DNA of 64,000 nt, taken from Rhizobium glycinendophyticum (lineage in GTDB: Bacteria; Pseudomonadota; Alphaproteobacteria; Rhizobiales; Rhizobiaceae). The DNA is taken from contig NZ_VFYP01000001.1 in the NCBI RefSeq assembly GCF_006443685.1, positions 2,542,001 through 2,606,000 of the forward strand, given 5' to 3'. The translations under genes and the position numbers were made by a program. Shown in pieces: positions 1-64,000 of the stretch (position 1 is the stretch's first letter; the number at the start of each line of letters is the position of its first letter). The notes under the pieces are model-generated. The model saw nothing but the letters and a program-made list of their open reading frames with translations, ran no database searches and was not told the origin of the DNA.

Positions 1-65
1 TTCATATAATTACACCGGTCTCCCCAAGGGGATGAAGAGACACGGGCATCCCTGTCCGAAAACTC

Positions 66-94
66 TGGAAATTTCCGAAAGCATTCTGCTATAG
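66..94 (+). promoter_or_regulatory. Putative greA promoter
   Basis: A TGGAAA -35-like element (66-71) and a CTATAG -10 element (89-94) are separated by 17 bp, close to the alphaproteobacterial sigma-70 pattern. Initiation near 101 would give a leader of about 90 nt before greA. The -35 element is imperfect, so this is a candidate only. Confidence 0.4.
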
Positions 95-193
95 TGTTTG
101 CAACCTGATTTGTGACACGGTTCCGCAGCTTTGCTTCGGAACCTGTTTTCTTTTGTGCCCGCGCCTGCGGCCAAAGAGACGAAGGAAGAAGAC

Positions 194-670
194 ATGGTAG
201 AAAAGGTACCGATGACGCAGAACGGCTTTGCCAAGCTCAGCGAAGAGCTGCGCTGGCGCCAGCAGGAAGAGCGTCCGCGCATCATCGAGGCGATCGCCGA
301 GGCGCGCGCCCATGGCGACCTCTCGGAAAATGCCGAATATCACGCCGCCAAGGAAGCCCAGAGCCATAACGAAGGCCGCGTCGGCGAGCTGGAAGACCTG
401 ATCGCCCGCGCCGAAGTCATCGACCTCACCAAGATGTCCGGCTCGAAGATCAAGTTCGGCGCCACCGTGAAGCTGGTCGACGAGGACACCGACGAGGAAA
501 AGACCTACCAGATCGTCGGCGACCAGGAAGCCGACGTGAAGGCCGGCCGCATCTCTATTTCGTCCCCGATCGCCCGCGCCCTGATCGGCAAGGAAGTCGG
601 CGACAACATCGAAGTGGTGGCTCCCGGCGGCTCCAAGGCCTACGAAATCCTTGCGGTCAACTGGGGTTGA
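194..670 (+). CDS. greA: Transcription elongation factor GreA
   Basis: GreA rescues arrested RNA polymerase by stimulating cleavage of backtracked transcripts. The 158-residue product has the family's usual length. The N-terminal coiled coil (about residues 1-75) carries the acidic tip motif GDLSENAEY, and the C-terminal FKBP-like domain ends with the usual S-P-(I/L)-(A/G)-xALIGK block. The ATG at 194 is chosen because a purine-rich site (GAAGGAAGAAG) lies just upstream and because MVEKVPMT is a normal GreA beginning; the frame is open further upstream but that part does not look like GreA. It sits 16 bp ahead of lpsB on the same strand, the order known from S. meliloti. Confidence 0.97.
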
Positions 671-686
671 TGGGCGAAACTCCCTG

Positions 687-1757
687 ATGGCGAAAAGCGA
701 GACGACATACGTGGATCCCGCCGGGGTCCACGTGATCGCGCCGAATTTCAAGATACGTCTGTCCGGCGTCACCTCGACGATCATCCAGCTCGTACCGGTC
801 CAGAACCGGCTCGGCCAGAAAGTCGCCGTGCTGGGTCCGGGGCTTCCGGGTCATCTGCCTCATCTGCGGTATCGGGATCTCTGGAAGCTGTGGAAGCGTC
901 CGGCGGGTGCTGCCCATCGCGTCTGGCACGCCCGCCGCAACATCGAGATGTTGCCAGGCATCATCATGCGCGACGTCATGCGCATGCCCTTGAAGCTCGT
1001 CTTCACCTCCGCCTCGCAGCGCAAGCATTCCGGTTGGACGAAATTTCTGATCCGCCAGATGGACGCGGTGATCGCAACCAGCGCCAAGACGTCGGCCTAT
1101 CTCGAAGTGCCGAACACGGTGATCATGCACGGCATCGACTGCGAAAAGTTCAAGCCGGCCGAAGACAAGGCCGCGGCCAAGCGCGCCTGCGGCCTTGATC
1201 CAGAGCAACGTTATATCGGCTGTTTCGGCCGCGTTCGTCACCAGAAGGGCACCGATCTCTTCGTCGACACGATGATCGCAGTATTGCCCCAGCATCCCGG
1301 CTGGGCCGCGATCGTCGCCGGCCGCGCCACCCCACAGCACCACGCTTTCGAGGAAGAACTCAAGGCAAGAGTGACGACCGCCGGCCTCGCCGACCGCATT
1401 CTCTTCGTCGGCGAACACAAGAACATCGCCGACTGGTACCGCACCCTCGACCTTTTCATCGCCCCACAACGCTGGGAAGGCTTCGGCCTGACCCCGCTGG
1501 AGGCCATGGCAACCGGCGTGCCGGTGGTGGCGACAGATGTGGGGGCGTTTGCGGAGTTGATTGCTGCGGGAGAAAGCACGGCGGGCCGGGTCATTGCACG
1601 GGATGATCTGCCCGCGATGCTGAAGGCAACGACTGACATGATGTCTGGTGCAACCGGTCCCGTGATCGCCGAAGACTGCCGTAACCACGTCTTCGAGAAC
1701 TTCCGCATCGAAACCGAAGCTTCCAGACTGGGGGCACTATACGGGCGCCCGGACTAA
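687..1757 (+). CDS. lpsB: LPS core glycosyltransferase (LpsB/LpcC family, GT4)
   Basis: Cytoplasmic GT-B fold sugar transferase of the LpsB/LpcC family, which adds a mannose-type residue to the Kdo/inner core of rhizobial LPS. The 356-residue protein has a C-terminal nucleotide-sugar domain with GCFGRVRHQKG and the E-x7-E motif in EGFGLTPLEAMATG. The ATG at 687 is chosen because the product then begins MAKSETTYVDP; an upstream start would overlap the greA stop. It is probably co-transcribed with greA (16 bp gap) and converges on lpsE. The assignment rests on the motifs and on the greA-lpsB-lpsE-lpsD order known in Sinorhizobium; the exact acceptor sugar cannot be read from sequence. Confidence 0.9.
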   Translation: MAKSETTYVDPAGVHVIAPNFKIRLSGVTSTIIQLVPVQNRLGQKVAVLGPGLPGHLPHLRYRDLWKLWKRPAGAAHRVWHARRNIEMLPGIIMRDVMRMPLKLVFTSASQRKHSGWTKFLIRQMDAVIATSAKTSAYLEVPNTVIMHGIDCEKFKPAEDKAAAKRACGLDPEQRYIGCFGRVRHQKGTDLFVDTMIAVLPQHPGWAAIVAGRATPQHHAFEEELKARVTTAGLADRILFVGEHKNIADWYRTLDLFIAPQRWEGFGLTPLEAMATGVPVVATDVGAFAELIAAGESTAGRVIARDDLPAMLKATTDMMSGATGPVIAEDCRNHVFENFRIETEASRLGALYGRPD

Positions 1758-1765
1758 GCTGCTTT

Positions 1766-1793
1766 GCCTTGGAGTCCGCGCGTGCTCCAAGGC
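1766..1793. terminator. Possible bidirectional terminator hairpin
   Basis: Arms GCCTTGGAG (1766-1774) and CTCCAAGGC (1785-1793) form a perfect 9-bp stem with a 10-nt loop, in the short gap between the converging lpsB and lpsE genes. There is no strong T-run on either side, so intrinsic termination is inferred mainly from position. Confidence 0.45.
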
Positions 1794-1808
1794 TCCTTGC
1801 CGCCGGAC

Positions 1809-2846
1809 TTAGGCTCGCGTCATTACCCCTCTATCGAATAGCCCGATATAGGCGGAGGCGACCGCCTCCTCGGAGAACTGCCCAATTAGCGTTGCATGCC
1901 CCCCCTCGCCCATCGCGGAAGCCAGAGCCGGTTGATCGAGCAGGGCTCGGATCGCAGTCGCGAAGCCATCGACACTGCCGATATCGACGAGAAGTCCGTT
2001 TTCTCCGTCTCGCATGAACCAACTCGGCCCCTCCGAACGCGAAGACACGACAGGCTTGCGCTGCGCCCAGGCTTCGAGGATCACGTTGCCCAACGGCTCG
2101 TGGCTCGACGGCATGACGAACACGTCGCAGGCCGCCACATAGGGTCGCGTATCCTTCTGCCAGCCGAGAAAACGCACGCGCCCGGTCATCCCGAGGTCCG
2201 CAGCAAGGCGCTTCAGACTGTCCGCCTCTTCGCCATCGCCGGCCAGCCAGAGATGAACCTCCGGCGAAAGCCGCGACACGGCCTCGATCAAGGTATGAAA
2301 TCCCTTGCGCCGAACGAACCGCCCCATGCTCATCACGACCGGCACATCTTCAGGCGTCGACACCGTTGCCCGATCAATCGGGGAAACGATTTCCGTATCG
2401 GTGAAATTGGAGATGACTTCCACGCCGCGCGTCCAGCCGAGCTTGCGGACATGGTCGCCGATAGCAGGCGTATTGCATACCAGAATGTCGGTATTCTTGA
2501 AGTAGGAGAGGTTGGTCGGAAAGTCGCCGAGTCGCGAGAGCTTCACGCAGCCTTTGTAGGCAGGCATCAAGCGGCTCGCCCGCGTCGCCCACGACATGAG
2601 CCCGTCCGGCTTCTGGCGCTCCGCCATCATCCTGACGCGGATCGGCAGCAGGAGTCGATCAGGCGACAGATTGCGAAAATTGCTCTCAATGATCTCGCAG
2701 GCGTTCTCGATGTCCTTGCGCCAGAGCCGGTCCGGTCGGATGACCGCCGTCTGCTCCACACCCCGTTTGGCAAGTGCGTTGACAAGATGGACGAAGAAGC
2801 GCTCGGCGCCGCCGTCCTTGCCAAAATGATAGTGGAAGACCTTCAT
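1809..2846 (-). CDS. lpsE: LPS core glycosyltransferase, GT4 family (LpsE-like)
   Basis: A 345-residue cytoplasmic glycosyltransferase with the two-domain GT-B architecture: an N-terminal acceptor domain opening MKVFHYHFGKDGGAERF, and a C-terminal donor domain with MSMGRFVRRKGFHTL, LWLAGDGEE and the E-x7-E segment EPLGNVILEAWAQRKP. It matches the position and type of LpsE in the S. meliloti lpsB region. Its start overlaps the stop of the upstream lpsD-like gene in an ATGA tetranucleotide (2843-2846), so the two are probably translationally coupled. The sugar transferred is unknown. Confidence 0.82.
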   Translation of the reverse strand: MKVFHYHFGKDGGAERFFVHLVNALAKRGVEQTAVIRPDRLWRKDIENACEIIESNFRNLSPDRLLLPIRVRMMAERQKPDGLMSWATRASRLMPAYKGCVKLSRLGDFPTNLSYFKNTDILVCNTPAIGDHVRKLGWTRGVEVISNFTDTEIVSPIDRATVSTPEDVPVVMSMGRFVRRKGFHTLIEAVSRLSPEVHLWLAGDGEEADSLKRLAADLGMTGRVRFLGWQKDTRPYVAACDVFVMPSSHEPLGNVILEAWAQRKPVVSSRSEGPSWFMRDGENGLLVDIGSVDGFATAIRALLDQPALASAMGEGGHATLIGQFSEEAVASAYIGLFDRGVMTRA

Positions 2847-3658
2847 TTTCTGCTCCGGCGCTCCATGTCGTCCACGTTGGGCCGCTTGGCAAGCGCATGT
2901 CGTTGATAGATTTTGGCCTGCGTCAGGAACGCATAAACGGCACCCGTCGCCGCCTCAATGAAGCCCGGCGCACCGCAGCGCCATAGTCCATTGCGGAAAT
3001 AGAGCCTGAGAAAATAAAGGACGGGCGAGAACACCAGCTTTGAGACCTTCGCCTTTTTCCCCTCGGCAACTTGCTGGTCGGCCTTCAAGGTAGAATACTT
3101 GTTTTCCTTGAGGATCTGCTCGTCGATGATCAACGGGCGGTAATGCAGCAGGCTGCCGACGGCAGAGCTTTCCACTCGCCCCTCCGCGACCAGCCCCTCA
3201 TGAACGCGCTGGGCAAGGTCATAGCTTCCACAGCCCTTTCGGATCAAACGGAGATTTTTGCGTTCCCGTACATGCGCAGGGGTATAGCCATAGCCGATGA
3301 GATAAGGGCGCCGCGCAACCCGCCAGCCGACGACGTCGTTGGGGGCAGCAAGGAGCCGGGGCAGTTCCGCCCTCAGGGCCTCGTCCAGGCGCTCGTCGGC
3401 ATCGATGTTGAAGCACCAAGCCTGCGTGCATTGCTCGAGCGCAAACTGCTTCTGTCCGGCATAGCCTCGCCAGGGTTCGTAGAAGAAGCGGATCGGAAAA
3501 CCGCGATCAACATAGGACTGAACGAGCGACGCTGTCCCGTCAGTCGAACCGGAATCAACGACAACGATCTCCGCAAAGCCCTCAAGGCTCTCGATGCAAT
3601 GGCCGAGATAGGCCTCTTCGTTGAGGCAGATGATATAGGCGGAGGCCGAAAGCAGCAT
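2843..3658 (-). CDS. lpsD: LPS core glycosyltransferase, GT2 family (WaaE/LpsD-like)
   Basis: A 271-residue GT-A fold glycosyltransferase. The N-terminus ASAYIICLNEEAYLGHCIES, the segment VVVDSGSTDGT and the metal-binding NIDADERL are typical of the WaaE/KdtX group of GT2 enzymes, which add a glucose-type residue to the inner core. The C-terminal part (VLYFLRLYFRNGLWRCG, near residue 220) is the usual amphipathic membrane-associated end of this group. It is the first gene of a two-gene minus-strand unit with lpsE. I chose the ATG at 3658 because upstream ATGs run into stops. The lpsD symbol rests on locus order and is less certain than the family. Confidence 0.8.
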   Translation of the reverse strand: MLLSASAYIICLNEEAYLGHCIESLEGFAEIVVVDSGSTDGTASLVQSYVDRGFPIRFFYEPWRGYAGQKQFALEQCTQAWCFNIDADERLDEALRAELPRLLAAPNDVVGWRVARRPYLIGYGYTPAHVRERKNLRLIRKGCGSYDLAQRVHEGLVAEGRVESSAVGSLLHYRPLIIDEQILKENKYSTLKADQQVAEGKKAKVSKLVFSPVLYFLRLYFRNGLWRCGAPGFIEAATGAVYAFLTQAKIYQRHALAKRPNVDDMERRSRK

Positions 3659-3783
3659 GCAATTTACTCAGTTTCGCATGCCTCACTTTCTAACCCGTGA
3701 GACTGCCGGCGCAAGCCCCGCCAAGAACGACCTGAGCATTTGCCAGTGGAAGTTGGGCACGGATAGCTAGACTGCGCTCAATT

Positions 3784-4665
3784 TTGGGAATACCAAAAAA
3801 AGTCATATCAACAAGGGGGGCGAAATTGGGGATTGGAACACGCAAACTTGTGCGGCGGATCACGAAGCAGTTATCGCCTACCGCTTACTGCCGGTATGTT
3901 AATTTCATCCTGGCCCTTAAAGGCAGAAAAATTCGCCTCCACCCGATGGAGGCGGGATACTACAAGGTCACTGACGGTCCCGACCACCTCGCCATCTGCC
4001 GGCGGGAAAGACATGTGCGATCCAAGAATGGAATAGATCACGGGATAGCCGCCCTGGCCGCCGTCTATCATCTTGACAAGATCGGCTTATCGGCAGGCGA
4101 TCTGTTGATTGATTGCGGTGCCAACATCGGCGAACTCGGTGTTTGGGCGAAGGGACGCGGCGCATCCTACATCGCGTTTGAACCGGAAACGCTTGAGGCC
4201 GATTGCTGTGATCAAAATGCCTTTGGCGGGGACACCCGGACCAACAGGATGGCGCTGTGGCATGAAGAAGGGGAACTCACCTTCTACAGCAAGCCAGAAT
4301 CTGCCGACAGCTCCGTTTTCGAAATCAAGAAATACAACACAACCAAAACTGTTCCCGCCAGGAGACTGGACGCAGTAGTAGGTGACCTAGACCGCTACGG
4401 AACCATCGTTCTGAAGGTCGAGGCTGAGGGCGCCGAGCCGGAGGTCCTGGAAGGCGCGACCGGCATACTGCCACAGGTTCAGTATGTGACGGTTGATTGC
4501 GGCTACGAGCGAGGTGTTCAGCAAAGTCACACGTTTATCGAGGTCAACGCGACACTTACCAGATGCGGATTCCGGCCGAAGCTGGCAAATTTTCAGGACC
4601 GCACGACGATCCTCTATGAAAATTTGGCACTCACTCACAAAATTGCCTCAACAGCAGCAGCCTGA
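3784..4665 (+). CDS. FkbM-family SAM-dependent methyltransferase
   Basis: A 293-residue class I methyltransferase of the FkbM type. Motif I is LLIDCGANIGELGVWAKG, the acidic motif is YIAFEPE, and the C-terminal FkbM block IVLKVEAEGAEPEVLEGA is clear. Such enzymes often O-methylate sugars of surface polysaccharides, which fits the LPS context. It lies between lpsD and a second methyltransferase but on the opposite strand, and its first 150 bp are visibly less GC-rich than the flanking genes, so it may be a later insertion. The start is unsure: TTG at 3784 gives the full product, while TTG at 3826 has a better ribosome-binding site (AAGGGGGG). Confidence 0.8.
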   Translation: MGIPKKVISTRGAKLGIGTRKLVRRITKQLSPTAYCRYVNFILALKGRKIRLHPMEAGYYKVTDGPDHLAICRRERHVRSKNGIDHGIAALAAVYHLDKIGLSAGDLLIDCGANIGELGVWAKGRGASYIAFEPETLEADCCDQNAFGGDTRTNRMALWHEEGELTFYSKPESADSSVFEIKKYNTTKTVPARRLDAVVGDLDRYGTIVLKVEAEGAEPEVLEGATGILPQVQYVTVDCGYERGVQQSHTFIEVNATLTRCGFRPKLANFQDRTTILYENLALTHKIASTAAA

Positions 4666-4749
4666 TCCTCGAACCGACCCTTGCGCATGAACACCAGCCA
4701 TCGAGCCAGCGGCGCGCGATCGGGAACGCCGATACCGCGTTAGGCTTCC

Positions 4750-5445
4750 TCAGTTATTCTTCACGGCAACCGCTTTGAGGATGAATCCCGACGTGAACGC
4801 CGCATCTCGTCGACCGCCACCCAGCAGACGGGCGAGGGGATAGATAAGAGCGATCGATAAGGCGAATAGATAAGCCAGTCTCCTTTTTTCACCTCCCTTA
4901 AGCCATGCCAGTCTAAGACACAGCAACAGAACTGTTTCAACGATGCTCGTCCGAGCACCGAGCGTGTCGATACGGAAATCCTTGAACAGTTCTTGCAGCC
5001 CAAACTGTGTGTAACGGAAATGGTCGTAAGGCGCATCGTGCGTTGGAAACAGGTACGGTGTTGACAGAAGGAGGCGCCCGCCGGGCTTCAGTATGCGGCG
5101 AAGATGATGCGCTGCCTGAAAGGGATCCTTCACGTGCTCCAACACTTCCATGCATAACACATGGTCGAAATGCCCATCGGGCAGCACGCTTTGAGTAATA
5201 TCGTCCACAACATCGGGGCGGCGTGACTCATCGATATCAGAGCTGACTATTTCGACAGAGGCATCCCTTAGCTTAGCGGAAAGAATAGCCGCGAAAGACC
5301 CGCCGGCCCCGACATTTAGAACGCGATCCCCAGACTTGATACCTGTGGCGAATTCGGCGATCGCCTTTTCGATGTCTCGTCTCGAAATCTTCTTGGCAAT
5401 GTATTTAATAGAACTCAATTGCGTTCCCTTTGACATAGGCTCCAC
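4750..5445 (-). CDS. Class I SAM-dependent methyltransferase
   Basis: A 231-residue methyltransferase of the Methyltransf_11/23 type: motif I VLNVGAGGSFAAILS, an acidic residue in VSSDIDES, then FDHVLCMEVLEHVKDP and LKPGGRLLLSTPY. A hydrophobic stretch near the C-terminus (about 195-215) suggests membrane association. The substrate is unknown; the setting suggests LPS or another surface glycan. The GTG start at 5445 shares its first base with the lrp stop codon (TAGTG), implying translational coupling. An ATG at 5436 is an alternative, but its GGAG lies only 3 nt away. Confidence 0.78.
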   Translation of the reverse strand: MEPMSKGTQLSSIKYIAKKISRRDIEKAIAEFATGIKSGDRVLNVGAGGSFAAILSAKLRDASVEIVSSDIDESRRPDVVDDITQSVLPDGHFDHVLCMEVLEHVKDPFQAAHHLRRILKPGGRLLLSTPYLFPTHDAPYDHFRYTQFGLQELFKDFRIDTLGARTSIVETVLLLCLRLAWLKGGEKRRLAYLFALSIALIYPLARLLGGGRRDAAFTSGFILKAVAVKNN

Positions 5446-5948
5446 TACGTTAAGGAGTGTGGTCCGACGAGGCCATCAAGATGGACCGGCGTCTCATCCT
5501 TCACCGACCGGATGGTGAGCATGGTTCGCACAGTATCCACATTTCTTGCCGAGGTCAGACTTTCGATGACGAAGGTTTGGAACTCTGCCAAATTCTTCGC
5601 CACGCAATAGAGCAAGAAGTCCGACTCGCCTGAAATCATCCAGGCTTCTCGGACGATTGACCAAGTCTGTAGCAATTCTGAAAATCGCTTTAGTTCGATT
5701 TCGGACTGGTGTGTTAGGCCAACGCTGCAGAAGGCCGAGAGACTGTATCCGAGCGCATTTGCGTCAAGTATAGCACGATACTTTTTGATATATCCGGCGT
5801 CTTCGAGCTTCCGCACTCGGCGCAGGCAAGGTGGGGCGGATATGCCAACCCGCTCAGCGAGCTCGACGTTCGTCATCCTGCCGTCAGCCTGAAGCTCACG
5901 CAGGATTTTCATGTCTATAGCATCGAGTTCGAATTGTGCCGACCTCAT
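5445..5948 (-). CDS. Lrp/AsnC-family transcriptional regulator
   Basis: A 167-residue Lrp-type regulator: an N-terminal winged helix (LDAIDMKILRELQADGRMTN, then VELAERVGISAPPCLRRVRKL) followed by a RAM/AsnC ligand-binding domain (about 75-150). The ATG at 5948 is preferred because MRSAQFELDAIDMKIL is the normal Lrp beginning; an upstream ATG at 5975 adds only nine atypical residues. In S. meliloti an Lrp gene (lrp3) heads an lrp3-lpsCDE operon reported to be activated by LsrB. Here the Lrp gene lies inside a similar minus-strand unit, behind a glycosyltransferase, so it may be its local regulator. Confidence 0.9.
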   Translation of the reverse strand: MRSAQFELDAIDMKILRELQADGRMTNVELAERVGISAPPCLRRVRKLEDAGYIKKYRAILDANALGYSLSAFCSVGLTHQSEIELKRFSELLQTWSIVREAWMISGESDFLLYCVAKNLAEFQTFVIESLTSARNVDTVRTMLTIRSVKDETPVHLDGLVGPHSLT

Positions 5949-5991
5949 TGCACCGGCCTCAGTGCGCCTTGGCATTGGAAATTCGTCATGT

Positions 5992-7035
5992 CTAGAACAA
6001 TTTCCTCATGAAACCACGCGCCACCAGTTGCGCGGGGCCTTCATAAACAGTGGTGGCTGAGGATGTGAAGTTCAGCACGTCATCCTTTTCCAGATGCTCC
6101 AGTATACGCCGATACTCCTGCGCGCCGTTAAAATATTGCCCGTCCGACACCGCCTCCGCAACCCGCTCTTTTACGTCCGCAAAAAACTTGAAGTGAAGCA
6201 GCACGCCGGAAATAGGTCCAAAATTTTCTCCGTAAGGAAGAGGCTGGTGGATGCTTGACCCAAGGGAACTATCCTTGCTCCAGAAGAGCAAAGGATACTT
6301 CATCAATTCCGCCTCACTTCGGAACATGCGCTCCCGAGGCCCGCCTCGCAGGCTCATAAAGCGCTTTTTGACCGACAGTTTATATCCAAAAGCGTCGAAC
6401 GCGTCGGCGACTTCCCACGGCATCGAATCGCCGCAGTTGGCAGCATGGACATAATCTAGCCCCCCTCTGGGGTAAAGGTCGAGCATAGGCGCAGGCATCT
6501 TGACGTTGCCTTCACCAGTCAAAACCTGGATCAGTGCCAGCAAAGGTTGTGTGTCGCACTGGTCAAAAACCAGGAATTCATCGGCATCCACATTCAGGTA
6601 CCAACGATCATGACCGTAGAGATGCAGCAACATCTCCCGCCAGATCCGCCCCCTCTTCGCCTCCTTGTAACGCACTGTTGACGTCCAAAGGTCAGTGTCG
6701 ACTTGCGCGGCCAGCCACTCCCGGGACCCGTCACTCGATTGGTCATCAACGACGATAAATCGAGTGACGCCGAGCGATCGGTAATGCCGAAAGAAGGCCG
6801 GCAAAAGTGCAAGATCGTTGTGGCACAGAAAAATTAGAGGCAGATCCGCTGTCGACAGAGGTCGAAACGCATGAGGCGTCAATAGAGACAATGGAACACG
6901 CGTGGTGCCTCTTTGCCGGCGCTTTAGAACCTTCCAGCTTTCATATCGAGCGATCAGCCTGCGCAATCGCCCTGCCCGCAACTTCTCGAAATCCTCAGGA
7001 TTCGAAAAAGGATATGAAAGGACGGTCGTACGCAA
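5992..7035 (-). CDS. Glycosyltransferase, GT2-related (Glyco_tranf_2_4 type)
   Basis: A 347-residue protein with the GT-A-like fold of the Glyco_tranf_2_4/GT92-related group. PLIFLCHNDLALLPAFFRHY is followed by VTRFIVVDDQSSDGSREWL (donor site), and WYLNVDADEFLVFD is the DxD-type metal site. It is the promoter-proximal gene of the minus-strand unit that continues into lrp and the methyltransferase, and it faces trxB divergently. Its position corresponds to lpsC of S. meliloti, but I cannot confirm orthology by eye, so no symbol is given. A role in LPS or another surface polysaccharide is inferred from the locus. Confidence 0.78.
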   Translation of the reverse strand: MRTTVLSYPFSNPEDFEKLRAGRLRRLIARYESWKVLKRRQRGTTRVPLSLLTPHAFRPLSTADLPLIFLCHNDLALLPAFFRHYRSLGVTRFIVVDDQSSDGSREWLAAQVDTDLWTSTVRYKEAKRGRIWREMLLHLYGHDRWYLNVDADEFLVFDQCDTQPLLALIQVLTGEGNVKMPAPMLDLYPRGGLDYVHAANCGDSMPWEVADAFDAFGYKLSVKKRFMSLRGGPRERMFRSEAELMKYPLLFWSKDSSLGSSIHQPLPYGENFGPISGVLLHFKFFADVKERVAEAVSDGQYFNGAQEYRRILEHLEKDDVLNFTSSATTVYEGPAQLVARGFMRKLF

Positions 7036-7083
7036 TCTGGAACCTCTGCCTGACGAGAACTAGTTCGTTCGCCAGTCCTTGCT

Positions 7084-7112
7084 TCTATATAATGTGAAGA
7101 AACGCAAGCAAG
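7084..7112 (-). promoter_or_regulatory. Predicted promoter of the glycosyltransferase-lrp unit
   Basis: Read on the minus strand, CTTGCT (7112-7107) and TATAGA (7089-7084) are separated by exactly 17 bp, a strong alphaproteobacterial sigma-70 match. Initiation near 7077 leaves a leader of about 40 nt before the gene at 7035. The 310-bp divergent region 7036-7345 holds this promoter, a trxB promoter and no apparent gene. It is the natural place for an LsrB binding site. Confidence 0.6.
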
Positions 7113-7233
7113 GGATGCCACCCGGAACCGCAAGCCGCCCCTTTATAACAGCTTTCTTCCCTTTTTGACGCCCTCTTGTCCGCAGCCTCCCCCAAATACC
7201 CCCAATCCCCCTGTTGCTAATGCAAATGCCGGC

Positions 7234-7262
7234 CTTGAATTGCGGCGCGCTTCAATCCTAAA
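7234..7262 (+). promoter_or_regulatory. Predicted trxB promoter
   Basis: CTTGAA (7234-7239) and CCTAAA (7257-7262) are 17 bp apart. Initiation near 7269 leaves a leader of about 77 nt to the trxB ATG. The -10 is imperfect. Confidence 0.45.
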
Positions 7263-7345
7263 TGGGCCGACCATTGCGGGGAACCCTGCGCCTGCCCATC
7301 TTTGAGGCCTGCACGCCCCCGCTCCGCGACCTGAAAGGAATTGAG

Positions 7346-8323
7346 ATGACCGCCCGCCACACCAAGGTGCTGATCATCGGCTCCGGCCCCGCCGGATACA
7401 CAGCTGCCATTTATGCCGCACGCGCCATGCTGAAGCCGGTCCTGATTGCCGGCATGGAACAGGGTGGCCAGTTGATGATCACCACCGACGTGGAGAATTA
7501 TCCGGGCTTTGCCGATCCTATCCAGGGGCCCTGGCTGATGGAGCAGATGCTCAACCAGGCGATCCATGTCGGGACCGAGATCGTCAGCGACCTCGTGACC
7601 GAAGTCGACACGCTCAACCGCCCCTTCACGGTCAAGACCGACAGTGGCCAGGTCTGGACATCCGATACGCTGATCATCTGCACGGGTGCCAAGGCCAAGT
7701 GGCTCGGTATCGAAAGTGAGCAACATTTTCAGGGCTTTGGCGTCTCGGCTTGCGCCACTTGCGATGGCTTCTTCTATCGCAACAAGGACGTGATTGTCGT
7801 CGGCGGCGGCAATTCGGCTGTCGAGGAAGCGCTTTATCTGTCGCATATCTGCAAGTCGGTGACCGTCGTACATCGCCGTGACAGTTTCCGCTCGGAAAAA
7901 ATCCTGCAGGAGCGCCTGTTCGCCAAAGAGAACATCCGCGTTCTGTGGAACACCACCGTCGAAGAGATCACCGGCGCCCCGGCCAAGCCGCCGATGCCGC
8001 CCTCTGTTTCGGGTGTGAAGCTCAAGGATCAACTGACCGGCGCCATCACGGACATGCCGATCGACGGTGTATTCGTCGCCATCGGCCATGCCCCGGCTGT
8101 CGAACTGTTCAAGGGAAAGCTGAAGCTCAAGTCCAACGGCTATCTGTGGACTGCACCTGATTCGACGGCAACCGACGTGCCGGGCATTTTTGCCGCCGGT
8201 GACGTCACAGACGACGTCTACCGCCAGGCGATCACGGCCGCCGGCATGGGCTGCATGGCAGCGCTCGAGGCAGAGCGTTACCTGACGGCCCTGTCCATTC
8301 CCACTCAGCAAGCGGCGGAGTAG
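7346..8323 (+). CDS. trxB: Thioredoxin-disulfide reductase
   Basis: FAD enzyme that uses NADPH to reduce thioredoxin. The 325-residue product is full length. The FAD dinucleotide motif GSGPAG is at 12-17, the redox-active CATC is at 136-139, the NADPH motif VVGGGNSAVEEAL follows, and the C-terminal FAD motif GIFAAGDVTDDVYRQ is present. ATG 7346 is chosen because it follows AAGGAATTGAG and gives the canonical MTARHTKVLIIG; the frame extends upstream without family features. It is followed after 5-20 bp by lsrB, an arrangement conserved in rhizobia that links thiol redox control with LsrB. Confidence 0.97.
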   Translation: MTARHTKVLIIGSGPAGYTAAIYAARAMLKPVLIAGMEQGGQLMITTDVENYPGFADPIQGPWLMEQMLNQAIHVGTEIVSDLVTEVDTLNRPFTVKTDSGQVWTSDTLIICTGAKAKWLGIESEQHFQGFGVSACATCDGFFYRNKDVIVVGGGNSAVEEALYLSHICKSVTVVHRRDSFRSEKILQERLFAKENIRVLWNTTVEEITGAPAKPPMPPSVSGVKLKDQLTGAITDMPIDGVFVAIGHAPAVELFKGKLKLKSNGYLWTAPDSTATDVPGIFAAGDVTDDVYRQAITAAGMGCMAALEAERYLTALSIPTQQAAE

Positions 8324-8343
8324 AGGCCATGAGAGGGGGCGGC

Positions 8344-9240
8344 ATGCCGCTGGACTGGGACAAACTGCGCATTTTCCACTCTGCTGCGGAAGCGGGCTCC
8401 TTCACCCATGCCGCCGACAAGCTGCATCTGTCCCAGTCGGCGATCAGCCGCCAGGTCTCGTCGCTGGAACAGGATATCGGCGTCAAGCTCTTCCACCGTC
8501 ATGCCCGCGGCCTGATCCTCACCGAACAGGGCGAACTGCTCTATCGCACGGCCCACGACGTTCTTTTGAAGCTGCAGACCGTGAAGATGCAGCTGACCGA
8601 AACGACGGAAAAGCCCTCCGGCAAGCTGCGCGTGACGACCACGGTTGGTCTCGGACAGGGCTGGCTCACAGATAAAGTGCAGGAATTCCTGCAGCTCTAT
8701 CCGGAAATGTCGATCCAGCTCATCCTCGACAACGAGGAACTGGACGTCAACATGCGCCATGCCGACTGCGCCATTCGCCTGCGCCAGCCGCAACAGTCGG
8801 ATCTCATCCAGCGCAAGCTCTTCACCGTGCACATGCACGTCTATGCGGCGCCCTCCTACATCAATCGCTATGGCGAGCCGCAGTCGATCGAGGATCTTGA
8901 CAATCACAAGATCATCTCGTTCGGCGAACCCGCACCCAACTACCTGCTCGACGTCAACTGGCTGGAAACGGCAGGCCGTTCTTCTGACAATGCCAGAATG
9001 CCGCACCTGCAGATCAACAGCCAAACTTCGATCAAGCGAGCCTGCTTGCTAGGCATCGGGATCGCCATGCTGCCGGACTATATCGTCGGCCGTGATCCGG
9101 GACTTTTACAGCTCGCCATCCCGGCAGACATCCCGTCCTTCGATACCTATTTTTGCTACCCCGACGAGATCAAGAACGCAGCAAAGCTCAAGGCATTCAG
9201 AGATTTCATCGTCGCAAAGGCTCGAAACTGGAACTTCTGA
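8344..9240 (+). CDS. lsrB: LysR-type regulator LsrB/VtlR
   Basis: A 298-residue LysR regulator with an N-terminal winged helix (LRIFHSAAEAGSFTHAADKL, then SQSAISRQVSSLEQ) and a C-terminal effector domain. The trxB-LysR-AbcR-ArsR order identifies it as LsrB (S. meliloti) or VtlR (Agrobacterium/Brucella), regulators of oxidative stress, LPS genes and AbcR-type sRNAs. It has three cysteines: C142, C234 and C271. The 92-residue spacing of the first two equals that of C146 and C238 reported for S. meliloti LsrB; the position matching C172 is Ala168 here. ATG 8344 has a good site (AGAGGGGG); ATG 8329 is also possible. Confidence 0.88.
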   Translation: MPLDWDKLRIFHSAAEAGSFTHAADKLHLSQSAISRQVSSLEQDIGVKLFHRHARGLILTEQGELLYRTAHDVLLKLQTVKMQLTETTEKPSGKLRVTTTVGLGQGWLTDKVQEFLQLYPEMSIQLILDNEELDVNMRHADCAIRLRQPQQSDLIQRKLFTVHMHVYAAPSYINRYGEPQSIEDLDNHKIISFGEPAPNYLLDVNWLETAGRSSDNARMPHLQINSQTSIKRACLLGIGIAMLPDYIVGRDPGLLQLAIPADIPSFDTYFCYPDEIKNAAKLKAFRDFIVAKARNWNF

Positions 9241-9332
9241 GGCCTGCCGCCTCAATGAAATAGTATGCCTCGCGCACCGACCTGCGCTCACCGCATGCCT
9301 GACATGCATAAAAAAGCATTGTTCACTGCACA

Positions 9333-9469
9333 AAAAACCACCATATCGCACACAGCTGATGCACATGGTGGCTTTTTCCTCCCAGTTCCACCGCAGCAGC
9401 TGTTCCCCTCTGGAGGTTTTAACCTTCACAATTTAAAGGGCCCTGGTTTTCCAGTGGCCCTCTTTTTTT
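9333..9469 (+). ncRNA. abcR: AbcR (alpha-r15 family) trans-acting small RNA
   Basis: The gap between lsrB and the ArsR gene holds the architecture of AbcR1/AbcR2. A 5' hairpin has arms CCACCAT (9338-9344) and ATGGTGG (9365-9371). The single-stranded anti-Shine-Dalgarno motif CUCCCA lies at 9379-9384, a second pyrimidine motif UUCCCCUCU at 9403-9411, and an intrinsic terminator ends near 9469. In Agrobacterium and S. meliloti the AbcR RNAs lie in this same intergenic region, bind Hfq and repress many ABC-transporter mRNAs. The 5' end (about 9333-9337) is estimated. A weak CTGACA/TTCACT promoter (9299-9304, 9322-9327) precedes it. Only one copy is visible; tandem copies are usual. Confidence 0.82.
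9437..9469 (+). terminator. Rho-independent terminator of the AbcR sRNA
   Basis: AGGGCC then CTGG, loop TTTT, CCAG, a one-base bulge and GGCCCT make a 10-bp stem, followed by C and seven Ts (9463-9469). It is a textbook intrinsic terminator and forms the third hairpin of the sRNA. Confidence 0.9.
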
Positions 9470-9599
9470 GCCGTTGGGCCGGAACAAAATCGACCCTGCG
9501 GCATTGGGGGCGTAAGGCGGAACTATCGCCGCGTCCCGATAAATGGAGCGCGCGTCGAGCCTCCGCCCCTGTCGATAAGCCGAGTTTACTGGAGGGGTC

Positions 9600-9893
9600 A
9601 TGTACCTAGAGGACGTGATGAAGGCGCTGGCGCATCCTGCGCGCATGGAAATGTTGATTTGGCTGAAAGAACCCAACCAATATTTTGGTGTTCCAAAGGA
9701 TGAGGCTGGAGAAGGCATCAGCGCCGGGCAGTTTGAACGCTCAGGGCTGTCGCAGTCTGCCGTCTCGGCGCATCTGGCGACCTTGCAGCGGGCAGGCCTA
9801 ATCAGCTCCAAACGCGTTGGCCAGCGGGTCTTGTATCGGCGCGAGGAAGACACCATCAAGGAATTTATCAAGACCTTGAACGGAATGCTCTGA
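9600..9893 (+). CDS. ArsR/SmtB-family transcriptional regulator
   Basis: A 97-residue winged-helix regulator: MKALAHPARMEMLIWL, the recognition helix segment LSQSAVSAHLATLQRAGLI and the wing SKRVGQRVLYRRE. An insert with EAGEGISAGQF before the recognition helix is typical of the ArsR proteins that neighbour oxidoreductases. It lacks the CxC metal motif of ArsR proper, so the effector is probably not a metal. The ATG at 9600 is preceded by GGAGGGG. It lies 62 bp upstream of the Old Yellow Enzyme gene and probably represses it. The gene occupies the position of the regulator that flanks AbcR in other Rhizobiaceae. Confidence 0.88.
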   Translation: MYLEDVMKALAHPARMEMLIWLKEPNQYFGVPKDEAGEGISAGQFERSGLSQSAVSAHLATLQRAGLISSKRVGQRVLYRREEDTIKEFIKTLNGML

Positions 9894-9955
9894 CCACCCA
9901 CATGCCTGGTCCCCGGCGACCAATCCTCCCCCGCCGGAAACGCTCAAGAGGTTTC

Positions 9956-11056
9956 ATGTCCAAGCTCTTTGAACCGACGACCGTCGGCCGTATTTCCGTG
10001 GCGAACCGAGTTGCCATGGCCCCCCTCACGCGCAACCGTTCGCCGGGTGCCGTTCCCAATGACCTCAACGTCGAATACTACCGCCAGCGGGCCGGTGCCG
10101 GCCTCATTGTCAGCGAAGGCACGGCCATCAGCCACCAGGGCCAGGGTTATGCGGATGTGCCAGGCCTCTATCTGCCGGAAGCGATTGAAGGCTGGAAGAA
10201 GGTGACCGCTGCGGTTCATGCCGCCGGCGGCAAGATCGTGACGCAGCTCTGGCATGTGGGCCGCATTTCGCACACGTCGCTTCAGCCGAATGGCGGCAAG
10301 CCAGTGGCACCGTCTGCCATAGCGGCGAAGTCCAAGACCTATATCCTGAATGCCGACGGCTCCGGCGCCTTTGCCGAAACATCTGAGCCGCGCGCTCTGG
10401 AACTCTCGGAAATCCCGGGCTTGATCGAAGATTACCGCAAGGCGGCGCGTGCCGCGATCGAGGCTGGATTTGACGGTGTCGAGATCCATGCGGCCAACGG
10501 CTATCTGCTCGAGCAGTTCATGCGCTCGAACAGCAACCAACGCAGCGATGCCTATGGTGGCTCGATCGAAAACCGCATTCGTCTGACGATCGAAGTCGTG
10601 GACGCGATTGTCAAGGAGATCGGCGCCGACCGCACCGGCATCCGCATTTCCCCGACGACGCCGGCCAACGACGTCTCGGATCCCGATCCGGCTGCCGTCT
10701 ACACGGCTTTGGTGGAAAAGCTCGCAGGCTTCGATCTCGCCTTCATCCATGTCATCGAAGGGGCCACGGGCGGCCCGCGCGATGTCCTGCCCTTCGACTG
10801 GAAGGCACTGAAAGCTGCCTACCGCGAAAAGGGCGGCAAAGGCACCTGGATGGTCAACAATGGTTATGACAGGGCTGCCGCCATGGAAGCGGTCGACAGC
10901 GGCTATGCCGATGTCGTCGCCTTCGGACGCCCCTTCATCGCCAATCCGGACCTTGTCCGCCGACTGAAGGAAGATGCAGCCTGGAACGAGCTGGAGACGG
11001 CAACGCTCTATGGCGGCGGGGCTCAGGGCTACACGACCTATCCGGCGCTCGCCTGA
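9956..11056 (+). CDS. Alkene reductase, Old Yellow Enzyme family (NemA-like)
   Basis: An FMN-dependent NAD(P)H:enone/nitroester reductase of the OYE family, 366 residues, TIM-barrel. Thr25 lies in MAPLTRNR; the substrate-binding pair His178/Asn181 and catalytic Tyr183 lie in VEIHAANGYLLEQF; FMN-phosphate contacts lie near VVAFGRPFIANPDL. These enzymes reduce electrophilic alkenes, quinones or nitro compounds. ATG 9956 follows AAGAGG and gives MSKLFEPTTVGR, the usual start; an upstream ATG at 9902 adds a Pro/Arg-rich tail unlike the family. It is likely an operon with the ArsR gene, analogous to nemR-nemA. Confidence 0.93.
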   Translation: MSKLFEPTTVGRISVANRVAMAPLTRNRSPGAVPNDLNVEYYRQRAGAGLIVSEGTAISHQGQGYADVPGLYLPEAIEGWKKVTAAVHAAGGKIVTQLWHVGRISHTSLQPNGGKPVAPSAIAAKSKTYILNADGSGAFAETSEPRALELSEIPGLIEDYRKAARAAIEAGFDGVEIHAANGYLLEQFMRSNSNQRSDAYGGSIENRIRLTIEVVDAIVKEIGADRTGIRISPTTPANDVSDPDPAAVYTALVEKLAGFDLAFIHVIEGATGGPRDVLPFDWKALKAAYREKGGKGTWMVNNGYDRAAAMEAVDSGYADVVAFGRPFIANPDLVRRLKEDAAWNELETATLYGGGAQGYTTYPALA

Positions 11057-11078
11057 TTCCAACCCGATACGCAAATTT

Positions 11079-11112
11079 GGCCCTCGCATTCAATGCGAGG
11101 GCCTTCGTTTTT
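11079..11112 (+). terminator. Rho-independent terminator after the alkene reductase
   Basis: A perfect 11-bp stem GGCCCTCGCAT (11079-11089) / ATGCGAGGGCC (11093-11103) with a 3-nt loop, followed by TTCGTTTTT. It lies between converging genes and may also act on the minus strand. Confidence 0.85.
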
Positions 11113-11119
11113 GCCGACC

Positions 11120-11512
11120 TCACGCGCGCGAAAACCGGGCCTTGGCAATACCCATGGCCACATCGGCCATGATCAGCCCATTGAGCGGATGCAGCGCCCC
11201 GATCATGGGAAAGCGGCTTCCCAGGCCCGCCAACGTCACCTGCGCGAGGTAGACGGCCGTGAGGATCCCGGCATCCCGGCGAAAGCGGCGAAGGCCGGGA
11301 ATGGCGAGCGCCAGCCCCAGCATGCCGAGCACAGGAACCGACAGCAGCCCACCGGACAAGCCATGCAGTCCCCAGGCGTCGGCCGCGCCGAAGATCGACA
11401 TGCCCGCCAGCAGGAACTGACCGGCAATGCCGACCAGCGACAGGACTGCGAAGCCGGAGAAAAGGCCGAAGGAGAGCCAGCGCCCCTGCTCGCGCACGAT
11501 TCCGGCCGTCAT
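11120..11512 (-). CDS. Small four-helix membrane protein (DUF6220-like)
   Basis: A 130-residue integral membrane protein with four predicted hydrophobic segments (about 14-36, 46-67, 73-95 and 98-118). The composition and the pattern WGLHGLSGGLLSVP resemble DUF6220-type proteins; no catalytic motif is visible and the function is unknown. Its ATG overlaps the stop of the upstream epimerase-like gene (ATGA, 11509-11512), so the two are translationally coupled. Longer upstream starts lie inside the epimerase gene in another frame and are rejected. Confidence 0.7.
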   Translation of the reverse strand: MTAGIVREQGRWLSFGLFSGFAVLSLVGIAGQFLLAGMSIFGAADAWGLHGLSGGLLSVPVLGMLGLALAIPGLRRFRRDAGILTAVYLAQVTLAGLGSRFPMIGALHPLNGLIMADVAMGIAKARFSRA

Positions 11513-12540
11513 ACTGCACCGCCCGATATCATGAACTGCACTCCCGCAGGCTTGGCACTCGAAGCAGGAAGGCAGCCGAGGCTTGCAAGCGTCGTTTTCA
11601 CCGCTTCGTCGAGCGGCGTGTGCGGCTCGGTGCCGAGACGTTCCACCAGCAGCTTGTTGTCGAGCCGGATCGTGCGCTTCCACAGGTAACGCATCTCATG
11701 CAGTTCCCGCAACAGCGGCACGAAGGGCCGTGCAAGCCCTGCGAGGAACCAGGGGAAGGACCAGACGCGGATCGACGGATTGCCGACCGCCCGGCCGATC
11801 GCCTTTGCCATCTGCGTGCCATCGTCATCGAAGAAACCATCCATGTGAAAGCGGGCAAAGGCAGGCAACTGGTCCGCCTTGTCGAGAAGCTGCATGAAAG
11901 TCTCGGCCACATCCGGCAGATAGGCCCAGGCATGGCCGACACTCTTCCGCCCCGGGTTGACGACGAAACGCACCGATTTTCCCGGCATTACCAGCCCCTG
12001 GGCAAACCAGTTGTTGCCGGCGTCAGGTCCGAAGAAGTCACCTGCCCGCACCAGGATAACCTGTATGCCCTCTTCAGATGCCCGTTCCAGCCGTCGCTCC
12101 AGTTCCACCCGGATGCCACCCTTGACGCTGACCGGTATCTGCGGGCTGTCTTCGGAAAGAAGCGGATACGCGTCCGGCCCGTAATTGTAGACCGTGCCCG
12201 GCATCAGGATGCGCGCACCAACGGCACGGGCAGCGGCGATGGTATTGTCGATCATCGGCAGCACCAGTTGCCCCCAATTGCGATAGCCGGGCGGATTGAC
12301 GCCATGCACGATCAGGCCGACGCCCTCTGCGGCCCGCAACACGTCATCGGCATTCATGGCGTCCCCCTTCACCCACTCATAAGCGGGCCGCGCCACCATC
12401 TGGGCGGTCGGGTTGCGGTGCATGGCCCGTACCTTGTATCCGCGCGCCACCAAAGCTTCAGCAAGCGCGCCGCCAACACCGCCGGTGGCACCCAGAACAA
12501 GAGCCACGGGGGGGCGGGCAATGGCATTCATCTGCGTCAT
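11509..12540 (-). CDS. NAD(P)-dependent epimerase/dehydratase-like SDR protein
   Basis: A 343-residue extended/atypical SDR protein with the Rossmann motif VLGATGGVGGALAEALVARG at 14-33 and a downstream NmrA/epimerase-like body (GLIVHGVNPPGYRNW, ILMPGTVYNYGPDAYP). The Tyr of YNYG could be the SDR catalytic residue, but a clear YxxxK is not seen, so it may sense or bind NAD(P) rather than catalyse. ATG 12540 gives MTQMNAIARPPVALVLG with GGAG upstream. It is divergent from a LysR gene 94 bp away, which probably regulates it, and is coupled to the small membrane protein. Confidence 0.8.
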   Translation of the reverse strand: MTQMNAIARPPVALVLGATGGVGGALAEALVARGYKVRAMHRNPTAQMVARPAYEWVKGDAMNADDVLRAAEGVGLIVHGVNPPGYRNWGQLVLPMIDNTIAAARAVGARILMPGTVYNYGPDAYPLLSEDSPQIPVSVKGGIRVELERRLERASEEGIQVILVRAGDFFGPDAGNNWFAQGLVMPGKSVRFVVNPGRKSVGHAWAYLPDVAETFMQLLDKADQLPAFARFHMDGFFDDDGTQMAKAIGRAVGNPSIRVWSFPWFLAGLARPFVPLLRELHEMRYLWKRTIRLDNKLLVERLGTEPHTPLDEAVKTTLASLGCLPASSAKPAGVQFMISGGAV

Positions 12541-12634
12541 GTCGGTCTCCTTCGGATCTGGACTATGGAGAAGATGCCATGCGACGGGGCTATTCGAAAT
12601 TGCCAAACAACTTCGATCTGATATACGCAAATGT

Positions 12635-13555
12635 ATGGCAATCGATCACATCAGTTGGGACCACTACCGCACCTTCCTCGCCGTGCTCGACACGGGCTCC
12701 CTGTCGGCTGCCGCCCGCAGCCTGGGCCTGACCCAACCCACGGCAGGCCGTCATATAGAGGCGCTGGAACAGGCCTTCGGCGGCCCCCTTTTCCTCCGTG
12801 GCCCGCAAGGCCTGCTCCCGACGGAGAAGGCGAGCGCCATGCATGGCCATGCGCGGTCGATGGCCGCCATGTCGGCGTCCCTCGCCCGCATCGCTTCCGG
12901 AGATATGGAAGGCGTGCGCGGCACCGTGCGCATCAGCGCCAGCGAAGTCATCGCCATCGAAGCATTGCCGAAGATTTTCGCCGAACTGCAAGACCGCCAT
13001 CCGGATCTTGAGATTGAACTCTCCGCGTCCGATACGGTCGAAGACCTTTTGAACCAGGAAGCGGATATTGCGGTGCGCATGACCACACCGCAGCAGAACG
13101 CGCTTCTCAGCCGCCACATTGGCCGGCTCCCCATGGGCTTCTTCGCCCATCGGCTCTATTTGGAGCGGCATGGCCGTCCGACGGACCTAACCGGATTGTC
13201 GGACCACCGCCTGATCGGCTTTGATCGCCAGCTCGCCTATATCCGCGACATTTTGAAGGACAATCCGGTCTTGGCCGACCTGCGCTTCCGGTTCCGAGCC
13301 GACAGCAATCTCGCCCAGCTTGCGGCCATCCGCGCCGGCATTGGCATCGGCGTCTGCCAAGTCGCGCTTGGTCGCGCTGATCCCGATCTGGTGGAGGTTC
13401 TGCCGGGCAGGATCGACCTCGCCCTGGAAACCTATGTCGTGATGCATGAAAGCCTGAAAACCACGCCGCGCTACCGCGCGACTTTCGACGCTCTTGTCGC
13501 GGGGCTGTTCGAATTTGCAGGCCGACAGGGCGGTGGCGCTGCGGCCGAATCGTGA
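12635..13555 (+). CDS. LysR-family transcriptional regulator
   Basis: A 306-residue LysR protein: the N-terminal helix-turn-helix YRTFLAVLDTGSLSAAARSL with the QPTAGRHIEALEQA helix, then a periplasmic-binding-protein-like effector domain (about 90-300). ATG 12635 gives the normal MAIDHISWDHYRTFL; longer forms would run into the divergent SDR gene's 5' region. The 94-bp shared upstream region with the SDR gene is the classical LysR divergent layout, so control of that gene and self-repression are likely. Confidence 0.88.
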   Translation: MAIDHISWDHYRTFLAVLDTGSLSAAARSLGLTQPTAGRHIEALEQAFGGPLFLRGPQGLLPTEKASAMHGHARSMAAMSASLARIASGDMEGVRGTVRISASEVIAIEALPKIFAELQDRHPDLEIELSASDTVEDLLNQEADIAVRMTTPQQNALLSRHIGRLPMGFFAHRLYLERHGRPTDLTGLSDHRLIGFDRQLAYIRDILKDNPVLADLRFRFRADSNLAQLAAIRAGIGIGVCQVALGRADPDLVEVLPGRIDLALETYVVMHESLKTTPRYRATFDALVAGLFEFAGRQGGGAAAES

Positions 13556-13595
13556 CGTCAGAAACCGGTTTGCTGCAGTTCAAACGGCAACTGCA

Positions 13596-13865
13596 TCAGA
13601 CCGTGGGAGCAGACGTCTCAACGAAGGCGTCGACAACCTCGATTTCCGGCCGGTCGCCGCCATCGCTATACTCTTCTCGCCAGCGCCCGTTTTCATCTTG
13701 ATAGCTGATCGTCACCGGCTCGTCGCCAACTTGCTGTTCGGCAACGACGATCCGCACGGCCTCCATCGCCTGATCATGGGTCGCGAACGCTTCCGAATAA
13801 ACGCCGCCAAGCCGATAGGCCCAGCCGCCGTCATGAGGAACGATCTCGTAGATGATCTTCACCAT
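13596..13865 (-). CDS. DUF2188-like small protein
   Basis: An 89-residue protein: YEIVPHDGGWAYRLGGVYSE followed by FATHDQAMEAVRIV is the DUF2188 pattern (a short beta-hairpin plus helix repeat often seen in stress-related small proteins). The C-terminus is acidic. ATG 13865 is preceded by GAGGAGAAGG, a good ribosome-binding site; longer upstream frames overlap the antiporter gene. Function unknown. It is monocistronic between two plus-strand genes. Confidence 0.75.
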   Translation of the reverse strand: MVKIIYEIVPHDGGWAYRLGGVYSEAFATHDQAMEAVRIVVAEQQVGDEPVTISYQDENGRWREEYSDGGDRPEIEVVDAFVETSAPTV

Positions 13866-13995
13866 GGCCTTCTCCTCCTCGGCTGAAGCGATTATTCCAT
13901 CAAATCGGCGAGGGCGCAAATCTGTGGCGATGCCATCTTGCCAAGGGAACAGGAGCGTGTTCCACCCGTTACATGGAACAAAGGGGACCTCTTCC

Positions 13996-15168
13996 ATGAT
14001 CTCAGCGCTGAAGCAGGAAAGACTCCTGCTCATTCCGATCCTGTTGGGCATCGCCGCATGGTTTGGCGAGCATGCGCTGCTGGAGCACGGGCAGGTCGCT
14101 TCGCTGGTCGGTGCCGCAATCCTGATCGCGGCCATTGTCGTCGGGTCGATGCGGGTTGCCCATCACGCCGAGGTTCTGGCGCACAAGGTTGGCGACCCCT
14201 ATGGCACGATGATCCTCACCCTCTCCGCTGTCGCGGTAGAGGTGATCATCCTTACCATTATGATGAACAAGGGCGGCTCCCCGACGCTCGTGCGTGACAC
14301 CATTTACTCGGCCGTCATGCTGGATATTAACGGTATCCTGGGTCTCGCCGCCCTGATTGGTGGCCTGAAACACGGCGAACAACCCTATAACGACGACAGC
14401 GGCAAGACCTATGGCGTCATGATCCTAACCGCCATGGGCATTTCCATGGTCGTCCCGGAATTCATTCCCACCGATCGCTGGCAATATTATTCCGTCTTCA
14501 CGATCTTTGCCATGCTGGCCCTTTACGGCCTCTTCCTGCGCATGCAGGTCGGCACCCACAGCTACTTCTTCTCCTACAGCTATCCGAACCGGGCCGCCGA
14601 AAAGCAGACCAAGCCCAAGCCCGCCACGGCTGGCCAAGGCAAACGCCGCGGGCAGGGTCCCGCCAACGCCATTCCTAATCCCGGACGTGCAAAAACTGTC
14701 GAACGGGCGGAACCCTCCGCACTATGGTCGATCGGCGTCATCCTCTTCGGCGTCGTGCTGATCGGCATTCTTGCCGAGGTCATGTCGGTGCTGATGGACG
14801 CGGGCCTGGAAGGCACGGGCGCACCGGTCGCCCTCACCGCCATTCTTGTTGCCGCGATTTCGGCAGCTCCCGAGATTCTCACCGCTTTGAGGGCCGCCTT
14901 GCGCAACCGGATGCAGGCAACCATCAACATCGCCATGGGCGCCTCCCTCTCGACCGTCATTTTGACGGTCCCTGTGATGGAAGGCATCGCTCTCTACACT
15001 GGCCAGCCTTTTGTCATGGCCATGACACCGGTTCAGACGACAATGGTTGCCATTACGCTGATCGCCGCTGCCATCAACCTGAACGACGGCGAGACCAATG
15101 CCATCGAAGGCATGACCCATTTCGTCCTCTTCGCCACCTTCATCATGCTCGCCTTCCTCGGCCTGTGA
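13996..15168 (+). CDS. chaA: ChaA-type calcium/sodium-proton antiporter
   Basis: A 390-residue inner-membrane antiporter of the CaCA superfamily. The two duplicated alpha repeats are visible: GDPYGTMILTLSAVAVEVIIL near residue 70 and AAISAAPEILTALRAALRNR near 285, each with the conserved acidic residue (E) in the membrane. About ten hydrophobic helices are split by a charged cytoplasmic loop (about 193-235, rich in K/P/Q). ATG 13996 matches the family start; upstream codons overlap the DUF2188 gene. It exports Ca2+ or Na+ in exchange for protons. Confidence 0.88.
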   Translation: MISALKQERLLLIPILLGIAAWFGEHALLEHGQVASLVGAAILIAAIVVGSMRVAHHAEVLAHKVGDPYGTMILTLSAVAVEVIILTIMMNKGGSPTLVRDTIYSAVMLDINGILGLAALIGGLKHGEQPYNDDSGKTYGVMILTAMGISMVVPEFIPTDRWQYYSVFTIFAMLALYGLFLRMQVGTHSYFFSYSYPNRAAEKQTKPKPATAGQGKRRGQGPANAIPNPGRAKTVERAEPSALWSIGVILFGVVLIGILAEVMSVLMDAGLEGTGAPVALTAILVAAISAAPEILTALRAALRNRMQATINIAMGASLSTVILTVPVMEGIALYTGQPFVMAMTPVQTTMVAITLIAAAINLNDGETNAIEGMTHFVLFATFIMLAFLGL

Positions 15169-15218
15169 TTCGCTGGGTGCAACGCACGCGGTCTTCACGC
15201 CGAGGTGACGTCTTGACC

Positions 15219-15243
15219 GGAACTTTTGTGGAAAGTTCCCGTT
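15219..15243 (+). promoter_or_regulatory. EcfG/RpoE2-type general stress promoter
   Basis: GGAAC (15219-15223), a 16-bp spacer and CGTT (15240-15243) match the alphaproteobacterial EcfG consensus GGAAC-N16/17-CGTT. It lies about 105 bp upstream of the OpgC-type gene. The spacer also completes an inverted repeat GGAACTTT (15219-15226) / AAAGTTCC (15232-15239), which could be coincidence or a terminator for chaA without a T-run. Confidence 0.65.
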
Positions 15244-15348
15244 CACCCCGCACGGATCGGCCCCTTCGGCCCTTCCGCCGCATTGTCAACACGATGCGGT
15301 TGAAGATCGCCCCCCGTCGGGTTCCGGGGGCTAACGCGGGAGTCGAAC

Positions 15349-16554
15349 GTGAAAAGATTGGACGTCATTGATGGCATGCGAGGCTACTTCCTCGTCTTTA
15401 TGCTGATCAACCACATGGTGTTTGCCGGCGGCCTCTGGCTCGTCGAAATCAACCACCGCAACCTCGCCTTTGTCGAGGACGCCCAGGGATTTGTCTTCCT
15501 GTCCGGCCTGCTGACTGGCATGGTCTATGCCCGAAAGATGATGAAGGATGGCTATCACGTCGGCCGTGACCGGATCTGGTCGCGGGCGCTGGAGCTTTAC
15601 CGTTACGCGATGGGCGTGGTGCTCGTCATCCTCGTGCTGCAGCTTCTACTACCGGGTGCGGTCCAGGCCTGGCAGAACTGGCTGGGAACTGTGAGCCTAA
15701 AGGATCCGACATCCTTGGCACCGGTTGCCGCCTTTCTCGTGCAGCCGACTTTCATGGATATCCTGCCGCAATACATCGCCTATATGGTCTTTGCGCCCAT
15801 CGTCATCTGGTTCTGCTTGCGCGGCCAGTGGCTGGGCGTCGCGATCGCCTCCCTGCTCGTCTGGCTTGCCGCCCAGCTCGGCCTGCAGCGCATCGTGACC
15901 TATCCGCTGAATGCCTGGCTCGCCGGGGCTCCGGATCAGGAAGGTTTGCGCGTCAGCTTCAACCTGATGGGCTGGCAGATCGTTTTCTTTGCCGGCATTA
16001 TCGCGGGCACCCTCACGTCGATGGGCAAGATCGAATGGCAGAAGGTCTTCGACCCCAGGCGCACCACGCTTGCCTGGACCGCACTTGCCGTCACCATCTT
16101 CTTCCTGCCGCTGCGCATCACCACTGCCCATGGCCTGATGCCGGGCTTCGTGCTGGAAAAGTTCGGCCTGATGGAAGTGCGCGCCGATTTCGGTCCAGTC
16201 TACCTGATCAACTTCGCCGCCGTCGCCTATGGCATAGCCTGGATCCTGATCGCCGGCCCGCGTCATCACAGCCCGCTGATCCAGAAGTTGGCATCAGGCC
16301 TCACCAGCCTGTTCACGCTCAACTTCCTGCAGCTGCTCGGCCGCCACTCCTTGCAGATCTATGTCTGGCACGTGTTGATCGTCTACATGGTCTATTATAT
16401 CGACGGAAACACGCCGGAACTGTCGCAGCTGACCAAGACGGCGATTACCGCCGCAGCCCTCGGCGCACTCGCTTTGCCGGCGCTCTGGCGGGATCGCGAA
16501 CGCCTCTTTGCCGGCACGCCGATCCTTGGCCCCTGGGTCAAGACGCCGGCCTGA
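15349..16554 (+). CDS. OpgC-domain membrane acyltransferase
   Basis: A 401-residue polytopic protein with about ten hydrophobic segments. The N-terminus LDVIDGMRGYFLVFMLINHM and the FVEDAQGFVFLSGLLTGMVYAR segment are typical of OpgC proteins, which succinylate osmoregulated periplasmic glucans. The conserved C-terminal LGRHSLQIYVWHVLIVY is present. The GTG start at 15349 follows GCGGGAGTCG. Rhizobia carry several OpgC paralogues, so the true acceptor (glucan or other envelope glycan) is unknown. The EcfG-type promoter upstream suggests induction by general stress. Confidence 0.83.
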   Translation: MKRLDVIDGMRGYFLVFMLINHMVFAGGLWLVEINHRNLAFVEDAQGFVFLSGLLTGMVYARKMMKDGYHVGRDRIWSRALELYRYAMGVVLVILVLQLLLPGAVQAWQNWLGTVSLKDPTSLAPVAAFLVQPTFMDILPQYIAYMVFAPIVIWFCLRGQWLGVAIASLLVWLAAQLGLQRIVTYPLNAWLAGAPDQEGLRVSFNLMGWQIVFFAGIIAGTLTSMGKIEWQKVFDPRRTTLAWTALAVTIFFLPLRITTAHGLMPGFVLEKFGLMEVRADFGPVYLINFAAVAYGIAWILIAGPRHHSPLIQKLASGLTSLFTLNFLQLLGRHSLQIYVWHVLIVYMVYYIDGNTPELSQLTKTAITAAALGALALPALWRDRERLFAGTPILGPWVKTPA

Positions 16555-16570
16555 CGGGCAAGTCTTCAGA

Positions 16571-16600
16571 GGCGGGACCGAGTGTCCCGCCTTTCTTTTT
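16571..16600 (+). terminator. Rho-independent terminator after the OpgC gene
   Basis: A perfect 8-bp stem GGCGGGAC (16571-16578) / GTCCCGCC (16584-16591) with loop CGAGT, followed by TTTCTTTTT. Confidence 0.92.
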
Positions 16601-16716
16601 ATAGGCTGATGATCACTCGCGGATGAACCAAACTTGATGACGCCCGGCCTTTCGATCCGGAGCTTCGGGCCCAAATCAGCATTGAACCCCGTGTTGAAGA
16701 AATCGAGGAGATCGCG

Positions 16717-17943
16717 ATGAACCACCTGCCCCTTCTGCTCGCCGGCACCATCTTGTCCGCAACCGTCGTCGCCCTGCCCGCGAATGCCCAGCAGGCAGGC
16801 GCACCGGCCGAGACTCAGGCCCCCAACGCCCCCGACCAGCAGCCGGCATTTCAGGGACAGACCCGCGCGCCGCAACCGGCCCAACCCGCCGACATCGAGA
16901 CGGAAGTGGTGGCAGACGATCTGCCCCATCTCTGGTCGATGGAATTCCTCCCCGACGGCCGCATGCTGGTGACCGCAAAGGCCGGCGCCATGCACATTAT
17001 CGGCAAGGACGGCAAGGCTGGCCCCGAAATCTCCGGGGTCCCCAAGGTATTGGCCAATGGCCAGGGCGGCCTGCTCGACGTGGCGCTTGCTCCGGACTAT
17101 GAAACCTCGGGCAGGATCTTCTTCTCCTTCTCCGAACCCCGCGACGACGGCAACGGCACCTCGGTCGCTTCGGCCCATCTCGTCCCCGACGACCAGGGCG
17201 GCGGCGCTCTTGAGGACGTCGACGTCATCTTCCGCCAGATGCCGAGTTACGACGGCAACAAGCATTTCGGCTCCCGCCTCGCTTTCGGCCCAGAAGGCGA
17301 GCTCTACGTTACGGTTGGCGAACGGTCGGACCGCGAGCCCCGCGTCCAGGCCCAGGACCTGCAAAGCGGCCTCGGCAAGATCTTCCGCATCACCCAGACC
17401 GGTGAAGCCTTTGCCGGCAATCCCTTTGTCGGTGAGGACAAGGCGCAACCGGAAATCTGGTCGCTGGGCCACCGCAACCTGCAATCCGCCACGATCGACG
17501 GCCAGGGCCGCCTTTGGACGGTCGAGCATGGCCCGAGGGGCGGCGACGAGCTGAACCTGCCTCAGGCCGGCAAGAACTATGGCTGGCCGGAAGTCACCTA
17601 CGGCGTGGAATACAGCGGCGCAAAGGTCGGCGATGGCGTGACCCAGATGGCCGATACCGAGCAGCCCGTCTACTATTGGGATCCCGTCATCGCCCCCTCG
17701 GGCATGACTTATTACGACGCCGACGCCATCCCCGAATGGAAAGGCGCATTTTTGGTCGGCGGCCTCGTCAGCCAGGGCGTGGTCGTCCTGCACATGGAAA
17801 ACGACCGCGTGAAGCACGAGGAGCGAATAGACCTCGACGCCCGCATCCGCGACGTCAAGGTCGGCCCTGACGGCGCCGTCTACGCCGTCACCGAACAGCG
17901 CGGCGGCGGCAAGTCCACGATCGTCAAGCTGACCAAGGCTTGA
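16717..17943 (+). CDS. PQQ-dependent sugar dehydrogenase (soluble aldose dehydrogenase family)
   Basis: A 408-residue periplasmic beta-propeller of the GSDH/sorbosone dehydrogenase (YliI/Asd) family. A signal peptide ends at ANA-QQ (about residue 24), followed by a Pro/Gln-rich linker to about 60. The propeller contains LWSMEFLPDGRMLVT, GQGGLLDVALAPDY, the PQQ-site region IWSLGHRNLQSATI and the calcium-site region LWTVEHGPRGGDELN. Electrons normally pass to a cytochrome c or quinone. ATG 16717 follows GAGGAGATCGCG. No PQQ synthesis genes are in the window. Confidence 0.88.
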   Translation: MNHLPLLLAGTILSATVVALPANAQQAGAPAETQAPNAPDQQPAFQGQTRAPQPAQPADIETEVVADDLPHLWSMEFLPDGRMLVTAKAGAMHIIGKDGKAGPEISGVPKVLANGQGGLLDVALAPDYETSGRIFFSFSEPRDDGNGTSVASAHLVPDDQGGGALEDVDVIFRQMPSYDGNKHFGSRLAFGPEGELYVTVGERSDREPRVQAQDLQSGLGKIFRITQTGEAFAGNPFVGEDKAQPEIWSLGHRNLQSATIDGQGRLWTVEHGPRGGDELNLPQAGKNYGWPEVTYGVEYSGAKVGDGVTQMADTEQPVYYWDPVIAPSGMTYYDADAIPEWKGAFLVGGLVSQGVVVLHMENDRVKHEERIDLDARIRDVKVGPDGAVYAVTEQRGGGKSTIVKLTKA

Positions 17944-17971
17944 GCCACGGTTCCGCCTCTGGTCGCTGCAA

Positions 17972-18361
17972 TCAGGGGCGGAACGCCACCGGGTGATCGA
18001 CGAGGGCGCGGTCGACCGTCACCAGGCTCAGGCCTTCGACGTGACATTGCGCGAGCAGAAGCCGGTCGAACGGATCGCGGGTGGGCGGCGCCGGGTCGAG
18101 CGTATGCAGGACGTGCGCAACGTCTATTCCCAAAATCTCCAACCTGCCCAATTTCAAGTTTGCCGGGATATCCGAAAGCCGCATGCCCGTATCCAACTTC
18201 CCAAGCCTGCTTTTGATGGCAATTTCCCAGAGAGTGGCCACACTGACGAAGCCAGTTACACCGCCAACCGAGAAATGCCTGCTGATATGCCGGAATTGCT
18301 GATCGAAATTCCGCCTCAGAAGGGCGAGCACGATATGAGTATCGAGCAGCAGGCGCGGCAC
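17972..18361 (-). CDS. vapC: PIN-domain toxin (VapC family)
   Basis: A 129-residue PIN-domain ribonuclease. The first acidic residue Asp7 lies in LLLDTHIVL, Glu46 in SVATLWEIAIKS, and the C-terminal acidic pair in TRDPFDRLLLAQ (about 94-98) followed by LVTVDRAL. These are the four metal ligands, so the toxin looks intact. It starts with GTG at 18361, sharing its first base with the antitoxin stop codon (TAGTG), the tight coupling usual for type II toxin-antitoxin operons. Confidence 0.87.
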   Translation of the reverse strand: MPRLLLDTHIVLALLRRNFDQQFRHISRHFSVGGVTGFVSVATLWEIAIKSRLGKLDTGMRLSDIPANLKLGRLEILGIDVAHVLHTLDPAPPTRDPFDRLLLAQCHVEGLSLVTVDRALVDHPVAFRP

Positions 18362-18648
18362 TAGGGAAGCGGCCTCAGGAGAAAATCTTCAGGAAGCGGA
18401 TCATCGAAATCATCAGCAATATACGGGACTGCATTCTCGACACCGATTGACCGAAGGTGAGCCTGCATAGCCTCCCAATCGATGCCACCTTTCTTCGGCT
18501 TCGTCTCTTCCCCGCCTGCCCCCGCATGCGGCACCAGATCCAGCACCGGCTTGCCATCCCGCGTCACGGTCACGACTTCACCCTGCTCAACCGCCCGGGC
18601 GAGCGCGTCCAGATCGCGTGTGGCTTCCTGCAGGCTGACCGTCTTCAT
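18361..18648 (-). CDS. vapB: Phd/YefM-type antitoxin
   Basis: A 95-residue antitoxin: MKTVSLQEATRDLDALARAV, then GEVVTVTRDGKPVLDLVP is the Phd/YefM DNA-binding fold, followed by an acidic, probably disordered toxin-binding tail ending PEDFLLRPLP. ATG 18648 gives the canonical beginning; no clear Shine-Dalgarno lies in front. A TTGTTG/TGGTAT promoter ends only about 10 nt upstream, so the mRNA may be leaderless. The pair probably autoregulates. Confidence 0.85.
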   Translation of the reverse strand: MKTVSLQEATRDLDALARAVEQGEVVTVTRDGKPVLDLVPHAGAGGEETKPKKGGIDWEAMQAHLRSIGVENAVPYIADDFDDPLPEDFLLRPLP

Positions 18649-18702
18649 GCAACCGAGAATACCACAGGCCCTCGCCCCCCTCAACAAGGCCGAAAACGCC
18701 GA

Positions 18703-18728
18703 AAGGGCCCGCCTTGCGACGAGCCCTT
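18703..18728 (-). terminator. Possible terminator of the aminotransferase gene
   Basis: Arms AAGGGC (18703-18708) and GCCCTT (18723-18728) pair across a 14-nt loop; on the minus strand the 3' side continues TTTCGGCGTTTTCGG. The stem is short, so this is tentative. Confidence 0.4.
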
Positions 18729-18752
18729 CCAAAAAACCGATAAACGTGACGC

Positions 18753-20003
<1,251 letters not shown>

Positions 20004-20223
20004 TCAGGTCCAAGCTCTATGGCGAAAGAGCCCGGCCCTTTCAAGCGGAAAGCATCGCAGACGCGTGAAGAATCGCGTCACCATGGCAATCGCCCCGCCC
20101 GGCCCTTGCTGCGGTCACCCCACACCAATATGAGCACGAACCGGAATGGCCACAATTCCGTCTCGCTCCTGTCCAGAAGTGGGCGTTCCATCAGGCATCC
20201 GAGAGCAAGAGCGAGGATCCGCC

Positions 20224-20652
20224 ATGCCCCTTCAAGACCTGGACGCCAGACCGCCATCCCGCGCCAGCCGTTTTCGCCTTCGCATGGGAATCGTTGCAGC
20301 CCTTTTAATTGGCACTGCCTCAGTCGGCATTGCCAATCCGCAGACGGTCCCGCGCGAGCCTGTAGCGGGCACCACACAGGAGACCGCGCACTCCGCCCCA
20401 CTGCCTGCCAGCCGCGAGGTCACCTCAAGCATCAGCTTGATGACCACGCCAGCCCTCAACGCGCGGCACTCACCGGGAACCAGCTCGCTTCCAACGCCCG
20501 AGCGAAAGGTCCTGATCCTCCTGCTCGGTCTCTGTTTCGTCGTCATGGCTTTCGGGGGCTACGGGCTCTGGCGTCGCAGTGTCGAAGACTTGGTCCAGGC
20601 AAAGGTGCCAGGGCACAACCGTCCCGGAACCGGCAAAAGAAACACAAATTGA
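20224..20652 (+). CDS. Hypothetical two-helix membrane protein
   Basis: A 142-residue protein I do not recognise. A signal-like hydrophobic segment lies at about 23-40 (GIVAALLIGTASVGIA), then a Ser/Thr/Pro-rich extracytoplasmic stretch of about 55 residues, then a second membrane helix (VLILLLGLCFVVMAFGGYG) and a short basic C-terminus. ATG 20224 follows GAGGATCC; a longer frame is open upstream but carries no features. It lies 56 bp before the SQR-like gene on the same strand, whose promoter overlaps this gene's stop codon. Confidence 0.6.
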   Translation: MPLQDLDARPPSRASRFRLRMGIVAALLIGTASVGIANPQTVPREPVAGTTQETAHSAPLPASREVTSSISLMTTPALNARHSPGTSSLPTPERKVLILLLGLCFVVMAFGGYGLWRRSVEDLVQAKVPGHNRPGTGKRNTN

Positions 20653-20677
20653 TATCTATGTAGTTTCGTATATATAG
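20649..20677 (+). promoter_or_regulatory. Predicted promoter of the SQR-like gene
   Basis: TTGATA (20649-20654) and ATATAG (20672-20677) are separated by 17 bp. The -35 element includes the TGA stop of the preceding gene. Initiation near 20684 gives a leader of about 25 nt containing GGGAGGT before the ATG at 20709. Confidence 0.6.
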
Positions 20678-20708
20678 TAGCTTCCAGTAACACTGGGAGG
20701 TATCTAAT

Positions 20709-21995
20709 ATGCATAGGATTGCGGTCTTGGGCGCCGGTCTTGGCGGCACCATCATGGCTTACGAACTGCGCGATCGTCTCGGCAAGGAAGCCGAGATCCA
20801 CCTGATCAACAAGGGCGCGACCTATTCCTTCGTTCCCTCCAATCCCTGGGTGGCTGTCGGCTGGAGAGGGCGCGAAGAGATAGAGGTCGACCTACGCCCC
20901 GCCTGCGCCAAGCGCAACATCACGCTTCATCCGCAAGGCGCGCTTCGCCTGCAGGCATCTGAAGGCCGGATCGACATGCTCGACGGCTCCTCTCTTCCTT
21001 ACGACTATCTGGTGATCGCAACCGGGCCCGAACTGGCCTTCGATGAAATCGAGGGGTTCGGGCCACACAGCCATACCCAGTCCGTCTGCCACATCGATCA
21101 TGCGCTTGCAGCCAAGGAAGCGTTCGACAAGCTCGTTGCCAATCCCGGACCGGTCGTCATCGGCGCCGTCCAGGGCGCCTCTTGCTTCGGACCTGCCTAT
21201 GAGTTTGCCTTCATTCTCGACAAGGCACTCCGCGATGCCAAGGTGCGCGACCGCGTGCCGATGACCTTCGTCACGTCAGAACCCTATATCGGTCATCTCG
21301 GCCTGGACGGAGTCGGCGATACCAAAGGCCTTCTCGAAAGCGCGCTTCGCTCCAAGCACATCAAATGGGTCACCAATGCCCGCGTGCAGAGGTTCGATGC
21401 GGACAAGGTGACGGCCGAGGAGATGAATGACGACGGCACGGTGAAGGTCACGCACGAGATCCTGAGCACCTATACGATGATGCTTCCCGCCTTCCGCGGC
21501 GTATCTGCCGTTCGCGACATCGAGGGTCTGACCAATCCGCGTGGCTTCATCCTCGCCGATAAGCACCAGCAGAACCCCACCTTTCCCAACATCTTTTCGG
21601 TCGGCGTCTGCGTCGCCATTCCACCGCTCGGCAAGACACCGGTCCCGGTCGGCGTGCCGAAGACCGGCTTCATGATCGAATCCATGGTGACGGCCACCGC
21701 CCACAACATCGCCGCCCTCATCCATGGTGAAAAACCCGATGCCCAAGGCAGCTGGAACGCCGTCTGCCTCGCCGATTTTGGCGATGGGGGCATCGCTTTC
21801 GTTGCCCAACCGCAATTGCCGCCGCGCAACGTCAACTGGTCGTCGCAGGGCAAATGGGTTCACGCAGCCAAGATCGGCTTTGAAAAATACTTCCTCTACA
21901 AGGTGAAGCTCGGCAAGTCGGAGCCGTTCTACGAGAAACTGGCTCTGCAGGCATTGGGCATCGACAAGCTGAAGGCCGTCACTTTCGATACCTGA
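20709..21995 (+). CDS. Sulfide:quinone oxidoreductase-like FAD protein
   Basis: A 428-residue flavoprotein of the SQR/type II NADH dehydrogenase fold. The FAD motif GAGLGG is at 8-13, VIATGPEL at 103-110, and FSVGVCVAIPPLGKTP near 300 is the C-terminal FAD/quinone region. Cysteines at 127, 159 (in VQGASCFGP) and 301 fit SQR chemistry: C127 and C159 correspond to C128 and C160 of the well-studied enzyme. The third is placed earlier than the classical C356, so the SQR subtype is unsure. It would oxidise sulfide to polysulfide and feed the quinone pool. No BigR/SqrR repressor or persulfide dioxygenase is adjacent. Confidence 0.82.
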   Translation: MHRIAVLGAGLGGTIMAYELRDRLGKEAEIHLINKGATYSFVPSNPWVAVGWRGREEIEVDLRPACAKRNITLHPQGALRLQASEGRIDMLDGSSLPYDYLVIATGPELAFDEIEGFGPHSHTQSVCHIDHALAAKEAFDKLVANPGPVVIGAVQGASCFGPAYEFAFILDKALRDAKVRDRVPMTFVTSEPYIGHLGLDGVGDTKGLLESALRSKHIKWVTNARVQRFDADKVTAEEMNDDGTVKVTHEILSTYTMMLPAFRGVSAVRDIEGLTNPRGFILADKHQQNPTFPNIFSVGVCVAIPPLGKTPVPVGVPKTGFMIESMVTATAHNIAALIHGEKPDAQGSWNAVCLADFGDGGIAFVAQPQLPPRNVNWSSQGKWVHAAKIGFEKYFLYKVKLGKSEPFYEKLALQALGIDKLKAVTFDT

Positions 21996-22028
21996 CAGCC
22001 TCAACCTGGTGCAAGTCCAGGCCGCGAA

Positions 22029-22069
22029 CGTAGTCGCGCCTGCCCTGAGGGTGCCGCGACTACGATTTT
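22029..22069 (+). terminator. Terminator after the SQR-like gene
   Basis: A perfect 10-bp stem CGTAGTCGCG (22029-22038) / CGCGACTACG (22055-22064) is followed by ATTTTG. The loop is 16 nt. Confidence 0.75.
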
Positions 22070-22656
22070 GTATGGCTTACGCGAGAGCGCGCCGGATACG
22101 GCGCCCCGCCCAACCGCTTGAGCCGCTGAAATATACGTGATTATCAGCCTTTTTCGGTTGGAATCGAGTGCAGAAACGGATTTTCTGCTCGATGCGCTCG
22201 CGGACACGTCAATGCTGCACGCAAAATTTTCAACCGCAAAAATCCGTGATCGCATGCATATTTTTCGCGATCTGCATCGCAGGCGATGCAAATTTTCACG
22301 CGACGCCAAAATCGGTCTCTCCGGCGGGGCCACTTTCGGCTGCGGGCACTGAGAATGCAGGGATCTCGCACCTGGAACTGGAAAAACTTTCGCTTGCCAA
22401 TTAACCACAAACCAAGCACTCTTCCGCTGTTCGGGCAAATTTGCGAGCATGGGAAGACCTATAAACAGATGCGCGCCGGGGACGCTATAACAACCCCGGG
22501 CGGGCAACATTGGGACGTGTAGCAACGTGCTGGTATTGTCTGCGGTAACAAGGCCCCTTTCCTCACATTTCGACAAATGCCTGTCGCGCACCCGCAAGCG
22601 GGTAACATTGTAATGCTGCCCCGCCGAATATGGGCAGAGAGAAAAGGACCTGACGC
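22070..22656 (+). promoter_or_regulatory. Long non-coding region upstream of the cold-shock gene
   Basis: About 590 bp with no convincing gene. Its left half is much more AT-rich than the surroundings, with A/T tracts and a GCAGAAA/TTTTCTGC hairpin (about 22171-22189) plus three related repeats (separate entry). The right half holds likely cspA signals: TTGGGA-N17-GTATTG around 22510-22540, a CCCGC-AA-GCGGG hairpin around 22591-22602 in the probable mRNA leader, and AAAAGGA before the start. Long structured leaders are usual for cold-shock genes; here that is inferred. Confidence 0.5.
22221..22297 (+). repeat. Three degenerate AT-rich repeats (GCAAATTTTC type)
   Basis: GCAAAATTTTC (22221-22231), GCATATTTTTC (22256-22266) and GCAAATTTTC (22288-22297) recur at spacings of 35 and 32 bp, roughly three helical turns, each followed by a CGC-containing segment. 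They may be binding sites on one DNA face for a nucleoid-type or MucR-like regulator. No protein can be named. Confidence 0.4.
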
Positions 22657-22872
22657 ATGGCCGAGACTGGCACTGTAAAATTTTTCAACACCGACAAGGG
22701 CTTTGGCTTCATCAAGCCCGACAATGGCGGTGCGGACATCTTCGTTCACATCTCCGCCGTACAGGCTTCGGGCCTTTCGGGACTGACCGAGAACCAGAAG
22801 GTCAGCTTCGATACGGAACCCGATCGCCGTGGCAAAGGCCCCAAGGCCGTAAACCTGCAGATCTCCGGCTGA
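22657..22872 (+). CDS. Cold-shock protein (CspA family)
   Basis: A 71-residue single cold-shock domain that binds single-stranded RNA/DNA and acts as an RNA chaperone. RNP1 is KGFGFIKP and RNP2 is DIFVHISAV; the C-terminus KGPKAVNLQISG completes the five-stranded barrel. ATG 22657 follows AAAAGGACC. It is monocistronic, with a long leader region and its own terminator. Rhizobia carry many paralogues, so a numbered csp symbol is not given. Confidence 0.95.
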   Translation: MAETGTVKFFNTDKGFGFIKPDNGGADIFVHISAVQASGLSGLTENQKVSFDTEPDRRGKGPKAVNLQISG

Positions 22873-22905
22873 TTTCAAACAGCCGGCTTTGTCTACAAAT
22901 TACGG

Positions 22906-22929
22906 CCCGGCATCCATGCCGGGTTTTTT
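22906..22929 (+). terminator. Rho-independent terminator of the cold-shock gene
   Basis: An 8-bp stem CCCGGCAT (22906-22913) / ATGCCGGG (22916-22923) with a tight CC loop, followed by six Ts. Confidence 0.92.
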
Positions 22930-23018
22930 CATTCAGCTTGCGTTCAGCCGAGCGGGTCTAGGCTTCTTCCATAGCGTGATGCTTCAAACAGCACCGCCCT
23001 TTTCGAGGAAACGAAGCC

Positions 23019-23462
23019 ATGATGAAATTCGCGCAAAATGCATTCCTTGCGGCCGCAGTCACCCTGGTGCCCATGGCGGCAGCGACCCAGGCCGAAGCCG
23101 GCGACCGCTACTATCGCCATCACCGCCACAATGATGCCCTGGCGCTCGGCGCGCTTGGTCTGGCGACCGGCGTAATCGTGGGCTCCGTTCTGGCAAGCCC
23201 TCCGCCGCAACGCCGAGTTTATGTCGACCAAGGCCCGGTCTCCGTCTACGACGACCAGGATTACTACGTCGACGATTATCCGCCGCCGCCGCCGCAGCGT
23301 CGCCCGGTCTATCGCCCGCAGCCGGTCTACCAGTCCTATGCTATCGAACCCTGGACCGGCGCATGGCACCAGTATTGCTCGCAGCGTTATCGCAGCTTCA
23401 ATCCGCGGACCGGCACCTATATCGGCTATGATGGCCAGTCGCATTTCTGCACAGCCGGCTGA
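23019..23462 (+). CDS. BA14K-family secreted protein
   Basis: A 147-residue protein with a signal peptide (MMKFAQNAFLAAAVTLVPMA, cleavage after QAEA near residue 27), a glycine/alanine-rich hydrophobic segment (about 39-60), a Tyr/Asp/Pro-rich middle and the BA14K C-terminal motif: WHQYCSQRYRSFNPRTGTYI then YDGQSHFC, with two Cys likely forming a disulfide. The BA14K antigen of Brucella has lectin-like properties and affects the envelope. ATG 23019 follows GAGGAAACGAAGCC. Monocistronic. Confidence 0.85.
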   Translation: MMKFAQNAFLAAAVTLVPMAAATQAEAGDRYYRHHRHNDALALGALGLATGVIVGSVLASPPPQRRVYVDQGPVSVYDDQDYYVDDYPPPPPQRRPVYRPQPVYQSYAIEPWTGAWHQYCSQRYRSFNPRTGTYIGYDGQSHFCTAG

Positions 23463-23481
23463 TCAATCCAGCGAACATACG

Positions 23482-23503
23482 AAAAGCCCCTTGCGGGGCT
23501 TTT
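23482..23503. terminator. Bidirectional terminator
   Basis: AAAAGCCCC (23482-23490) / GGGGCTTTT (23495-23503) around a TTGC loop gives T-runs in both directions. It separates the converging BA14K and MBL-hydrolase genes. Confidence 0.9.
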
Positions 23504-23543
23504 CTGCGTTATGGGGCTCAGAGATCAGTCAATGCGCGACTGG

Positions 23544-24188
23544 TCAGAGGCCCTGGATGAACGGATTGCTGCGACGCTCGTCGCCGATGCGGCTTCCCGG
23601 CCCATGGCCGCAGATGAAGCCGACATCGTCACCCAGCGGCAGCACCTTCTCGCGAATGGATGTCATCAGAGTTTCGTGGCTGCCGCCCGGCAAGTCGGTA
23701 CGACCGACGGAGCCGTTGAACAGGACGTCGCCCAGATGCGCGAACTTCTGGCTCCGGTTGAAATAGATGACGTGACCCGGCGCATGGCCCGGGCAGTGAT
23801 AGACCTCGAATTCGTGGGTACCGAACGAAACCCGGTCCCCGTCCTCCAGCCATTGGTCGGGGGTGACGCTGCGCAGCCCGGAAATGCCGTAGGTCGCAGC
23901 CTGCGTTTCGATACGCTGCAGAAGCGGCAAATCGTCCTTGTGCGGCCCGATGATGGTAAGCCCGGTCCGCTCCTTCAGCTCGGCTGCACCGCCCGCATGA
24001 TCGAGATGACCATGAGTAAGCCAGATGGCCTTGAGATCGATCCGGTTCTCCGCGATCACCTCCAGGATGACATCGACGTCGCCGCCCGGGTCGACGATCA
24101 CGCCCTCGCGCGTCTCGTCATCGAACAGGATCGTACAATTCTGCTGGAACGGAGTGACGGGGATGATACCCGCTTGAACCTGACCCAT
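23544..24188 (-). CDS. MBL-fold metallo-hydrolase (GloB/YcbL-like)
   Basis: A 214-residue metallo-beta-lactamase fold hydrolase. The binuclear metal motif is THGHLDH (about 58-64), with the further ligands in CPGHAPGH, the bridging Asp in HLGDVLFNGSVGRTD and the final His in FICGHGPGS. The short length without the C-terminal glyoxalase II domain places it with YcbL-type enzymes (glyoxalase II-like or persulfide-related thioester hydrolases) rather than true GloB. Its ATG at 24188 gives MGQVQAGIIPVTPFQQNC, a common start in this group. Confidence 0.9.
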   Translation of the reverse strand: MGQVQAGIIPVTPFQQNCTILFDDETREGVIVDPGGDVDVILEVIAENRIDLKAIWLTHGHLDHAGGAAELKERTGLTIIGPHKDDLPLLQRIETQAATYGISGLRSVTPDQWLEDGDRVSFGTHEFEVYHCPGHAPGHVIYFNRSQKFAHLGDVLFNGSVGRTDLPGGSHETLMTSIREKVLPLGDDVGFICGHGPGSRIGDERRSNPFIQGL

Positions 24189-24259
24189 GACGCTGCCTTC
24201 CTTCTCATGTCGACGTCGAGCGACTTAGCATGCGCGATCTGCCAGCGGAATGGTTGTCA

Positions 24260-24424
24260 TCATCGGCTAAGGCCGTAGACCTGGGCAACAGGGCTTGCCG
24301 GCAACATGGAGGCCTGGGCGACGAGAAAGCCGGCAACGACGATCTTCGTCGTGAAAACCAGAATGGCGAGCGGCTTAAGGCTCGGCGTGGACGTTTCGGC
24401 TTCAGCATGGCTGGGGCTGATCAT
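24260..24424 (-). CDS. Small 54-residue single-pass membrane protein
   Basis: A short reading frame with an ATG at 24424 preceded by GAGAAGGAATAAGACC (good ribosome-binding site and spacing) and ending TGA at 24260-24262. The product begins MISPSHAEAETSTPSLK, then a clear membrane helix at about 18-40 (LAILVFTTKIVVAGFLVAQA), then a short Pro/Ala tail. It is not recognisable as a known family. It lies 71 bp downstream of the PetP promoter region on the opposite strand and upstream of the MBL hydrolase on the same strand, so it may share that transcript. Confidence 0.55.
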   Translation of the reverse strand: MISPSHAEAETSTPSLKPLAILVFTTKIVVAGFLVAQASMLPASPVAQVYGLSR

Positions 24425-24561
24425 GGTCTTATTCCTTCTCTCCGTCGGACAGTGTGCCCGACATCACTTGCCTGTGGCTGACGGTTCTTGTGCGGGCTTA
24501 ACGACAGGCGGAGCCAGAGGTTTCCACGGAATAGTGAAACTGTGCGAAGATCGTAAAATTG

Positions 24562-24590
24562 TTGGAATTTTGCTACACTTGCGCATAGCT
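24562..24590 (+). promoter_or_regulatory. Candidate promoter of the petP-petR-kinase operon
   Basis: TTGGAA (24562-24567) and ATAGCT (24585-24590) are 17 bp apart. The divergent gap 24425-24738 holds no other recognisable element; the resulting leader would be about 140 nt, so the assignment is weak. Confidence 0.3.
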
Positions 24591-24738
24591 TTGCCGCCGA
24601 ACGGCCAGAGCGCCGGCAATCACCTTCAGGCGAAGGCGGTCGGCAGCTGACCCACTGCATGGCCAAGGAAACGAAAACATGTCGACATCGGGACAAGGTT
24701 GATCAGACCGGTTGTTCGGCACGGAAAGGAATGACAGC

Positions 24739-25251
24739 GTGGTTCGACAGTCTGCGACAAAGACTGCCAAGAAGGTTCTCCCAGATCTCCCGGTGGTCGA
24801 TGACAAGGCAATTGATTTCGAAACGATCGAAAGCCTCTTCTTCGCCTACCGCGACTTCGTCTCCGATCCGGATGCGATCCTCGCCAAGCTGGGTTACGGC
24901 CGCGCTCATCACCGCGTCGTCCACTTCGTCAGCCGCCGCCCAGGCATGACGGTCGCGGACCTCCTCGGCATCCTGCAGATTACCAAGCAGAGCCTCGCCC
25001 GTGTGCTGAAGGAGCTGATCGACAGCGGCTATATCCGCCAGATGGCCGGTCCCGCCGACCGCCGCCAGCGCCGTCTCTACCCGACACTCGCGGGTCGCGA
25101 ATTGTCGCTCGCCCTGTCCGATCCACAATCCCGCCGCATCGCCCGGGCCATGGAGGGCATGAGCCTGGAAGAACGCGATACCGTGCGCCGCTTCCTGAAG
25201 GGCATGCAGCAGCAGACAGTCGACGTCGCGTTCGAAGAAGAAGGAGCCTGA
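24739..25251 (+). CDS. petP: MarR-family regulator (PetP-like)
   Basis: A 170-residue MarR-type winged-helix protein: FFAYRDFVSDPDAILAKLGY, the helix-turn-helix MTVADLLGILQITKQSLARV and the wing RQMAGPADRRQRRLYPT. The GTG at 24739 is chosen because AAGGA lies 8 nt upstream; a TTG at 24712 would add nine residues. The MarR gene directly followed by an OmpR-type regulator corresponds to petP-petR, named in Rhodobacter capsulatus where they are needed for cytochrome bc1 expression. The symbol is by analogy of type and order. Confidence 0.82.
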   Translation: MVRQSATKTAKKVLPDLPVVDDKAIDFETIESLFFAYRDFVSDPDAILAKLGYGRAHHRVVHFVSRRPGMTVADLLGILQITKQSLARVLKELIDSGYIRQMAGPADRRQRRLYPTLAGRELSLALSDPQSRRIARAMEGMSLEERDTVRRFLKGMQQQTVDVAFEEEGA

Positions 25252-25255
25252 CAAC

Positions 25256-25957
25256 GTGCTGAAGAAGATCGTTCTGACGGATGATGCGCCCCACCTTCTG
25301 GTCGTTGACGACGACACTCGTATTCGGGACCTTCTCCATCGCTTCCTGTCGGAAAAAGGGTTCCGCGTCTCGGTCGCGGCCGATGCGGCCGACGCCCGCC
25401 GCAAGCTCCAAGGTCTCAGCTTCGATCTCCTGGTACTCGACGTGATGATGCCGGGTGAAAGCGGGCTGTCGCTGACCCAGAGCCTGTCGGACGAAAAGAA
25501 GGTGCCGATCATCCTGCTCACTGCCCGCTCCGAAGCAGACAGCCGCATCGCCGGTCTCGAAGCGGGTGCGGATGATTACCTCGCCAAACCCTTCGATCCC
25601 CGAGAGCTCGTCCTGCGCATCAACAACATCCTCAAGCGCAATACCAATCCGGACGCGCCGAAAATCGAACAGATCATGTTCGGCCCGTACACCTTTTCCC
25701 TTCTGCGCAAGGAATTGCGCAAAGGCGCCGAGATCATCCGCCTGACCGACCGCGAGCAGGAAATCATGCTGCTATTTGCCGGCCGCGCCGGCGACACCAT
25801 TCCCCGCCACGAGCTGGTGGGCAACGATGCCGAGGTTGGCGAGCGGACCATTGATGTTCAGATCAACCGGCTGCGCCGCAAGATCGAAGACGACCCCGCC
25901 AACCCGGTCTGGCTGCAGACGGTACGTGGCATCGGCTATCGCCTGAGCATGGACTGA
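25256..25957 (+). CDS. petR: OmpR-family response regulator (PetR-like)
   Basis: A 233-residue response regulator. The receiver domain (about 12-125) has the acidic pocket VVDDDTR, phosphorylatable Asp62 in LLVLDVMMPGE, Thr in ILLTARSE and Lys in LAKPFDP. A C-terminal OmpR winged helix (about 140-232) ends VWLQTVRGIGYRLSMD. A GTG start at 25256 follows AAGGAG and lies 4 nt after the petP stop. It should be phosphorylated by the kinase encoded 45 bp downstream. Confidence 0.9.
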   Translation: MLKKIVLTDDAPHLLVVDDDTRIRDLLHRFLSEKGFRVSVAADAADARRKLQGLSFDLLVLDVMMPGESGLSLTQSLSDEKKVPIILLTARSEADSRIAGLEAGADDYLAKPFDPRELVLRINNILKRNTNPDAPKIEQIMFGPYTFSLLRKELRKGAEIIRLTDREQEIMLLFAGRAGDTIPRHELVGNDAEVGERTIDVQINRLRRKIEDDPANPVWLQTVRGIGYRLSMD

Positions 25958-26002
25958 GCGGGAACGGAACGGCGCCATCTGGCGTCGAGGAAGCAGAACA
26001 CG

Positions 26003-27385
26003 ATGACGCCATTCGAGCAGATCCGGCGGGACCACGACCGCAGCCCGGCCACGGGCCTCAAGGGCTTGCTCCGCTGGATGCGACACCGCCTGCCGACCGG
26101 GCTCTACGCTCGCTCGCTGCTGATCATCCTCCTGCCGATGCTGATCCTCCAGACCGTTGTCGCGTTCGTCTTCATGGAGCGTCACTGGCAATTGGTCACC
26201 GAACGTCTGTCTGCAGCGGTCACGAGGGACATCGCCGCCGTCATCGAATTGCTTGAGCGCTATCCGACACCGCAAGACTTCGACAAGATCGTCGATGTCG
26301 CCGCAGATGACCTCAACCTGATCGTCACGCTGGAGCCAGGCACGGAGCTCCCCTCCCCGCGCCCTCGTCCCTTCTTCTCCATCCTTGACCAGATCCTCTC
26401 CGACGAAATCGCCAGAACCGTGAGGCGGCCCTTCTGGATCGATACCGTCGGCGACAGCGACACAGTCGAAATCCGCATCGTGGTCGATCAGGGCACGCTG
26501 CGCATCTTTGCCAAACGCAGCGCTGCCTACGCCTCAAACACCCACATCTTTCTGGTCTGGATGGTCTCAACCGCGCTCGTCCTGATCGTCATATCAATCC
26601 TCTTCCTGCGTGGCCAAATCCGGCCAATCCTGGCGCTCGCCAATGCCGCGGAAAGTTTTGGCAAGGGCCAGAAAGCGCCGGAAGGGTTCTCTCCCCGTGG
26701 CGCAGACGAGGTACGCCGCGCAGGTCTCGCTTTCATCCTGATGCGCGAGCGCATCGAGCGGCAGATGGAGCAGCGCACCGCCATGCTCGCCGGCGTCAGC
26801 CACGACCTGCGCACGATCCTCACCCGCTTCAGGCTGCAGCTGGCACTCGCCGGCGACGGCCCCGAGCTGGAAAGCCTGAACCAGGACATCGATGACATGC
26901 AGAGCATGCTCGAAGGCTATCTCGATTTTGCCAAGGGCGAAGTGGAAGAGGATGTCGGCCGGCTAGACCTTGGCGAAGTCTTCGAGAAACTGAACGCGGA
27001 TTTCAGCCTGCACGGCCGGACCCTCGAATGGTCGATGGAGGGCGAGCGCACCGTCTCCGTCCGCCCCAATGCCTTTACCCGCCTCGTCACCAACCTCGCC
27101 TCGAACGCGCGGCGCTACGCCCACACGCTGAGGATCGACGCGCGTCATACCGCAAAATGGCTGGTCATCTTCTTCGATGACGACGGCCCGGGCATCCCCC
27201 CGGAATCGCGCGATGACGTCTTCAAGCCGTTTTTCAGGCTCGACGAGGCGCGCAACCTCGACGCCTCCGGCACCGGCCTCGGCCTCGCCATTGCACGTGA
27301 CATTGCCCGCAGCCATGGCGGCAACGTGACGCTCGACGAAAGCCCGCAGGGCGGATTACGCGCGATCCTGCGCGTTCCTGTCTGA
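26003..27385 (+). CDS. EnvZ-like membrane sensor histidine kinase
   Basis: A 460-residue sensor kinase. Two transmembrane helices (about 38-58 and 180-201) enclose a periplasmic domain of about 120 residues; a HAMP linker follows (to about 250). The phosphoacceptor is His267 in LAGVSHDLRTILTRFRLQLA, and the ATPase domain has the N box NLASNARRYA, G1 FDDDGPGIP and G2 GTGLGLAIA. It is the third gene of the petP-petR operon and the cognate kinase by position. The signal is unknown. Confidence 0.92.
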   Translation: MTPFEQIRRDHDRSPATGLKGLLRWMRHRLPTGLYARSLLIILLPMLILQTVVAFVFMERHWQLVTERLSAAVTRDIAAVIELLERYPTPQDFDKIVDVAADDLNLIVTLEPGTELPSPRPRPFFSILDQILSDEIARTVRRPFWIDTVGDSDTVEIRIVVDQGTLRIFAKRSAAYASNTHIFLVWMVSTALVLIVISILFLRGQIRPILALANAAESFGKGQKAPEGFSPRGADEVRRAGLAFILMRERIERQMEQRTAMLAGVSHDLRTILTRFRLQLALAGDGPELESLNQDIDDMQSMLEGYLDFAKGEVEEDVGRLDLGEVFEKLNADFSLHGRTLEWSMEGERTVSVRPNAFTRLVTNLASNARRYAHTLRIDARHTAKWLVIFFDDDGPGIPPESRDDVFKPFFRLDEARNLDASGTGLGLAIARDIARSHGGNVTLDESPQGGLRAILRVPV

Positions 27386-27436
27386 GAGACTGATGTTTGG
27401 CGAAGAACGGTCGACCTGCGGCGAAGCCGGAAGTCT

Positions 27437-27793
27437 TCACATCAGCTTTCGTCCGTTCGGCACGCCCTGCTCGACCGAAGCCAGAACGATGGCACCGTTT
27501 GCATCCTCGAAGCCGAGGGTGAGCACTTCCGAGCGAAACGGCCCGATCTGACGCGGCGGAAAGTTGACCACACCGAGCACCTGCCGTCCGAGCAGGGTCT
27601 CAGGCGTATAGTGCACGGTAATCTGCGCCGAAGATTTCTTGATGCCGATGTCAGCGCCGAAGTCGATCTTCAGCTTGAACGCCGGCTTGCGCGCTTCCGG
27701 AAACGCCTCGACCTCGACGATCGTGCCGACGCGAATATCGACCTTCTCGAAATCGGCGAAGCTGATCTCCGACCTCTTGGCGTCGTCGCTCAT
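27437..27793 (-). CDS. csaA: CsaA-type tRNA-binding protein
   Basis: A 118-residue single-domain OB-fold protein of the tRNA_bind/EMAP-II family: [20 protein letters not shown] and the FKLKIDFG strand near the N-terminus, [13 protein letters not shown] in the middle, [20 protein letters not shown] at the end. CsaA is proposed to be a tRNA-binding or secretion-related chaperone. Its ATG overlaps the proC stop (ATGA, 27790-27793), so it is translated with proC. Confidence 0.92.
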
Positions 27794-28608
27794 TGCGCCA
27801 GTTCCTCGGCCCGCTTGCGGGCCGCCTCTATCGCGACGTCGAACAGCGGCTGCATGCCGTCATCCGCCATCAGAACGGACAAGGCAGCCGCCGTCGTTCC
27901 ACCCGGGGACGTCACGTTCTGCCGAAGCTTGGACGCAGGGTCGGGGGACTGGTGCATCAATTCACCAGCCCCCGCGACCGTTTCCCGAGCGAGGCGCATG
28001 GCGAGGTCCGCCGGCAGGCCGGCTTTGCGGCCCGCCTCTGCCATGCACTCGACGAGATAAAACACATAGGCCGGACCGCTGCCCGAAAGCGCTGTCACGG
28101 CATTGATGGCCGCCTCGCTGTCGACCCATTCGACCGGACCGGAGACCTTCAAGAGACGATGGATGATGTCGCGCTTCGCATCGGTCACGGCCCCATTTGC
28201 ATAGGCGCCGGTGACACCGCGCCCGATCATGGCCGGCGTGTTCGGCATCGCACGCACCATCCCAACGGAGCCGAGATGCGCCTCCATGGAGGCGATGGTC
28301 TTGCCGGCAGCGACCGATACCACAGTCGTTTCCGGCCCGACGAGACCCTTGAGGCCGGGCAGGACGGCGTCCATCGCCTGCGGCTTCACCGCAAGAAACA
28401 GGACATCGGCGACCAGCCCTTCGGGTGGAGCGACAGCGTGGCGCGCGCCGGCCTCGGCAATCAGCGCCTTCATCGCATCGGAGGGGCCGGGATCAAGCAC
28501 GGTCACGGCAGAACCCGGAACGCCGTTCTTTAACCAGCCCGACAGCATGGCGCCGCCCATATTGCCGGCACCGATGAGGACGATTTGCCCGAAGACGGAC
28601 TGATTCAT
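27790..28608 (-). CDS. proC: Pyrroline-5-carboxylate reductase
   Basis: A 272-residue NADPH-dependent reductase for the last step of proline synthesis. The N-terminal Rossmann motif is [20 protein letters not shown] (the printed frame reads [14 protein letters not shown]), [12 protein letters not shown] is present, and the C-terminal signature [21 protein letters not shown] with [12 protein letters not shown] is intact. It lies in a minus-strand unit ybjN-proC-csaA: only 2 nt separate the YbjN-like gene from proC, and csaA overlaps it. No feature suggests special regulation. Confidence 0.95.
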
Positions 28609-28610
28609 GC

Positions 28611-29111
28611 TCAGGCTTCTCCGACGGTCTCGAACAGGACGGCATCCATGGCGCTTTTAGCGTCCAGGCCGGACCACACGACGAATTGGAAGGCCTGGTA
28701 ATAGGCTTCGCAGGCGTCGACAGCGGAAGAGAGCAGAACCTCGACCTGGCGATTGGTCGGCTCAGCGCCACCGGCCAGCAACAACGACTGGCGGAAGATA
28801 ACGACGTCCTCGTTGCGCCACAGGTCGAAGTGACCCATCAGCACCTGGCCGTTGACATAGGAAAGCAGCTTGATGACCTCGTTGAGCCTGTTCTCGGGGA
28901 TCTTCAGGTCGAAGGCGGATGCGAGATGCAGCGCTTCGAACTCTTCCATCCAGGAGAAGGAGACGTGGTAATCGGCCCAGCGCCCTTCGACGGTCATTGC
29001 AATCTCGTCTTCGCCGGATCGTTCGAACGACCAGTCATTGGTCGCAGCGACAAACTCGATCATGTCGACCGGGTTTGACTGGCGTTCGACTTCGATTTCC
29101 ATCAGGCTCAT
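28611..29111 (-). CDS. YbjN-domain protein
   Basis: A 166-residue YbjN/type III chaperone-like fold protein: NDWSFERSGEDEIAMTVEGR, then HLASAFDLKIPENRLNEVIK and GHFDLWRNEDVVIFRQSLLL are the alternating strand-helix pattern of the family. In rhizobia this gene regularly precedes proC. Function unknown; E. coli YbjN affects motility and stress responses. It is the first gene of the ybjN-proC-csaA unit, ATG at 29111 preceded by GAAGGTGAAGC. Confidence 0.88.
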   Translation of the reverse strand: MSLMEIEVERQSNPVDMIEFVAATNDWSFERSGEDEIAMTVEGRWADYHVSFSWMEEFEALHLASAFDLKIPENRLNEVIKLLSYVNGQVLMGHFDLWRNEDVVIFRQSLLLAGGAEPTNRQVEVLLSSAVDACEAYYQAFQFVVWSGLDAKSAMDAVLFETVGEA

Positions 29112-29470
29112 GCTTCACCTTCTTGACCGGAGTGAAAACGGGCAACCGGCAAAACGCCGGAGCACTCGAACACTAAGACCGGAACTAACTGAAAACGATT
29201 CCGAAGGACCCCAGGATAAAACACGCACCCTGTCCGAAACTTGTGTAGGCCCGTTTCGAATCATCATTTAAAATCAGTGTATAATCGCCTGATGCCAGCA
29301 CCAGCCCCAAAGCGCCGATTTGGCCATCGACCCTGTGGATGGCGGTTCGGGAATCGCCTTTGCATCAGGTCATAAGCGACTCTGCCGATTGGCTTTTTCG
29401 CACCTGTCCACAAGGCGCAATTTTTTTCGCCTCGCGCCCTGACAATCGGGACGTCAAGCCGCTGAAAACG
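29112..29470. other. Intergenic region without a recognised gene
   Basis: Between the YbjN-like gene and the ubiK terminator I see promoter-like AT-rich DNA around 29262-29285 and a CGATTTGG/CCTGTGGATGG-rich stretch. A 69-codon frame on the minus strand (29264-29473) starts inside the ubiK terminator, has no ribosome-binding site and no family features, so it is not called. Confidence 0.5.
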
Positions 29471-29500
29471 CAAAAAGACCCATAGTCACAACTATGGGTC
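29471..29500 (-). terminator. Rho-independent terminator of ubiK
   Basis: A perfect 10-bp stem GACCCATAGT (29477-29486) / ACTATGGGTC (29491-29500) with loop CACA; on the minus strand it is followed by TTTTTG. Confidence 0.9.
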
Positions 29501-29566
29501 CCGCAAATGGAGCCAGGAATGAAAAAGGAGGCGCTCCTGATGCCGGAAGCCGGCGGGAGGGCTGAA

Positions 29567-29827
29567 CTATTTCGCCTGAGCCGAAAGCTGAGCTTCGAGG
29601 ATCTCGATCCGCTTTTGCAGAAGCTCGTTTTCCTCGCGCGCCTTCAGCGCCATTTCACGCACAACATCGAATTCCTCGCGCTTGACCAGGTCCATGCTGT
29701 TCAGCCAGCGCTCGGCCTGGGCGTGGAAGGCCGTCTCGACTTCCTTGCGCACGCCTTGGGCAGCACCTGCGGCATCCGTCATCAGCTTGGCGAAATCATC
29801 AAAAAGGCGATTGGGTCCGGTCGACAT
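29567..29827 (-). CDS. ubiK: UbiK/BMFP coiled-coil accessory protein
   Basis: An 86-residue protein of the YqiC/BMFP (formerly DUF526) family, now known in proteobacteria as UbiK, an accessory factor of aerobic ubiquinone synthesis. It has an amphipathic N-terminal helix (NRLFDDFAKLMTDAAGAAQG), the LNSMDLVKREEFDVVREMA segment and a C-terminal leucine-heptad coiled coil (LLQKRIEILEAQLS). ATG 29827 is the family start and follows GAGGAGAG; an in-frame codon 33 nt upstream is unlikely. Monocistronic, divergent from lgt. Confidence 0.88.
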   Translation of the reverse strand: MSTGPNRLFDDFAKLMTDAAGAAQGVRKEVETAFHAQAERWLNSMDLVKREEFDVVREMALKAREENELLQKRIEILEAQLSAQAK

Positions 29828-29915
29828 GAAACTCTCCTCTCGAGCACGATGTGGGACCACGTTTTGTCCCCTTGAAGATCAGGTAGGACCACGAGCCCCC
29901 GCGTGCAAGACGTAG

Positions 29916-29979
29916 TCTGGACATAAAGGTGGTTGACGGTGTCGCGCTGCGTCCAGATTCCATCTTGACCACCTTATGT
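29916..29979. promoter_or_regulatory. Overlapping inverted repeats in the ubiK-lgt divergent region
   Basis: ACATAAAGGTGGT (29921-29933) and ACCACCTTATGT (29968-29979) are near-perfect inverted arms (one base missing). TCTGGAC (29916-29922) and GTCCAGA (29951-29957) are a second inverted pair overlapping the first, so the two foldings exclude each other. A CTTGAC -35 for lgt (29964-29969) lies within the right arm, with a weak CCATTT -10 17 bp on. Confidence 0.4.
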
Positions 29980-30019
29980 AGCAACGCCATTTTCGCCCAG
30001 CATCAACGAAAGCAATCCA

Positions 30020-30874
30020 TTGTTGTCAGTCCTGGACCTTTTCGCCGTCGTGTCCTTCCCCGCGATCGATCCGATCGCCTTTTCGATTGGTCCCTTGGCG
30101 GTCCATTGGTATGGGCTGGCCTATGTCGCTGGCATCCTCATCGGCTGGCTCGTCGCCCGCGACCTGCTGCGCCGTCCAAACCTCTGGCACAACGGCACGC
30201 CACCGGCCACCGTCGAGCAGATCGACGACTTCATCCTCTGGGTCGCCATCGGCATCGTCGCCGGTGGTCGGATCGGCTATATCCTGTTTTACGATTTCGC
30301 CGCCGTCGCCGCCAATCCGGTGCGCGCCATCGAAGTCTGGAACGGTGGCATGTCCTTTCATGGCGGCTTCCTCGGTGCCACGCTCGCCATGGTCTTTTTC
30401 GCGCGCAAACATCTGGTGCCGCTCTGGAGCCTGTTCGATATCGTCGCCAGCGTTGCTCCGCTCGGCATCTTCTTTGGCCGCATTGCCAACTTCATCAATG
30501 GCGAACTCTGGGGTCGCCCGAGCGACGTGCCTTGGGCCATGGCCTTCCCGACCGGTGGGCCCTTCCCGCGTCATCCGAGCCCGCTCTATGAAGCCGCCCT
30601 AGAAGGGCTCCTGCTCTTCGTCATGCTGCAACTGCTTGCACGCGCCTTCGGTGCGCTGCGTCAGCCCGGGCGCATCACAGGCGTCTTTGTCACCCTCTAT
30701 GCTGCGGCCCGCATTTTCGTCGAATTCTTTCGCGAGCCAGATGCCCAGATCGGCTATCTCTTCGGCGGCTGGCTGACCATGGGCATGGTGCTCTCAATCC
30801 CCATGGCCCTGGTTGGCCTGTGGATCCTGGCATGGTCCGGACGCGCGGCTCGCGCGCCGGTCAAGGAGGACTAA
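30020..30874 (+). CDS. lgt: Prolipoprotein diacylglyceryl transferase
   Basis: A 284-residue inner-membrane enzyme that attaches diacylglycerol from phosphatidylglycerol to the lipobox cysteine. Seven hydrophobic helices are visible; the N-terminal HWYGLAYVAGI carries the conserved His/Tyr, EVWNGGMSFHGGFLGA is the H-G-G-(L/F) motif, and GRIANFINGELWGRPSD is the Lgt signature with the essential Arg and Asn. The start is uncertain: TTG 30020 is the best fit to the family's length; GTG 30050 would be shorter. It begins the lgt-midA unit, with midA starting 3 nt after its stop. Confidence 0.93.
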   Translation: MLSVLDLFAVVSFPAIDPIAFSIGPLAVHWYGLAYVAGILIGWLVARDLLRRPNLWHNGTPPATVEQIDDFILWVAIGIVAGGRIGYILFYDFAAVAANPVRAIEVWNGGMSFHGGFLGATLAMVFFARKHLVPLWSLFDIVASVAPLGIFFGRIANFINGELWGRPSDVPWAMAFPTGGPFPRHPSPLYEAALEGLLLFVMLQLLARAFGALRQPGRITGVFVTLYAAARIFVEFFREPDAQIGYLFGGWLTMGMVLSIPMALVGLWILAWSGRAARAPVKED

Positions 30875-30877
30875 GCG

Positions 30878-31978
30878 ATGTCGACACCGCTTGCCGATAA
30901 GATCAAGTCGCTGATCTCAGCCAATGGTCCGATCAGCGTGACCGACTACTTTGCCCTCTGCCTCGCCGACCCGGAACACGGCTACTACCGCACCCGCCAT
31001 CCCTTCGGTCGCGCCGGCGATTTCGTCACGGCCCCGGAGGTCAGCCAGCTCTTCGGTGAAATGCTCGGCATCTTCATGATCAATGCGTGGCAGCGCCATG
31101 GCGAGCCGCTCGACGTGCGCCTGGTTGAAATCGGGCCCGGCCGCGGCACGATGATGGCCGACATGCTGCGCGTCATCTCGCGCGCCGCCCCCGGTCTCTA
31201 CGAGACCGCGACCGTGCATCTGGTCGAGACCAGCGCACTCCTGAAACTCACCCAGATGGAAACCCTGTCGAGCCACGGGGATAAAGTCTCCTGGCACGAG
31301 AGCTTCGACGGTGTGCCGGATGGATTTACCCTCCTCGCCGCCAATGAGCTTTTCGACGCCATTCCCATCCGCCAGTTCGTCAACACCCCCTCCGGCTTCC
31401 GCGAACGCATGGTCGGCCTCGACGATCAAGGCGAGCTCTGCTTCACCCTTGGCGTCGCCACCCTTGATCCCGATCTTCTACCACAGACGACAACGCCGCC
31501 CCGGGACGGAGACATCTTTGAAGTCGCCCCTGCCCGCCAGTCGGTGATGCTGACCATCTGCGAGCGCCTGCGTCAGAGCCATGGCACCGCGCTGATCATC
31601 GACTACGGCCACATGGTGAGCGGCTTTGGTGATACGTTGCAGGCCGTCCGCGCCCATGAATATGACCCGCCGCTTGCCCATCCGGGCTTGGCCGATCTCA
31701 CCAGCCATGTCGATTTCGAAAACCTCGCCCGCACCTCGCTTGCAGCGGGCGTGCATCTGAATGGCTGCATGCATCAGGGCGATTTTCTGGTTGGCCTCGG
31801 CATCGAGGAACGCGCTTCCGTTCTCGGCCGCGGCAAGGACGAAGCGACACAGAAAATCCTGGTCGACGCGGTCCACAGACTGGCCGGCGCCGGCAAGGGC
31901 TACATGGGCGAACTGTTCAAGGTCATGGCCGTATCCATGCCGGCTCTTCACCTCGCCCCCTTCAAAGTCAAGCATTGA
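30878..31978 (+). CDS. MidA/NDUFAF7-family SAM-dependent methyltransferase
   Basis: A 366-residue class I methyltransferase homologous to mitochondrial NDUFAF7/MidA, which dimethylates an arginine in the NDUFS2 subunit during complex I assembly. It opens with ISVTDYFALCLADPEHGYY, the typical N-terminal motif, then GDFVTAPEVSQLFGEMLG, motif I VRLVEIGPGRGTMMADMLR and AANELFDAIPIRQF. In bacteria it probably modifies NuoD-type subunits, but that is inference. It follows lgt by 3 nt (likely same transcript). Confidence 0.9.
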   Translation: MSTPLADKIKSLISANGPISVTDYFALCLADPEHGYYRTRHPFGRAGDFVTAPEVSQLFGEMLGIFMINAWQRHGEPLDVRLVEIGPGRGTMMADMLRVISRAAPGLYETATVHLVETSALLKLTQMETLSSHGDKVSWHESFDGVPDGFTLLAANELFDAIPIRQFVNTPSGFRERMVGLDDQGELCFTLGVATLDPDLLPQTTTPPRDGDIFEVAPARQSVMLTICERLRQSHGTALIIDYGHMVSGFGDTLQAVRAHEYDPPLAHPGLADLTSHVDFENLARTSLAAGVHLNGCMHQGDFLVGLGIEERASVLGRGKDEATQKILVDAVHRLAGAGKGYMGELFKVMAVSMPALHLAPFKVKH

Positions 31979-32107
31979 CACGGGCGCCCGCCATCGCCAC
32001 CATCCCCCGACCCTGCCGGCTCGCTTGTAGTGAAAGCCGAACGAAATCAGGCATTTCGTAAGTGTTCTTCAGGAACCTCCGATTTGCCTAGCGCCCGAGA
32101 CCGGACC

Positions 32108-32902
32108 ATGACATCAGCCGAACAACCGCGCCCGATCACCGCAGCCAGTCTCGATGAAACACGGGAAGCCGGCATCCGTCACGGCTTCTTCACCCGCGAA
32201 GGCGGCGTGTCGGACGGCATTTATCGCGGCCTTAATGTCGGCCTCGGATCGCATGACGAACCGGCCCGCGTCGGGGAGAATCGCCGCCGTGTCGCTGCCT
32301 GGTTCGAGCTCGGCCCGGAGCGTCTGGCGACCGTCCACCAGATCCACTCGCCGGACGTGGTGGTGGTCTCGTCCAACTATGACGGCAGCCGGCCACAGGC
32401 GGACGCCCAGGTCACCGCTGAACCGGGGGTCATCCTCGGCGTGCTGACGGCAGACTGCGGCCCGATCCTCTTTGCCGATCCGGAAAACCGTGTGATCGGC
32501 GCGGCTCATGCCGGCTGGAAAGGCGCGCTCGGTGGCGTTCTGGAAAACACGATCGATGCCATGGTCGCACTGGGCGCCCGCAGGGAAAAGATTCGTGCCA
32601 CGCTGGGCCCTTCGATCAGCGCGGCAAATTACGAAGTCGGACCGGAATTCGTCGAACGCTTCCTTGCCGAGGATCCGGCATTCGCCGCCTTCTTCACCCC
32701 AAGCGCCAAGGCTGGACACTCCATGTTCGACCTGCCGGGCTTGACCCTCATGCGGCTGACGCGCGCCGGCGTAACCGCAGACAGTCTCGGGCTTTGCACC
32801 TATGCATCGCCTGAGACGTTCTACTCCTATCGCCGAACCACCCATGCCGGGGAACCGGATTACGGGCGACAGATTTCGGCGATCGTGATGACGGAGAACT
32901 AA
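32108..32902 (+). CDS. pgeF: Purine nucleoside phosphorylase/polyphenol oxidase-like YfiH protein
   Basis: A 264-residue YfiH/DUF152 (laccase-domain) protein. The signature residues appear in ATVHQIHSPDVV (His), LTADCGPILFADP (Cys) and GAAHAGWKGALGGVLENTI (His). Homologues act as PgeF, editing peptidoglycan precursors that carry Ser in place of Ala, and in other contexts as purine nucleoside phosphorylases; which applies here is not shown by sequence. ATG 32108 is the natural family start, though a longer frame is open to 32030. It is likely in the lgt-midA unit (129 bp from the midA stop), with the M24 gene starting 1 nt after its stop. Confidence 0.88.
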   Translation: MTSAEQPRPITAASLDETREAGIRHGFFTREGGVSDGIYRGLNVGLGSHDEPARVGENRRRVAAWFELGPERLATVHQIHSPDVVVVSSNYDGSRPQADAQVTAEPGVILGVLTADCGPILFADPENRVIGAAHAGWKGALGGVLENTIDAMVALGARREKIRATLGPSISAANYEVGPEFVERFLAEDPAFAAFFTPSAKAGHSMFDLPGLTLMRLTRAGVTADSLGLCTYASPETFYSYRRTTHAGEPDYGRQISAIVMTEN

Positions 32903-32903
32903 T

Positions 32904-34055
32904 ATGGCACTGCATTTCACCGAAAGCGAGTTCACTGCGCGCCGTGAGCGCCTGATCGCCCGCATGGCAGCCGACAAGCTCGATGCCCTCCTGCTGTTTG
33001 CCCAGGAGAGCATGTATTGGCTGACCGGCTACGACAGCTTCGGCTACTGCTTCTTTCAGACCCTGGTGGTCAAGGCCGATGGCAGCATGACCCTTCTCAC
33101 CCGCTCGCCGGACCTCCGTCAGGCCAAGCACACCTCGACGATCGAAAACATCACCGTCTGGGTCGATCGCGTGAATGCCGACCCGACCGTCGACTTGCGC
33201 AATCTGTTGAGCGACCTCGACCTGCTCGGCGCCAAGATCGGCATCGAATACGACACCCATGGCATGACAGGCCGGGTCGCGCGCCTCCTCGACAACCAAC
33301 TGACAAATTTCGCCGAGATCAGCGACGCCTCTTATCTGATCAGCGACCTTCGGCTCATAAAAAGCCAGGCCGAGATCGCCCGGGTCGTCGAGGCCGCCCG
33401 GCTCGCCGACGAGGCTTTCGATGCCGCATTGCCGCTGATCGGCCCGGATGCGGACGAATCCGCCATTCTGGCGGCTTTGCAATCAAGCATACTCGCGGGT
33501 GGCGGGGATTACGCGGCCAACGAATTCGTCATCGGCTCCGGCCCCGACGCCCTGCTCTGCCGCTACAAATCCGGCAGGCGCCGCCTGTCTGCCAACGACC
33601 AGTTGACCTTGGAATGGGCCGGTGTCTCGGCCCATTACCACGCACCGATGCTGCGCACGATCCTGATCGGCGATGTCACCGCGCGCCACCGCGAGCTTTA
33701 CGCCGCGGCCGTCGAGGGCATGAAAGCCATCGAGCAGGTTCTGCGCCCCGGCCATGCATTCGGCGACCTCTTCGATGCTCATGCCCGCACGATGGACGAT
33801 CGCGGCCTGACACGCCACCGCTTCAACGCCTGCGGCTACTCGGTCGGCGCCCGTTTCTCCCCCTCCTGGATGGAGCATCAGATGTTCCACGCCGGCAACA
33901 CCCAGGAAATCCAGCCCGACATGACGCTCTTCGTCCATGTGATCATCATGGATAGCGACCGCGAGGCCGCCATGACGCTTGGCCAGACCTACCTCACCAC
34001 CGAGACCGCGCCCCGTGCACTCTCGCGCCATCCTCTTGACCTGATCGCAGTCTGA
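32904..34055 (+). CDS. M24-fold peptidase-like protein lacking the dinuclear metal site
   Basis: A 383-residue protein with the creatinase N-terminal domain (about 10-145) and the pita-bread M24 C-terminal domain (about 155-375). The usual metal ligands are lost: the first Asp position is Glu237 and the second (11 on) is Pro248 in LEWAGVSAHYHAPMLRT; the motif that carries the His in aminopeptidase P reads GYSVG (Tyr312) here, and the late TIEPG segment reads TLFVHV. This pattern matches the ectoine hydrolase (DoeA/EutD) branch rather than aminopeptidase P. A hydrolase role remains possible. It starts 1 nt after pgeF. Confidence 0.82.
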   Translation: MALHFTESEFTARRERLIARMAADKLDALLLFAQESMYWLTGYDSFGYCFFQTLVVKADGSMTLLTRSPDLRQAKHTSTIENITVWVDRVNADPTVDLRNLLSDLDLLGAKIGIEYDTHGMTGRVARLLDNQLTNFAEISDASYLISDLRLIKSQAEIARVVEAARLADEAFDAALPLIGPDADESAILAALQSSILAGGGDYAANEFVIGSGPDALLCRYKSGRRRLSANDQLTLEWAGVSAHYHAPMLRTILIGDVTARHRELYAAAVEGMKAIEQVLRPGHAFGDLFDAHARTMDDRGLTRHRFNACGYSVGARFSPSWMEHQMFHAGNTQEIQPDMTLFVHVIIMDSDREAAMTLGQTYLTTETAPRALSRHPLDLIAV

Positions 34056-34083
34056 GAAGGACTTTTCCAATCTGTTCAGGGAA

Positions 34084-34112
34084 TTGACAGAAGAAGCATG
34101 CTAGACACATAA
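34084..34112 (+). promoter_or_regulatory. Predicted promoter of the lipoprotein gene
   Basis: TTGACA (34084-34089) and ACATAA (34107-34112) separated by 17 bp. Initiation near 34119 leaves a leader of about 28 nt containing AAGGA. Confidence 0.6.
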
Positions 34113-34146
34113 ATTGTGACAGGAGGCGAAGGGGAAGGACCTGCCC

Positions 34147-34941
34147 TTGAGACATTCAGCGAGTTCGACCGCGCGCCGTGCCGCCATGCTCCTCCCCCTG
34201 TTGCTGCTCTCGGCCTGCAACAGCACGGAAGTGCTCACCCCCCGCGCCGATGTCGGCAACGGCACACAGCCGGCCAGCTACGGCGAAGCCTCGCCTGTGG
34301 CAGCCGCCGGCGTGCAGTCGGTCCAGAGCGCCCCGCTCGATCAGCCTGGCAGCAACTATTCTACCGCCCCGAGAGGGCCGCAGAACACGCTCGAAGCGCA
34401 GGCCGCCGCATTGGCGCAAGGCGGCGTGAACCCGGTCGCCTCGCCGCCGCTGGACAGTGGCCAGTCTCAGGAATTCCCGGCCGCACCGCAGGCTGCCGCC
34501 ACGACACGCGCTGCCGGCAGTACCCAGCAACAGCAGCAACCGGCCGTCCAATCAGCCTCGACCGGCCAAGCCAGCGCCGGCACAGTCCGCTTCCTGCCGA
34601 TCATCGGCGCCCCCGTTCAGGCCGTCACGCCGCTCTCGCGGCAACTCGGCGCCGAGGCCCGCGCCCGTGGCCTCACCATCAAAAGCGCCAACGACGCCAC
34701 GAGCGAACATATCCTCAAGGGATATTTCTCTGCATTCAGCGATGGTGGCAATGTCACAGTCACCTATGTCTGGGACGTGCTGGACGCCAATGGCGGACGC
34801 CTCCACCGCATCCAGGGCCAGGAGGTCGTACCATCGGCCGCGAAGGATCCCTGGGCCGCCGTGCCGGCCTCCGTCATGCAGCAGATCGCCACGAAGAGCA
34901 TGGCGGAATACGTTGCCTGGAAAAATGGAAGGTCCGGCTGA
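34147..34941 (+). CDS. Predicted outer-membrane/periplasmic lipoprotein, function unknown
   Basis: A 264-residue lipoprotein with a signal peptide ending in the lipobox LLLLSAC (Cys24 expected to be lipidated by the Lgt encoded 3 kb upstream). Residues 25-145 are low-complexity Ala/Gln/Pro/Ser; the C-terminal domain (about 148-260) is folded-looking, with FLPIIGAPVQAVTPLSRQL and VTVTYVWDVLDANGGRLHRI. The TTG start at 34147 is supported by AAGGA 9 nt upstream and by the signal peptide. Not recognised beyond that. It precedes prs on the same strand. Confidence 0.78.
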   Translation: MRHSASSTARRAAMLLPLLLLSACNSTEVLTPRADVGNGTQPASYGEASPVAAAGVQSVQSAPLDQPGSNYSTAPRGPQNTLEAQAAALAQGGVNPVASPPLDSGQSQEFPAAPQAAATTRAAGSTQQQQQPAVQSASTGQASAGTVRFLPIIGAPVQAVTPLSRQLGAEARARGLTIKSANDATSEHILKGYFSAFSDGGNVTVTYVWDVLDANGGRLHRIQGQEVVPSAAKDPWAAVPASVMQQIATKSMAEYVAWKNGRSG

Positions 34942-35090
34942 GCACTGCCGAACCACAACTCAAAGTCCTGCTAAACGATTCAATTTCCGATGATTAACCG
35001 AAAATAGGGGTGATCCCGTCCAAGGCACTTGCATTCAAGGGTGAGGACGGTAAAAAGCGCCCATCTCAGCATGGTAACAGGCGGGCCAAG

Positions 35091-36023
35091 ATGAAGGTTT
35101 TCGCAGGTAATTCGAACCGGCAACTGGCCGAAGCGATCTGCTCCTATCTCAACGTACCACTCGGCAAGGCCAGCGTCCGCCGTTTCGCAGACCAGGAAAT
35201 CTTCGTCGAAATTCAGGAAAACGTCCGCGGTGAGGACGTCTTCGTCGTCCAATCGACGTCGTTTCCGACGAACGACCACCTGATGGAACTGCTGATCATG
35301 ATCGACGCTTTCCGTCGATCCTCGGCACGCCGCATCACGGCGGTCCTTCCGTATTTCGGCTATGCCCGCCAGGACCGCAAACCCGGTCCGCGCACGCCGA
35401 TTTCGGCCAAGCTTGTCGCCAACCTGATCACCGAGGCCGGTGCAGACCGCGTATTGACGCTCGACCTGCATGCCGGCCAGATCCAGGGCTTCTTCGACAT
35501 TCCGACCGACAATCTCTATGCCGTGCCGCTTCTCGCCCGCGACATCAAGGAACACTACGACCGGAACAACGTCATGGTCGTCTCGCCTGACGTCGGCGGC
35601 GTGGTGCGTGCCCGTTCGCTCGCGAAACGGCTCGACTGTCTGCTCGCCATCGTCGACAAGCGCCGCGACCGTCCCGGCGAATCCGAAGTCATGAACGTCA
35701 TCGGCGACGTCTCGGGCAAGGACTGCATCCTGATCGACGACATCGTGGATTCCGGCGGCACACTCTGCAATGCCGCTGAAGCCCTGCTGAAGCACGGCGC
35801 CACCAGTGTCACAGCCTATATCACCCATGGCGTTCTCTCGGGCGGTGCCGTAACCCGTGTCACATCGTCGAAGCTGCGCGAGCTTGTCATCACCGACTCG
35901 ATCCAGCCGACCACGGCGGTGCTCTCCGCGCACAATATTCGCGTCCTCTCCACGTCGACCTTGCTCGGCGAAGCGATCAACCGGACGAGCGCGGAAGAGT
36001 CGGTTTCGAGCCTGTTCGACTAA
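35091..36023 (+). CDS. prs: Ribose-phosphate pyrophosphokinase
   Basis: A 310-residue enzyme making PRPP from ribose 5-phosphate and ATP, for purine, pyrimidine, His, Trp and NAD synthesis. Landmarks: [16 protein letters not shown] at the start, the [16 protein letters not shown] active-site loop, [12 protein letters not shown] (catalytic His/Arg flap region), [14 protein letters not shown] and the PRPP-binding loop [20 protein letters not shown] 35091 is chosen by the family start; a longer frame to 35010 lacks any family similarity. Monocistronic as far as seen. Confidence 0.97.
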
Positions 36024-36160
36024 GGTTCGGAGCCGCCGGCCCGTTTTAATAATGTTCGAAGAAACTTTGGAATCCGTGTGATAATGCCGTTTGCTGCCGG
36101 CTGATACTTCTTGTATCTTCCGGGCCGTGGAAAACTGCTTAGGTTTTCCTGCCCTCCAGT

Positions 36161-37030
36161 ATGACGCATTATTTCATGTCTTTGTCGGTCGACACCCTAC
36201 TTGCAAGCCCTCACCTCCACGCGGCGATCAGGGCTCAGTCCGCAGCCTTGCTCGCAGTCCATGAGGAGGCGCCCCGGCTCGCCTCCGTCTTCGGCACGCA
36301 GCAGCGCTGGTTGCTGGGGCATCTCGCCATGGCTCTCTATTTTAAAGAGGTGGCATCCGGGGCAAGTGTCCCCGCGATATTCCTTGCGCGCTTTTTCGAG
36401 CAGGTCCGTCAGTTCGAAATCTCGAGCGTCAACACCGCAGATGCCTTCATGAAGGAAATGCTCGTCTACGGCATGGCCGTCCAGACGAATTCCGACGACA
36501 AGCGCAATCGGCCGGTCGCCCCCTCGCCGCCCACGATCGCGGGCGTCTACCGCTGGACATGGATCCACCTGCGCAGCCTGGACGCGATCGACGACGGCAA
36601 CCGGTTGAGCACCTTCGAACAAGACGAAAGCCTGCTGGCCCGCCTCCACCCCTCCATTACCGCCCGCTTCATGGTGAGCCCGGCCATCCGCACCCCACCT
36701 CAGACCTGGTCTCTGTTCACCTGGCTGAACAATGGCGGCATTGTTATGGACTGGCTGCTGGCCGGCATCGATCCTGCCGACCCCTCCGTCGAGCGGGTGC
36801 GCACGCAGGTCCGCTCGGTTCCCCAGATGGCGGAATACTTCCGCCTCTCTCGCACCCACCTGAACCGCAAGCTGCGCGAGGCCGAAGCGCTGGGCAGCAT
36901 CGGCTGGGAGGGGGCAAGGGGTCGCTCGGTGATGTGGGTATCCCGCCAGTTCCGCGAGGAATATGCCAGCTCCCAGGCCGCTAAGCTCGCCATCATCGAC
37001 GAGGCCTGCGAAGAAATCGGCCTACGCTGA
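36161..37030 (+). CDS. Uncharacterised protein with a possible C-terminal winged helix
   Basis: A 289-residue protein I do not recognise. It is soluble, with helix-rich N-terminal two thirds. Near residues 215-255 the segment VPQMAEYFRLSRTHLNRKLR followed by EAEALGSIGWEG and a basic RGRSVMWVSRQFREEY resembles a helix-turn-helix plus wing, so it could be a transcription factor. The start may be ATG 36161 or ATG 36176 (MSLSVDTLLASP). It stands alone between prs and the DUF779/aldehyde dehydrogenase group; codon use is like the neighbours. Confidence 0.7.
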   Translation: MTHYFMSLSVDTLLASPHLHAAIRAQSAALLAVHEEAPRLASVFGTQQRWLLGHLAMALYFKEVASGASVPAIFLARFFEQVRQFEISSVNTADAFMKEMLVYGMAVQTNSDDKRNRPVAPSPPTIAGVYRWTWIHLRSLDAIDDGNRLSTFEQDESLLARLHPSITARFMVSPAIRTPPQTWSLFTWLNNGGIVMDWLLAGIDPADPSVERVRTQVRSVPQMAEYFRLSRTHLNRKLREAEALGSIGWEGARGRSVMWVSRQFREEYASSQAAKLAIIDEACEEIGLR

Positions 37031-37045
37031 TCCGGTCCCCTTGCC

Positions 37046-37423
37046 TCACGCACCCGGCAGCGGACAGGCCACGCCGCCACCGAACAAGCGCGACCGCGTT
37101 AGGAACCGCCGCTCCCGCCCATTGTCGAGCGAAAACATCCCGCCCCTGCCCGGCACTACGTCGATGATCAGTTGCGTATGCGCCCAGACGGCATACTGGC
37201 TGCCGCTGATATAGAACGGCACGCCGCCGATCTCCCCGAGCTTCACATCCGTCTCCCCCACCCGGTAGTCGCTCGCCGGATAACACATCGGCGAAGACCC
37301 GTCGCAGCATCCGCCGGACTGATGGAAGAGTATCTCGGGGTGATCCCGTTTGATTTCGGCGAGAAACGCGAGTGCGGCTTCGGTCGCGATGACGCGGGGT
37401 TCCGCGGTGTCTGTATTCATCAA
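37046..37423 (-). CDS. DUF779 family protein
   Basis: A 125-residue protein of the DUF779 family: LFHQSGGCCDGSSPMCYPAS (three cysteines, likely a metal or redox site), YRVGETDVKLGEIGGVPFYI and WAHTQLIIDVVPGRGG, FSLDNGRERRFLTRSR. DUF779 genes are repeatedly found beside ExaC/AldA-type aldehyde dehydrogenases with an AcoR-like regulator, exactly as here. The role is unknown; a chaperone or metal-binding partner of the dehydrogenase is conceivable. The start is ATG 37423 or 37420. Confidence 0.85.
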   Translation of the reverse strand: MMNTDTAEPRVIATEAALAFLAEIKRDHPEILFHQSGGCCDGSSPMCYPASDYRVGETDVKLGEIGGVPFYISGSQYAVWAHTQLIIDVVPGRGGMFSLDNGRERRFLTRSRLFGGGVACPLPGA

Positions 37424-37442
37424 GCTTCCTCCAGCAGGCCCG

Positions 37443-37588
37443 CTAAATCTGTCGAGGTTCGTGGCTGGAGGAGGCGAAAACGGTCATGTTCGAGAACCGG
37501 AGCGGAGCGTACTTGACGTACGTGAGCACCGGAAGCGCAGGACATGAGCGTTTGCAGCCCCTCCAGACACGAAGATCGGCGGATTTAG
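37443..37588. repeat. 146-bp imperfect palindrome (RIME-like intergenic element)
   Basis: CTAAATC (37443-37449) and GATTTAG (37582-37588) bound a nested imperfect inverted repeat. Further inside, CTGGAGG pairs with CCTCCAG, and the AAACGGTCATG-type arm pairs with CATGAGCGTTT, leaving a CGTAC-rich centre. Rhizobial genomes carry mosaic palindromic repeats (RIME type) of this size; identity with a named family is not proven. The right end overlaps the aldehyde dehydrogenase stop codon (37585-37587), so it could end or protect that transcript. Confidence 0.6.
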
Positions 37589-39099
37589 AAGAAGCCGAGC
37601 GCCTTCGGGCTGTAGCTAACCAGCATGTTCTTCGTCTGCTGGTAATGGTCGAGCATCATCTTGTGCGTTTCGCGACCGATGCCCGACTGCTTGTAACCGC
37701 CGAAAGCCGCATGGGCCGGATAGGCGTGGTAGCAATTCGTCCAAACGCGCCCGGCCTGGATATTGCGGCCGAAGTTGTAGCAGGTATTGGCATCGCGGCT
37801 CCACACGCCGGCACCCAGGCCATAAAGCGTGTCATTGGCGATTTCCAGCGCTTCCGCCTCGTTCTTGAAGGTCGTGACAGAAACGACCGGCCCAAAGATC
37901 TCCTCCTGGAATACCCGCATCTTGTTATGCCCCCGGAACACCGTCGGCTTAACATAATAGCCGCCGGCCAGATCGCCCGAGAGCATGTTGCGCTCGCCGC
38001 CGATCAGCACCTCGGCACCTTCCTGGCGACCGATATCCATGTAGGACAGAATCTTTTCCAGCTGCTCGGAGGAGGCCTGCGCGCCGATCATGGTCGTCAT
38101 GTCGAGCGGGTCACCCTGCTTGATCGCGGCAACACGCTTCAGCGCCTTTTCCATGAAGCGGTCGTAGATCTTCTCATGCACCAGCGCGCGGCTCGGGCAG
38201 GTGCAGACTTCGCCCTGGTTGAGCGCGAACATCGCAAACCCCTCGAGCGCCTTGTCCAGATAATCATCGTCCTCTCGCATGACATCTTCAAAGAAGATGT
38301 TCGGCGACTTGCCACCCAGTTCCAGCGTTACCGGGATCAAGTTCTGGCTGGCATATTGCATGATCAGCCGACCAGTCGACGTCTCGCCGGTAAAGGCAAT
38401 CTTGGCGATACGCGGGCTGGTGGCCAGCGGCTTGCCGGCTTCGAGGCCAAACCCGTTGACGATGTTGAGCACGCCCGCCGGAAGAAGGTCTGCGATCAGC
38501 TCTGCGAGAACCAGGATCGAGGCTGGTGTCTGTTCGGCTGGCTTCAGCACCACGCAATTGCCGGCGGCCAGTGCTGGCGCCACCTTCCAGGCGGCCATCA
38601 GGATCGGGAAATTCCACGGAATGATCTGGCCGACGACGCCGAGCGGCTCGTGGAAGTGATAGGCGATCGTGTCGTGGTCGACTTCGCCAATCGAGCCTTC
38701 CTGGGCACGAATGCAGGCGGCGAAATAACGGAAGTGGTCGATGGCGAGCGGAATGTCGGCCGCCATGGTCTCGCGCAGCGGCTTGCCGTTGTCCCAGGTT
38801 TCAGCCCGCGCCAGGAGTTCGAGATTGTCCTCCATGCGCTGCGCAACCTTCATCAGGATGTTCGAGCGCTCGGTGGTCGAGGTGCGGCCCCACTTGTCCT
38901 TGGCGGCATGGGCGGCATCGAGAGCAAGATTGATGTCATGCTCATCGGAACGTGCCACGTCGCATAGCTTGCCGCCGGTAACGGGCGTGGTGTTCTCGAA
39001 ATAGCGACCATTGACCGGCTCGCGCCATTGGCCGCCGATGAAATTGCCATATCTCAGCTTGTATGGCGATGCGGCAATCGTCTGGACCTGAATGTTCAT
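37585..39099 (-). CDS. NAD-dependent aldehyde dehydrogenase (ExaC/AldA-like)
   Basis: A 504-residue ALDH superfamily enzyme oxidising aldehydes to acids. The catalytic Glu260 lies in [14 protein letters not shown] and the nucleophilic cysteine in [11 protein letters not shown] (Cys299/Cys301); the Rossmann motif is [12 protein letters not shown]. Length and the start [20 protein letters not shown] match the acetaldehyde/ethanol-linked ExaC branch. The gene lies downstream of a GAF-Fis regulator and upstream of DUF779 on the same strand. A GGAACCC (39123-39129) / GGGTTCC (39136-39142) inverted repeat lies just before its start and may be regulatory. Confidence 0.92.
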
Positions 39100-39239
39100 G
39101 GCATTATCCTCCCTTTAGGACAGGAACCCCTCCTCGGGTTCCAATGGGAAGATGATCATCCGCTTCTGCTGCCATGAGAAGCCGCCCGAAACCGTACTGC
39201 ATTGCACTGTGTTTCAGGAATGCGACAGTGCCGGCAGGC

Positions 39240-40196
39240 CTATTGGATCTGAAATCGCTTCAGCTTGCGATGCAAGGTCGCGCGGCTGATGCCCAGCATC
39301 TGCGCGGCGAGCGAGACATTGCCCTGCGCCCGCGACAGCACCCGGCGGATGGCTGCCCGCTCCGCATCCTCCAGATCGCCGCTCGGCTCCCCGCGCGTTT
39401 CGCGAAGCGCATCCGCTGCCGGCAGGCCTTGTGCAATCATCTGGTCGTCGATCTTGAGTGCCACCCGGGCTGCCCTGGTGGCACCGAGAATGATATCGTC
39501 GCCATCGACTGCAACCAGAGCGGCAATCGTGTTCACCTGTGGCACGACGACAATGCGCGCACCGGCATAGGCGCTTCGGAACAGATTGCATTCGACGCGT
39601 GCGGCCGCATCCCGAACAGCCTGCGAAAGGACAGCGAGCGTCATATCATTGACATCGTTGCGGCATGTGGAAACGTCCAGCGCCGCCGTCACCCGGCCGA
39701 GATGGTCGCGGATTGGCGCCGTGGCGCAGGAGAGCCCGATATTGGCACTCATGAAATGTTGGTCGCGGTGGATGATGACGGCCCGCTCGTCGGCAAGCGC
39801 CGTACCGATCCCATTGGTGCCGGCGCTCGCCTCGCTCCAGACATTCTGCTGCCAGAGCCCGAGCCGGTGAAAATCGGAATCGTCGCCGGGCGCCCCACGC
39901 CGGTCCACAACGATGCCCTCGGCATCGGCAAGCACGATGCAGCAGCCCGAACGGCCAATCATCTGGTACAGCCGGTCGACCTCATCGGTCGCATTGCCGA
40001 TCAGCCGTTCCATCTTCTGTCGAGCTTCTCGAAAGCGGGCCTCTTCGACCTGCACCGGCTTGGCGCCGGCCTCCGGCTGAAGGCGATAGAGATTGAGGCA
40101 GCGGCTCCACGAGGCGGCAACCGGCGACATCACGGCGGCAGACGCCTGGCGTGCCGTCGAATAGACCAGGTCCGAATGGCTGAGTTCCTGCGGCAT
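39240..40196 (-). CDS. GAF-Fis regulator (AcoR-like, without AAA+ domain)
   Basis: A 318-residue regulator: N-terminal segment and GAF domain (about 20-180, with GRSGCCIVLADAEGIVVDRR and SAGTNGIGTALADERAVIIH, the AcoR signature) and a C-terminal Fis-type helix-turn-helix (AAIRRVLSRAQGNVSLAAQM, LGISRATLHRKLKR). The central sigma-54-interacting AAA+ domain of AcoR is missing, so it should work at sigma-70 promoters. ATG 40196 (MPQELSHSDL) is the likely start; an open frame to 40298 adds 34 unrelated residues. It probably controls the aldehyde dehydrogenase/DUF779 genes. Confidence 0.85.
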   Translation of the reverse strand: MPQELSHSDLVYSTARQASAAVMSPVAASWSRCLNLYRLQPEAGAKPVQVEEARFREARQKMERLIGNATDEVDRLYQMIGRSGCCIVLADAEGIVVDRRGAPGDDSDFHRLGLWQQNVWSEASAGTNGIGTALADERAVIIHRDQHFMSANIGLSCATAPIRDHLGRVTAALDVSTCRNDVNDMTLAVLSQAVRDAAARVECNLFRSAYAGARIVVVPQVNTIAALVAVDGDDIILGATRAARVALKIDDQMIAQGLPAADALRETRGEPSGDLEDAERAAIRRVLSRAQGNVSLAAQMLGISRATLHRKLKRFQIQ

Positions 40197-40352
40197 CGGC
40201 TCCTCCCAAAGCGCGTCGCGTAAGTATGCGCCTTCCGCACGCGCATGCAATCCGTACAAGCCTGTGGCAATTGGTACCCGTGTGATTTCGCCTGACACGA
40301 GTGTCGCAGATTTGCGACACGGCCAATCGCCCCCCCTTCATGCCCGACAAAC

Positions 40353-40381
40353 CTTGCTATTGCGCATCATCTGGTCTATAG
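40353..40381 (+). promoter_or_regulatory. Predicted rplY promoter
   Basis: CTTGCT (40353-40358) and CTATAG (40376-40381) separated by 17 bp, a very good match. Initiation near 40388 leaves a leader of about 110 nt before rplY. The 303-bp gap 40197-40499 otherwise contains only the divergent regulator's upstream DNA. Confidence 0.7.
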
Positions 40382-40499
40382 GCGCCCGATCCGCGCAGAC
40401 ACCCTTGGAGGCAATGCGGATGGGGCCGGCAACGGTCTCCGGTCCTGGTACTCGCTGTATGCACCGCCAGGGCTCTCCAGTAACTTGAAAGGTAAAGCC

Positions 40500-41093
40500 A
40501 TGAGCCACGCTTCTTACGAGCTCAAGGCCGTAGCACGCGAACGGGTAGGTAAGGGGTCCTCCCGCGAACTTCGCCGCAACGGTTTGATTCCCGCTGTCAT
40601 CTATGGTGACAAGCAGGCCCCGATTTCGATCTCGATCAACACCAACGAGATCACCAAGCGCATCCATGCCGGCGGTTTCCTGACCACCGTTGCCGTCATC
40701 GACGTCAACGGCGAAAAGATCCGCGTTCTGCCGAAGGACTACCAGCTCGATCCGGTTCGTGACTTCACGATGCACATCGACTTCCTTCGCGTCTCGGCCA
40801 ACAGCCAGGTTTCGGTCCAGGTTCCGGTTCACTTCGTCAACGAAGAGAAGTCCGCCATCAAGACCGGCGCCGTTCTCAATATCGTTCGTCACGAAGTTGA
40901 ACTGCACTGCCCGGCTTCCGACATTCCGGAATTCATCACGGTTGATCTCGCTGGCCTCAAGGTCGGCGACAGCGTGCATATCTCGGCTGTCAAGCTTCCG
41001 GCTGGCGTCACACCGGTCATCGATCGCGATTTCACCATCGCCACGATCGTTGCTCCGGCCGGCGGCATGGAAGAAGAAGCTGCCGAAGCCTGA
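40500..41093 (+). CDS. rplY: 50S ribosomal protein L25/general stress protein Ctc
   Basis: A 197-residue two-domain bL25 protein: the L25 N-terminal domain (about 6-95, [20 protein letters not shown], then [17 protein letters not shown]) that binds 5S rRNA and the C-terminal TL5 domain (about 100-185, [20 protein letters not shown]). An acidic tail (MEEEAAEA) closes it. ATG 40500 gives [10 protein letters not shown]; an ATG 15 nt upstream is less likely. In most rhizobia rplY is followed at once by pth; here two genes are inserted. Confidence 0.95.
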
Positions 41094-41118
41094 TCTTCGA
41101 GACAGCGCAAAAATTGAG

Positions 41119-41147
41119 AACCCACCCCTGCGAAGGGGTGGGTTTTT
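41119..41147 (+). terminator. Rho-independent terminator after rplY
   Basis: An 11-bp stem AACCCACCCCT (41119-41129) / AGGGGTGGGTT (41134-41144) with loop GCGA and a run of Ts to 41147. It ends the rplY message, so the following genes need their own promoter. Confidence 0.95.
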
Positions 41148-41297
41148 CATTTGTTTCTCCTGAAACCACGGCAAATGTCACAGCTTTCCTTAGGCAGATT
41201 TAAACGGTTTTATGAAACCGTGCCTGCTCAATCTTTGCGCGAGGGAGCCCGTGATGATCATGCCGCACCGTCGGAACCCGGTTGAGCCGGGACCTCG

Positions 41298-43676
41298 ATG
41301 ACTCGGTCGGTCGAGAGCCGCTTCCTTGCCATTGTCGCGACCACGATCTTCATCCTGGTCGTGCCGCTCTTCGGTCTGTTCCTGTCTCTGGCCACAGACC
41401 GGGCCACGCGTGAGTTGCAGCAGAATCTCGATGTCGTCATTGCCGCCAATGCGCAGGCGCTTGCGAAGCCCCTCTGGGATTTTGACCGCGAAAGCGTCGA
41501 ACAGATCACCGCCACGATCGTCTCCAATGGCATGATCAGTCGGGTCACCGTCAAAGACCTCTCGGGTGACATCGCCGTCTCCATGCCAGCGCTACCGCGT
41601 TGGCCGAAGAACGGTCTGGAGACGATCAGCCGCGAAATCTACTATCGCGCGATGGAAGGTCCGAAGCTCGTCGGCACCATCACCCTGTATTATAGCCGCA
41701 TCGGCATGTTCAACTCTCTGCGCCAGGCGGAAGCGCTGCTGATCGGCATCTTCATGCTGGCTGTCATCGGCGTGGTGGGTGCCGCCATCATAGGCAACCG
41801 CGTCATGGTGATGAAGCCGCTCCTGAAGCTGACCGCCGCCATTGAGGCGACCCGCCAGCTCGGCTCGCGCCACCATGTCGACTGGCAGTCCAACGACGAA
41901 ATAGGCCGCCTCGCCCGCAGCTTCAACGCCATGCAGATCAAGCTGGAGCAGGAAGAAAGCGAATTGAAGCTCGCCCATCGCCGCTCGACCGATATCTACA
42001 ACACGACCCCGGCAATGCTCTTCTCGCTCGACGAGGAAGACCGGATCACCGGCGTCAGCGACTACTGGCTGGTTGCGACCGGTTACCGGCGTCACGAAAT
42101 CGTCGGGCGACGCTTCATAGAACTCGTACCGCCGGCAGCACAGGACGCCTATATCGACCGCAAGAAGACCCGCTCCATCGCCGGCGTCCTGGAAGCAACA
42201 ACACAGTTCGTCTGCGCCGATGGCAGCATCATGGATGTGCTGATCGCCGAGGCCCGTCGCGACCCGGAAGGCAATACCGAGGCCCTGTCCCTGAGCGTCA
42301 TGACCGATGTCACCGCACTCAAGCAGTCGGAGGAGCGCAATCACCGCCAGGCGATTACCGACCACCTGACGGGGCTGTGCAATCGCCAGGGCTTCGAAAG
42401 CGCCCTTGACCTTGAGATCCGGGCGACAGATGCAGCGGCAGAAGAACTGGCCTGCATCTTCGTCGACCTCGACCGCTTCAAGTGGATCAACGACAATCTC
42501 GGCCATCAGGCCGGCGACCAGGTGCTGCGCAACTTCGTTGCCCGCATGGGCGATCTGGTCCCGCAGGGCGCGACCGCCGCCCGCCTCGGCGGCGACGAGT
42601 TCGCCATTCTCGTACGCGCATCCGCTGTCGAGCCCCTCGCCCACACGCTTGCCCGCAACCTCTGCGACATCTTCATCGACCCGATGGTGATCGACGGCAC
42701 GAGCGTGCGCCTCAGCGCCAGCATCGGCATCGCCCTTTACCCGCGCCATGCCAGCAATGCCGCCGAGCTTCTGCAGAAGTCCGACATGGCGATGTACAGC
42801 AAGAAGCGCGACGGCAAGAACGGTGCCCAGCTCTATGATCCACAATTGCAGGACCACACGCGCCAGCGCGCCGAAATCGAGCACGACATCGAGGAGGGGC
42901 TCGCCAACGACTGGTTCGACGCCTTCTTCCAGCCGATCGTCGAGATCCAGAGCGGGCGCGTGATGGGTTATGAAGCGCTGATGCGCCTCGTCCATCCGCA
43001 ACGTGGCATTCTGGCCCCCGCCCCGCTGATTGCAGTGGCTGAAGAAAACGGCGCTATCACCAGGCTCGGCGGTCAGGTTCTCGAAAAGGCATTGGCCAAT
43101 CTCGCCCGCCTCAGCGAAGCAACCGGCGATCAAGACCTTTATCTCGCGGTCAATTTCTCGCCGCTGCAGTTCGATCCGTCCCTGCCTGTCCGCTTGGCAG
43201 CACTGACCACGGAATACGGCATCGCGCCGAGGCGCATCGTCATCGAGATCACAGAGGCGACGCTGCTGCACGACAACCCGCAGATCCTGACCATCCTCGA
43301 CGAGTTCAACCGCTTCGGCTACCGCCTGGCCCTCGACGACTTCGGCACGGGTTACTCCTCGCTGAGCTACCTCAACCGCTTCCCCGTCGACATCGTCAAG
43401 ATCGACCAGTCCTTCATCCGGGCGCTTGCCGACGAGAACCCGGAATTACGCCACAAGAGCCGCATGCTCGTCGAAGGCATCACCGCCATCTCCCACAAGA
43501 TGGAATGCACCGTGGTGGCCGAGGGCATCGAGACGGACGAACAACGCCAGATCCTAGCCGATTTTGGCGTCGACTATGGCCAGGGCTATCTATTTGCCCG
43601 GCCCCAGGCGGTCACCACACTGATGGCCGACGCCTCCATGCAACTGGCCCGCAGCCGCAAGGTCTCGGCGGGCTGA
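41298..43676 (+). CDS. Membrane GGDEF-EAL cyclic-di-GMP protein with PAS domain
   Basis: A 792-residue protein: a transmembrane helix near 9-30, a sensory region of about 110 residues, a second helix near 145-165, HAMP (about 165-220), PAS (about 230-345), GGDEF (about 355-510) and EAL (about 530-785). The cyclase active site is intact (RLGGDEF near 431) but the inhibitory RxxD site before it is absent. The EAL motif is YEALMRL near 558, with DDFGTGYSSL and IKIDQSF-like VKIDQSFIRAL also present, so both activities may be retained. It lies between rplY and pth and is closely followed by a binding-protein gene. Confidence 0.93.
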   Translation: MTRSVESRFLAIVATTIFILVVPLFGLFLSLATDRATRELQQNLDVVIAANAQALAKPLWDFDRESVEQITATIVSNGMISRVTVKDLSGDIAVSMPALPRWPKNGLETISREIYYRAMEGPKLVGTITLYYSRIGMFNSLRQAEALLIGIFMLAVIGVVGAAIIGNRVMVMKPLLKLTAAIEATRQLGSRHHVDWQSNDEIGRLARSFNAMQIKLEQEESELKLAHRRSTDIYNTTPAMLFSLDEEDRITGVSDYWLVATGYRRHEIVGRRFIELVPPAAQDAYIDRKKTRSIAGVLEATTQFVCADGSIMDVLIAEARRDPEGNTEALSLSVMTDVTALKQSEERNHRQAITDHLTGLCNRQGFESALDLEIRATDAAAEELACIFVDLDRFKWINDNLGHQAGDQVLRNFVARMGDLVPQGATAARLGGDEFAILVRASAVEPLAHTLARNLCDIFIDPMVIDGTSVRLSASIGIALYPRHASNAAELLQKSDMAMYSKKRDGKNGAQLYDPQLQDHTRQRAEIEHDIEEGLANDWFDAFFQPIVEIQSGRVMGYEALMRLVHPQRGILAPAPLIAVAEENGAITRLGGQVLEKALANLARLSEATGDQDLYLAVNFSPLQFDPSLPVRLAALTTEYGIAPRRIVIEITEATLLHDNPQILTILDEFNRFGYRLALDDFGTGYSSLSYLNRFPVDIVKIDQSFIRALADENPELRHKSRMLVEGITAISHKMECTVVAEGIETDEQRQILADFGVDYGQGYLFARPQAVTTLMADASMQLARSRKVSAG

Positions 43677-43700
43677 CAGCCACTGAAAGAGGGAACCGCA

Positions 43701-44441
43701 ATGAAAGTGCTCACCATCATGCTTTCACTTGCGGCGGCCCCGGTTGCCGCCGCAGAAGCCGTTCATTTCACCACCGAGGACTACCCGCCCTATAACTTCC
43801 GCCAGGGCAGCGAGATCAAGGGGGCCGGCTATGAGCAGGTCCTGCTGATGATGAAGCAGATCGGCGTGCCCTATTCGATCGACATGATGCCCTGGGCTCG
43901 CGCCATCGCGCTCGCCGAGACCACGCCGATGCACTGCGTCTTCACCACCGCCCATATCCCGGAGCGCAACGGCCATTTCCAATGGGTGGAGCCCCTCGCC
44001 ATTGGCCGCAACCTGATGGTCGGCCGAAAGGGCGGCGGCGTGAACGTCAAGAACATTGAGGAAGCCAAGGCTTTTACCGTCGGCACCCAGCGCGACGACT
44101 ATACCGAGACACTGCTTAAGGAGCAGGGATTCCCGAAGATTGACCTTGCCAGCGACATCAAACTGAACCTGAAAAAGCTCGAAAGCGGCCGCATCGACCT
44201 GATGCCGCTGGACGAGCAGCATTACATCGCGCTCGAGCAGGCCGGCGAGCCCGTCGAGGTCAAGTTCGTCTTCACCGAGCAGACCTTCTCGATTGCCTGC
44301 CACCCGGACTTCCCCGAGGATCTGCGGCTGAGAATGCAGGCAGCGCTCGACGCCCTGATCGCCGACGGCACTCAGGCGAAGATCCTCGCCAGCTACGGCC
44401 TCGACAAGGCAGAACTGCCGGAAGTGGCGGCCAACCCTTGA
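43701..44441 (+). CDS. Periplasmic amino-acid-type solute-binding protein
   Basis: A 246-residue PBP2-fold protein with a signal peptide (MKVLTIMLSLAAAPVAAAEA). It opens with VHFTTEDYPPYNFRQGSEIK, and IDMMPWARAIALAETTPMHC carries the typical tyrosine/acidic ligand region; FTVGTQRDDYTETLL is the lobe-2 ligand motif. No permease or ATPase gene adjoins it, so it may signal to the GGDEF-EAL sensor 24 bp upstream rather than feed a transporter; that is inference from position. ATG 43701 follows GAGGGAACCGCA. Confidence 0.85.
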   Translation: MKVLTIMLSLAAAPVAAAEAVHFTTEDYPPYNFRQGSEIKGAGYEQVLLMMKQIGVPYSIDMMPWARAIALAETTPMHCVFTTAHIPERNGHFQWVEPLAIGRNLMVGRKGGGVNVKNIEEAKAFTVGTQRDDYTETLLKEQGFPKIDLASDIKLNLKKLESGRIDLMPLDEQHYIALEQAGEPVEVKFVFTEQTFSIACHPDFPEDLRLRMQAALDALIADGTQAKILASYGLDKAELPEVAANP

Positions 44442-44493
44442 CATCGGCCCCGTTTCGCGGTGGGAAAACCCGAGACTATAAACGGGACACACG

Positions 44494-45225
44494 ATGATCA
44501 TCCTGGCAGGACTCGGCAATCCCGGGTCGACCTATGTGCGCAACCGCCACAATATCGGCTTCATGGCCGTGGACGCGATCAAGGCGCGCCACGGCTTTTC
44601 GCCCTGGGCGAAGAAGTTCAAGGCCGAGATTTCCGAAGGCACGATCGCCGGTGAAAAGGTGCTGCTGATCAAGCCGCAGACCTTCATGAACCTGTCCGGC
44701 GAAAGCGTCGGCGAGGCCATGCGCTTCTACAAGCTCGGCCCCGAAGCGATCACCGCCATCTATGACGAGCTCGACTTGCTACCCGGCAAGGCGCGCATCA
44801 AGACCGGCGGCGGCCATGGCGGCCACAACGGGATCAAGTCGCTCGACGCCCATTGCGGCCAGAATTACCGCCGCTTGCGCCTCGGCATCGGCCATCCCGG
44901 CGACAAGTCCCGCGTCCAGGGCCATGTGCTCGGCGACTTCGGCAAGCTCGACGCCGAATGGCTGGATCCCCTCCTCGAAGCCCTCGCCGACAATGCCGAC
45001 ATGCTGGTGAGAGGCGAGGATTCCCAGCTCCTCAACAAGCTGGCGCTCGCCACCGGCTCAAAGCCGGAAGAGGACAAACCCGCCAAGGCGCCCAAGCCCG
45101 CAAAACCCACCGGCCAGTCCCACATCCGCCAGGCCCGGGGCAACATGCAGCAGCCGAAGAAGCTGCCGGAAACGGGGCCGATGGCGGACATGCTGAAGAA
45201 GCTGTTTGGGCCGAAGGGGGATTGA
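44494..45225 (+). CDS. pth: Peptidyl-tRNA hydrolase
   Basis: A 243-residue cytoplasmic esterase that recycles peptidyl-tRNA dropped from ribosomes. The N-terminal [19 protein letters not shown] holds the catalytic His19 and Asn9, FMNLSGESV is the substrate loop, and [20 protein letters not shown] with [12 protein letters not shown] is the family signature. A rhizobial C-terminal extension of about 50 residues (Lys/Pro-rich) is present. ATG 44494 is the family start. The neighbouring ychF lies 1.7 kb away, separated by the tetR/ridA/clpS inserts. Confidence 0.97.
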
Positions 45226-45270
45226 GGGACCTGATGGACCGCCGATACTGTCGAGCAATGCGCGACGGTC

Positions 45271-45861
45271 TCAGCGACGAACCAACAGTCCCTCGGCGAG
45301 GGCCCGGAACGCCTCCTTCGCCCGAGGCAGGACCCGCTCGGGTTCGGCGCTGGCGGCGACCCACATCGCCGCATTGAGGGCCGCACCGCTGATCAGCCGC
45401 GCCGCGGCCTCGGCATCGACCGGCTTGAGCACGCCTTCCGCCATCAGGCCTTCCACCGCCTCACGGGTTACCTTCAGGCAGGAATTCTGGCTGGGCCAGC
45501 CCGAGGGGTCGCCGAGCACTGCGGGCCCGTCGAGCAGCACGATCCTCTGCACCTCCGGGTCGAGCGCCATGTCGATATAGGCCGCCCCTTCGGAGAGGAG
45601 CGCATCAAACCCCTCGCCCGCCGCCGCACCCGACGCCTTGGCACGGGCGGCCATTTCGGTGTCGATCTGCTCGACGACCGCTGCGAACAGTCCGCGCTTG
45701 TCGCCGAAATTGTGATAGAGCGCACCACGCGTCAGCCCCGCCTCTGCCGTCAGGGCATCCATGGACGCCGCCGCATAGCCCTTCTCCGCAAAGGCCCTGC
45801 GCGCCGCAGCCAGCAGACGGGCGCGGTTTTCCTCCATGCTTTCGGCTCTTGTACGCTTCAA
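45271..45861 (-). CDS. TetR-family repressor
   Basis: A 196-residue TetR protein: the N-terminal helix-turn-helix (RARLLAAARRAFAEKGYAAA, SMDALTAEAGLTRGALYHNF, GDKRGLFAAVVEQID) and an all-helical ligand-binding C-terminal domain. It is divergently arranged with the RidA-family gene 167 bp away. Three copies of a CATACG-type palindrome lie in the shared region, the probable operator. Ligand unknown. Confidence 0.93.
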   Translation of the reverse strand: MKRTRAESMEENRARLLAAARRAFAEKGYAAASMDALTAEAGLTRGALYHNFGDKRGLFAAVVEQIDTEMAARAKASGAAAGEGFDALLSEGAAYIDMALDPEVQRIVLLDGPAVLGDPSGWPSQNSCLKVTREAVEGLMAEGVLKPVDAEAAARLISGAALNAAMWVAASAEPERVLPRAKEAFRALAEGLLVRR

Positions 45862-45880
45862 CAGCGGCTCCTAATTTCAC

Positions 45881-45945
45881 ATACATTGCGTATCTGGATT
45901 TGACATACGAAGCGTATGCGACTAATCCTACATACGCAACGTATA
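45881..45945. promoter_or_regulatory. Three tandem palindromic operators for the TetR regulator
   Basis: ATACATTGCGTAT (45881-45893), CATACGAAGCGTATG (45904-45918) and CATACGCAACGTATA (45931-45945) share the CATACG-N3-CGTATG pattern with centres near 45887, 45911 and 45938. They fill the region between the divergent tetR and ridA starts, where they could block both promoters. Confidence 0.8.
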
Positions 45946-46028
45946 TGAAATCATTGCAAATCAGCCAAGCGGCATTTCACCGACCCGGTCACCGGGCCGA
46001 ACGATGCAGCACGCCCGAAAGGATATCC

Positions 46029-46427
46029 ATGACCAAGCCAGAAGCAGTCTTTCCGGCAAACCGCCACGCCCTCTACGAAGCGCACGGCTACTCCGCAGCG
46101 ATCCGCTCAGGCGACCTCCTCTTCGTCTCCGGCCAGGTCGGCAGCCGCCCGGACGGCACACCCGAACCGGACTTCGAAACCCAGGTTCGCCGCGCCTTCG
46201 CCAATCTCGAAGCGACGCTCACTGCCGCCGGCTGCAGCTTCGCCGATCTCGTCGACGTCACCAGTTTCCACACGGACCCGGAAAACCAGTTCGGGACGAT
46301 CATGAAAGTGAAGGCCGAGATCTTCCCCGCCCCGCCCTATCCGAACTGGACGGCAGTCGGCGTCAACTGGCTCGCTGGCTTCGACTTCGAGATCAAGGTG
46401 ATCGCGCGAATTCCGCCGGCATCCTGA
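46029..46427 (+). CDS. RidA family protein
   Basis: A 132-residue RidA/YjgF/YER057c-family protein, usually a trimeric enamine/imine deaminase. GYSAAIRSGDLLFVSGQVG, DFETQVRRAFANLEATLTAAG and NWTAVGVNWLAGFDFEIKVI cover the fold. The catalytic Arg of RidA (in the RPGD-like segment) is not evident in the expected place, so it may belong to a Rid subgroup without deaminase activity. ATG 46029 gives MTKPEAVFPANRHALY; the longer upstream frame crosses the operators and is rejected. Control by the divergent TetR is likely. Confidence 0.87.
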   Translation: MTKPEAVFPANRHALYEAHGYSAAIRSGDLLFVSGQVGSRPDGTPEPDFETQVRRAFANLEATLTAAGCSFADLVDVTSFHTDPENQFGTIMKVKAEIFPAPPYPNWTAVGVNWLAGFDFEIKVIARIPPAS

Positions 46428-46476
46428 GCGGCACATCGCCCGCCGCGTCAAGCAGCAGGACGCGGCACCCGCGTTC

Positions 46477-46785
46477 TCACTCCTCCGGCTCCGCCGTGAA
46501 CAACAGCGGCATGCCCGCCTCCTTGGCAAGGTCCATCGCCTCGGTCACCTTCGTCTCGGCAATCTCCCGCGTGCAGACCACCACCACCGCCGAACCGAAC
46601 TTGTGCGCGGTCATCATCACGCGGTTGCCGGTTTCCTCGCTCATCCGGAACACCACCCTCAGGACGATCGTCACGAATTCGCGCGGTGTATAATCGTCAT
46701 TGTGCAGCATGACCTTGTAGAGCCGTGGCTTCTCCACCTTCGGCTTTGTTTCGGTCTTCGGCGTCAGCACCGTATCCTTCGCCAT
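46477..46785 (-). CDS. clpS: ClpS-type ATP-dependent protease adaptor
   Basis: A 102-residue ClpS adaptor that hands N-degron substrates to ClpAP. The ClpS core opens with YKVMLHNDDYTPREFVTIVL, with the acidic pair Asp-Asp that binds the N-terminal residue, and the helix FRMSEETGNRVMMTAHKFGS follows. The N-terminal extension is short and Lys/Pro-rich. Several rhizobia carry two clpS genes; the order away from clpA and the motif form suggest this is the second type (ClpS2-like). ATG 46785 follows GGAAGGAACACC. Divergent from ychF. Confidence 0.92.
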   Translation of the reverse strand: MAKDTVLTPKTETKPKVEKPRLYKVMLHNDDYTPREFVTIVLRVVFRMSEETGNRVMMTAHKFGSAVVVVCTREIAETKVTEAMDLAKEAGMPLLFTAEPEE

Positions 46786-46828
46786 GGTGTTCCTTCCGGT
46801 TCTTGAGGCCGCATCAAGGGCCGTAACA

Positions 46829-46857
46829 CTTGACCATGCCCCTCCTATACCCCATAG
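46829..46857 (+). promoter_or_regulatory. Predicted ychF promoter
   Basis: CTTGAC (46829-46834) and CCATAG (46852-46857) are 17 bp apart. Initiation near 46864 gives a leader of about 36 nt. Confidence 0.6.
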
Positions 46858-46899
46858 GCGTGGGCAACGAAAATCCATCCCGAGCAGGTATAGAGAGCC

Positions 46900-48003
46900 A
46901 TGGGCTTCAAATGCGGTATCGTCGGGCTGCCGAATGTCGGCAAGTCCACTCTTTTCAACGCCCTGACCAAGACGGCGGCAGCCCAGGCGGCGAACTATCC
47001 CTTCTGCACGATCGAGCCGAACACCGGTGAAGTGGCCGTTCCCGATCCGCGCATGAAGAAGCTGGCCGACATCGCCGGCTCCAAGGAAATCATCCCGACC
47101 CGCATCTCCTTCGTCGATATCGCCGGCCTCGTGCGCGGCGCCTCGAAGGGCGAAGGCCTCGGCAACAAGTTCTTGGCAAACATCCGCGAAGTCGATGCCG
47201 TCGTCCACGTGCTGCGCTGCTTCGAAGACGATGACATCACCCATGTCGAAGGCAAGATCGACCCGGTCGGCGACGCCGACACGATCGAGACCGAGCTGAT
47301 GCTCGCCGACCTCGAAAGCCTGGAACGCCGCGTCGAGCAGACCCGCAAGCGCGCCACCAGCAAGGACAAGGATTCGGTCGCCCAGCTGCCGATCATGGAG
47401 CAGGTGGTCAAGCTCTTGCAGGACGGCAAGCCCGCCCGCCTGCTGCTGAAGACGCTCGCCCCGGAAGAAATCGAGATCCTTAAAGGTCTGAACCTTTTGA
47501 CCTCGCATCCGGTCCTCTATGTCTGCAACGTCGCCGAAGGTGACGCCGCGACCGGCAACAAGCACACCGAAGCCGTCGCCAAGATGGCCGCCGAACAGGG
47601 TGCGGAATGCGTCATCATCTCGGCGGCCATCGAAGCCGAAGTTGCCCAGCTGCCGGAAGAGGAAGCGACCGAATTCCTCTCGGCCCTCGGCCTCGACGAA
47701 GCCGGCCTCGACCGCCTGATCCGCGCCGGTTATCACCTGCTCGATCTCATCACCTATTTCACCGTAGGCCCGAAGGAATGCCGCGCCTGGACCATCGTCC
47801 GCGGCACCAAGGCCCCTGCCGCCGCCGGCGTCATCCACACGGATTTCGAACGCGGCTTCATCCGCGCCTTCACCATCTCCTATGACGACTACATCGCCTA
47901 CAAGGGCGAAGTCGGTGCCAAGGAAGCCGGCAAGGGCCGCGACGAAGGCAAGGAATATGTCGTGCATGACGGTGACGTCATACACTTCCGCTTCAACACC
48001 TGA
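46900..48003 (+). CDS. ychF: Obg-family GTPase/ATPase YchF
   Basis: A 367-residue YchF/OLA1 nucleotide-binding protein, ribosome-associated and ATP-preferring. G1 is [16 protein letters not shown]2/G3 IEPNTGEV and [16 protein letters not shown], and the family's G4 variant is present; a coiled-coil insert (about 130-200) and a TGS domain (about 280-365) with [16 protein letters not shown] follow. Translation-linked; its usual neighbours rplY and pth lie upstream in this window but are not contiguous. Confidence 0.97.
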
Positions 48004-48056
48004 TCGCGTTTACTCCGTTCCGACACAACCTGCCATCGCGCGATTCGGGACCGAGA

Positions 48057-49505
48057 ATGACACTGAAATCCATGATCCGAATGACGGTCGCCCTCACGGC
48101 GGCCGTTTTCCCTTGGACGGCGAGTGCCGAGACCTCCGGGGAAGCGGCCGCGGCCGCCGTCAAGCAGAAGATCGATGCCATCTTTCCGCTGAAGGGCAAT
48201 CTCGCCACTCTCTTCACCGCAGAACCATCCGGCAACGGCGTTGATCTGGTTTTCGACGCGCCTCTGCTCCTCGAAGTCTTCAAAGGCTTCGGTGTGACCG
48301 CCGAAGGCGCAACACCCTTCAAAGCCCATCTCATGCCTCAGCCCGATGGCACCTACACCTTTGACCAGCAGGAGAAGATCGCCATCAAGGGCAGCTTTCC
48401 GCTGGCAGACAAGAAGGCGACCTTCGACCTGCGCGCCGCCTCGGTCAAAGGCACCGGCATTGCCGATCCGGAGCTGCGCTATTTCAAGTCGATGGACACG
48501 GAAATCACCAATTTCTGGATCGACTATCGCACGCCGGACGTCTCCAGTCTGCGCACGATCGATCGCATGACGGTCTCGCAGCAGACGAGCAATGTCGCCA
48601 ATGGCCGGATGGACCTTGTGTCGAAGACCGTCGAACTGGGGCGCCGGGATCTCGGAACCGCCGACGGCATGTCGGTGGAACGCACCGAGACGACGACCCG
48701 GATCAGGAGCATGCCCTACCGCGCGGTCCAGGATCTGCTCAGCGACTGGCTGGTTCAGGCCCAGCAGGGCAAGGCGCCGGCAGCGATCGCGACGAGCCTG
48801 CGCGAGGACATCCGCCTGCTGATGCCGATCGGCACTGAAGTCGCCATGCAGGGCCGCATGGAAAAGGCGCAGTTTCGCCAGAACACCGCGAATTTCGGCC
48901 TGAACAATGTGGACTACGACGTCGTCTGGAAGGACCTGACCGGTCCCTCCTCGATCGACCTCCAGCTCAACCTGAACGGCATCGATACCGCAGGCCAGCT
49001 GCCGCCGAGCTACGAACAGCTCGTTCCCGATACGATCACGCTCGACGCGACGATCGGCACATTCGATGTCCAGAACGCCTGGCGCTACTATTTCAGCACC
49101 GTCGACTTCTCCGAAATGTCGAGGCTCAACACCTACCAGCAGGATCTCGTGACCGGTTATCTGCTGCCCGAAGACAAGATCGCGACGAAGATCGAAGGAT
49201 TGACGGTGGAATCGCCGCTCTACAGCGCCCGCCTGTTCGGATCGATGAGCTACGACATGCGCAAGGCGCAGCCGCTGATCGAACTGCGCGTCATCACGCC
49301 CAGCCTCGATCCCCTGATCGCGCATTTCCAGGACCGCGCCAAGGTCGATCCACAAATGGGTCAGGCCGCCTTCTTCGCCCTGATGGCCAAGGGCTTCGCC
49401 GGCAAGGCGGGCAACGGCTCCCTCTATTGGGACCTCGCCATGAAGGAAGACGGCCGTTTCACCATCAACGGCCGCGACTTCACCCCACCCCGGGCCACGC
49501 CCTAG
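48057..49505 (+). CDS. Secreted protein of unknown function
   Basis: A 482-residue exported protein: the signal peptide ends at ASA-ET (about residue 25), and the remainder is a long beta-rich body with no cysteines and many acidic/hydroxyl residues. A pattern of repeated strands (PLKGNLATLFTAEPSGNGVD, YRTPDVSSLRTIDRMTVSQQ, FSTVDFSEMSRLNTY) suggests an AsmA/DUF945-like or lipid-transport-type fold, but I cannot assign a family. It follows ychF by 53 bp and may be co-transcribed. Confidence 0.7.
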   Translation: MTLKSMIRMTVALTAAVFPWTASAETSGEAAAAAVKQKIDAIFPLKGNLATLFTAEPSGNGVDLVFDAPLLLEVFKGFGVTAEGATPFKAHLMPQPDGTYTFDQQEKIAIKGSFPLADKKATFDLRAASVKGTGIADPELRYFKSMDTEITNFWIDYRTPDVSSLRTIDRMTVSQQTSNVANGRMDLVSKTVELGRRDLGTADGMSVERTETTTRIRSMPYRAVQDLLSDWLVQAQQGKAPAAIATSLREDIRLLMPIGTEVAMQGRMEKAQFRQNTANFGLNNVDYDVVWKDLTGPSSIDLQLNLNGIDTAGQLPPSYEQLVPDTITLDATIGTFDVQNAWRYYFSTVDFSEMSRLNTYQQDLVTGYLLPEDKIATKIEGLTVESPLYSARLFGSMSYDMRKAQPLIELRVITPSLDPLIAHFQDRAKVDPQMGQAAFFALMAKGFAGKAGNGSLYWDLAMKEDGRFTINGRDFTPPRATP

Positions 49506-49579
49506 GTCGAGATACACCATGGACCCGTGGCGAAACTCCCTCTAAGGATTTTGAGGGCTGAACCAGACAGGGATGCGGG

Positions 49580-50050
49580 ATGCAGGAAGACAAGCTGCAC
49601 TACGAAGACTTCACGCTGGGCCGAAGCTTCGCGCTCGGTCCACGTCTGGTGACTGCTGAAGAGATCGTCGAATTCGCCGGGGAATTCGATCCCCAACCCA
49701 TGCATCTCTCCGAAGAGGCCGGCAAAGCGAGCATTCTCGGCGGCCTCTCCGCTTCCGGCTGGCATACCTCGAGCCTCTTCATGCGCCTGATGATCGACGC
49801 CTATGTGCTCAAAGCCGCGTCCGAAGGCGCACCCGGCATCGAATTCATGCAATGGCGCAAGCCCGTGCTCGCCGGCGACACGCTGTCGGGTCGCTCCGTC
49901 GTGGAAGAGGCCCGCCTCATGCGCTCCCGCCCCCATCTCGGCATCGTCACCTTCGGTCATGAATTGCAAAACCAGCGCGGCGAAACCGTGCTGAAAGCCC
50001 GCAACGCCGTGATGGTCCGCCGCCGCGAGATGACGGAGATTTCCGCATGA
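49580..50050 (+). CDS. MaoC-family hotdog dehydratase (first of a pair)
   Basis: A 156-residue R-hydratase/MaoC-type hotdog protein. The catalytic motif region is FAGEFDPQPMHLSEEAG (Asp and His), with ASGWHTSSLFMRLM and FMQWRKPVLAGDTL. It would hydrate 2-enoyl-CoA or act on a similar acyl substrate. It overlaps the second MaoC gene by ATGA (50047-50050). The start codon ATG 49580 follows GATGCGGG. Confidence 0.85.
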   Translation: MQEDKLHYEDFTLGRSFALGPRLVTAEEIVEFAGEFDPQPMHLSEEAGKASILGGLSASGWHTSSLFMRLMIDAYVLKAASEGAPGIEFMQWRKPVLAGDTLSGRSVVEEARLMRSRPHLGIVTFGHELQNQRGETVLKARNAVMVRRREMTEISA

Positions 50051-50535
50051 GGATGCTCGACCTCTACACGGCCGGCACCCGCCTCGAACTCGGCAGCGTC
50101 ACCTTCACCGCGGATGACATCGTCCGCTTCGCCGAGAAATTCGATCCACAGCCCTTCCACGTCGATGCCGAAGCGGCGAAGTCTTACGTCTTCGGTGCGC
50201 TCTGCGCCTCGGGCTGGCATACCTGCGCCAACTGGATGAAGAGCTTCATCGCCTTCTGGGGCCACGAGACGAAGCGCCTGACGGCGGACGGCATCGCCCC
50301 GCCCAAACTCGGCCCTTCGCCCGGATTTTCGGATCTGCAATGGCTGAAGCCCGTCTATGCCGGCGACACCATCACCTACTTCATGACCCCGCTCGAAAGC
50401 CGCATCGTTCAGGGCCGCCACCGTTACATCCTGAACTCCGCCCTTTCCGAAGGAGTCAATCAGCACGGCGAAGCGGTGCTCCGCTTCAAGAGCAACCTGA
50501 TCGAATTTTTCCCCGACGAGGAGCAAGCACCATGA
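50047..50535 (+). CDS. MaoC-family hotdog dehydratase (second of a pair)
   Basis: A 162-residue paralogue of the preceding protein with the same catalytic region (FAEKFDPQPFHVDAEAA) and ASGWHTCANWMKSF. The two may form a heterodimer or serve different acyl chain lengths. It overlaps the upstream gene by 4 bp and overlaps the glutathione peroxidase gene by 4 bp (50532-50535), so the three genes form a coupled unit. Confidence 0.85.
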   Translation: MRMLDLYTAGTRLELGSVTFTADDIVRFAEKFDPQPFHVDAEAAKSYVFGALCASGWHTCANWMKSFIAFWGHETKRLTADGIAPPKLGPSPGFSDLQWLKPVYAGDTITYFMTPLESRIVQGRHRYILNSALSEGVNQHGEAVLRFKSNLIEFFPDEEQAP

Positions 50536-51008
50536 GCGTGCACGATTTCACCATGACCGCCATCGACGGCACCGCGCGCAGCCTGAAGGACTATGCCGGC
50601 AAGGTGCTATTGATCGTCAACACCGCGAGCGCCTGCGGCCTCACCCCGCAATACGAAGGCCTGGAAGCTCTCTACAAGGCGAACCCTGACCTTGTCGTGC
50701 TCGGCTTCCCCTGCAACCAGTTCGGCGCCCAGGAGCCCGGCACGGAGAAGGAAATCGCTCTCTTCTGCGAGACGCAGTTCGCCGTCACCTTTCCGCTCTT
50801 TTCGAAGATCGAGGTCAATGGCGAAGGCACCCACCCGCTTTATGCCTACCTGAAATCGGAAACGCCGGGCGCCGAACGGGGCGCCGAGATCGGCTGGAAC
50901 TTCGCCAAGTTTCTCGTCGGTCGGAACGGACGGCCGATCGCCCGCTATTCGCCGCGCACGGCACCCGCCGATATCGAGGCGGACATCGGCGCTGCGCTGA
51001 GCCACTGA
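50532..51008 (+). CDS. Glutathione peroxidase family protein
   Basis: A 158-residue GPx-fold thiol peroxidase reducing hydroperoxides (in bacteria often with thioredoxin). The peroxidatic Cys35 lies in NTASACGLTPQYEGLEAL, the second conserved segment is GFPCNQFGAQEPG, and Trp in GWNFAKFLV completes the site. ATG 50532 overlaps the MaoC stop. Last gene of the MaoC-MaoC-GPx unit before the AraC gene (6 nt later). Confidence 0.93.
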   Translation: MSVHDFTMTAIDGTARSLKDYAGKVLLIVNTASACGLTPQYEGLEALYKANPDLVVLGFPCNQFGAQEPGTEKEIALFCETQFAVTFPLFSKIEVNGEGTHPLYAYLKSETPGAERGAEIGWNFAKFLVGRNGRPIARYSPRTAPADIEADIGAALSH

Positions 51009-51014
51009 CCCGCC

Positions 51015-51842
51015 ATGACCGGCTTCCGCTTCCATGCGACACCGCTCAACGGCCTGGAAGCGGTCTCGGCCTCCAGCGCCCATGTCTTTGCCAAGCATAC
51101 GCATGACACCTATGGCATCGGTTTTCTCTCCGCCGGTGGCCAGATCTCGGCCTCCGGGCGCGGCCAGGTGGAGGCAGAAGCCGGACAGCTGATCACCGTC
51201 AACCCGGGTGAAGTGCATGACGGCGCCCCGCTCGGCCGCACGGCCCGCAGCTGGCACATGCTCTACATCACGCCGGATCTCGTGGCGGAATGCCTGTCAG
51301 ACCTCGTCTCCACCGCGACGGACCTGGAATTCCAGTTTCCCGTCTTCGCCGATCCGGCGATCCGCGCCCTGCTCTCGTCCCTCCATGACCAGCTGGGGCA
51401 CGAGGATGCTTCAGCCGATGCGCAGACCTTCCGGGAAGCGCTCGTCCTGCTCCTCGGCAAAACCCTCACCCGTCGCACGGCGCCGCCGCTCCCCCTGCCG
51501 GACTCGATCCGCCGTATTCGGCAGCGCCTGGACGCCGATCCTGCCGACGCCGCAGATCTGCAGGCTCTCGCCCACGACGCCGGCCTCAGTCGCTTCCAGC
51601 TGATCCGCACCTTCCTGCGCCACACCGGCCTGACACCGCATGCCTATCACATGCAGCGCCGCGCCCTTCTCAGCCGCCGGCTGCTCGCTGAAGGCCTGGC
51701 CCCGGCCGAAGTGGCCGCCGCCTGCGGCTATGTCGACCAGAGCCACATGCACCGCGAATTCCGCCGGCGCTTCGGCCTCACGCCCGGCGCCTATCGCAGC
51801 GCCCGGCCGAGCCGCAATTTCATACAAGACCGAAACGCCTGA
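51015..51842 (+). CDS. AraC-family regulator
   Basis: A 275-residue AraC protein with an N-terminal cupin sensor (HVFAKHTHDTYGIGFLSAGG and ITVNPGEVHDGAPLG) and a C-terminal double helix-turn-helix (LQALAHDAGLSRFQLIRTFL and AEVAAACGYVDQSHMHREFR, RRFGLTPGAYR). It precedes a LysE-type exporter by 39 bp, the usual regulator-exporter arrangement. The inducer is unknown. Confidence 0.9.
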   Translation: MTGFRFHATPLNGLEAVSASSAHVFAKHTHDTYGIGFLSAGGQISASGRGQVEAEAGQLITVNPGEVHDGAPLGRTARSWHMLYITPDLVAECLSDLVSTATDLEFQFPVFADPAIRALLSSLHDQLGHEDASADAQTFREALVLLLGKTLTRRTAPPLPLPDSIRRIRQRLDADPADAADLQALAHDAGLSRFQLIRTFLRHTGLTPHAYHMQRRALLSRRLLAEGLAPAEVAAACGYVDQSHMHREFRRRFGLTPGAYRSARPSRNFIQDRNA

Positions 51843-51881
51843 GATCCCCATGCTCTCCCGCACACCACGCAGGAGAAATGC

Positions 51882-52490
51882 ATGACCCTCGACTTCCTAC
51901 TGACAACTCTGATCATCGTCGCGACACCGGGCACCGGTGCGCTCTACACGCTCGCCGCAGCACTCGGCGGCGGACGGCGCGACGCCCTGGTCGCGGCTTT
52001 CGGCTGCACGCTCGGCATCATCCCGCACATGCTCGCCGCAGCCCTCGGCCTCGCAGCCCTCGTCGCCGCCGAGCCACGCCTGTTCGAACTGATCCGCTAT
52101 GCCGGCATCGCCTATCTCGTCTGGATGGCCATCGGCCTCTGGAAGAGCGGTCCGGCAGGGGGGCCGCAAGCAGAGCCCCACCAGCATGCGTGGAAGATCA
52201 TCCGCAAGGCCGTGTTGATCAATCTTCTGAACCCGAAACTATCGCTCTTCTTCCTGGCCTTCCTACCGCAATTCGTCGATCCGGCGGATCCCGCACCGCT
52301 GACGACCATGGCGGGCCTGAGCCTCGTCTTCATGGGCGTGACATCAGTGGTCTTCGCAGTCTATGGCCTGGCCGCCGCCGCCATGCGCCATGGCCTCGTC
52401 GAGCGGCCGCACCGGATGCGGATCGTCAATCGGCTCCTTTCAGCCGGCTTCCTGGCAATGGCGGGAAAACTGGCGCTGGCGCAGCGCTGA
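51882..52490 (+). CDS. LysE-family exporter
   Basis: A 202-residue membrane protein of the LysE/RhtB family with about six hydrophobic helices: FLLTTLIIVATPGTGALYTL (the PGP-like motif), AAFGCTLGIIPHMLAAALG and LINLLNPKLSLFFLAFLPQF (conserved NPK), GVTSVVFAVYG. It exports an amino acid or metabolite. It follows the AraC gene and is probably its target. Confidence 0.9.
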   Translation: MTLDFLLTTLIIVATPGTGALYTLAAALGGGRRDALVAAFGCTLGIIPHMLAAALGLAALVAAEPRLFELIRYAGIAYLVWMAIGLWKSGPAGGPQAEPHQHAWKIIRKAVLINLLNPKLSLFFLAFLPQFVDPADPAPLTTMAGLSLVFMGVTSVVFAVYGLAAAAMRHGLVERPHRMRIVNRLLSAGFLAMAGKLALAQR

Positions 52491-52541
52491 CGCCGGCCGA
52501 AAGGGTCGACCGGACCCCGATGCCCGGTCGTGGTGAGGGGC

Positions 52542-53084
52542 TCAGTGCCCCTCGAATTCCACCAGCGTGCGCACCTCGACACCGAGCGCTTCCAGCTTCT
52601 TGCGCCCGCCGAGTTCCGGCAGGTCGATGACGAAGCAGGCGGAGACGACGTCCGCCCCGATCTGGCGGAGCAGTTGGACGGCGCCGACGGCCGTCCCCCC
52701 GGTCGCGATCAGGTCGTCGACCAGGATCACCTTTTCGCCCGGCTTCACCGCATCCATGTGAATTTCCATTTCGTCTACGCCGTATTCCAGGCTGTAGGCG
52801 ATCCGCACCGTCTCGTGCGGCAGCTTGCCCTTCTTGCGGATCGGCACGAACCCGGCCGACAGCTGGTGCGCGACGGCACCCCCAAGGATGAAGCCACGCG
52901 CCTCCATGCCGGCGATCTTGTCGATCTTCAGGCCTGCATAAGGCTGCACCAACTCGTCGATCGCCCGCCGGAACGCCCGCGCATCGCCGAGCAGCGTGGT
53001 GATGTCGCGAAAGATGATCCCCGGCTTCGGATAGTCGGGAATGGAGCGGATCGCGTCAGCTAGGTCAGAAGAAATCTTGGTCAT
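52542..53084 (-). CDS. apt: Adenine phosphoribosyltransferase
   Basis: A 180-residue type I phosphoribosyltransferase that salvages adenine to AMP. It opens [20 protein letters not shown], carries [15 protein letters not shown], and the PRPP-binding loop [21 protein letters not shown] 53084 is the family start. It lies downstream of the cytochrome bc1 operon, isolated from it by a terminator. Confidence 0.95.
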
Positions 53085-53151
53085 TGAGTTTCCGGATATC
53101 GGGGAAAGAGAGGTTGCTCGGACCATACCAAGTTCGGCAGGCCCTCCCAAC

Positions 53152-53180
53152 AAAAAAGGCGGCCCGAAGACCGCCTTTTC
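53152..53180 (-). terminator. Rho-independent terminator of the bc1 operon
   Basis: AAAAGGCGG (53154-53162) / CCGCCTTTT (53171-53179). Read on the minus strand the stem is followed by TTTTTT-type residues, terminating petC before apt. Confidence 0.85.
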
Positions 53181-53204
53181 CGAAACTGGACCGATCGTAC
53201 GCGA

Positions 53205-54083
53205 TCAGTGTTCCTTGTTCGCATAGACCGACTTCTTCGTCAGGTAGATCAGCGCCGTGAAGATGGCGAGGAAAACCATGACCATGAAGCCCATGCGCTT
53301 GCGCTCTTCCAGATGCGGCTCGGCGGCCCACATCAGGAAGGCGGCAACGTCCTGCGCGTACTGGTCGAGCGTCTCGGGTGTGCCGTCGTCATAGGTGACC
53401 TGGCCGTCCGAAAGCGGCGGAGCCATCGCGAGAGCGGCAGCGCTCACGAAGTACGGGTTGAAATGCGTGCCCTCGGCAACGGTGACACCTTCCGGCGGCT
53501 CCTGGTAGCCGGTCAACAGCGCGTGGATATAGTCCGGACCGCCCTGCTGGTACTGCGTGAAGATGTCGAAGACGAACTGCGGGAAGCCGCGGGTCACGCC
53601 GCGCGCCTTGGCGATCAGCGAGAAGTCCGGCGGAGCAGCACCGTTGTTGGCGGCAGCCGCTGCTTCCTTGTTCGGGAACGGCGACGGGAAGTAGTCGGAC
53701 GGCACGGCCTTGCGGGTATACATTTCGCCGTCGGCGTTCGGGCCGTCCTGGACTTCGTATTCGCCGGCGAATGCCTTCACCTGTTCTTCCGAATAGCCGA
53801 GGTCTTCCAGCGTGCGGAAGGACACCAGCTTCATCGAATGGCAGGCCGAACAGACTTCCTTGTAGATCTTCAGGCCGCGCTGCAGCTGGCCCTTGTCATA
53901 GTGACCGAAGGGACCGCCAAAGCTCCAGTCGATTTCCTTCGGCTTGAGGATCGGGTAGTGCCCGCTCTTGGCGGCATGTTCAACCGCATGTTCGAGGGCC
54001 GACCCCTCTTCTGCGGCCGAGGCCAGGCCGGCAAAGCCGGCCATCGAAGCGATGAGCGCGATGCTCGTGAGAAGCTTCTTCAT
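53205..54083 (-). CDS. petC: Cytochrome c1 of the bc1 complex
   Basis: A 292-residue cytochrome c1 (FbcC). A signal sequence ends at ASA (about 24); the haem-attachment motif CSACH lies in EVCSACHSMKLVSF (about 78-82); the axial Met is in ALAMAPPLS; a C-terminal membrane anchor (FMVMVFLAIFTALIYLT) precedes the charged tail. It is encoded separately from cytochrome b, unlike the fused form of Bradyrhizobium. Last of the petABC genes on the minus strand. Confidence 0.96.
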   Translation of the reverse strand: MKKLLTSIALIASMAGFAGLASAAEEGSALEHAVEHAAKSGHYPILKPKEIDWSFGGPFGHYDKGQLQRGLKIYKEVCSACHSMKLVSFRTLEDLGYSEEQVKAFAGEYEVQDGPNADGEMYTRKAVPSDYFPSPFPNKEAAAAANNGAAPPDFSLIAKARGVTRGFPQFVFDIFTQYQQGGPDYIHALLTGYQEPPEGVTVAEGTHFNPYFVSAAALAMAPPLSDGQVTYDDGTPETLDQYAQDVAAFLMWAAEPHLEERKRMGFMVMVFLAIFTALIYLTKKSVYANKEH

Positions 54084-54109
54084 TGTTCTTGTTTCCCTCT
54101 CTCGCGCTA

Positions 54110-55420
54110 TCAGGCTTGGACAGCAGCAGACTTGCCGCTCTTTTCGAGAACCGCTTCGGTGATCGAGTTCGGGATGCGCTTCGGCGTCTCGAACAGGCCG
54201 AGCAGCGGCATGATCACGAGGAAGAACCCGAAGTAGTAGGCGGTGCCGAGCTGCGAGTAACCAACATAGTTTCCGACGAATTCGCCGCGGAACAGCAGGC
54301 CGAACAGACCCGTACCTTCCGCCGGCATGGCGCCTAGCCAGCCGAGGATGATCGAGTTGATCACGAACAGCCAGAAGAACAGCTTGTACCAGGGGCGGTA
54401 GACGGCCGAACGGACCTTCGAGGTATCGAGCCAGGGCAGGAAGAACAGGACGATGATCGCACCGAACATCACGAGAACGCCGCCGAGCTTCGAGTCGATC
54501 GGGCCGACATTGAAGGTGATGGCGCGCAGCATGGCGTAGAAGGGCAGGAAGTACCATTCCGGAACGATGTGAGCCGGCGTCTTCAGCGCGTCAGCCGGGA
54601 TGTAGTTGTCCGGATGGCCGAGATAGTTCGGCATGTAGAAGACGAACCAGGCGAAGACCAGCAGGAAGACCGACAGGCCGAGTGCGTCCTTGAGGGTCGC
54701 ATAGGGCGTGAAGGCGACGGTATCGGTCTTGGACTTGACCTCGACACCCGTCGGATTGGTCTGGCCGGTGACGTGCAGAGCCCAAATGTGCAGGATGACG
54801 ACGCCAGCGATCATGAAGGGCAGCAGGTAGTGCAGCGCAAAGAAGCGGTTCAGCGTCGGATTGTCGACGGCAAAGCCGCCGAGCAGGAACTGCTGGATCC
54901 ACTCACCGACCCACGGGAAGGCGGTGAAGAAGCCGGTGATGACGGTCGCGCCCCAGAAGGACATCTGACCCCAGGGCAGAACATAGCCCATGAACGCCGT
55001 CGCCATCATCAGCAGGAAGATGACCACGCCGAGGATCCAGAGGATTTCGCGCGGTGCCTTGTAGGAGCCGTAATAGAGACCACGGGCAATGTGCAGATAG
55101 ACGGCGATGAAGAAGAACGAGGCGCCGTTGGCATGCATGTAGCGCAGAAGCCAACCATGATTGACGTCGCGCATGATCTTTTCGACGGAGTTGAAGGCGA
55201 CCGTCGTTTCAGCGGCATAATGCATGGCCAGCACGACGCCGGTCAGGATCTGCACGATGAGCATCACCGACAGCATGGCGCCGAAGGTGTAGGCATAGTT
55301 CAGGTTGCGGGGAACCGGATAGGCGACAAAGCTGTCATAGACCAGGCGCGGCAACGGAAGGCGCGCGTCGACCCACTTTTCAATGCCGGTGGACGGCTGG
55401 TAACTGGAATGGCCACTCAT
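54110..55420 (-). CDS. petB: Cytochrome b of the bc1 complex
   Basis: A 436-residue cytochrome b (FbcB) with about eight transmembrane helices. The haem-ligand histidines occur in [12 protein letters not shown] and [11 protein letters not shown] segments and again in [33 protein letters not shown] carries the Qo-site PEWY motif. It forms the quinol-oxidising core with PetA and PetC. Follows petA by 14 bp. Confidence 0.97.
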
Positions 55421-55434
55421 CTTGTCTTATCCCC

Positions 55435-56013
55435 TCAGCCGATCTTGATCACAGTATCGGAAACGAAGCCATAGGTCGGCACAGCAAGGTTCGCAGGCGC
55501 GGGGCCTTTGCGGATACGACCGGCCGTATCGTAGTGCGAACCGTGGCAGGGACAGAACCAGCCACCGAAATCGCCGGACTGACCAAGCGGCACGCAACCG
55601 AGATGGGTGCAGGAACCGATCATGACGATCCAGTTTTCCTTGCCCTCGCCGGCAGAGCGCGCAACGTCCGTTGCTTCAGCCGTCGGATCGATATTGGCGT
55701 TGCGGGCGACCGGGTCCTTGAGGTCGGCGAGTGCCACGGCCTTGCCTTCTTCAACTTCCTTGTCGGTGCGGTTGCGAATGAACACGGGCTTACCGCGCCA
55801 CTTGACCGTCAGCGACATGCCGGGCTCGAGCGCCGATACGTCCACTTCGATCGAAGCGAGCGCGAGCGTCGAGGCATCCGGGCGCATCTGGTCGATGAAG
55901 GGCCAGGCGACCGAAACCGCGCCAACCGCGCCGGCCATGCCGGTCACCATGTAGAGAAAATCGCGGCGCGTAGGCTCGCCCGCGTGTTCAGTCGTCGTCT
56001 CGTGTTCGCTCAC
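55435..56013 (-). CDS. petA: Rieske iron-sulfur subunit of the bc1 complex
   Basis: A 192-residue Rieske protein (FbcF). A twin-arginine-type N-terminus ([20 protein letters not shown]) serves as signal and membrane anchor; the [2Fe-2S] boxes are CTHLGC and CPCHGS. The GTG at 56013 (GAGGAAAAAG upstream) is chosen because it gives the [10 protein letters not shown] start; a longer frame upstream is not Rieske-like. First gene of the operon. Confidence 0.95.
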
Positions 56014-56371
56014 GGTCACTTTTTCCTCTTCGCAATCCTGCGACAAACCGCATTTGCCCCCGCAGCGGGAATCACAGTTCGGCCATGTCATGGCCACAGA
56101 TTCCCCGCCAGATTGGCGCGTTCTAAGCTCGATATTCCGATCTGTCCAGTCTTCCACCCAAGGGGAGCCACTATGTCGCGGAATAAATTGGCTTTGTCCC
56201 CATGCGGCTTATAGCCACGCGTCATTGCGGACTGGGCGCTCTCGCCCATAGCGGTCGGCACAGGCCGTCCGGCTGGCAATCGTCAAGCAAATGGCCTCAG
56301 CGAGACCCTTTGCGCAGGAAGCGGCCGCGGCGAGGCATCCGGCCCTCAATAAATCCGCCCCAGGCGCGACC
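56014..56371. other. Intergenic region between the bc1 operon and an ABC exporter gene
   Basis: 358 bp with no recognised gene. It must hold the petABC promoter on the minus strand; TTGACG-like and CTATAA-like hexamers occur, but I cannot pair them at the right distance with confidence. A 45-63 codon frame on the minus strand here has no family features and is not called. Confidence 0.5.
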
Positions 56372-58243
56372 TCAGGTCACTGGTTCGGCGGTTCTGGTAT
56401 CGAGAAAACCGCCCGACTGACGGGCCCAGAGTTCGGCATAGAGGCCACCGAGAGCCACCAGATCGCCATGCGTGCCTTGCTCGATGATCCGCCCCTTTTC
56501 CATGACGACGAGCCGGTCGAGTGCTGCGATCGTCGACAGCCGGTGGGCGATGGCAAGCACCGTCTTGCCCTGCATGAGGCGGTCGAGGTTGGACTGGATC
56601 GCCGCCTCCACTTCCGAGTCAAGCGCCGAGGTCGCCTCGTCGAGCACGAGGATCGGTGCGTCCTTCAGCATGACGCGGGCAATTGCGATCCGCTGGCGCT
56701 GGCCACCCGAGAGTTTCACGCCCCGTTCCCCGACATGGGCATCGAAGCCCTTGCGTCCGCGCTGGTCTTCCACCCGCTGGATGAAATCGAGCGCCTCCGC
56801 CCGTTCGGCCGCCTTGATCAGCCGCTCTTCCCCGGCGTCTTCGCGGCCGCAAAGAATGTTGTCGCGGATCGAGCGATGCAGGAGCGCTGTATCCTGGGTC
56901 ACCATGCCGATCTGTGAGCGCAGGCTCTCCTGGGTGACCTTGGAGATGTCTTGGCCGTCGATCAGGATCCGTCCCCCTTCGAGGTCGTAGAAACGCAGGA
57001 GCAGGTTGACGAGCGTTGACTTGCCCGCCCCTGACCGCCCGACAATGCCGACCTTCTCGCCCGGCTCGATATGGAGCGTCAGATTGTCGATGACGCCCTT
57101 CTTCCGTCCATAGTGGAAGGTGACGTCATCGAAGCGGATGCCCGGCGACCGAACCTCAAGCTTTGTCGCGTTGGGCGCATCTGTGAGCCCGATCGGCTTT
57201 GCCACCAGTTCCGCCGAATTCTGGATCGTGCCGATATTGCGCATGATGCTGTTGAGCTGTGTCATCATTCGCCCAAGCAGCATGTTGAGCCGAAGCACGA
57301 GCCCGAGCGTGAAGGCGACGCCACCGGCGGTCACGGCACCGGCAAACCAAAGATCGACGGAGAGCAGCGCGACCATCAGGATCATCACGCCCGAAAGAAT
57401 GGCAAGCGACGACCGCACCCCTGTCAGCAACCTGGCGAAGGGCCTGAGCGTATCCTGGAAGCGGTCGAAGCCGGCGCGGATGTAATGATCGTTCTGCCGC
57501 TCACGACCGAACAGCTTCAGTGTCTGGATGTTCGAATAGCTGTCCACCAGCCGGCCGTTCAACATAGAGGCAGCCTCCGCCGTCTCCTTGGCGTGCTTGC
57601 GGATCTTCGGTACGAAATAGCGCGCAAGAGCCAGGAAGATCCCGACCCAGCTCCCGATGATCGCCGCCAGGCGCCAGTCGAGCTGGGCGACCAACGCCAT
57701 GGTCGAGACGGTGTAGATCACCATGAACCAGACGACCTGCAGAAGCGAGGTCAGGAGATCGCCCGTGGATTGCCCCGCCGACCAGACCTTGGTGACGATG
57801 CGGCCGGCAAAATCATTCTGGAAGAAGGATAGCGACTGCCGGCTCACATGCACATGCGCCTGCCAGCGCACCATATTGAAGAAGTTGAGCACGATCACCT
57901 GCTCTTCGACCAGCGCTCCGATTGTCACGACGACGAAGCGGCCGAGAAGCACGATCAGCGCCATGGCGAGCAACTCCAACCCGTGCGCTGCTATCAAACC
58001 CTCCCATCCGGCCGCCTTTGGTACGGTATCCAGAAGATCGACCAATCGCCCGACGAACCAGAAGAGGCCCGCCTCCAGCATGGCCACCGCCCCGCCAAAC
58101 AGCGCCATCAGGAAGAACGCCATCTTCGCCTGGCGCACGTAAAACCAGACAAAGGCGAAGGTCTTCTCCGGCGGCCTCAGGTCATCCGAGCGCGCGAAGG
58201 GATCCAGCCAGTTTTCGAAGAGACGTGCGATTGCTTGGAACAT
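56372..58243 (-). CDS. ABC exporter (MsbA-like half transporter)
   Basis: A 623-residue type IV ABC exporter: a six-helix transmembrane domain (about 35-330) and a C-terminal ATPase (about 360-610) with Walker A GRSGAGKST, the signature LSGGQRQ, Walker B ILVLDEATSALD and the H-loop IAHRLST. It is a paralogue of the exporter gene at the right edge of the window; such adjacent pairs often form heterodimers. Substrate unknown (lipid- or drug-type efflux). Confidence 0.92.
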   Translation of the reverse strand: MFQAIARLFENWLDPFARSDDLRPPEKTFAFVWFYVRQAKMAFFLMALFGGAVAMLEAGLFWFVGRLVDLLDTVPKAAGWEGLIAAHGLELLAMALIVLLGRFVVVTIGALVEEQVIVLNFFNMVRWQAHVHVSRQSLSFFQNDFAGRIVTKVWSAGQSTGDLLTSLLQVVWFMVIYTVSTMALVAQLDWRLAAIIGSWVGIFLALARYFVPKIRKHAKETAEAASMLNGRLVDSYSNIQTLKLFGRERQNDHYIRAGFDRFQDTLRPFARLLTGVRSSLAILSGVMILMVALLSVDLWFAGAVTAGGVAFTLGLVLRLNMLLGRMMTQLNSIMRNIGTIQNSAELVAKPIGLTDAPNATKLEVRSPGIRFDDVTFHYGRKKGVIDNLTLHIEPGEKVGIVGRSGAGKSTLVNLLLRFYDLEGGRILIDGQDISKVTQESLRSQIGMVTQDTALLHRSIRDNILCGREDAGEERLIKAAERAEALDFIQRVEDQRGRKGFDAHVGERGVKLSGGQRQRIAIARVMLKDAPILVLDEATSALDSEVEAAIQSNLDRLMQGKTVLAIAHRLSTIAALDRLVVMEKGRIIEQGTHGDLVALGGLYAELWARQSGGFLDTRTAEPVT

Positions 58244-58359
58244 GCCATGCGATATAGGCGGTTTCGCCTTGATGGCAAAGCAAATGGCGGGAGCGCGGAA
58301 TTACAAATTGTTCACGCTGAGACCAATGCTGCGGCGGTTTGCGGGCATAACGTGACGTC

Positions 58360-59379
58360 TCAGCGCAGCCGTCGTCCATAGAGCGCTTCATAGCGCCGCG
58401 CCATGCCGGGGTCGGCCGCGACTTCGCTGAAGATCGGCAGCGCGCTCTCCGTCAGTTCCGCCCGCTGCAGTGATTGCCGGGCCGTTCCGTAAAGCTGCGC
58501 CGCAAGCACCGGTCGGTGTGTACGTGCGCATCCGAAGTGGCAGGCCATCTTCGGTAGGCTTTTCACCGAGCGGCGGGCAATACCCTCGGCATTGGCGACC
58601 ACCCGCGATATCCTCTCGCCAAGTTGGGCAAGATAAGTCTCGCTGGTCGCCCCGATCAGCAGACCGAGTTCGTCCGGTCCTGTCCAATAGGCCGTATCGT
58701 CCTTGCCGATCAGGCGATGCGAGAACCGCCCAAGCGTGTTCTTGATGTAGTCGCCAACCTTGGAAAGACCGGCACGCTCCAGCGGTTCGAGACCTTCAAC
58801 CCTGCAGAGAAGCAGGCTCAACCCCTGATCCGAAAGCCCGCCGGCAATCATCTCCTGGATACGATCTTCAAGTGCCTGATACCCGCCAAGTCCGAAGGTC
58901 AGTTGCGCAGTCAGATGTTCCTGACCCGGCGCCTCCACGGCAGTCGGCATCAGTTGGTCCCGGACGCGTTGCAGCGCCTCCAGGCACTGGCCGACCTGAT
59001 CATTGACGCTGGAGAGAAGATCATGCCTCTCGGTTCCGGCTTCGTCCTGAGCAATGAGCGTCCCTGCCTCCAGCGCTTTGCGCAGTTCTCCAAGCGTCGA
59101 GAGTGCATTCAAAGTGCTGACCTTCAGCTGGTCGAGCGCGGGCGATGCCACCAGATAGCAGCTCGCGAGTGCGGTCAGATCGCTCTGCCGGACCGGCTTC
59201 GGCAATTTGACGAATGCCTCGCGCAATTCAGTCCGCCCCTCGGCCAGGACCTCGAAGATCAGCTGGAAATTCGCCGGCGTGATCGCAAGACGCTGGTTGC
59301 TGAGAAAGCCGAGCACTCTTCGGCCGATCGCATCGGCCTGGTTGCTTGGCAGGATGTGACGGTCGGTCGCTGTCGGCAT
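58360..59379 (-). CDS. Degenerate GGDEF-domain protein
   Basis: A 339-residue protein: the N-terminal part (about 20-150) resembles the helical N-terminus of rhizobial diguanylate cyclases, and residues 175-275 align with the GGDEF fold (SLLLCRVEGLEPLERAG, then YWTGPDELGLLIG). The signature is GPDEL at 234-238 instead of GGDEF, and the metal-ligand positions are altered, so it is probably not an active cyclase but a c-di-GMP/GTP sensor or binding scaffold. ATG 59379 is preferred (GGAGGT 7 nt upstream); an ATG at 59394 is possible. Confidence 0.7.
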   Translation of the reverse strand: MPTATDRHILPSNQADAIGRRVLGFLSNQRLAITPANFQLIFEVLAEGRTELREAFVKLPKPVRQSDLTALASCYLVASPALDQLKVSTLNALSTLGELRKALEAGTLIAQDEAGTERHDLLSSVNDQVGQCLEALQRVRDQLMPTAVEAPGQEHLTAQLTFGLGGYQALEDRIQEMIAGGLSDQGLSLLLCRVEGLEPLERAGLSKVGDYIKNTLGRFSHRLIGKDDTAYWTGPDELGLLIGATSETYLAQLGERISRVVANAEGIARRSVKSLPKMACHFGCARTHRPVLAAQLYGTARQSLQRAELTESALPIFSEVAADPGMARRYEALYGRRLR

Positions 59380-59485
59380 GGAATGCACCTCCATGGGTGT
59401 TCCTGTGAAAGAAGGCTACACCCGGGAGCAGAATCAAACCTTGTCGAAATCACTAAAAAGCCGAAGACACAGCCGTAAGCCTATC

Positions 59486-59908
59486 TCAGCGGGAAAAACG
59501 TGTCAGATAAATCCCGAGAAGGATCAAGGCGACACCAGCAGGCTGGCCGACATGAAATTCCGCCGTGCCACGCAGATAATCGATCAGGAGGCCTGTGATC
59601 ATCTGCCCGCCGATGATCAGCAGCCCGGAACGGGCAGCTCCGAGGCGCGGAAAGACGTAAGAGCTGATCGCAACGAAGAAGGCGCCGATGATGCCGCCGA
59701 AAAAGTAGAAGGCCGGCGTCTCCGCGAGCAGCGGCAGCCCGACCCGGTGGATGAAGAGGATGTAGAGGCTGAGGAGCAGGAAGCCGATCGCATGGTTCCA
59801 CACCGAGGCAACGAACGGGCCTTGCGTCATCGTCAGCCGGCCATTGATAGACCGGCTCATGCCGACGGCCGCGCCTCCCAGAAGCGCAATTGCGACAGCG
59901 CCGATCAT
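59486..59908 (-). CDS. DUF606/YdcZ-type membrane transporter subunit
   Basis: A 140-residue protein of the DMT/YdcZ (DUF606) type with four to five membrane helices: IALLGGAAVGMSRSINGRLT, WNHAIGFLLLSLYILFIH, FGGIIGAFFVAISSYVFPRL and GVALILLGIYLTRF. The gene is immediately preceded by a related gene (TGAATG junction), so the two halves probably dimerise. Confidence 0.82.
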   Translation of the reverse strand: MIGAVAIALLGGAAVGMSRSINGRLTMTQGPFVASVWNHAIGFLLLSLYILFIHRVGLPLLAETPAFYFFGGIIGAFFVAISSYVFPRLGAARSGLLIIGGQMITGLLIDYLRGTAEFHVGQPAGVALILLGIYLTRFSR

Positions 59909-60373
59909 TCAGGCCCCCTTGGAGAAGATGAGAAGCGCGCTTCCGCCGATCACACAAGCCGCAGACAGGAAATCGAACCGGTTCAGCCCGCGTTTCGGCG
60001 TTCCGAACAGGCCGAACTGATCCGAAAGAAGGCCAAACAGGATCTGCCCGACCAGAAGCAGCGACAGACCGCCCGCCAGCGCCAGTTCCGAATTGACCGC
60101 GATCGAACTCAGCGCCACGGCAAAGGCACCGGGCGCTCCGCCGAGATAGGTCCAGAGCGGAGTCTTCCCGACCGCCCCGATCCGCCCGGTCCTGCGACCG
60201 ATCGCCAGATTGGCCATCAGCAGCACGAAGGCAGCGACGGCGCCCACGCCATGCACCACCCAGGAGGCGGTAAACGGCGTGGTATGGGCGGCAAGCCCAC
60301 TGTTTATGGTCACCATGGTTGCCAGCAAGACCCCGGCGAGAACCGCCCAGAGCCAGTCCACATGTTTCAGCAT
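59909..60373 (-). CDS. DUF606/YdcZ-type membrane transporter subunit (second)
   Basis: A 154-residue DUF606-type protein (AVLAGVLLATMVTINSGLAA, SWVVHGVGAVAAFVLLMANL, LGGAPGAFAVALSSIAVNSE, LVGQILFGLLSDQFGLFG) with about five membrane helices. ATG 60373 is the sensible start; a longer frame to 60478 is rejected. It is directly joined to the downstream partner (stop TGA followed by ATG). Substrate unknown. Confidence 0.8.
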   Translation of the reverse strand: MLKHVDWLWAVLAGVLLATMVTINSGLAAHTTPFTASWVVHGVGAVAAFVLLMANLAIGRRTGRIGAVGKTPLWTYLGGAPGAFAVALSSIAVNSELALAGGLSLLLVGQILFGLLSDQFGLFGTPKRGLNRFDFLSAACVIGGSALLIFSKGA

Positions 60374-60609
60374 ATCATTTCGCGGAAAGGGTCCCGCGGC
60401 TCCGTGATCAAAGGCCACCGCATAGCCGCCGAGAGGGAGGAAGGACAAGCCAATTCGACGGATGGACCAGTCAATCATTCAAATTATGGGTCGTGGATTG
60501 AGCTGGAGCCTTTGCATGACCAGCCGAAACGTGGACGGCCGAGCATCCGAGATACACGCCGGCGAGACTTCACCTGTCACCCGGACTGGTAGCAGAAAAT
60601 CAAACGGAA

Positions 60610-60631
60610 ATGGGGGCACGAATGCCCCCCA
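60610..60631 (-). terminator. Terminator of the chemoreceptor gene
   Basis: GGGGGCA (60612-60618) / TGCCCCC (60623-60629) with a CGAA loop; on the minus strand it is followed by TTTCCGTTTG, a weak T-run. The rest of 60374-60671 has no recognised gene. Confidence 0.6.
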
Positions 60632-60671
60632 TCTTGATCATGCTGACGGAGAACAAGAGCCTGAACTGCTC

Positions 60672-62591
60672 TCAGAACTCCGACCATTCGGCAGCCGGTG
60701 CGGCATTGCCTCGGAAAGCATTGGCGACCTTGCGGCCGAGCGCGCGGGCCGGCGACACTTGCGGCTGGCTGGTTGGCATGGCTGGAGCAAGCCGCGCCGT
60801 CTGGTACGGACCAGCCTCCTCCGTCCGGAACTGCGCCATCAACTGAAGCAAAGTGGCAGCCTGTTGTGCCAAGCCATGGCTTGCCGCCGTCGACTGCTCC
60901 ACCATGGCGGCATTCTTCTGCGTGCCCTGGTCCATCTGGTTGACCGCCATGTTTATTTCTTGCAGACCCGTTGCCTGTTCCCGCGCCGAGGTGACGATGG
61001 CAGCAACGTTCTGGTTGATCTCCTGGACCTCGCGAACGATGGTTTCCAGCGCCCGGCCCGTCTCATCGACCAGCGCCACGCCATTGCGAACCTGCTCGCC
61101 CGAGGCGTTGATCAGCCCCTTGATCTCCTTGGCCGCACTCGCAGACCGCTGCGCAAGCTCGCGCACCTCCTGCGCCACGACCGCAAAGCCCTTTCCGGCT
61201 TCCCCTGCACGCGCGGCTTCCACACCGGCATTCAACGCCAGGAGGTTGGTCTGGAACGCGATTTCATCGATCACGCCGATGATGTTCGAGATCTCGGACG
61301 ACGACTTCTCGATCTGCTGCATCGCGGCGACGGCGCGGCGGACGATCTCCCCGGAATGCTCGGCGCCTTCGCGGGTGCGGCCAACCAGCTGACCCGCCTC
61401 TTCGGCGCGGATCGAGGAATCCTTCACCGCCGTCGTCACCTGTTCGAGCGCCGCAGCCGTCTCCTCGACGGAAGCCGCCTGCTGTTCGGTACGCTTGGAA
61501 AGGTCATCGGCAGCTGCCAGCATTTCGCTGGCACCGGCATCGATGGCGCGCGCATTCTCGTTGACGGCCAGCATCGCCTCGCGCAGGCGGGCAACCGACT
61601 GGTTGAAGTTGACGCGCAGTGCATCGAGATGCTCGGTAAAGCGGGCGTCGATCGACACGGCCAGATCGCCCTCCGACAAGCGCTGCAAGCCACCACCAAG
61701 CTGCTCGACGGCAAACTGCACGTCGGCGACTTCCCGCGCCTTCTGTTCCTCGCGTGCCAGCCGCTCGGTCTCGGAGAGCGAGCGGTTCTCCTCGGCCTGG
61801 CGTTCGAGCTCGACACGTTCGATCGCGTTGGCTCGGAAGACGGCAACGGCTGCCGCCATCTCGCCGATTTCGTCGCGGCGGCTACCGAAGGGGATTTCCG
61901 AACCCGTATCGCCGGACGCGAGGCCGCGCATGGCATCCGTGATCGTCGATATCGGACGCACCACGCGGTAGAGACTGACGGCAGCCGCGGCGAGCGCCAT
62001 CAATGCGGCGCAGATCACGGCCGCGACGGACAGCTGGAAGGCCGTCTGTGCCGAACCCTCACTCTCGACTCGGACGGTCGCAGCAACGTCACGATTGACC
62101 TTGATGATCTCCTCAAGCGCCGCACCGGCTTCGCCGCCGATCGGCACCATCTTGGCTATCGTGTCCTTGGCTTGGTAGATCTTCGAGGTCAGCGCCTGCT
62201 CAATGAAACTCTGACCGAGCGCCTGATACTGCGCCACCTTGTCCTTGAACACGTCAAAATGCTGGCGAACCGTCGGCAGCACGATCATCGTGTCAAAGCT
62301 CTGGATGGAAGCATCGAGCTTCTCGCTTGCTGCATTGGCAGCATCCACCAGTTTCCGCTTCTCGCCGGCATTGCTGGAATTGAGGATCATGAGGTTCAGA
62401 CGGCGAACTTCGCCGAGCTGCGTCTCGATCGCAGCGATCTGAATGGACCGCTCCATGCGACCACCCAGTTCGCCGATCTGGTCGCTCATGCCGTTTACCG
62501 AATGGATGGCAATACTGCCCTGGACCAGCGAGACGATGACCATGAGGCCGAAGAGGAGCGGCAAGAGGGTTTTAATCTTGAGTTTTTTCAC
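60672..62591 (-). CDS. Methyl-accepting chemotaxis protein
   Basis: A 639-residue chemoreceptor: transmembrane helices near 8-30 and 188-210 enclose a four-helix-bundle sensor (about 35-185), followed by HAMP (about 211-265), a second HAMP-like region and the signalling domain (about 370-585) with the conserved tip [20 protein letters not shown]. The very C-terminal pentapeptide EWSEF matches the xWxxF CheR-tether pattern, so it should recruit the methyltransferase CheR. Signal unknown. It lies between DUF606 genes and an ABC exporter. Confidence 0.92.
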
Positions 62592-62741
62592 GACTGAAAT
62601 CCGCGCTTGAAACAGGAACCGGAATCACAACGACCCCGGCCTCTCCGTGACAGCCCGGCTCTGAACAAAACCTTACTCGGCCGGGGGCACTTCTTGCCTT
62701 CCTCCTTGCAGCCAGTCTCTCATGAAAAACAAATGCCTAAG

Positions 62742-62764
62742 AGAAAAGGGGCATTTCTGCCCCC
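62742..62764 (-). terminator. Terminator of the right-edge ABC exporter gene
   Basis: GGGGCA (62748-62753) / TGCCCC (62758-62763) with a TTTC loop; on the minus strand followed by TTTTCTC. Confidence 0.75.
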
Positions 62765-62799
62765 ATTCATTGTCCCGGACCGTCGTGCAAGGCGGCGGA

Positions 62800-64000
62800 T
62801 CACTCCGCCGCCTCCTCCGATGCCTCGTCCAGCGCCTTGGCCGCCTCTTCTGCGCGCAGCGTCTTCGCCTGCTCTTCGTCCGGATCGGTCTGGTCCGGCA
62901 AGAAGCCGCCGGACTGGCGGTTCCAGAGGTCGGCATAGATGCCGCCGGTCTGGACCAATTGCTGATGCGTGCCTTCTTCCACGATCCGGCCCTTGTCGAG
63001 CACGATCAGCCGGTCCATCTGCGTCAAAGTGGAGAGCCGGTGGGCGATCGCGATCACGGTCTTGTCCTCGATCAGCTTGAACAGGCTTTCCTGGATCGCG
63101 GCCTCGACTTCCGAGTCGAGCGCAGACGTTGCCTCGTCCAGGATCAGGATCGGCGCGTCCTTGAGAAAGACGCGGGCAATCGCGATCCGCTGCCTTTGGC
63201 CACCGGAGAGCTTCACCCCGCGCTCGCCGACATGGGCGTCAAGACCAACGCGGCCCTGCTGGTCGGCAAGTGCCTGGATGAAGTCCCAGGCATTGGCCCG
63301 CTTCGCCGCCTCGATCACCTCGGCATCGCTGGCATCCGGCCGACCATAGGCGATGTTCTCGCGGATCGAACGGTGCAGCAGAGACGTGTCCTGGGTAACG
63401 ACGCCAACAAGCGCGCGAAGACTGTCCTGGCTCACCTGCGAGATATCCTGCCCATCGATCAGGATTTTTCCCTTCTCGATATCGTAGAAGCGCAGGAGCA
63501 GGTTCATCAGCGTCGTCTTGCCGGCACCCGAGCGCCCGACGAGACCGACCTTCTCACCAGCCTTGATCGTCAGCGAGAAGCCTTCGATGACGCCCTTCTG
63601 CTTGCCATAGTGGAAGCGTACGCCGTCATAGACGATCTCCCCCCTCGGCGCGGCAAGCGCCTTGGCCTGTGGCTCATCGACGATGTCATGCGGCTTGGTC
63701 ATCATGCCCATGCCGTCATAGACAGTGCCTATGTTCTCAAAGAGGGCCGCGACTTCCCACATGATCCATTGCGACATCCCGTTGATCCGCATGGAAAGCC
63801 CGATCGCAACCGCAATCGCCCCGACCGTGACATTGCCGTTCAGCCAGAACCAGATGCCGAGGCCAGCGACTGCGAACTGCACAATGGCATTGTTGATGTC
63901 GACGCAGATGTTGAGCAGCGAAATCTGCCGCATCTGCCGGTGCACCGTGCCAAGGAAGGCATCCATGCCTTCCCGTGCATAGGTCTCCTCGCGCCCGGCA
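62800..64000 (-). CDS. ABC exporter (partial, N-terminus outside the window)
   Basis: The C-terminal 400 residues or so of a type IV ABC exporter related to the gene at 56.4-58.2 kb. The transmembrane remainder (INNAIVQFAVAGLGIWFWLN) is followed by the ATPase: Walker A GRSGAGKTT, signature LSGGQRQ, Walker B ILILDEATSALD, H-loop IAHRLST, and a charged tail. The frame remains open to the window edge (ending EETYAREGMDAF), so the gene is truncated only by the window. Confidence 0.9.
   Translation of the reverse strand, partial: AGREETYAREGMDAFLGTVHRQMRQISLLNICVDINNAIVQFAVAGLGIWFWLNGNVTVGAIAVAIGLSMRINGMSQWIMWEVAALFENIGTVYDGMGMMTKPHDIVDEPQAKALAAPRGEIVYDGVRFHYGKQKGVIEGFSLTIKAGEKVGLVGRSGAGKTTLMNLLLRFYDIEKGKILIDGQDISQVSQDSLRALVGVVTQDTSLLHRSIRENIAYGRPDASDAEVIEAAKRANAWDFIQALADQQGRVGLDAHVGERGVKLSGGQRQRIAIARVFLKDAPILILDEATSALDSEVEAAIQESLFKLIEDKTVIAIAHRLSTLTQMDRLIVLDKGRIVEEGTHQQLVQTGGIYADLWNRQSGGFLPDQTDPDEEQAKTLRAEEAAKALDEASEEAAE

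Follow-up and report, generated by a model that had tools for sequence, protein, structure and literature searches.

A predicted AbcR1-type sRNA gene behind lsrB in Rhizobium glycinendophyticum, and copies with the same candidate LsrB box on other replicons

The functional steps of AbcR regulation, among them base-pairing repression of ABC-transporter mRNAs, have been described in Agrobacterium tumefaciens, Sinorhizobium meliloti, and Brucella (PMC7486931, PMC8844928, PMC10746234, PMC3712013, PMC5461406, PMC7143759, PMC4211561), and statements taken from these papers refer to the accessible parts of their texts. AbcR1 was abolished upon vtlR loss in A. tumefaciens (PMC7486931), and LsrB was needed for AbcR1 in S. 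meliloti 2011 (PMC8844928). In S. meliloti 1021, no effect of lsrB on AbcR1 or AbcR2 was reported (PMC7486931). The statement in the original prediction that LsrB/VtlR is a published activator of AbcR-type RNAs is supported by the results in A. tumefaciens and S. meliloti 2011 but not by those in S. meliloti 1021 (PMC7486931, PMC8844928). The published LsrB/VtlR consensus is GCAT-N3-TG-N3-T, and EMSA and reporter data for this box exist in two species (PMC8844928, PMC7486931). In S. meliloti, the abcR1 promoter carries the consensus at -61 to -49 and has the core spacing CTTGAC-N17-CTATAT, whereas the abcR2 promoter is of the RpoH1 type instead, and no further conserved motif was noted in it (PMC8844928). 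The motifs M1 (CUCCCA) and M2 (GUUCCC) were studied in Brucella (PMC5461406). An A/U-rich stretch after the second hairpin is of the kind described as a preferred Hfq site in the ar15 family (PMC3712013), and the same source describes ar15 genes as always multicopy in Rhizobiaceae and Brucellaceae genomes (PMC3712013).

The window, the whole 64-kb stretch of DNA that was analysed, contains the gene order trxB-lsrB-abcR-arsR. The features of this locus are as follows.

7346..8323, + strand: trxB, thioredoxin-disulfide reductase (TIGR01292, 405.3 bits, cut-off 343.45, scanned from 7352)
8344..9240, + strand: lsrB/vtlR, LysR-type regulator (PF00126, PF03466)
9293..9305, + strand: predicted LsrB/VtlR box GCATGCCTGACAT, -61 to -49 from 9354, exact match to GCAT-N3-TG-N3-T
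9318..9346, + strand: probable sigma70 promoter read from the sequence, -35 ATTGTT at 9318-9323, -10 CCATAT at 9341-9346, spacer 17
9354..9469, + strand: predicted abcR1 (ar15) sRNA (RF02345 at 9354-9466), with putative ends
9354..9401, + strand: predicted hairpin 1, CTCCCA (M1/aSD1) in the loop at 9379-9384 (fold, Rfam consensus)
9402..9410, + strand: predicted single-stranded link, GTTCCC (M2) at 9402-9407 (fold)
9411..9428, + strand: predicted hairpin 2 (fold)
9429..9436, + strand: A/U-rich stretch after hairpin 2 (sequence, fold)
9437..9469, + strand: predicted intrinsic terminator, hairpin 9437-9461 and U-tract 9463-9469 (fold, Rfam structure line, sequence)
9600..9893, + strand: ArsR-family regulator gene, at which the conserved locus ends on the right (NF033788, 57.5 bits, cut-off 55; PF01022)

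The LysR-type gene was identified as lsrB because its synteny, trxB-lsrB-abcR-arsR, matches the gene order published for A. tumefaciens and S. meliloti. The LsrB protein of the window was 100% identical over 298 residues to a protein of Rhizobium sp. Root274, and the best 80 of 579 confirmed LsrB relatives, all in named genome records, displayed 92-100% identity. For trxB, the start is probably the internal ATG before TARHTK, within ORF 7262-8323. The sRNA had been predicted directly behind lsrB, and it was found there, between the LysR and ArsR genes with trxB upstream; the RNA start lies 113 bases past the lsrB stop codon on the same strand.

The assignment to the AbcR (alpha-r15) family was confirmed when the Rfam covariance model was run on the lsrB-arsR region. 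RF02345 (ar15, AbcR family) matched 9354-9466 (+) with 120.8 bits (E 5.1e-25), compared to a gathering score of 40 bits, and the match covered the full model (1-112 of 112). It was the sole Rfam family listed above threshold across the window. The predicted fold exhibited the three hairpins of the ar15 family, the last of which is a rho-independent terminator, at -40.9 kcal/mol (z = -3.4), and 0 of 200 shuffles were equally stable. CUCCCA and GUUCCC were both unpaired in the MFE fold. All elements that had been named in advance were therefore present in the sequence and its predicted fold, namely CUCCCA, TTCCCCTCT (9403-9411, overlapping M2), the 5' hairpin, and the terminator. The word CTCCCA alone is uninformative, since it occurred 12 times in the window versus 36.5 expected. 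The 5' end was set at about 9354 because the model start agrees with the box-to-start distance published for S. meliloti. The earlier start at 9333 was given up, as it falls inside the promoter. The 3' end probably lies at about 9466-9469, in the U-tract.

The window copy was classified as AbcR1 type because the consensus box stands at -61 to -49, as in the S. meliloti abcR1 promoter. The conserved island at this box runs on to about 9311. The box word itself is loose, with 693 exact matches genome-wide (338 + 355; the reversed control pattern gave 48 + 51), so that only its position and conservation carry weight. The extended box GCATNNNTGNNNTGCANAA occurred four times in the genome, at three ar15 copies and once inside a coding frame (cheB by eye), and this count is given little statistical weight because the extension was derived from those same promoters. 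A spaced pattern of the box, 47-49 bases, and AGYTGATGC was found in 58 of 297 family genomes and in none of the other 239; the reversed control matched once, and at least one match (G188) looks like chance by eye. The predicted RNA is an ordinary AbcR1-type member of the known ar15 family, whose small RNAs adjust the uptake of nutrients in rhizobia.

The sRNA had also been described as single-copy. One ar15 copy was found between lsrB and arsR, and at E <= 1 no further match at this place was listed when the whole genome was searched with the ar15 model, so the second ar15 gene before arsR that marks an AbcR1/AbcR2 tandem pair is missing from this locus. For the genome, the description failed: the search for a second copy returned two more, and 'single copy' is limited to the locus because these sit on other contigs. 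Three ar15 copies scored above the cut-off, the window copy, C4:217404-217513, and C6:142243-142352, and a fourth candidate remained below it at 19.5 bits. The box at -61 precedes all three. The proposal that LsrB and the sRNA form a compact module agrees with the covariance model, the synteny, and the box at its published position, but the module is not closed, because the box recurs at an equal distance before the C4 and C6 copies.

On both C4 and C6, the copy is flanked by the end of a 1,696-aa gene on one side and by a ParB_N gene of a plasmid-type backbone on the other. The C4 protein gave SNF2, ResIII, and Helicase_C matches that are weak but exceed the respective cut-offs, and the last 450 residues of the C6 protein were 91% identical to its C4 counterpart. 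The downstream genes encode DUF1419 and DUF3991-Toprim proteins on C4 and an ArdC antirestriction protein on C6. A repC gene was found on C6 and none on C4. At least one of the two contigs is, judging by this repC, a plasmid; C4, which has no repC, is taken for one from its gene content alone. The two boxes share bases with the TAG codon that ends the helicase-like gene, and part of their conservation could therefore come from that codon, but this overlap cannot explain the box in copies of other contexts.

Copies away from lsrB were then counted in 63 same-genus genomes. The ar15 model matched in 62 of the 63, with 128 matches in all under stricter filters that may lose weak matches. Each of the 62 ar15-carrying genomes contains exactly one lsrB (E <= 1e-150), by eye no more than about 1 kb away from an ar15 match, and ar15 pairs less than 1 kb apart were read from the coordinates in 19 genomes. 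Subtraction (128 - 62 - 19) leaves 47 ar15 copies away from lsrB. The stretches fetched around the 47 showed no lsrB in any case, and the end of a helicase-like gene lies just upstream of 17. The exact box stood at -61 in 37 of the 47, with one mismatch in two (by eye), and was missing in eight; the RNA starts of these copies were placed partly by a script rule, and in L158 the box lies at -61 with the Infernal start. The eight boxless copies show, by eye, CCCAT- or CCCATAT-type promoters like AbcR2, and AbcR2 of the RpoH type seems to have been dispersed as well. Boxless off-locus ar15 copies with CCCAT(AT)-type promoters by eye are L129, L133, L138, L141, L151, L155, L156, L157, and L243. 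In 21 of the 63 genomes, including G003 and G049 (given as single-contig), there was one ar15 match in all.

Plasmid-borne ar15 genes have been predicted before (PMC3712013, Fig. S1 legend, after del Val 2012). Sequence similar to the C4 copy was found in 385 of 72,556 plasmid records, 271 of which were typed conjugative. These numbers overstate small mobile plasmids, because megaplasmids, at least one 4.6-Mb record (H49), and one lsrB-locus record were counted. Sixteen records were inspected: one is the lsrB locus, which came from a search with the window copy itself, and one lacks a recognisable core motif. Among the other 14, the exact box stood at -61 in ten (hosts Rhizobium, Agrobacterium, Sinorhizobium, Shinella, Ensifer, and Allorhizobium), had one mismatch in three (R. 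etli p42a, Ochrobactrum, and Phyllobacterium), and was missing in one (Labrenzia). One of the plasmids with an ar15 copy is pRtrCIAT899a of R. tropici CIAT 899. An LsrB box at one fixed distance, common to plasmid ar15 copies, was not found in the accessible parts of the literature searched. One record labelled as a plasmid, L234 (NZ_CP022567.1 pSK03), carries trxB-vtlR-abcR-arsR and is either a misnamed replicon or a real transfer. In a phage collection, one ar15-like match (83% over 80 bases) was observed in an unannotated record from faecal samples.

The upstream regions of 117 copies were compared, 81 from lsrB loci, 16 from the helicase-side position, and 20 from other off-locus positions. 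Between -110 and -1, the exact box was found in 100 instances, every one of them at -61, in 66/81, 15/16, and 19/20 copies of the three classes, respectively. The island from -61 to -44 had a mean conservation of 1.53-1.81 bits, compared to 0.36-0.73 bits from -110 to -62. The core promoter from -43 to -1 was partly conserved as well, at 1.07-1.46 bits.

For the plasmid copies, any role is deduced from these patterns. They may be passive duplicates that plasmids carry without a role of their own, a reading to which we give somewhat less than an even chance. Chance capture requires no function, eight of the 47 same-genus off-locus copies have no box, 21 of the 63 genomes show one ar15 match only, and coding at the helicase-like stop codon could hold part of the C4/C6 box. 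However, many replicons retain a recognisable box, promoter island, and pair of C-rich motifs despite diverged DNA above the box, and the site behind the same helicase-like gene recurs in 17 of the 47. A more speculative proposal, which we regard as possible but rather unlikely, is that in rhizobia and agrobacteria, conjugative plasmids have an AbcR1 of their own in the backbone, with a promoter adapted to the chromosomal LsrB of the recipient, so that the redox-sensing LsrB of the host turns on a plasmid RNA that lowers host nutrient uptake. According to the accessible part of a review, the GABA-binding protein of A. tumefaciens is repressed by AbcR1, and a drop in GABA has been proposed to protect the quorum signal behind the conjugation of the Ti plasmid (PMC4231840). 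By analogy, a plasmid AbcR1 copy would push the host in the same way, and a hypothetical benefit would come via GABA uptake and quorum signalling.

For the window locus, the analysis established the RNA family, predicted structure, motifs, and synteny, placed the box at the conserved distance, and detected hfq in the genome (108.2 bits). We consider it highly probable that 9354-9469 is an AbcR1-type sRNA that is activated by LsrB via 9293-9305, held by Hfq, and represses ABC uptake mRNAs. LsrB from the adjoining upstream gene would bind 9293-9305 and activate the sigma70 promoter, and the abcR1 transcript would end at its own terminator and be held by Hfq. Through CUCCCA in the loop of hairpin 1 and GUUCCC in the link to hairpin 2, the RNA would pair with the ribosome-binding sites of ABC-uptake mRNAs, and this pairing would shut the uptake systems down and lower uptake. 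Transcription, LsrB activation, Hfq binding, and targets in this organism are presumed from relatives. LsrB would drive three AbcR1-type RNAs at once, because the C4 and C6 copies carry the same box.

It is unlikely, though less so than the two readings that follow, that the RNA is made while LsrB is not its activator and the neighbourhood and box are inherited without use. Such a reading would fit the contradictory result in S. meliloti 1021 (PMC7486931, accessible part), and box conservation is not absolute, since 15 of the 80 first copies at the named relatives' lsrB loci lack the exact box. Against it, the box is a conserved island under diverged DNA, in three classes of site and at one fixed distance, and the published EMSA and reporter data come from two species.

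Activation of an AbcR1-type RNA by LsrB was further considered against the copies at the lsrB loci of relatives. In the 80 named loci (L009-L088), which are the best 80 of 579 confirmed relatives, an ar15 gene follows lsrB in 80/80, with one copy in 22 and two copies in 58. The exact box stood at -61 in 65/80 first copies and in 17/58 second copies, leaving 41 second copies without it. Two kinds of second copy can be distinguished at these loci from score and promoter sequence. Forty of the 58 scored 53.6-86.6 bits, none of them has the box, and CCCATAT occurs within the last 30 bases before the start in 23 of these 40. The other 18 scored above 100 bits, 17 of them with the box, so that score alone does not separate AbcR1 from AbcR2. 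The possibility that the window RNA is the stress-type, RpoH1-driven AbcR2, with AbcR1 lost, would explain why one copy is left where 58 of the 80 relatives keep two. We judge it very improbable, as the window copy has the LsrB box at -61 and scores 120.8 bits, versus 53.6-86.6 bits in the 40 boxless second copies. Processing of the RNA from the 3' end of the lsrB mRNA, with no promoter of its own, would suit its position on the same strand 113 bases past the lsrB stop but is hardly credible beside the promoter elements, the box at its published distance, and the off-locus copies that keep box and RNA with no lsrB in the fetched stretch.

Among 29 further lsrB loci of the family, mostly from other genera, 0 to 4 ar15 matches were found per fetched stretch. 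One match was present in nine of the 29, including L225 and L227, where ar15 lies about 800 and 1,100 bases from lsrB. In the 24 loci scored for the box, which leave out the most distant ones (L225-L229), it stood at -61 or -62 in 20/24 first copies and 5/22 further copies. In L203, L204, L223, and L226, lsrB is followed by three or four consecutive ar15 matches. A single copy at lsrB is not an oddity.

Two trees were compared with these copy numbers. The first contains 81 rows, made up of the window, one outgroup, and 79 named loci, the 80th (L016) having been dropped because it has no upstream DNA. Single and tandem loci fell on the two sides of one branch with support of 100/99, and the outgroup does not root this tree because its branch exceeds 5 changes per column. 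The second contains 110 lsrB genes (80 named, 29 others, and the window) with ar15 numbers from 0 to 4. There, the label 'single' needs six changes, five of them forced by well-supported branches, and the single-copy clade of the window (23 rows) adjoins two two-copy loci with modest support (80/89). The abcR2 gene was likely lost in this clade.

Both C-rich motifs were also scanned for pairing against the starts of 65 unannotated frames in the window, a scan that favours any strong Shine-Dalgarno and is uninformative about ABC transporters. The lsrB start region ranked second in the duplex-energy list of the 65 frames, and AGAGGGG, located ahead of this start at 8332-8338 (+), is a seven-base complement of the AbcR1 motif that comes second of the two C-rich ones. 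Feedback of AbcR1 on lsrB was dropped as a candidate because AGAGGGG is present in only 17 of the 80 loci and the energy was hardly better than that of shuffled sequences (median -14.3 versus -13.4). At 37049-40298 (-), DUF779-like, aldehyde-dehydrogenase-like, and AcoR-like frames (by eye) have Shine-Dalgarno sequences complementary to CUCCC, and these frames could be AbcR targets or chance. At 20694-20711 (+), the start of a 428-aa oxidoreductase-like frame (by eye) is closely preceded by TGGGAGG, which is complementary over seven bases to the motif in the first loop.

The window locus holds an already known regulator-sRNA pair, and its clade has the simpler, one-copy form of the locus, which makes it handy for studying AbcR1 without AbcR2 beside it. 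The wider pattern of mobile AbcR1 copies that keep an LsrB site at a fixed distance would mean that plasmids tap a redox regulator of the host and adjust host metabolism. It also implies that AbcR dosage varies between strains with the plasmids carried, a point to bear in mind before a mutant in chromosomal abcR is taken to be AbcR-free.

Compared to known systems, the AbcR1 RNAs of A. tumefaciens C58 and S. meliloti belong to the same family as the window RNA and share its lsrB/vtlR site, the GCAT-N3-TG-N3-T box, and the C-rich motifs, and in S. meliloti the box-to-start distance is equal as well. Both species have abcR2 in tandem, according to the accessible descriptions, whereas the window locus has the AbcR1-type gene only and two boxed copies elsewhere. 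AbcR2 of these species is a homologous RNA in the same intergenic region and is absent at the window locus. Brucella abortus AbcR1 and AbcR2 have M1 CUCCCA and M2 GUUCCC in common with the window RNA, and they too are spread over different chromosomes, with VtlR dependence of one. By the accessible accounts, only that one of the two B. abortus sRNAs is VtlR-dependent, while here a predicted box precedes all three copies. NfeR1 (ar14) is LsrB-activated in S. meliloti, like AbcR1, but has three aSD hairpins. A search with RF02344 gave four ar14 (NfeR1-like) copies in the genome, L001-L004, on C1 and C6 (one on C6). In L004 and L003 (C6), the box was matched exactly, at positions -93 and -95 relative to the model start, and in the other two with one mismatch only, at -57 and -88. 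The rule that ar15 genes are always multiple differs from the one match in 21 of 63 same-genus genomes, where filters may lose weak matches (PMC3712013). The ar15 genes predicted in that paper are likewise plasmid-borne, and LsrB boxes at plasmid copies are not treated in its accessible part (PMC3712013). The window RNA and the plasmid ar15 copies are of already known kinds, and an LsrB box shared by the plasmid copies, often in a recurrent place of the conjugative backbone, did not turn up in the accessible literature.
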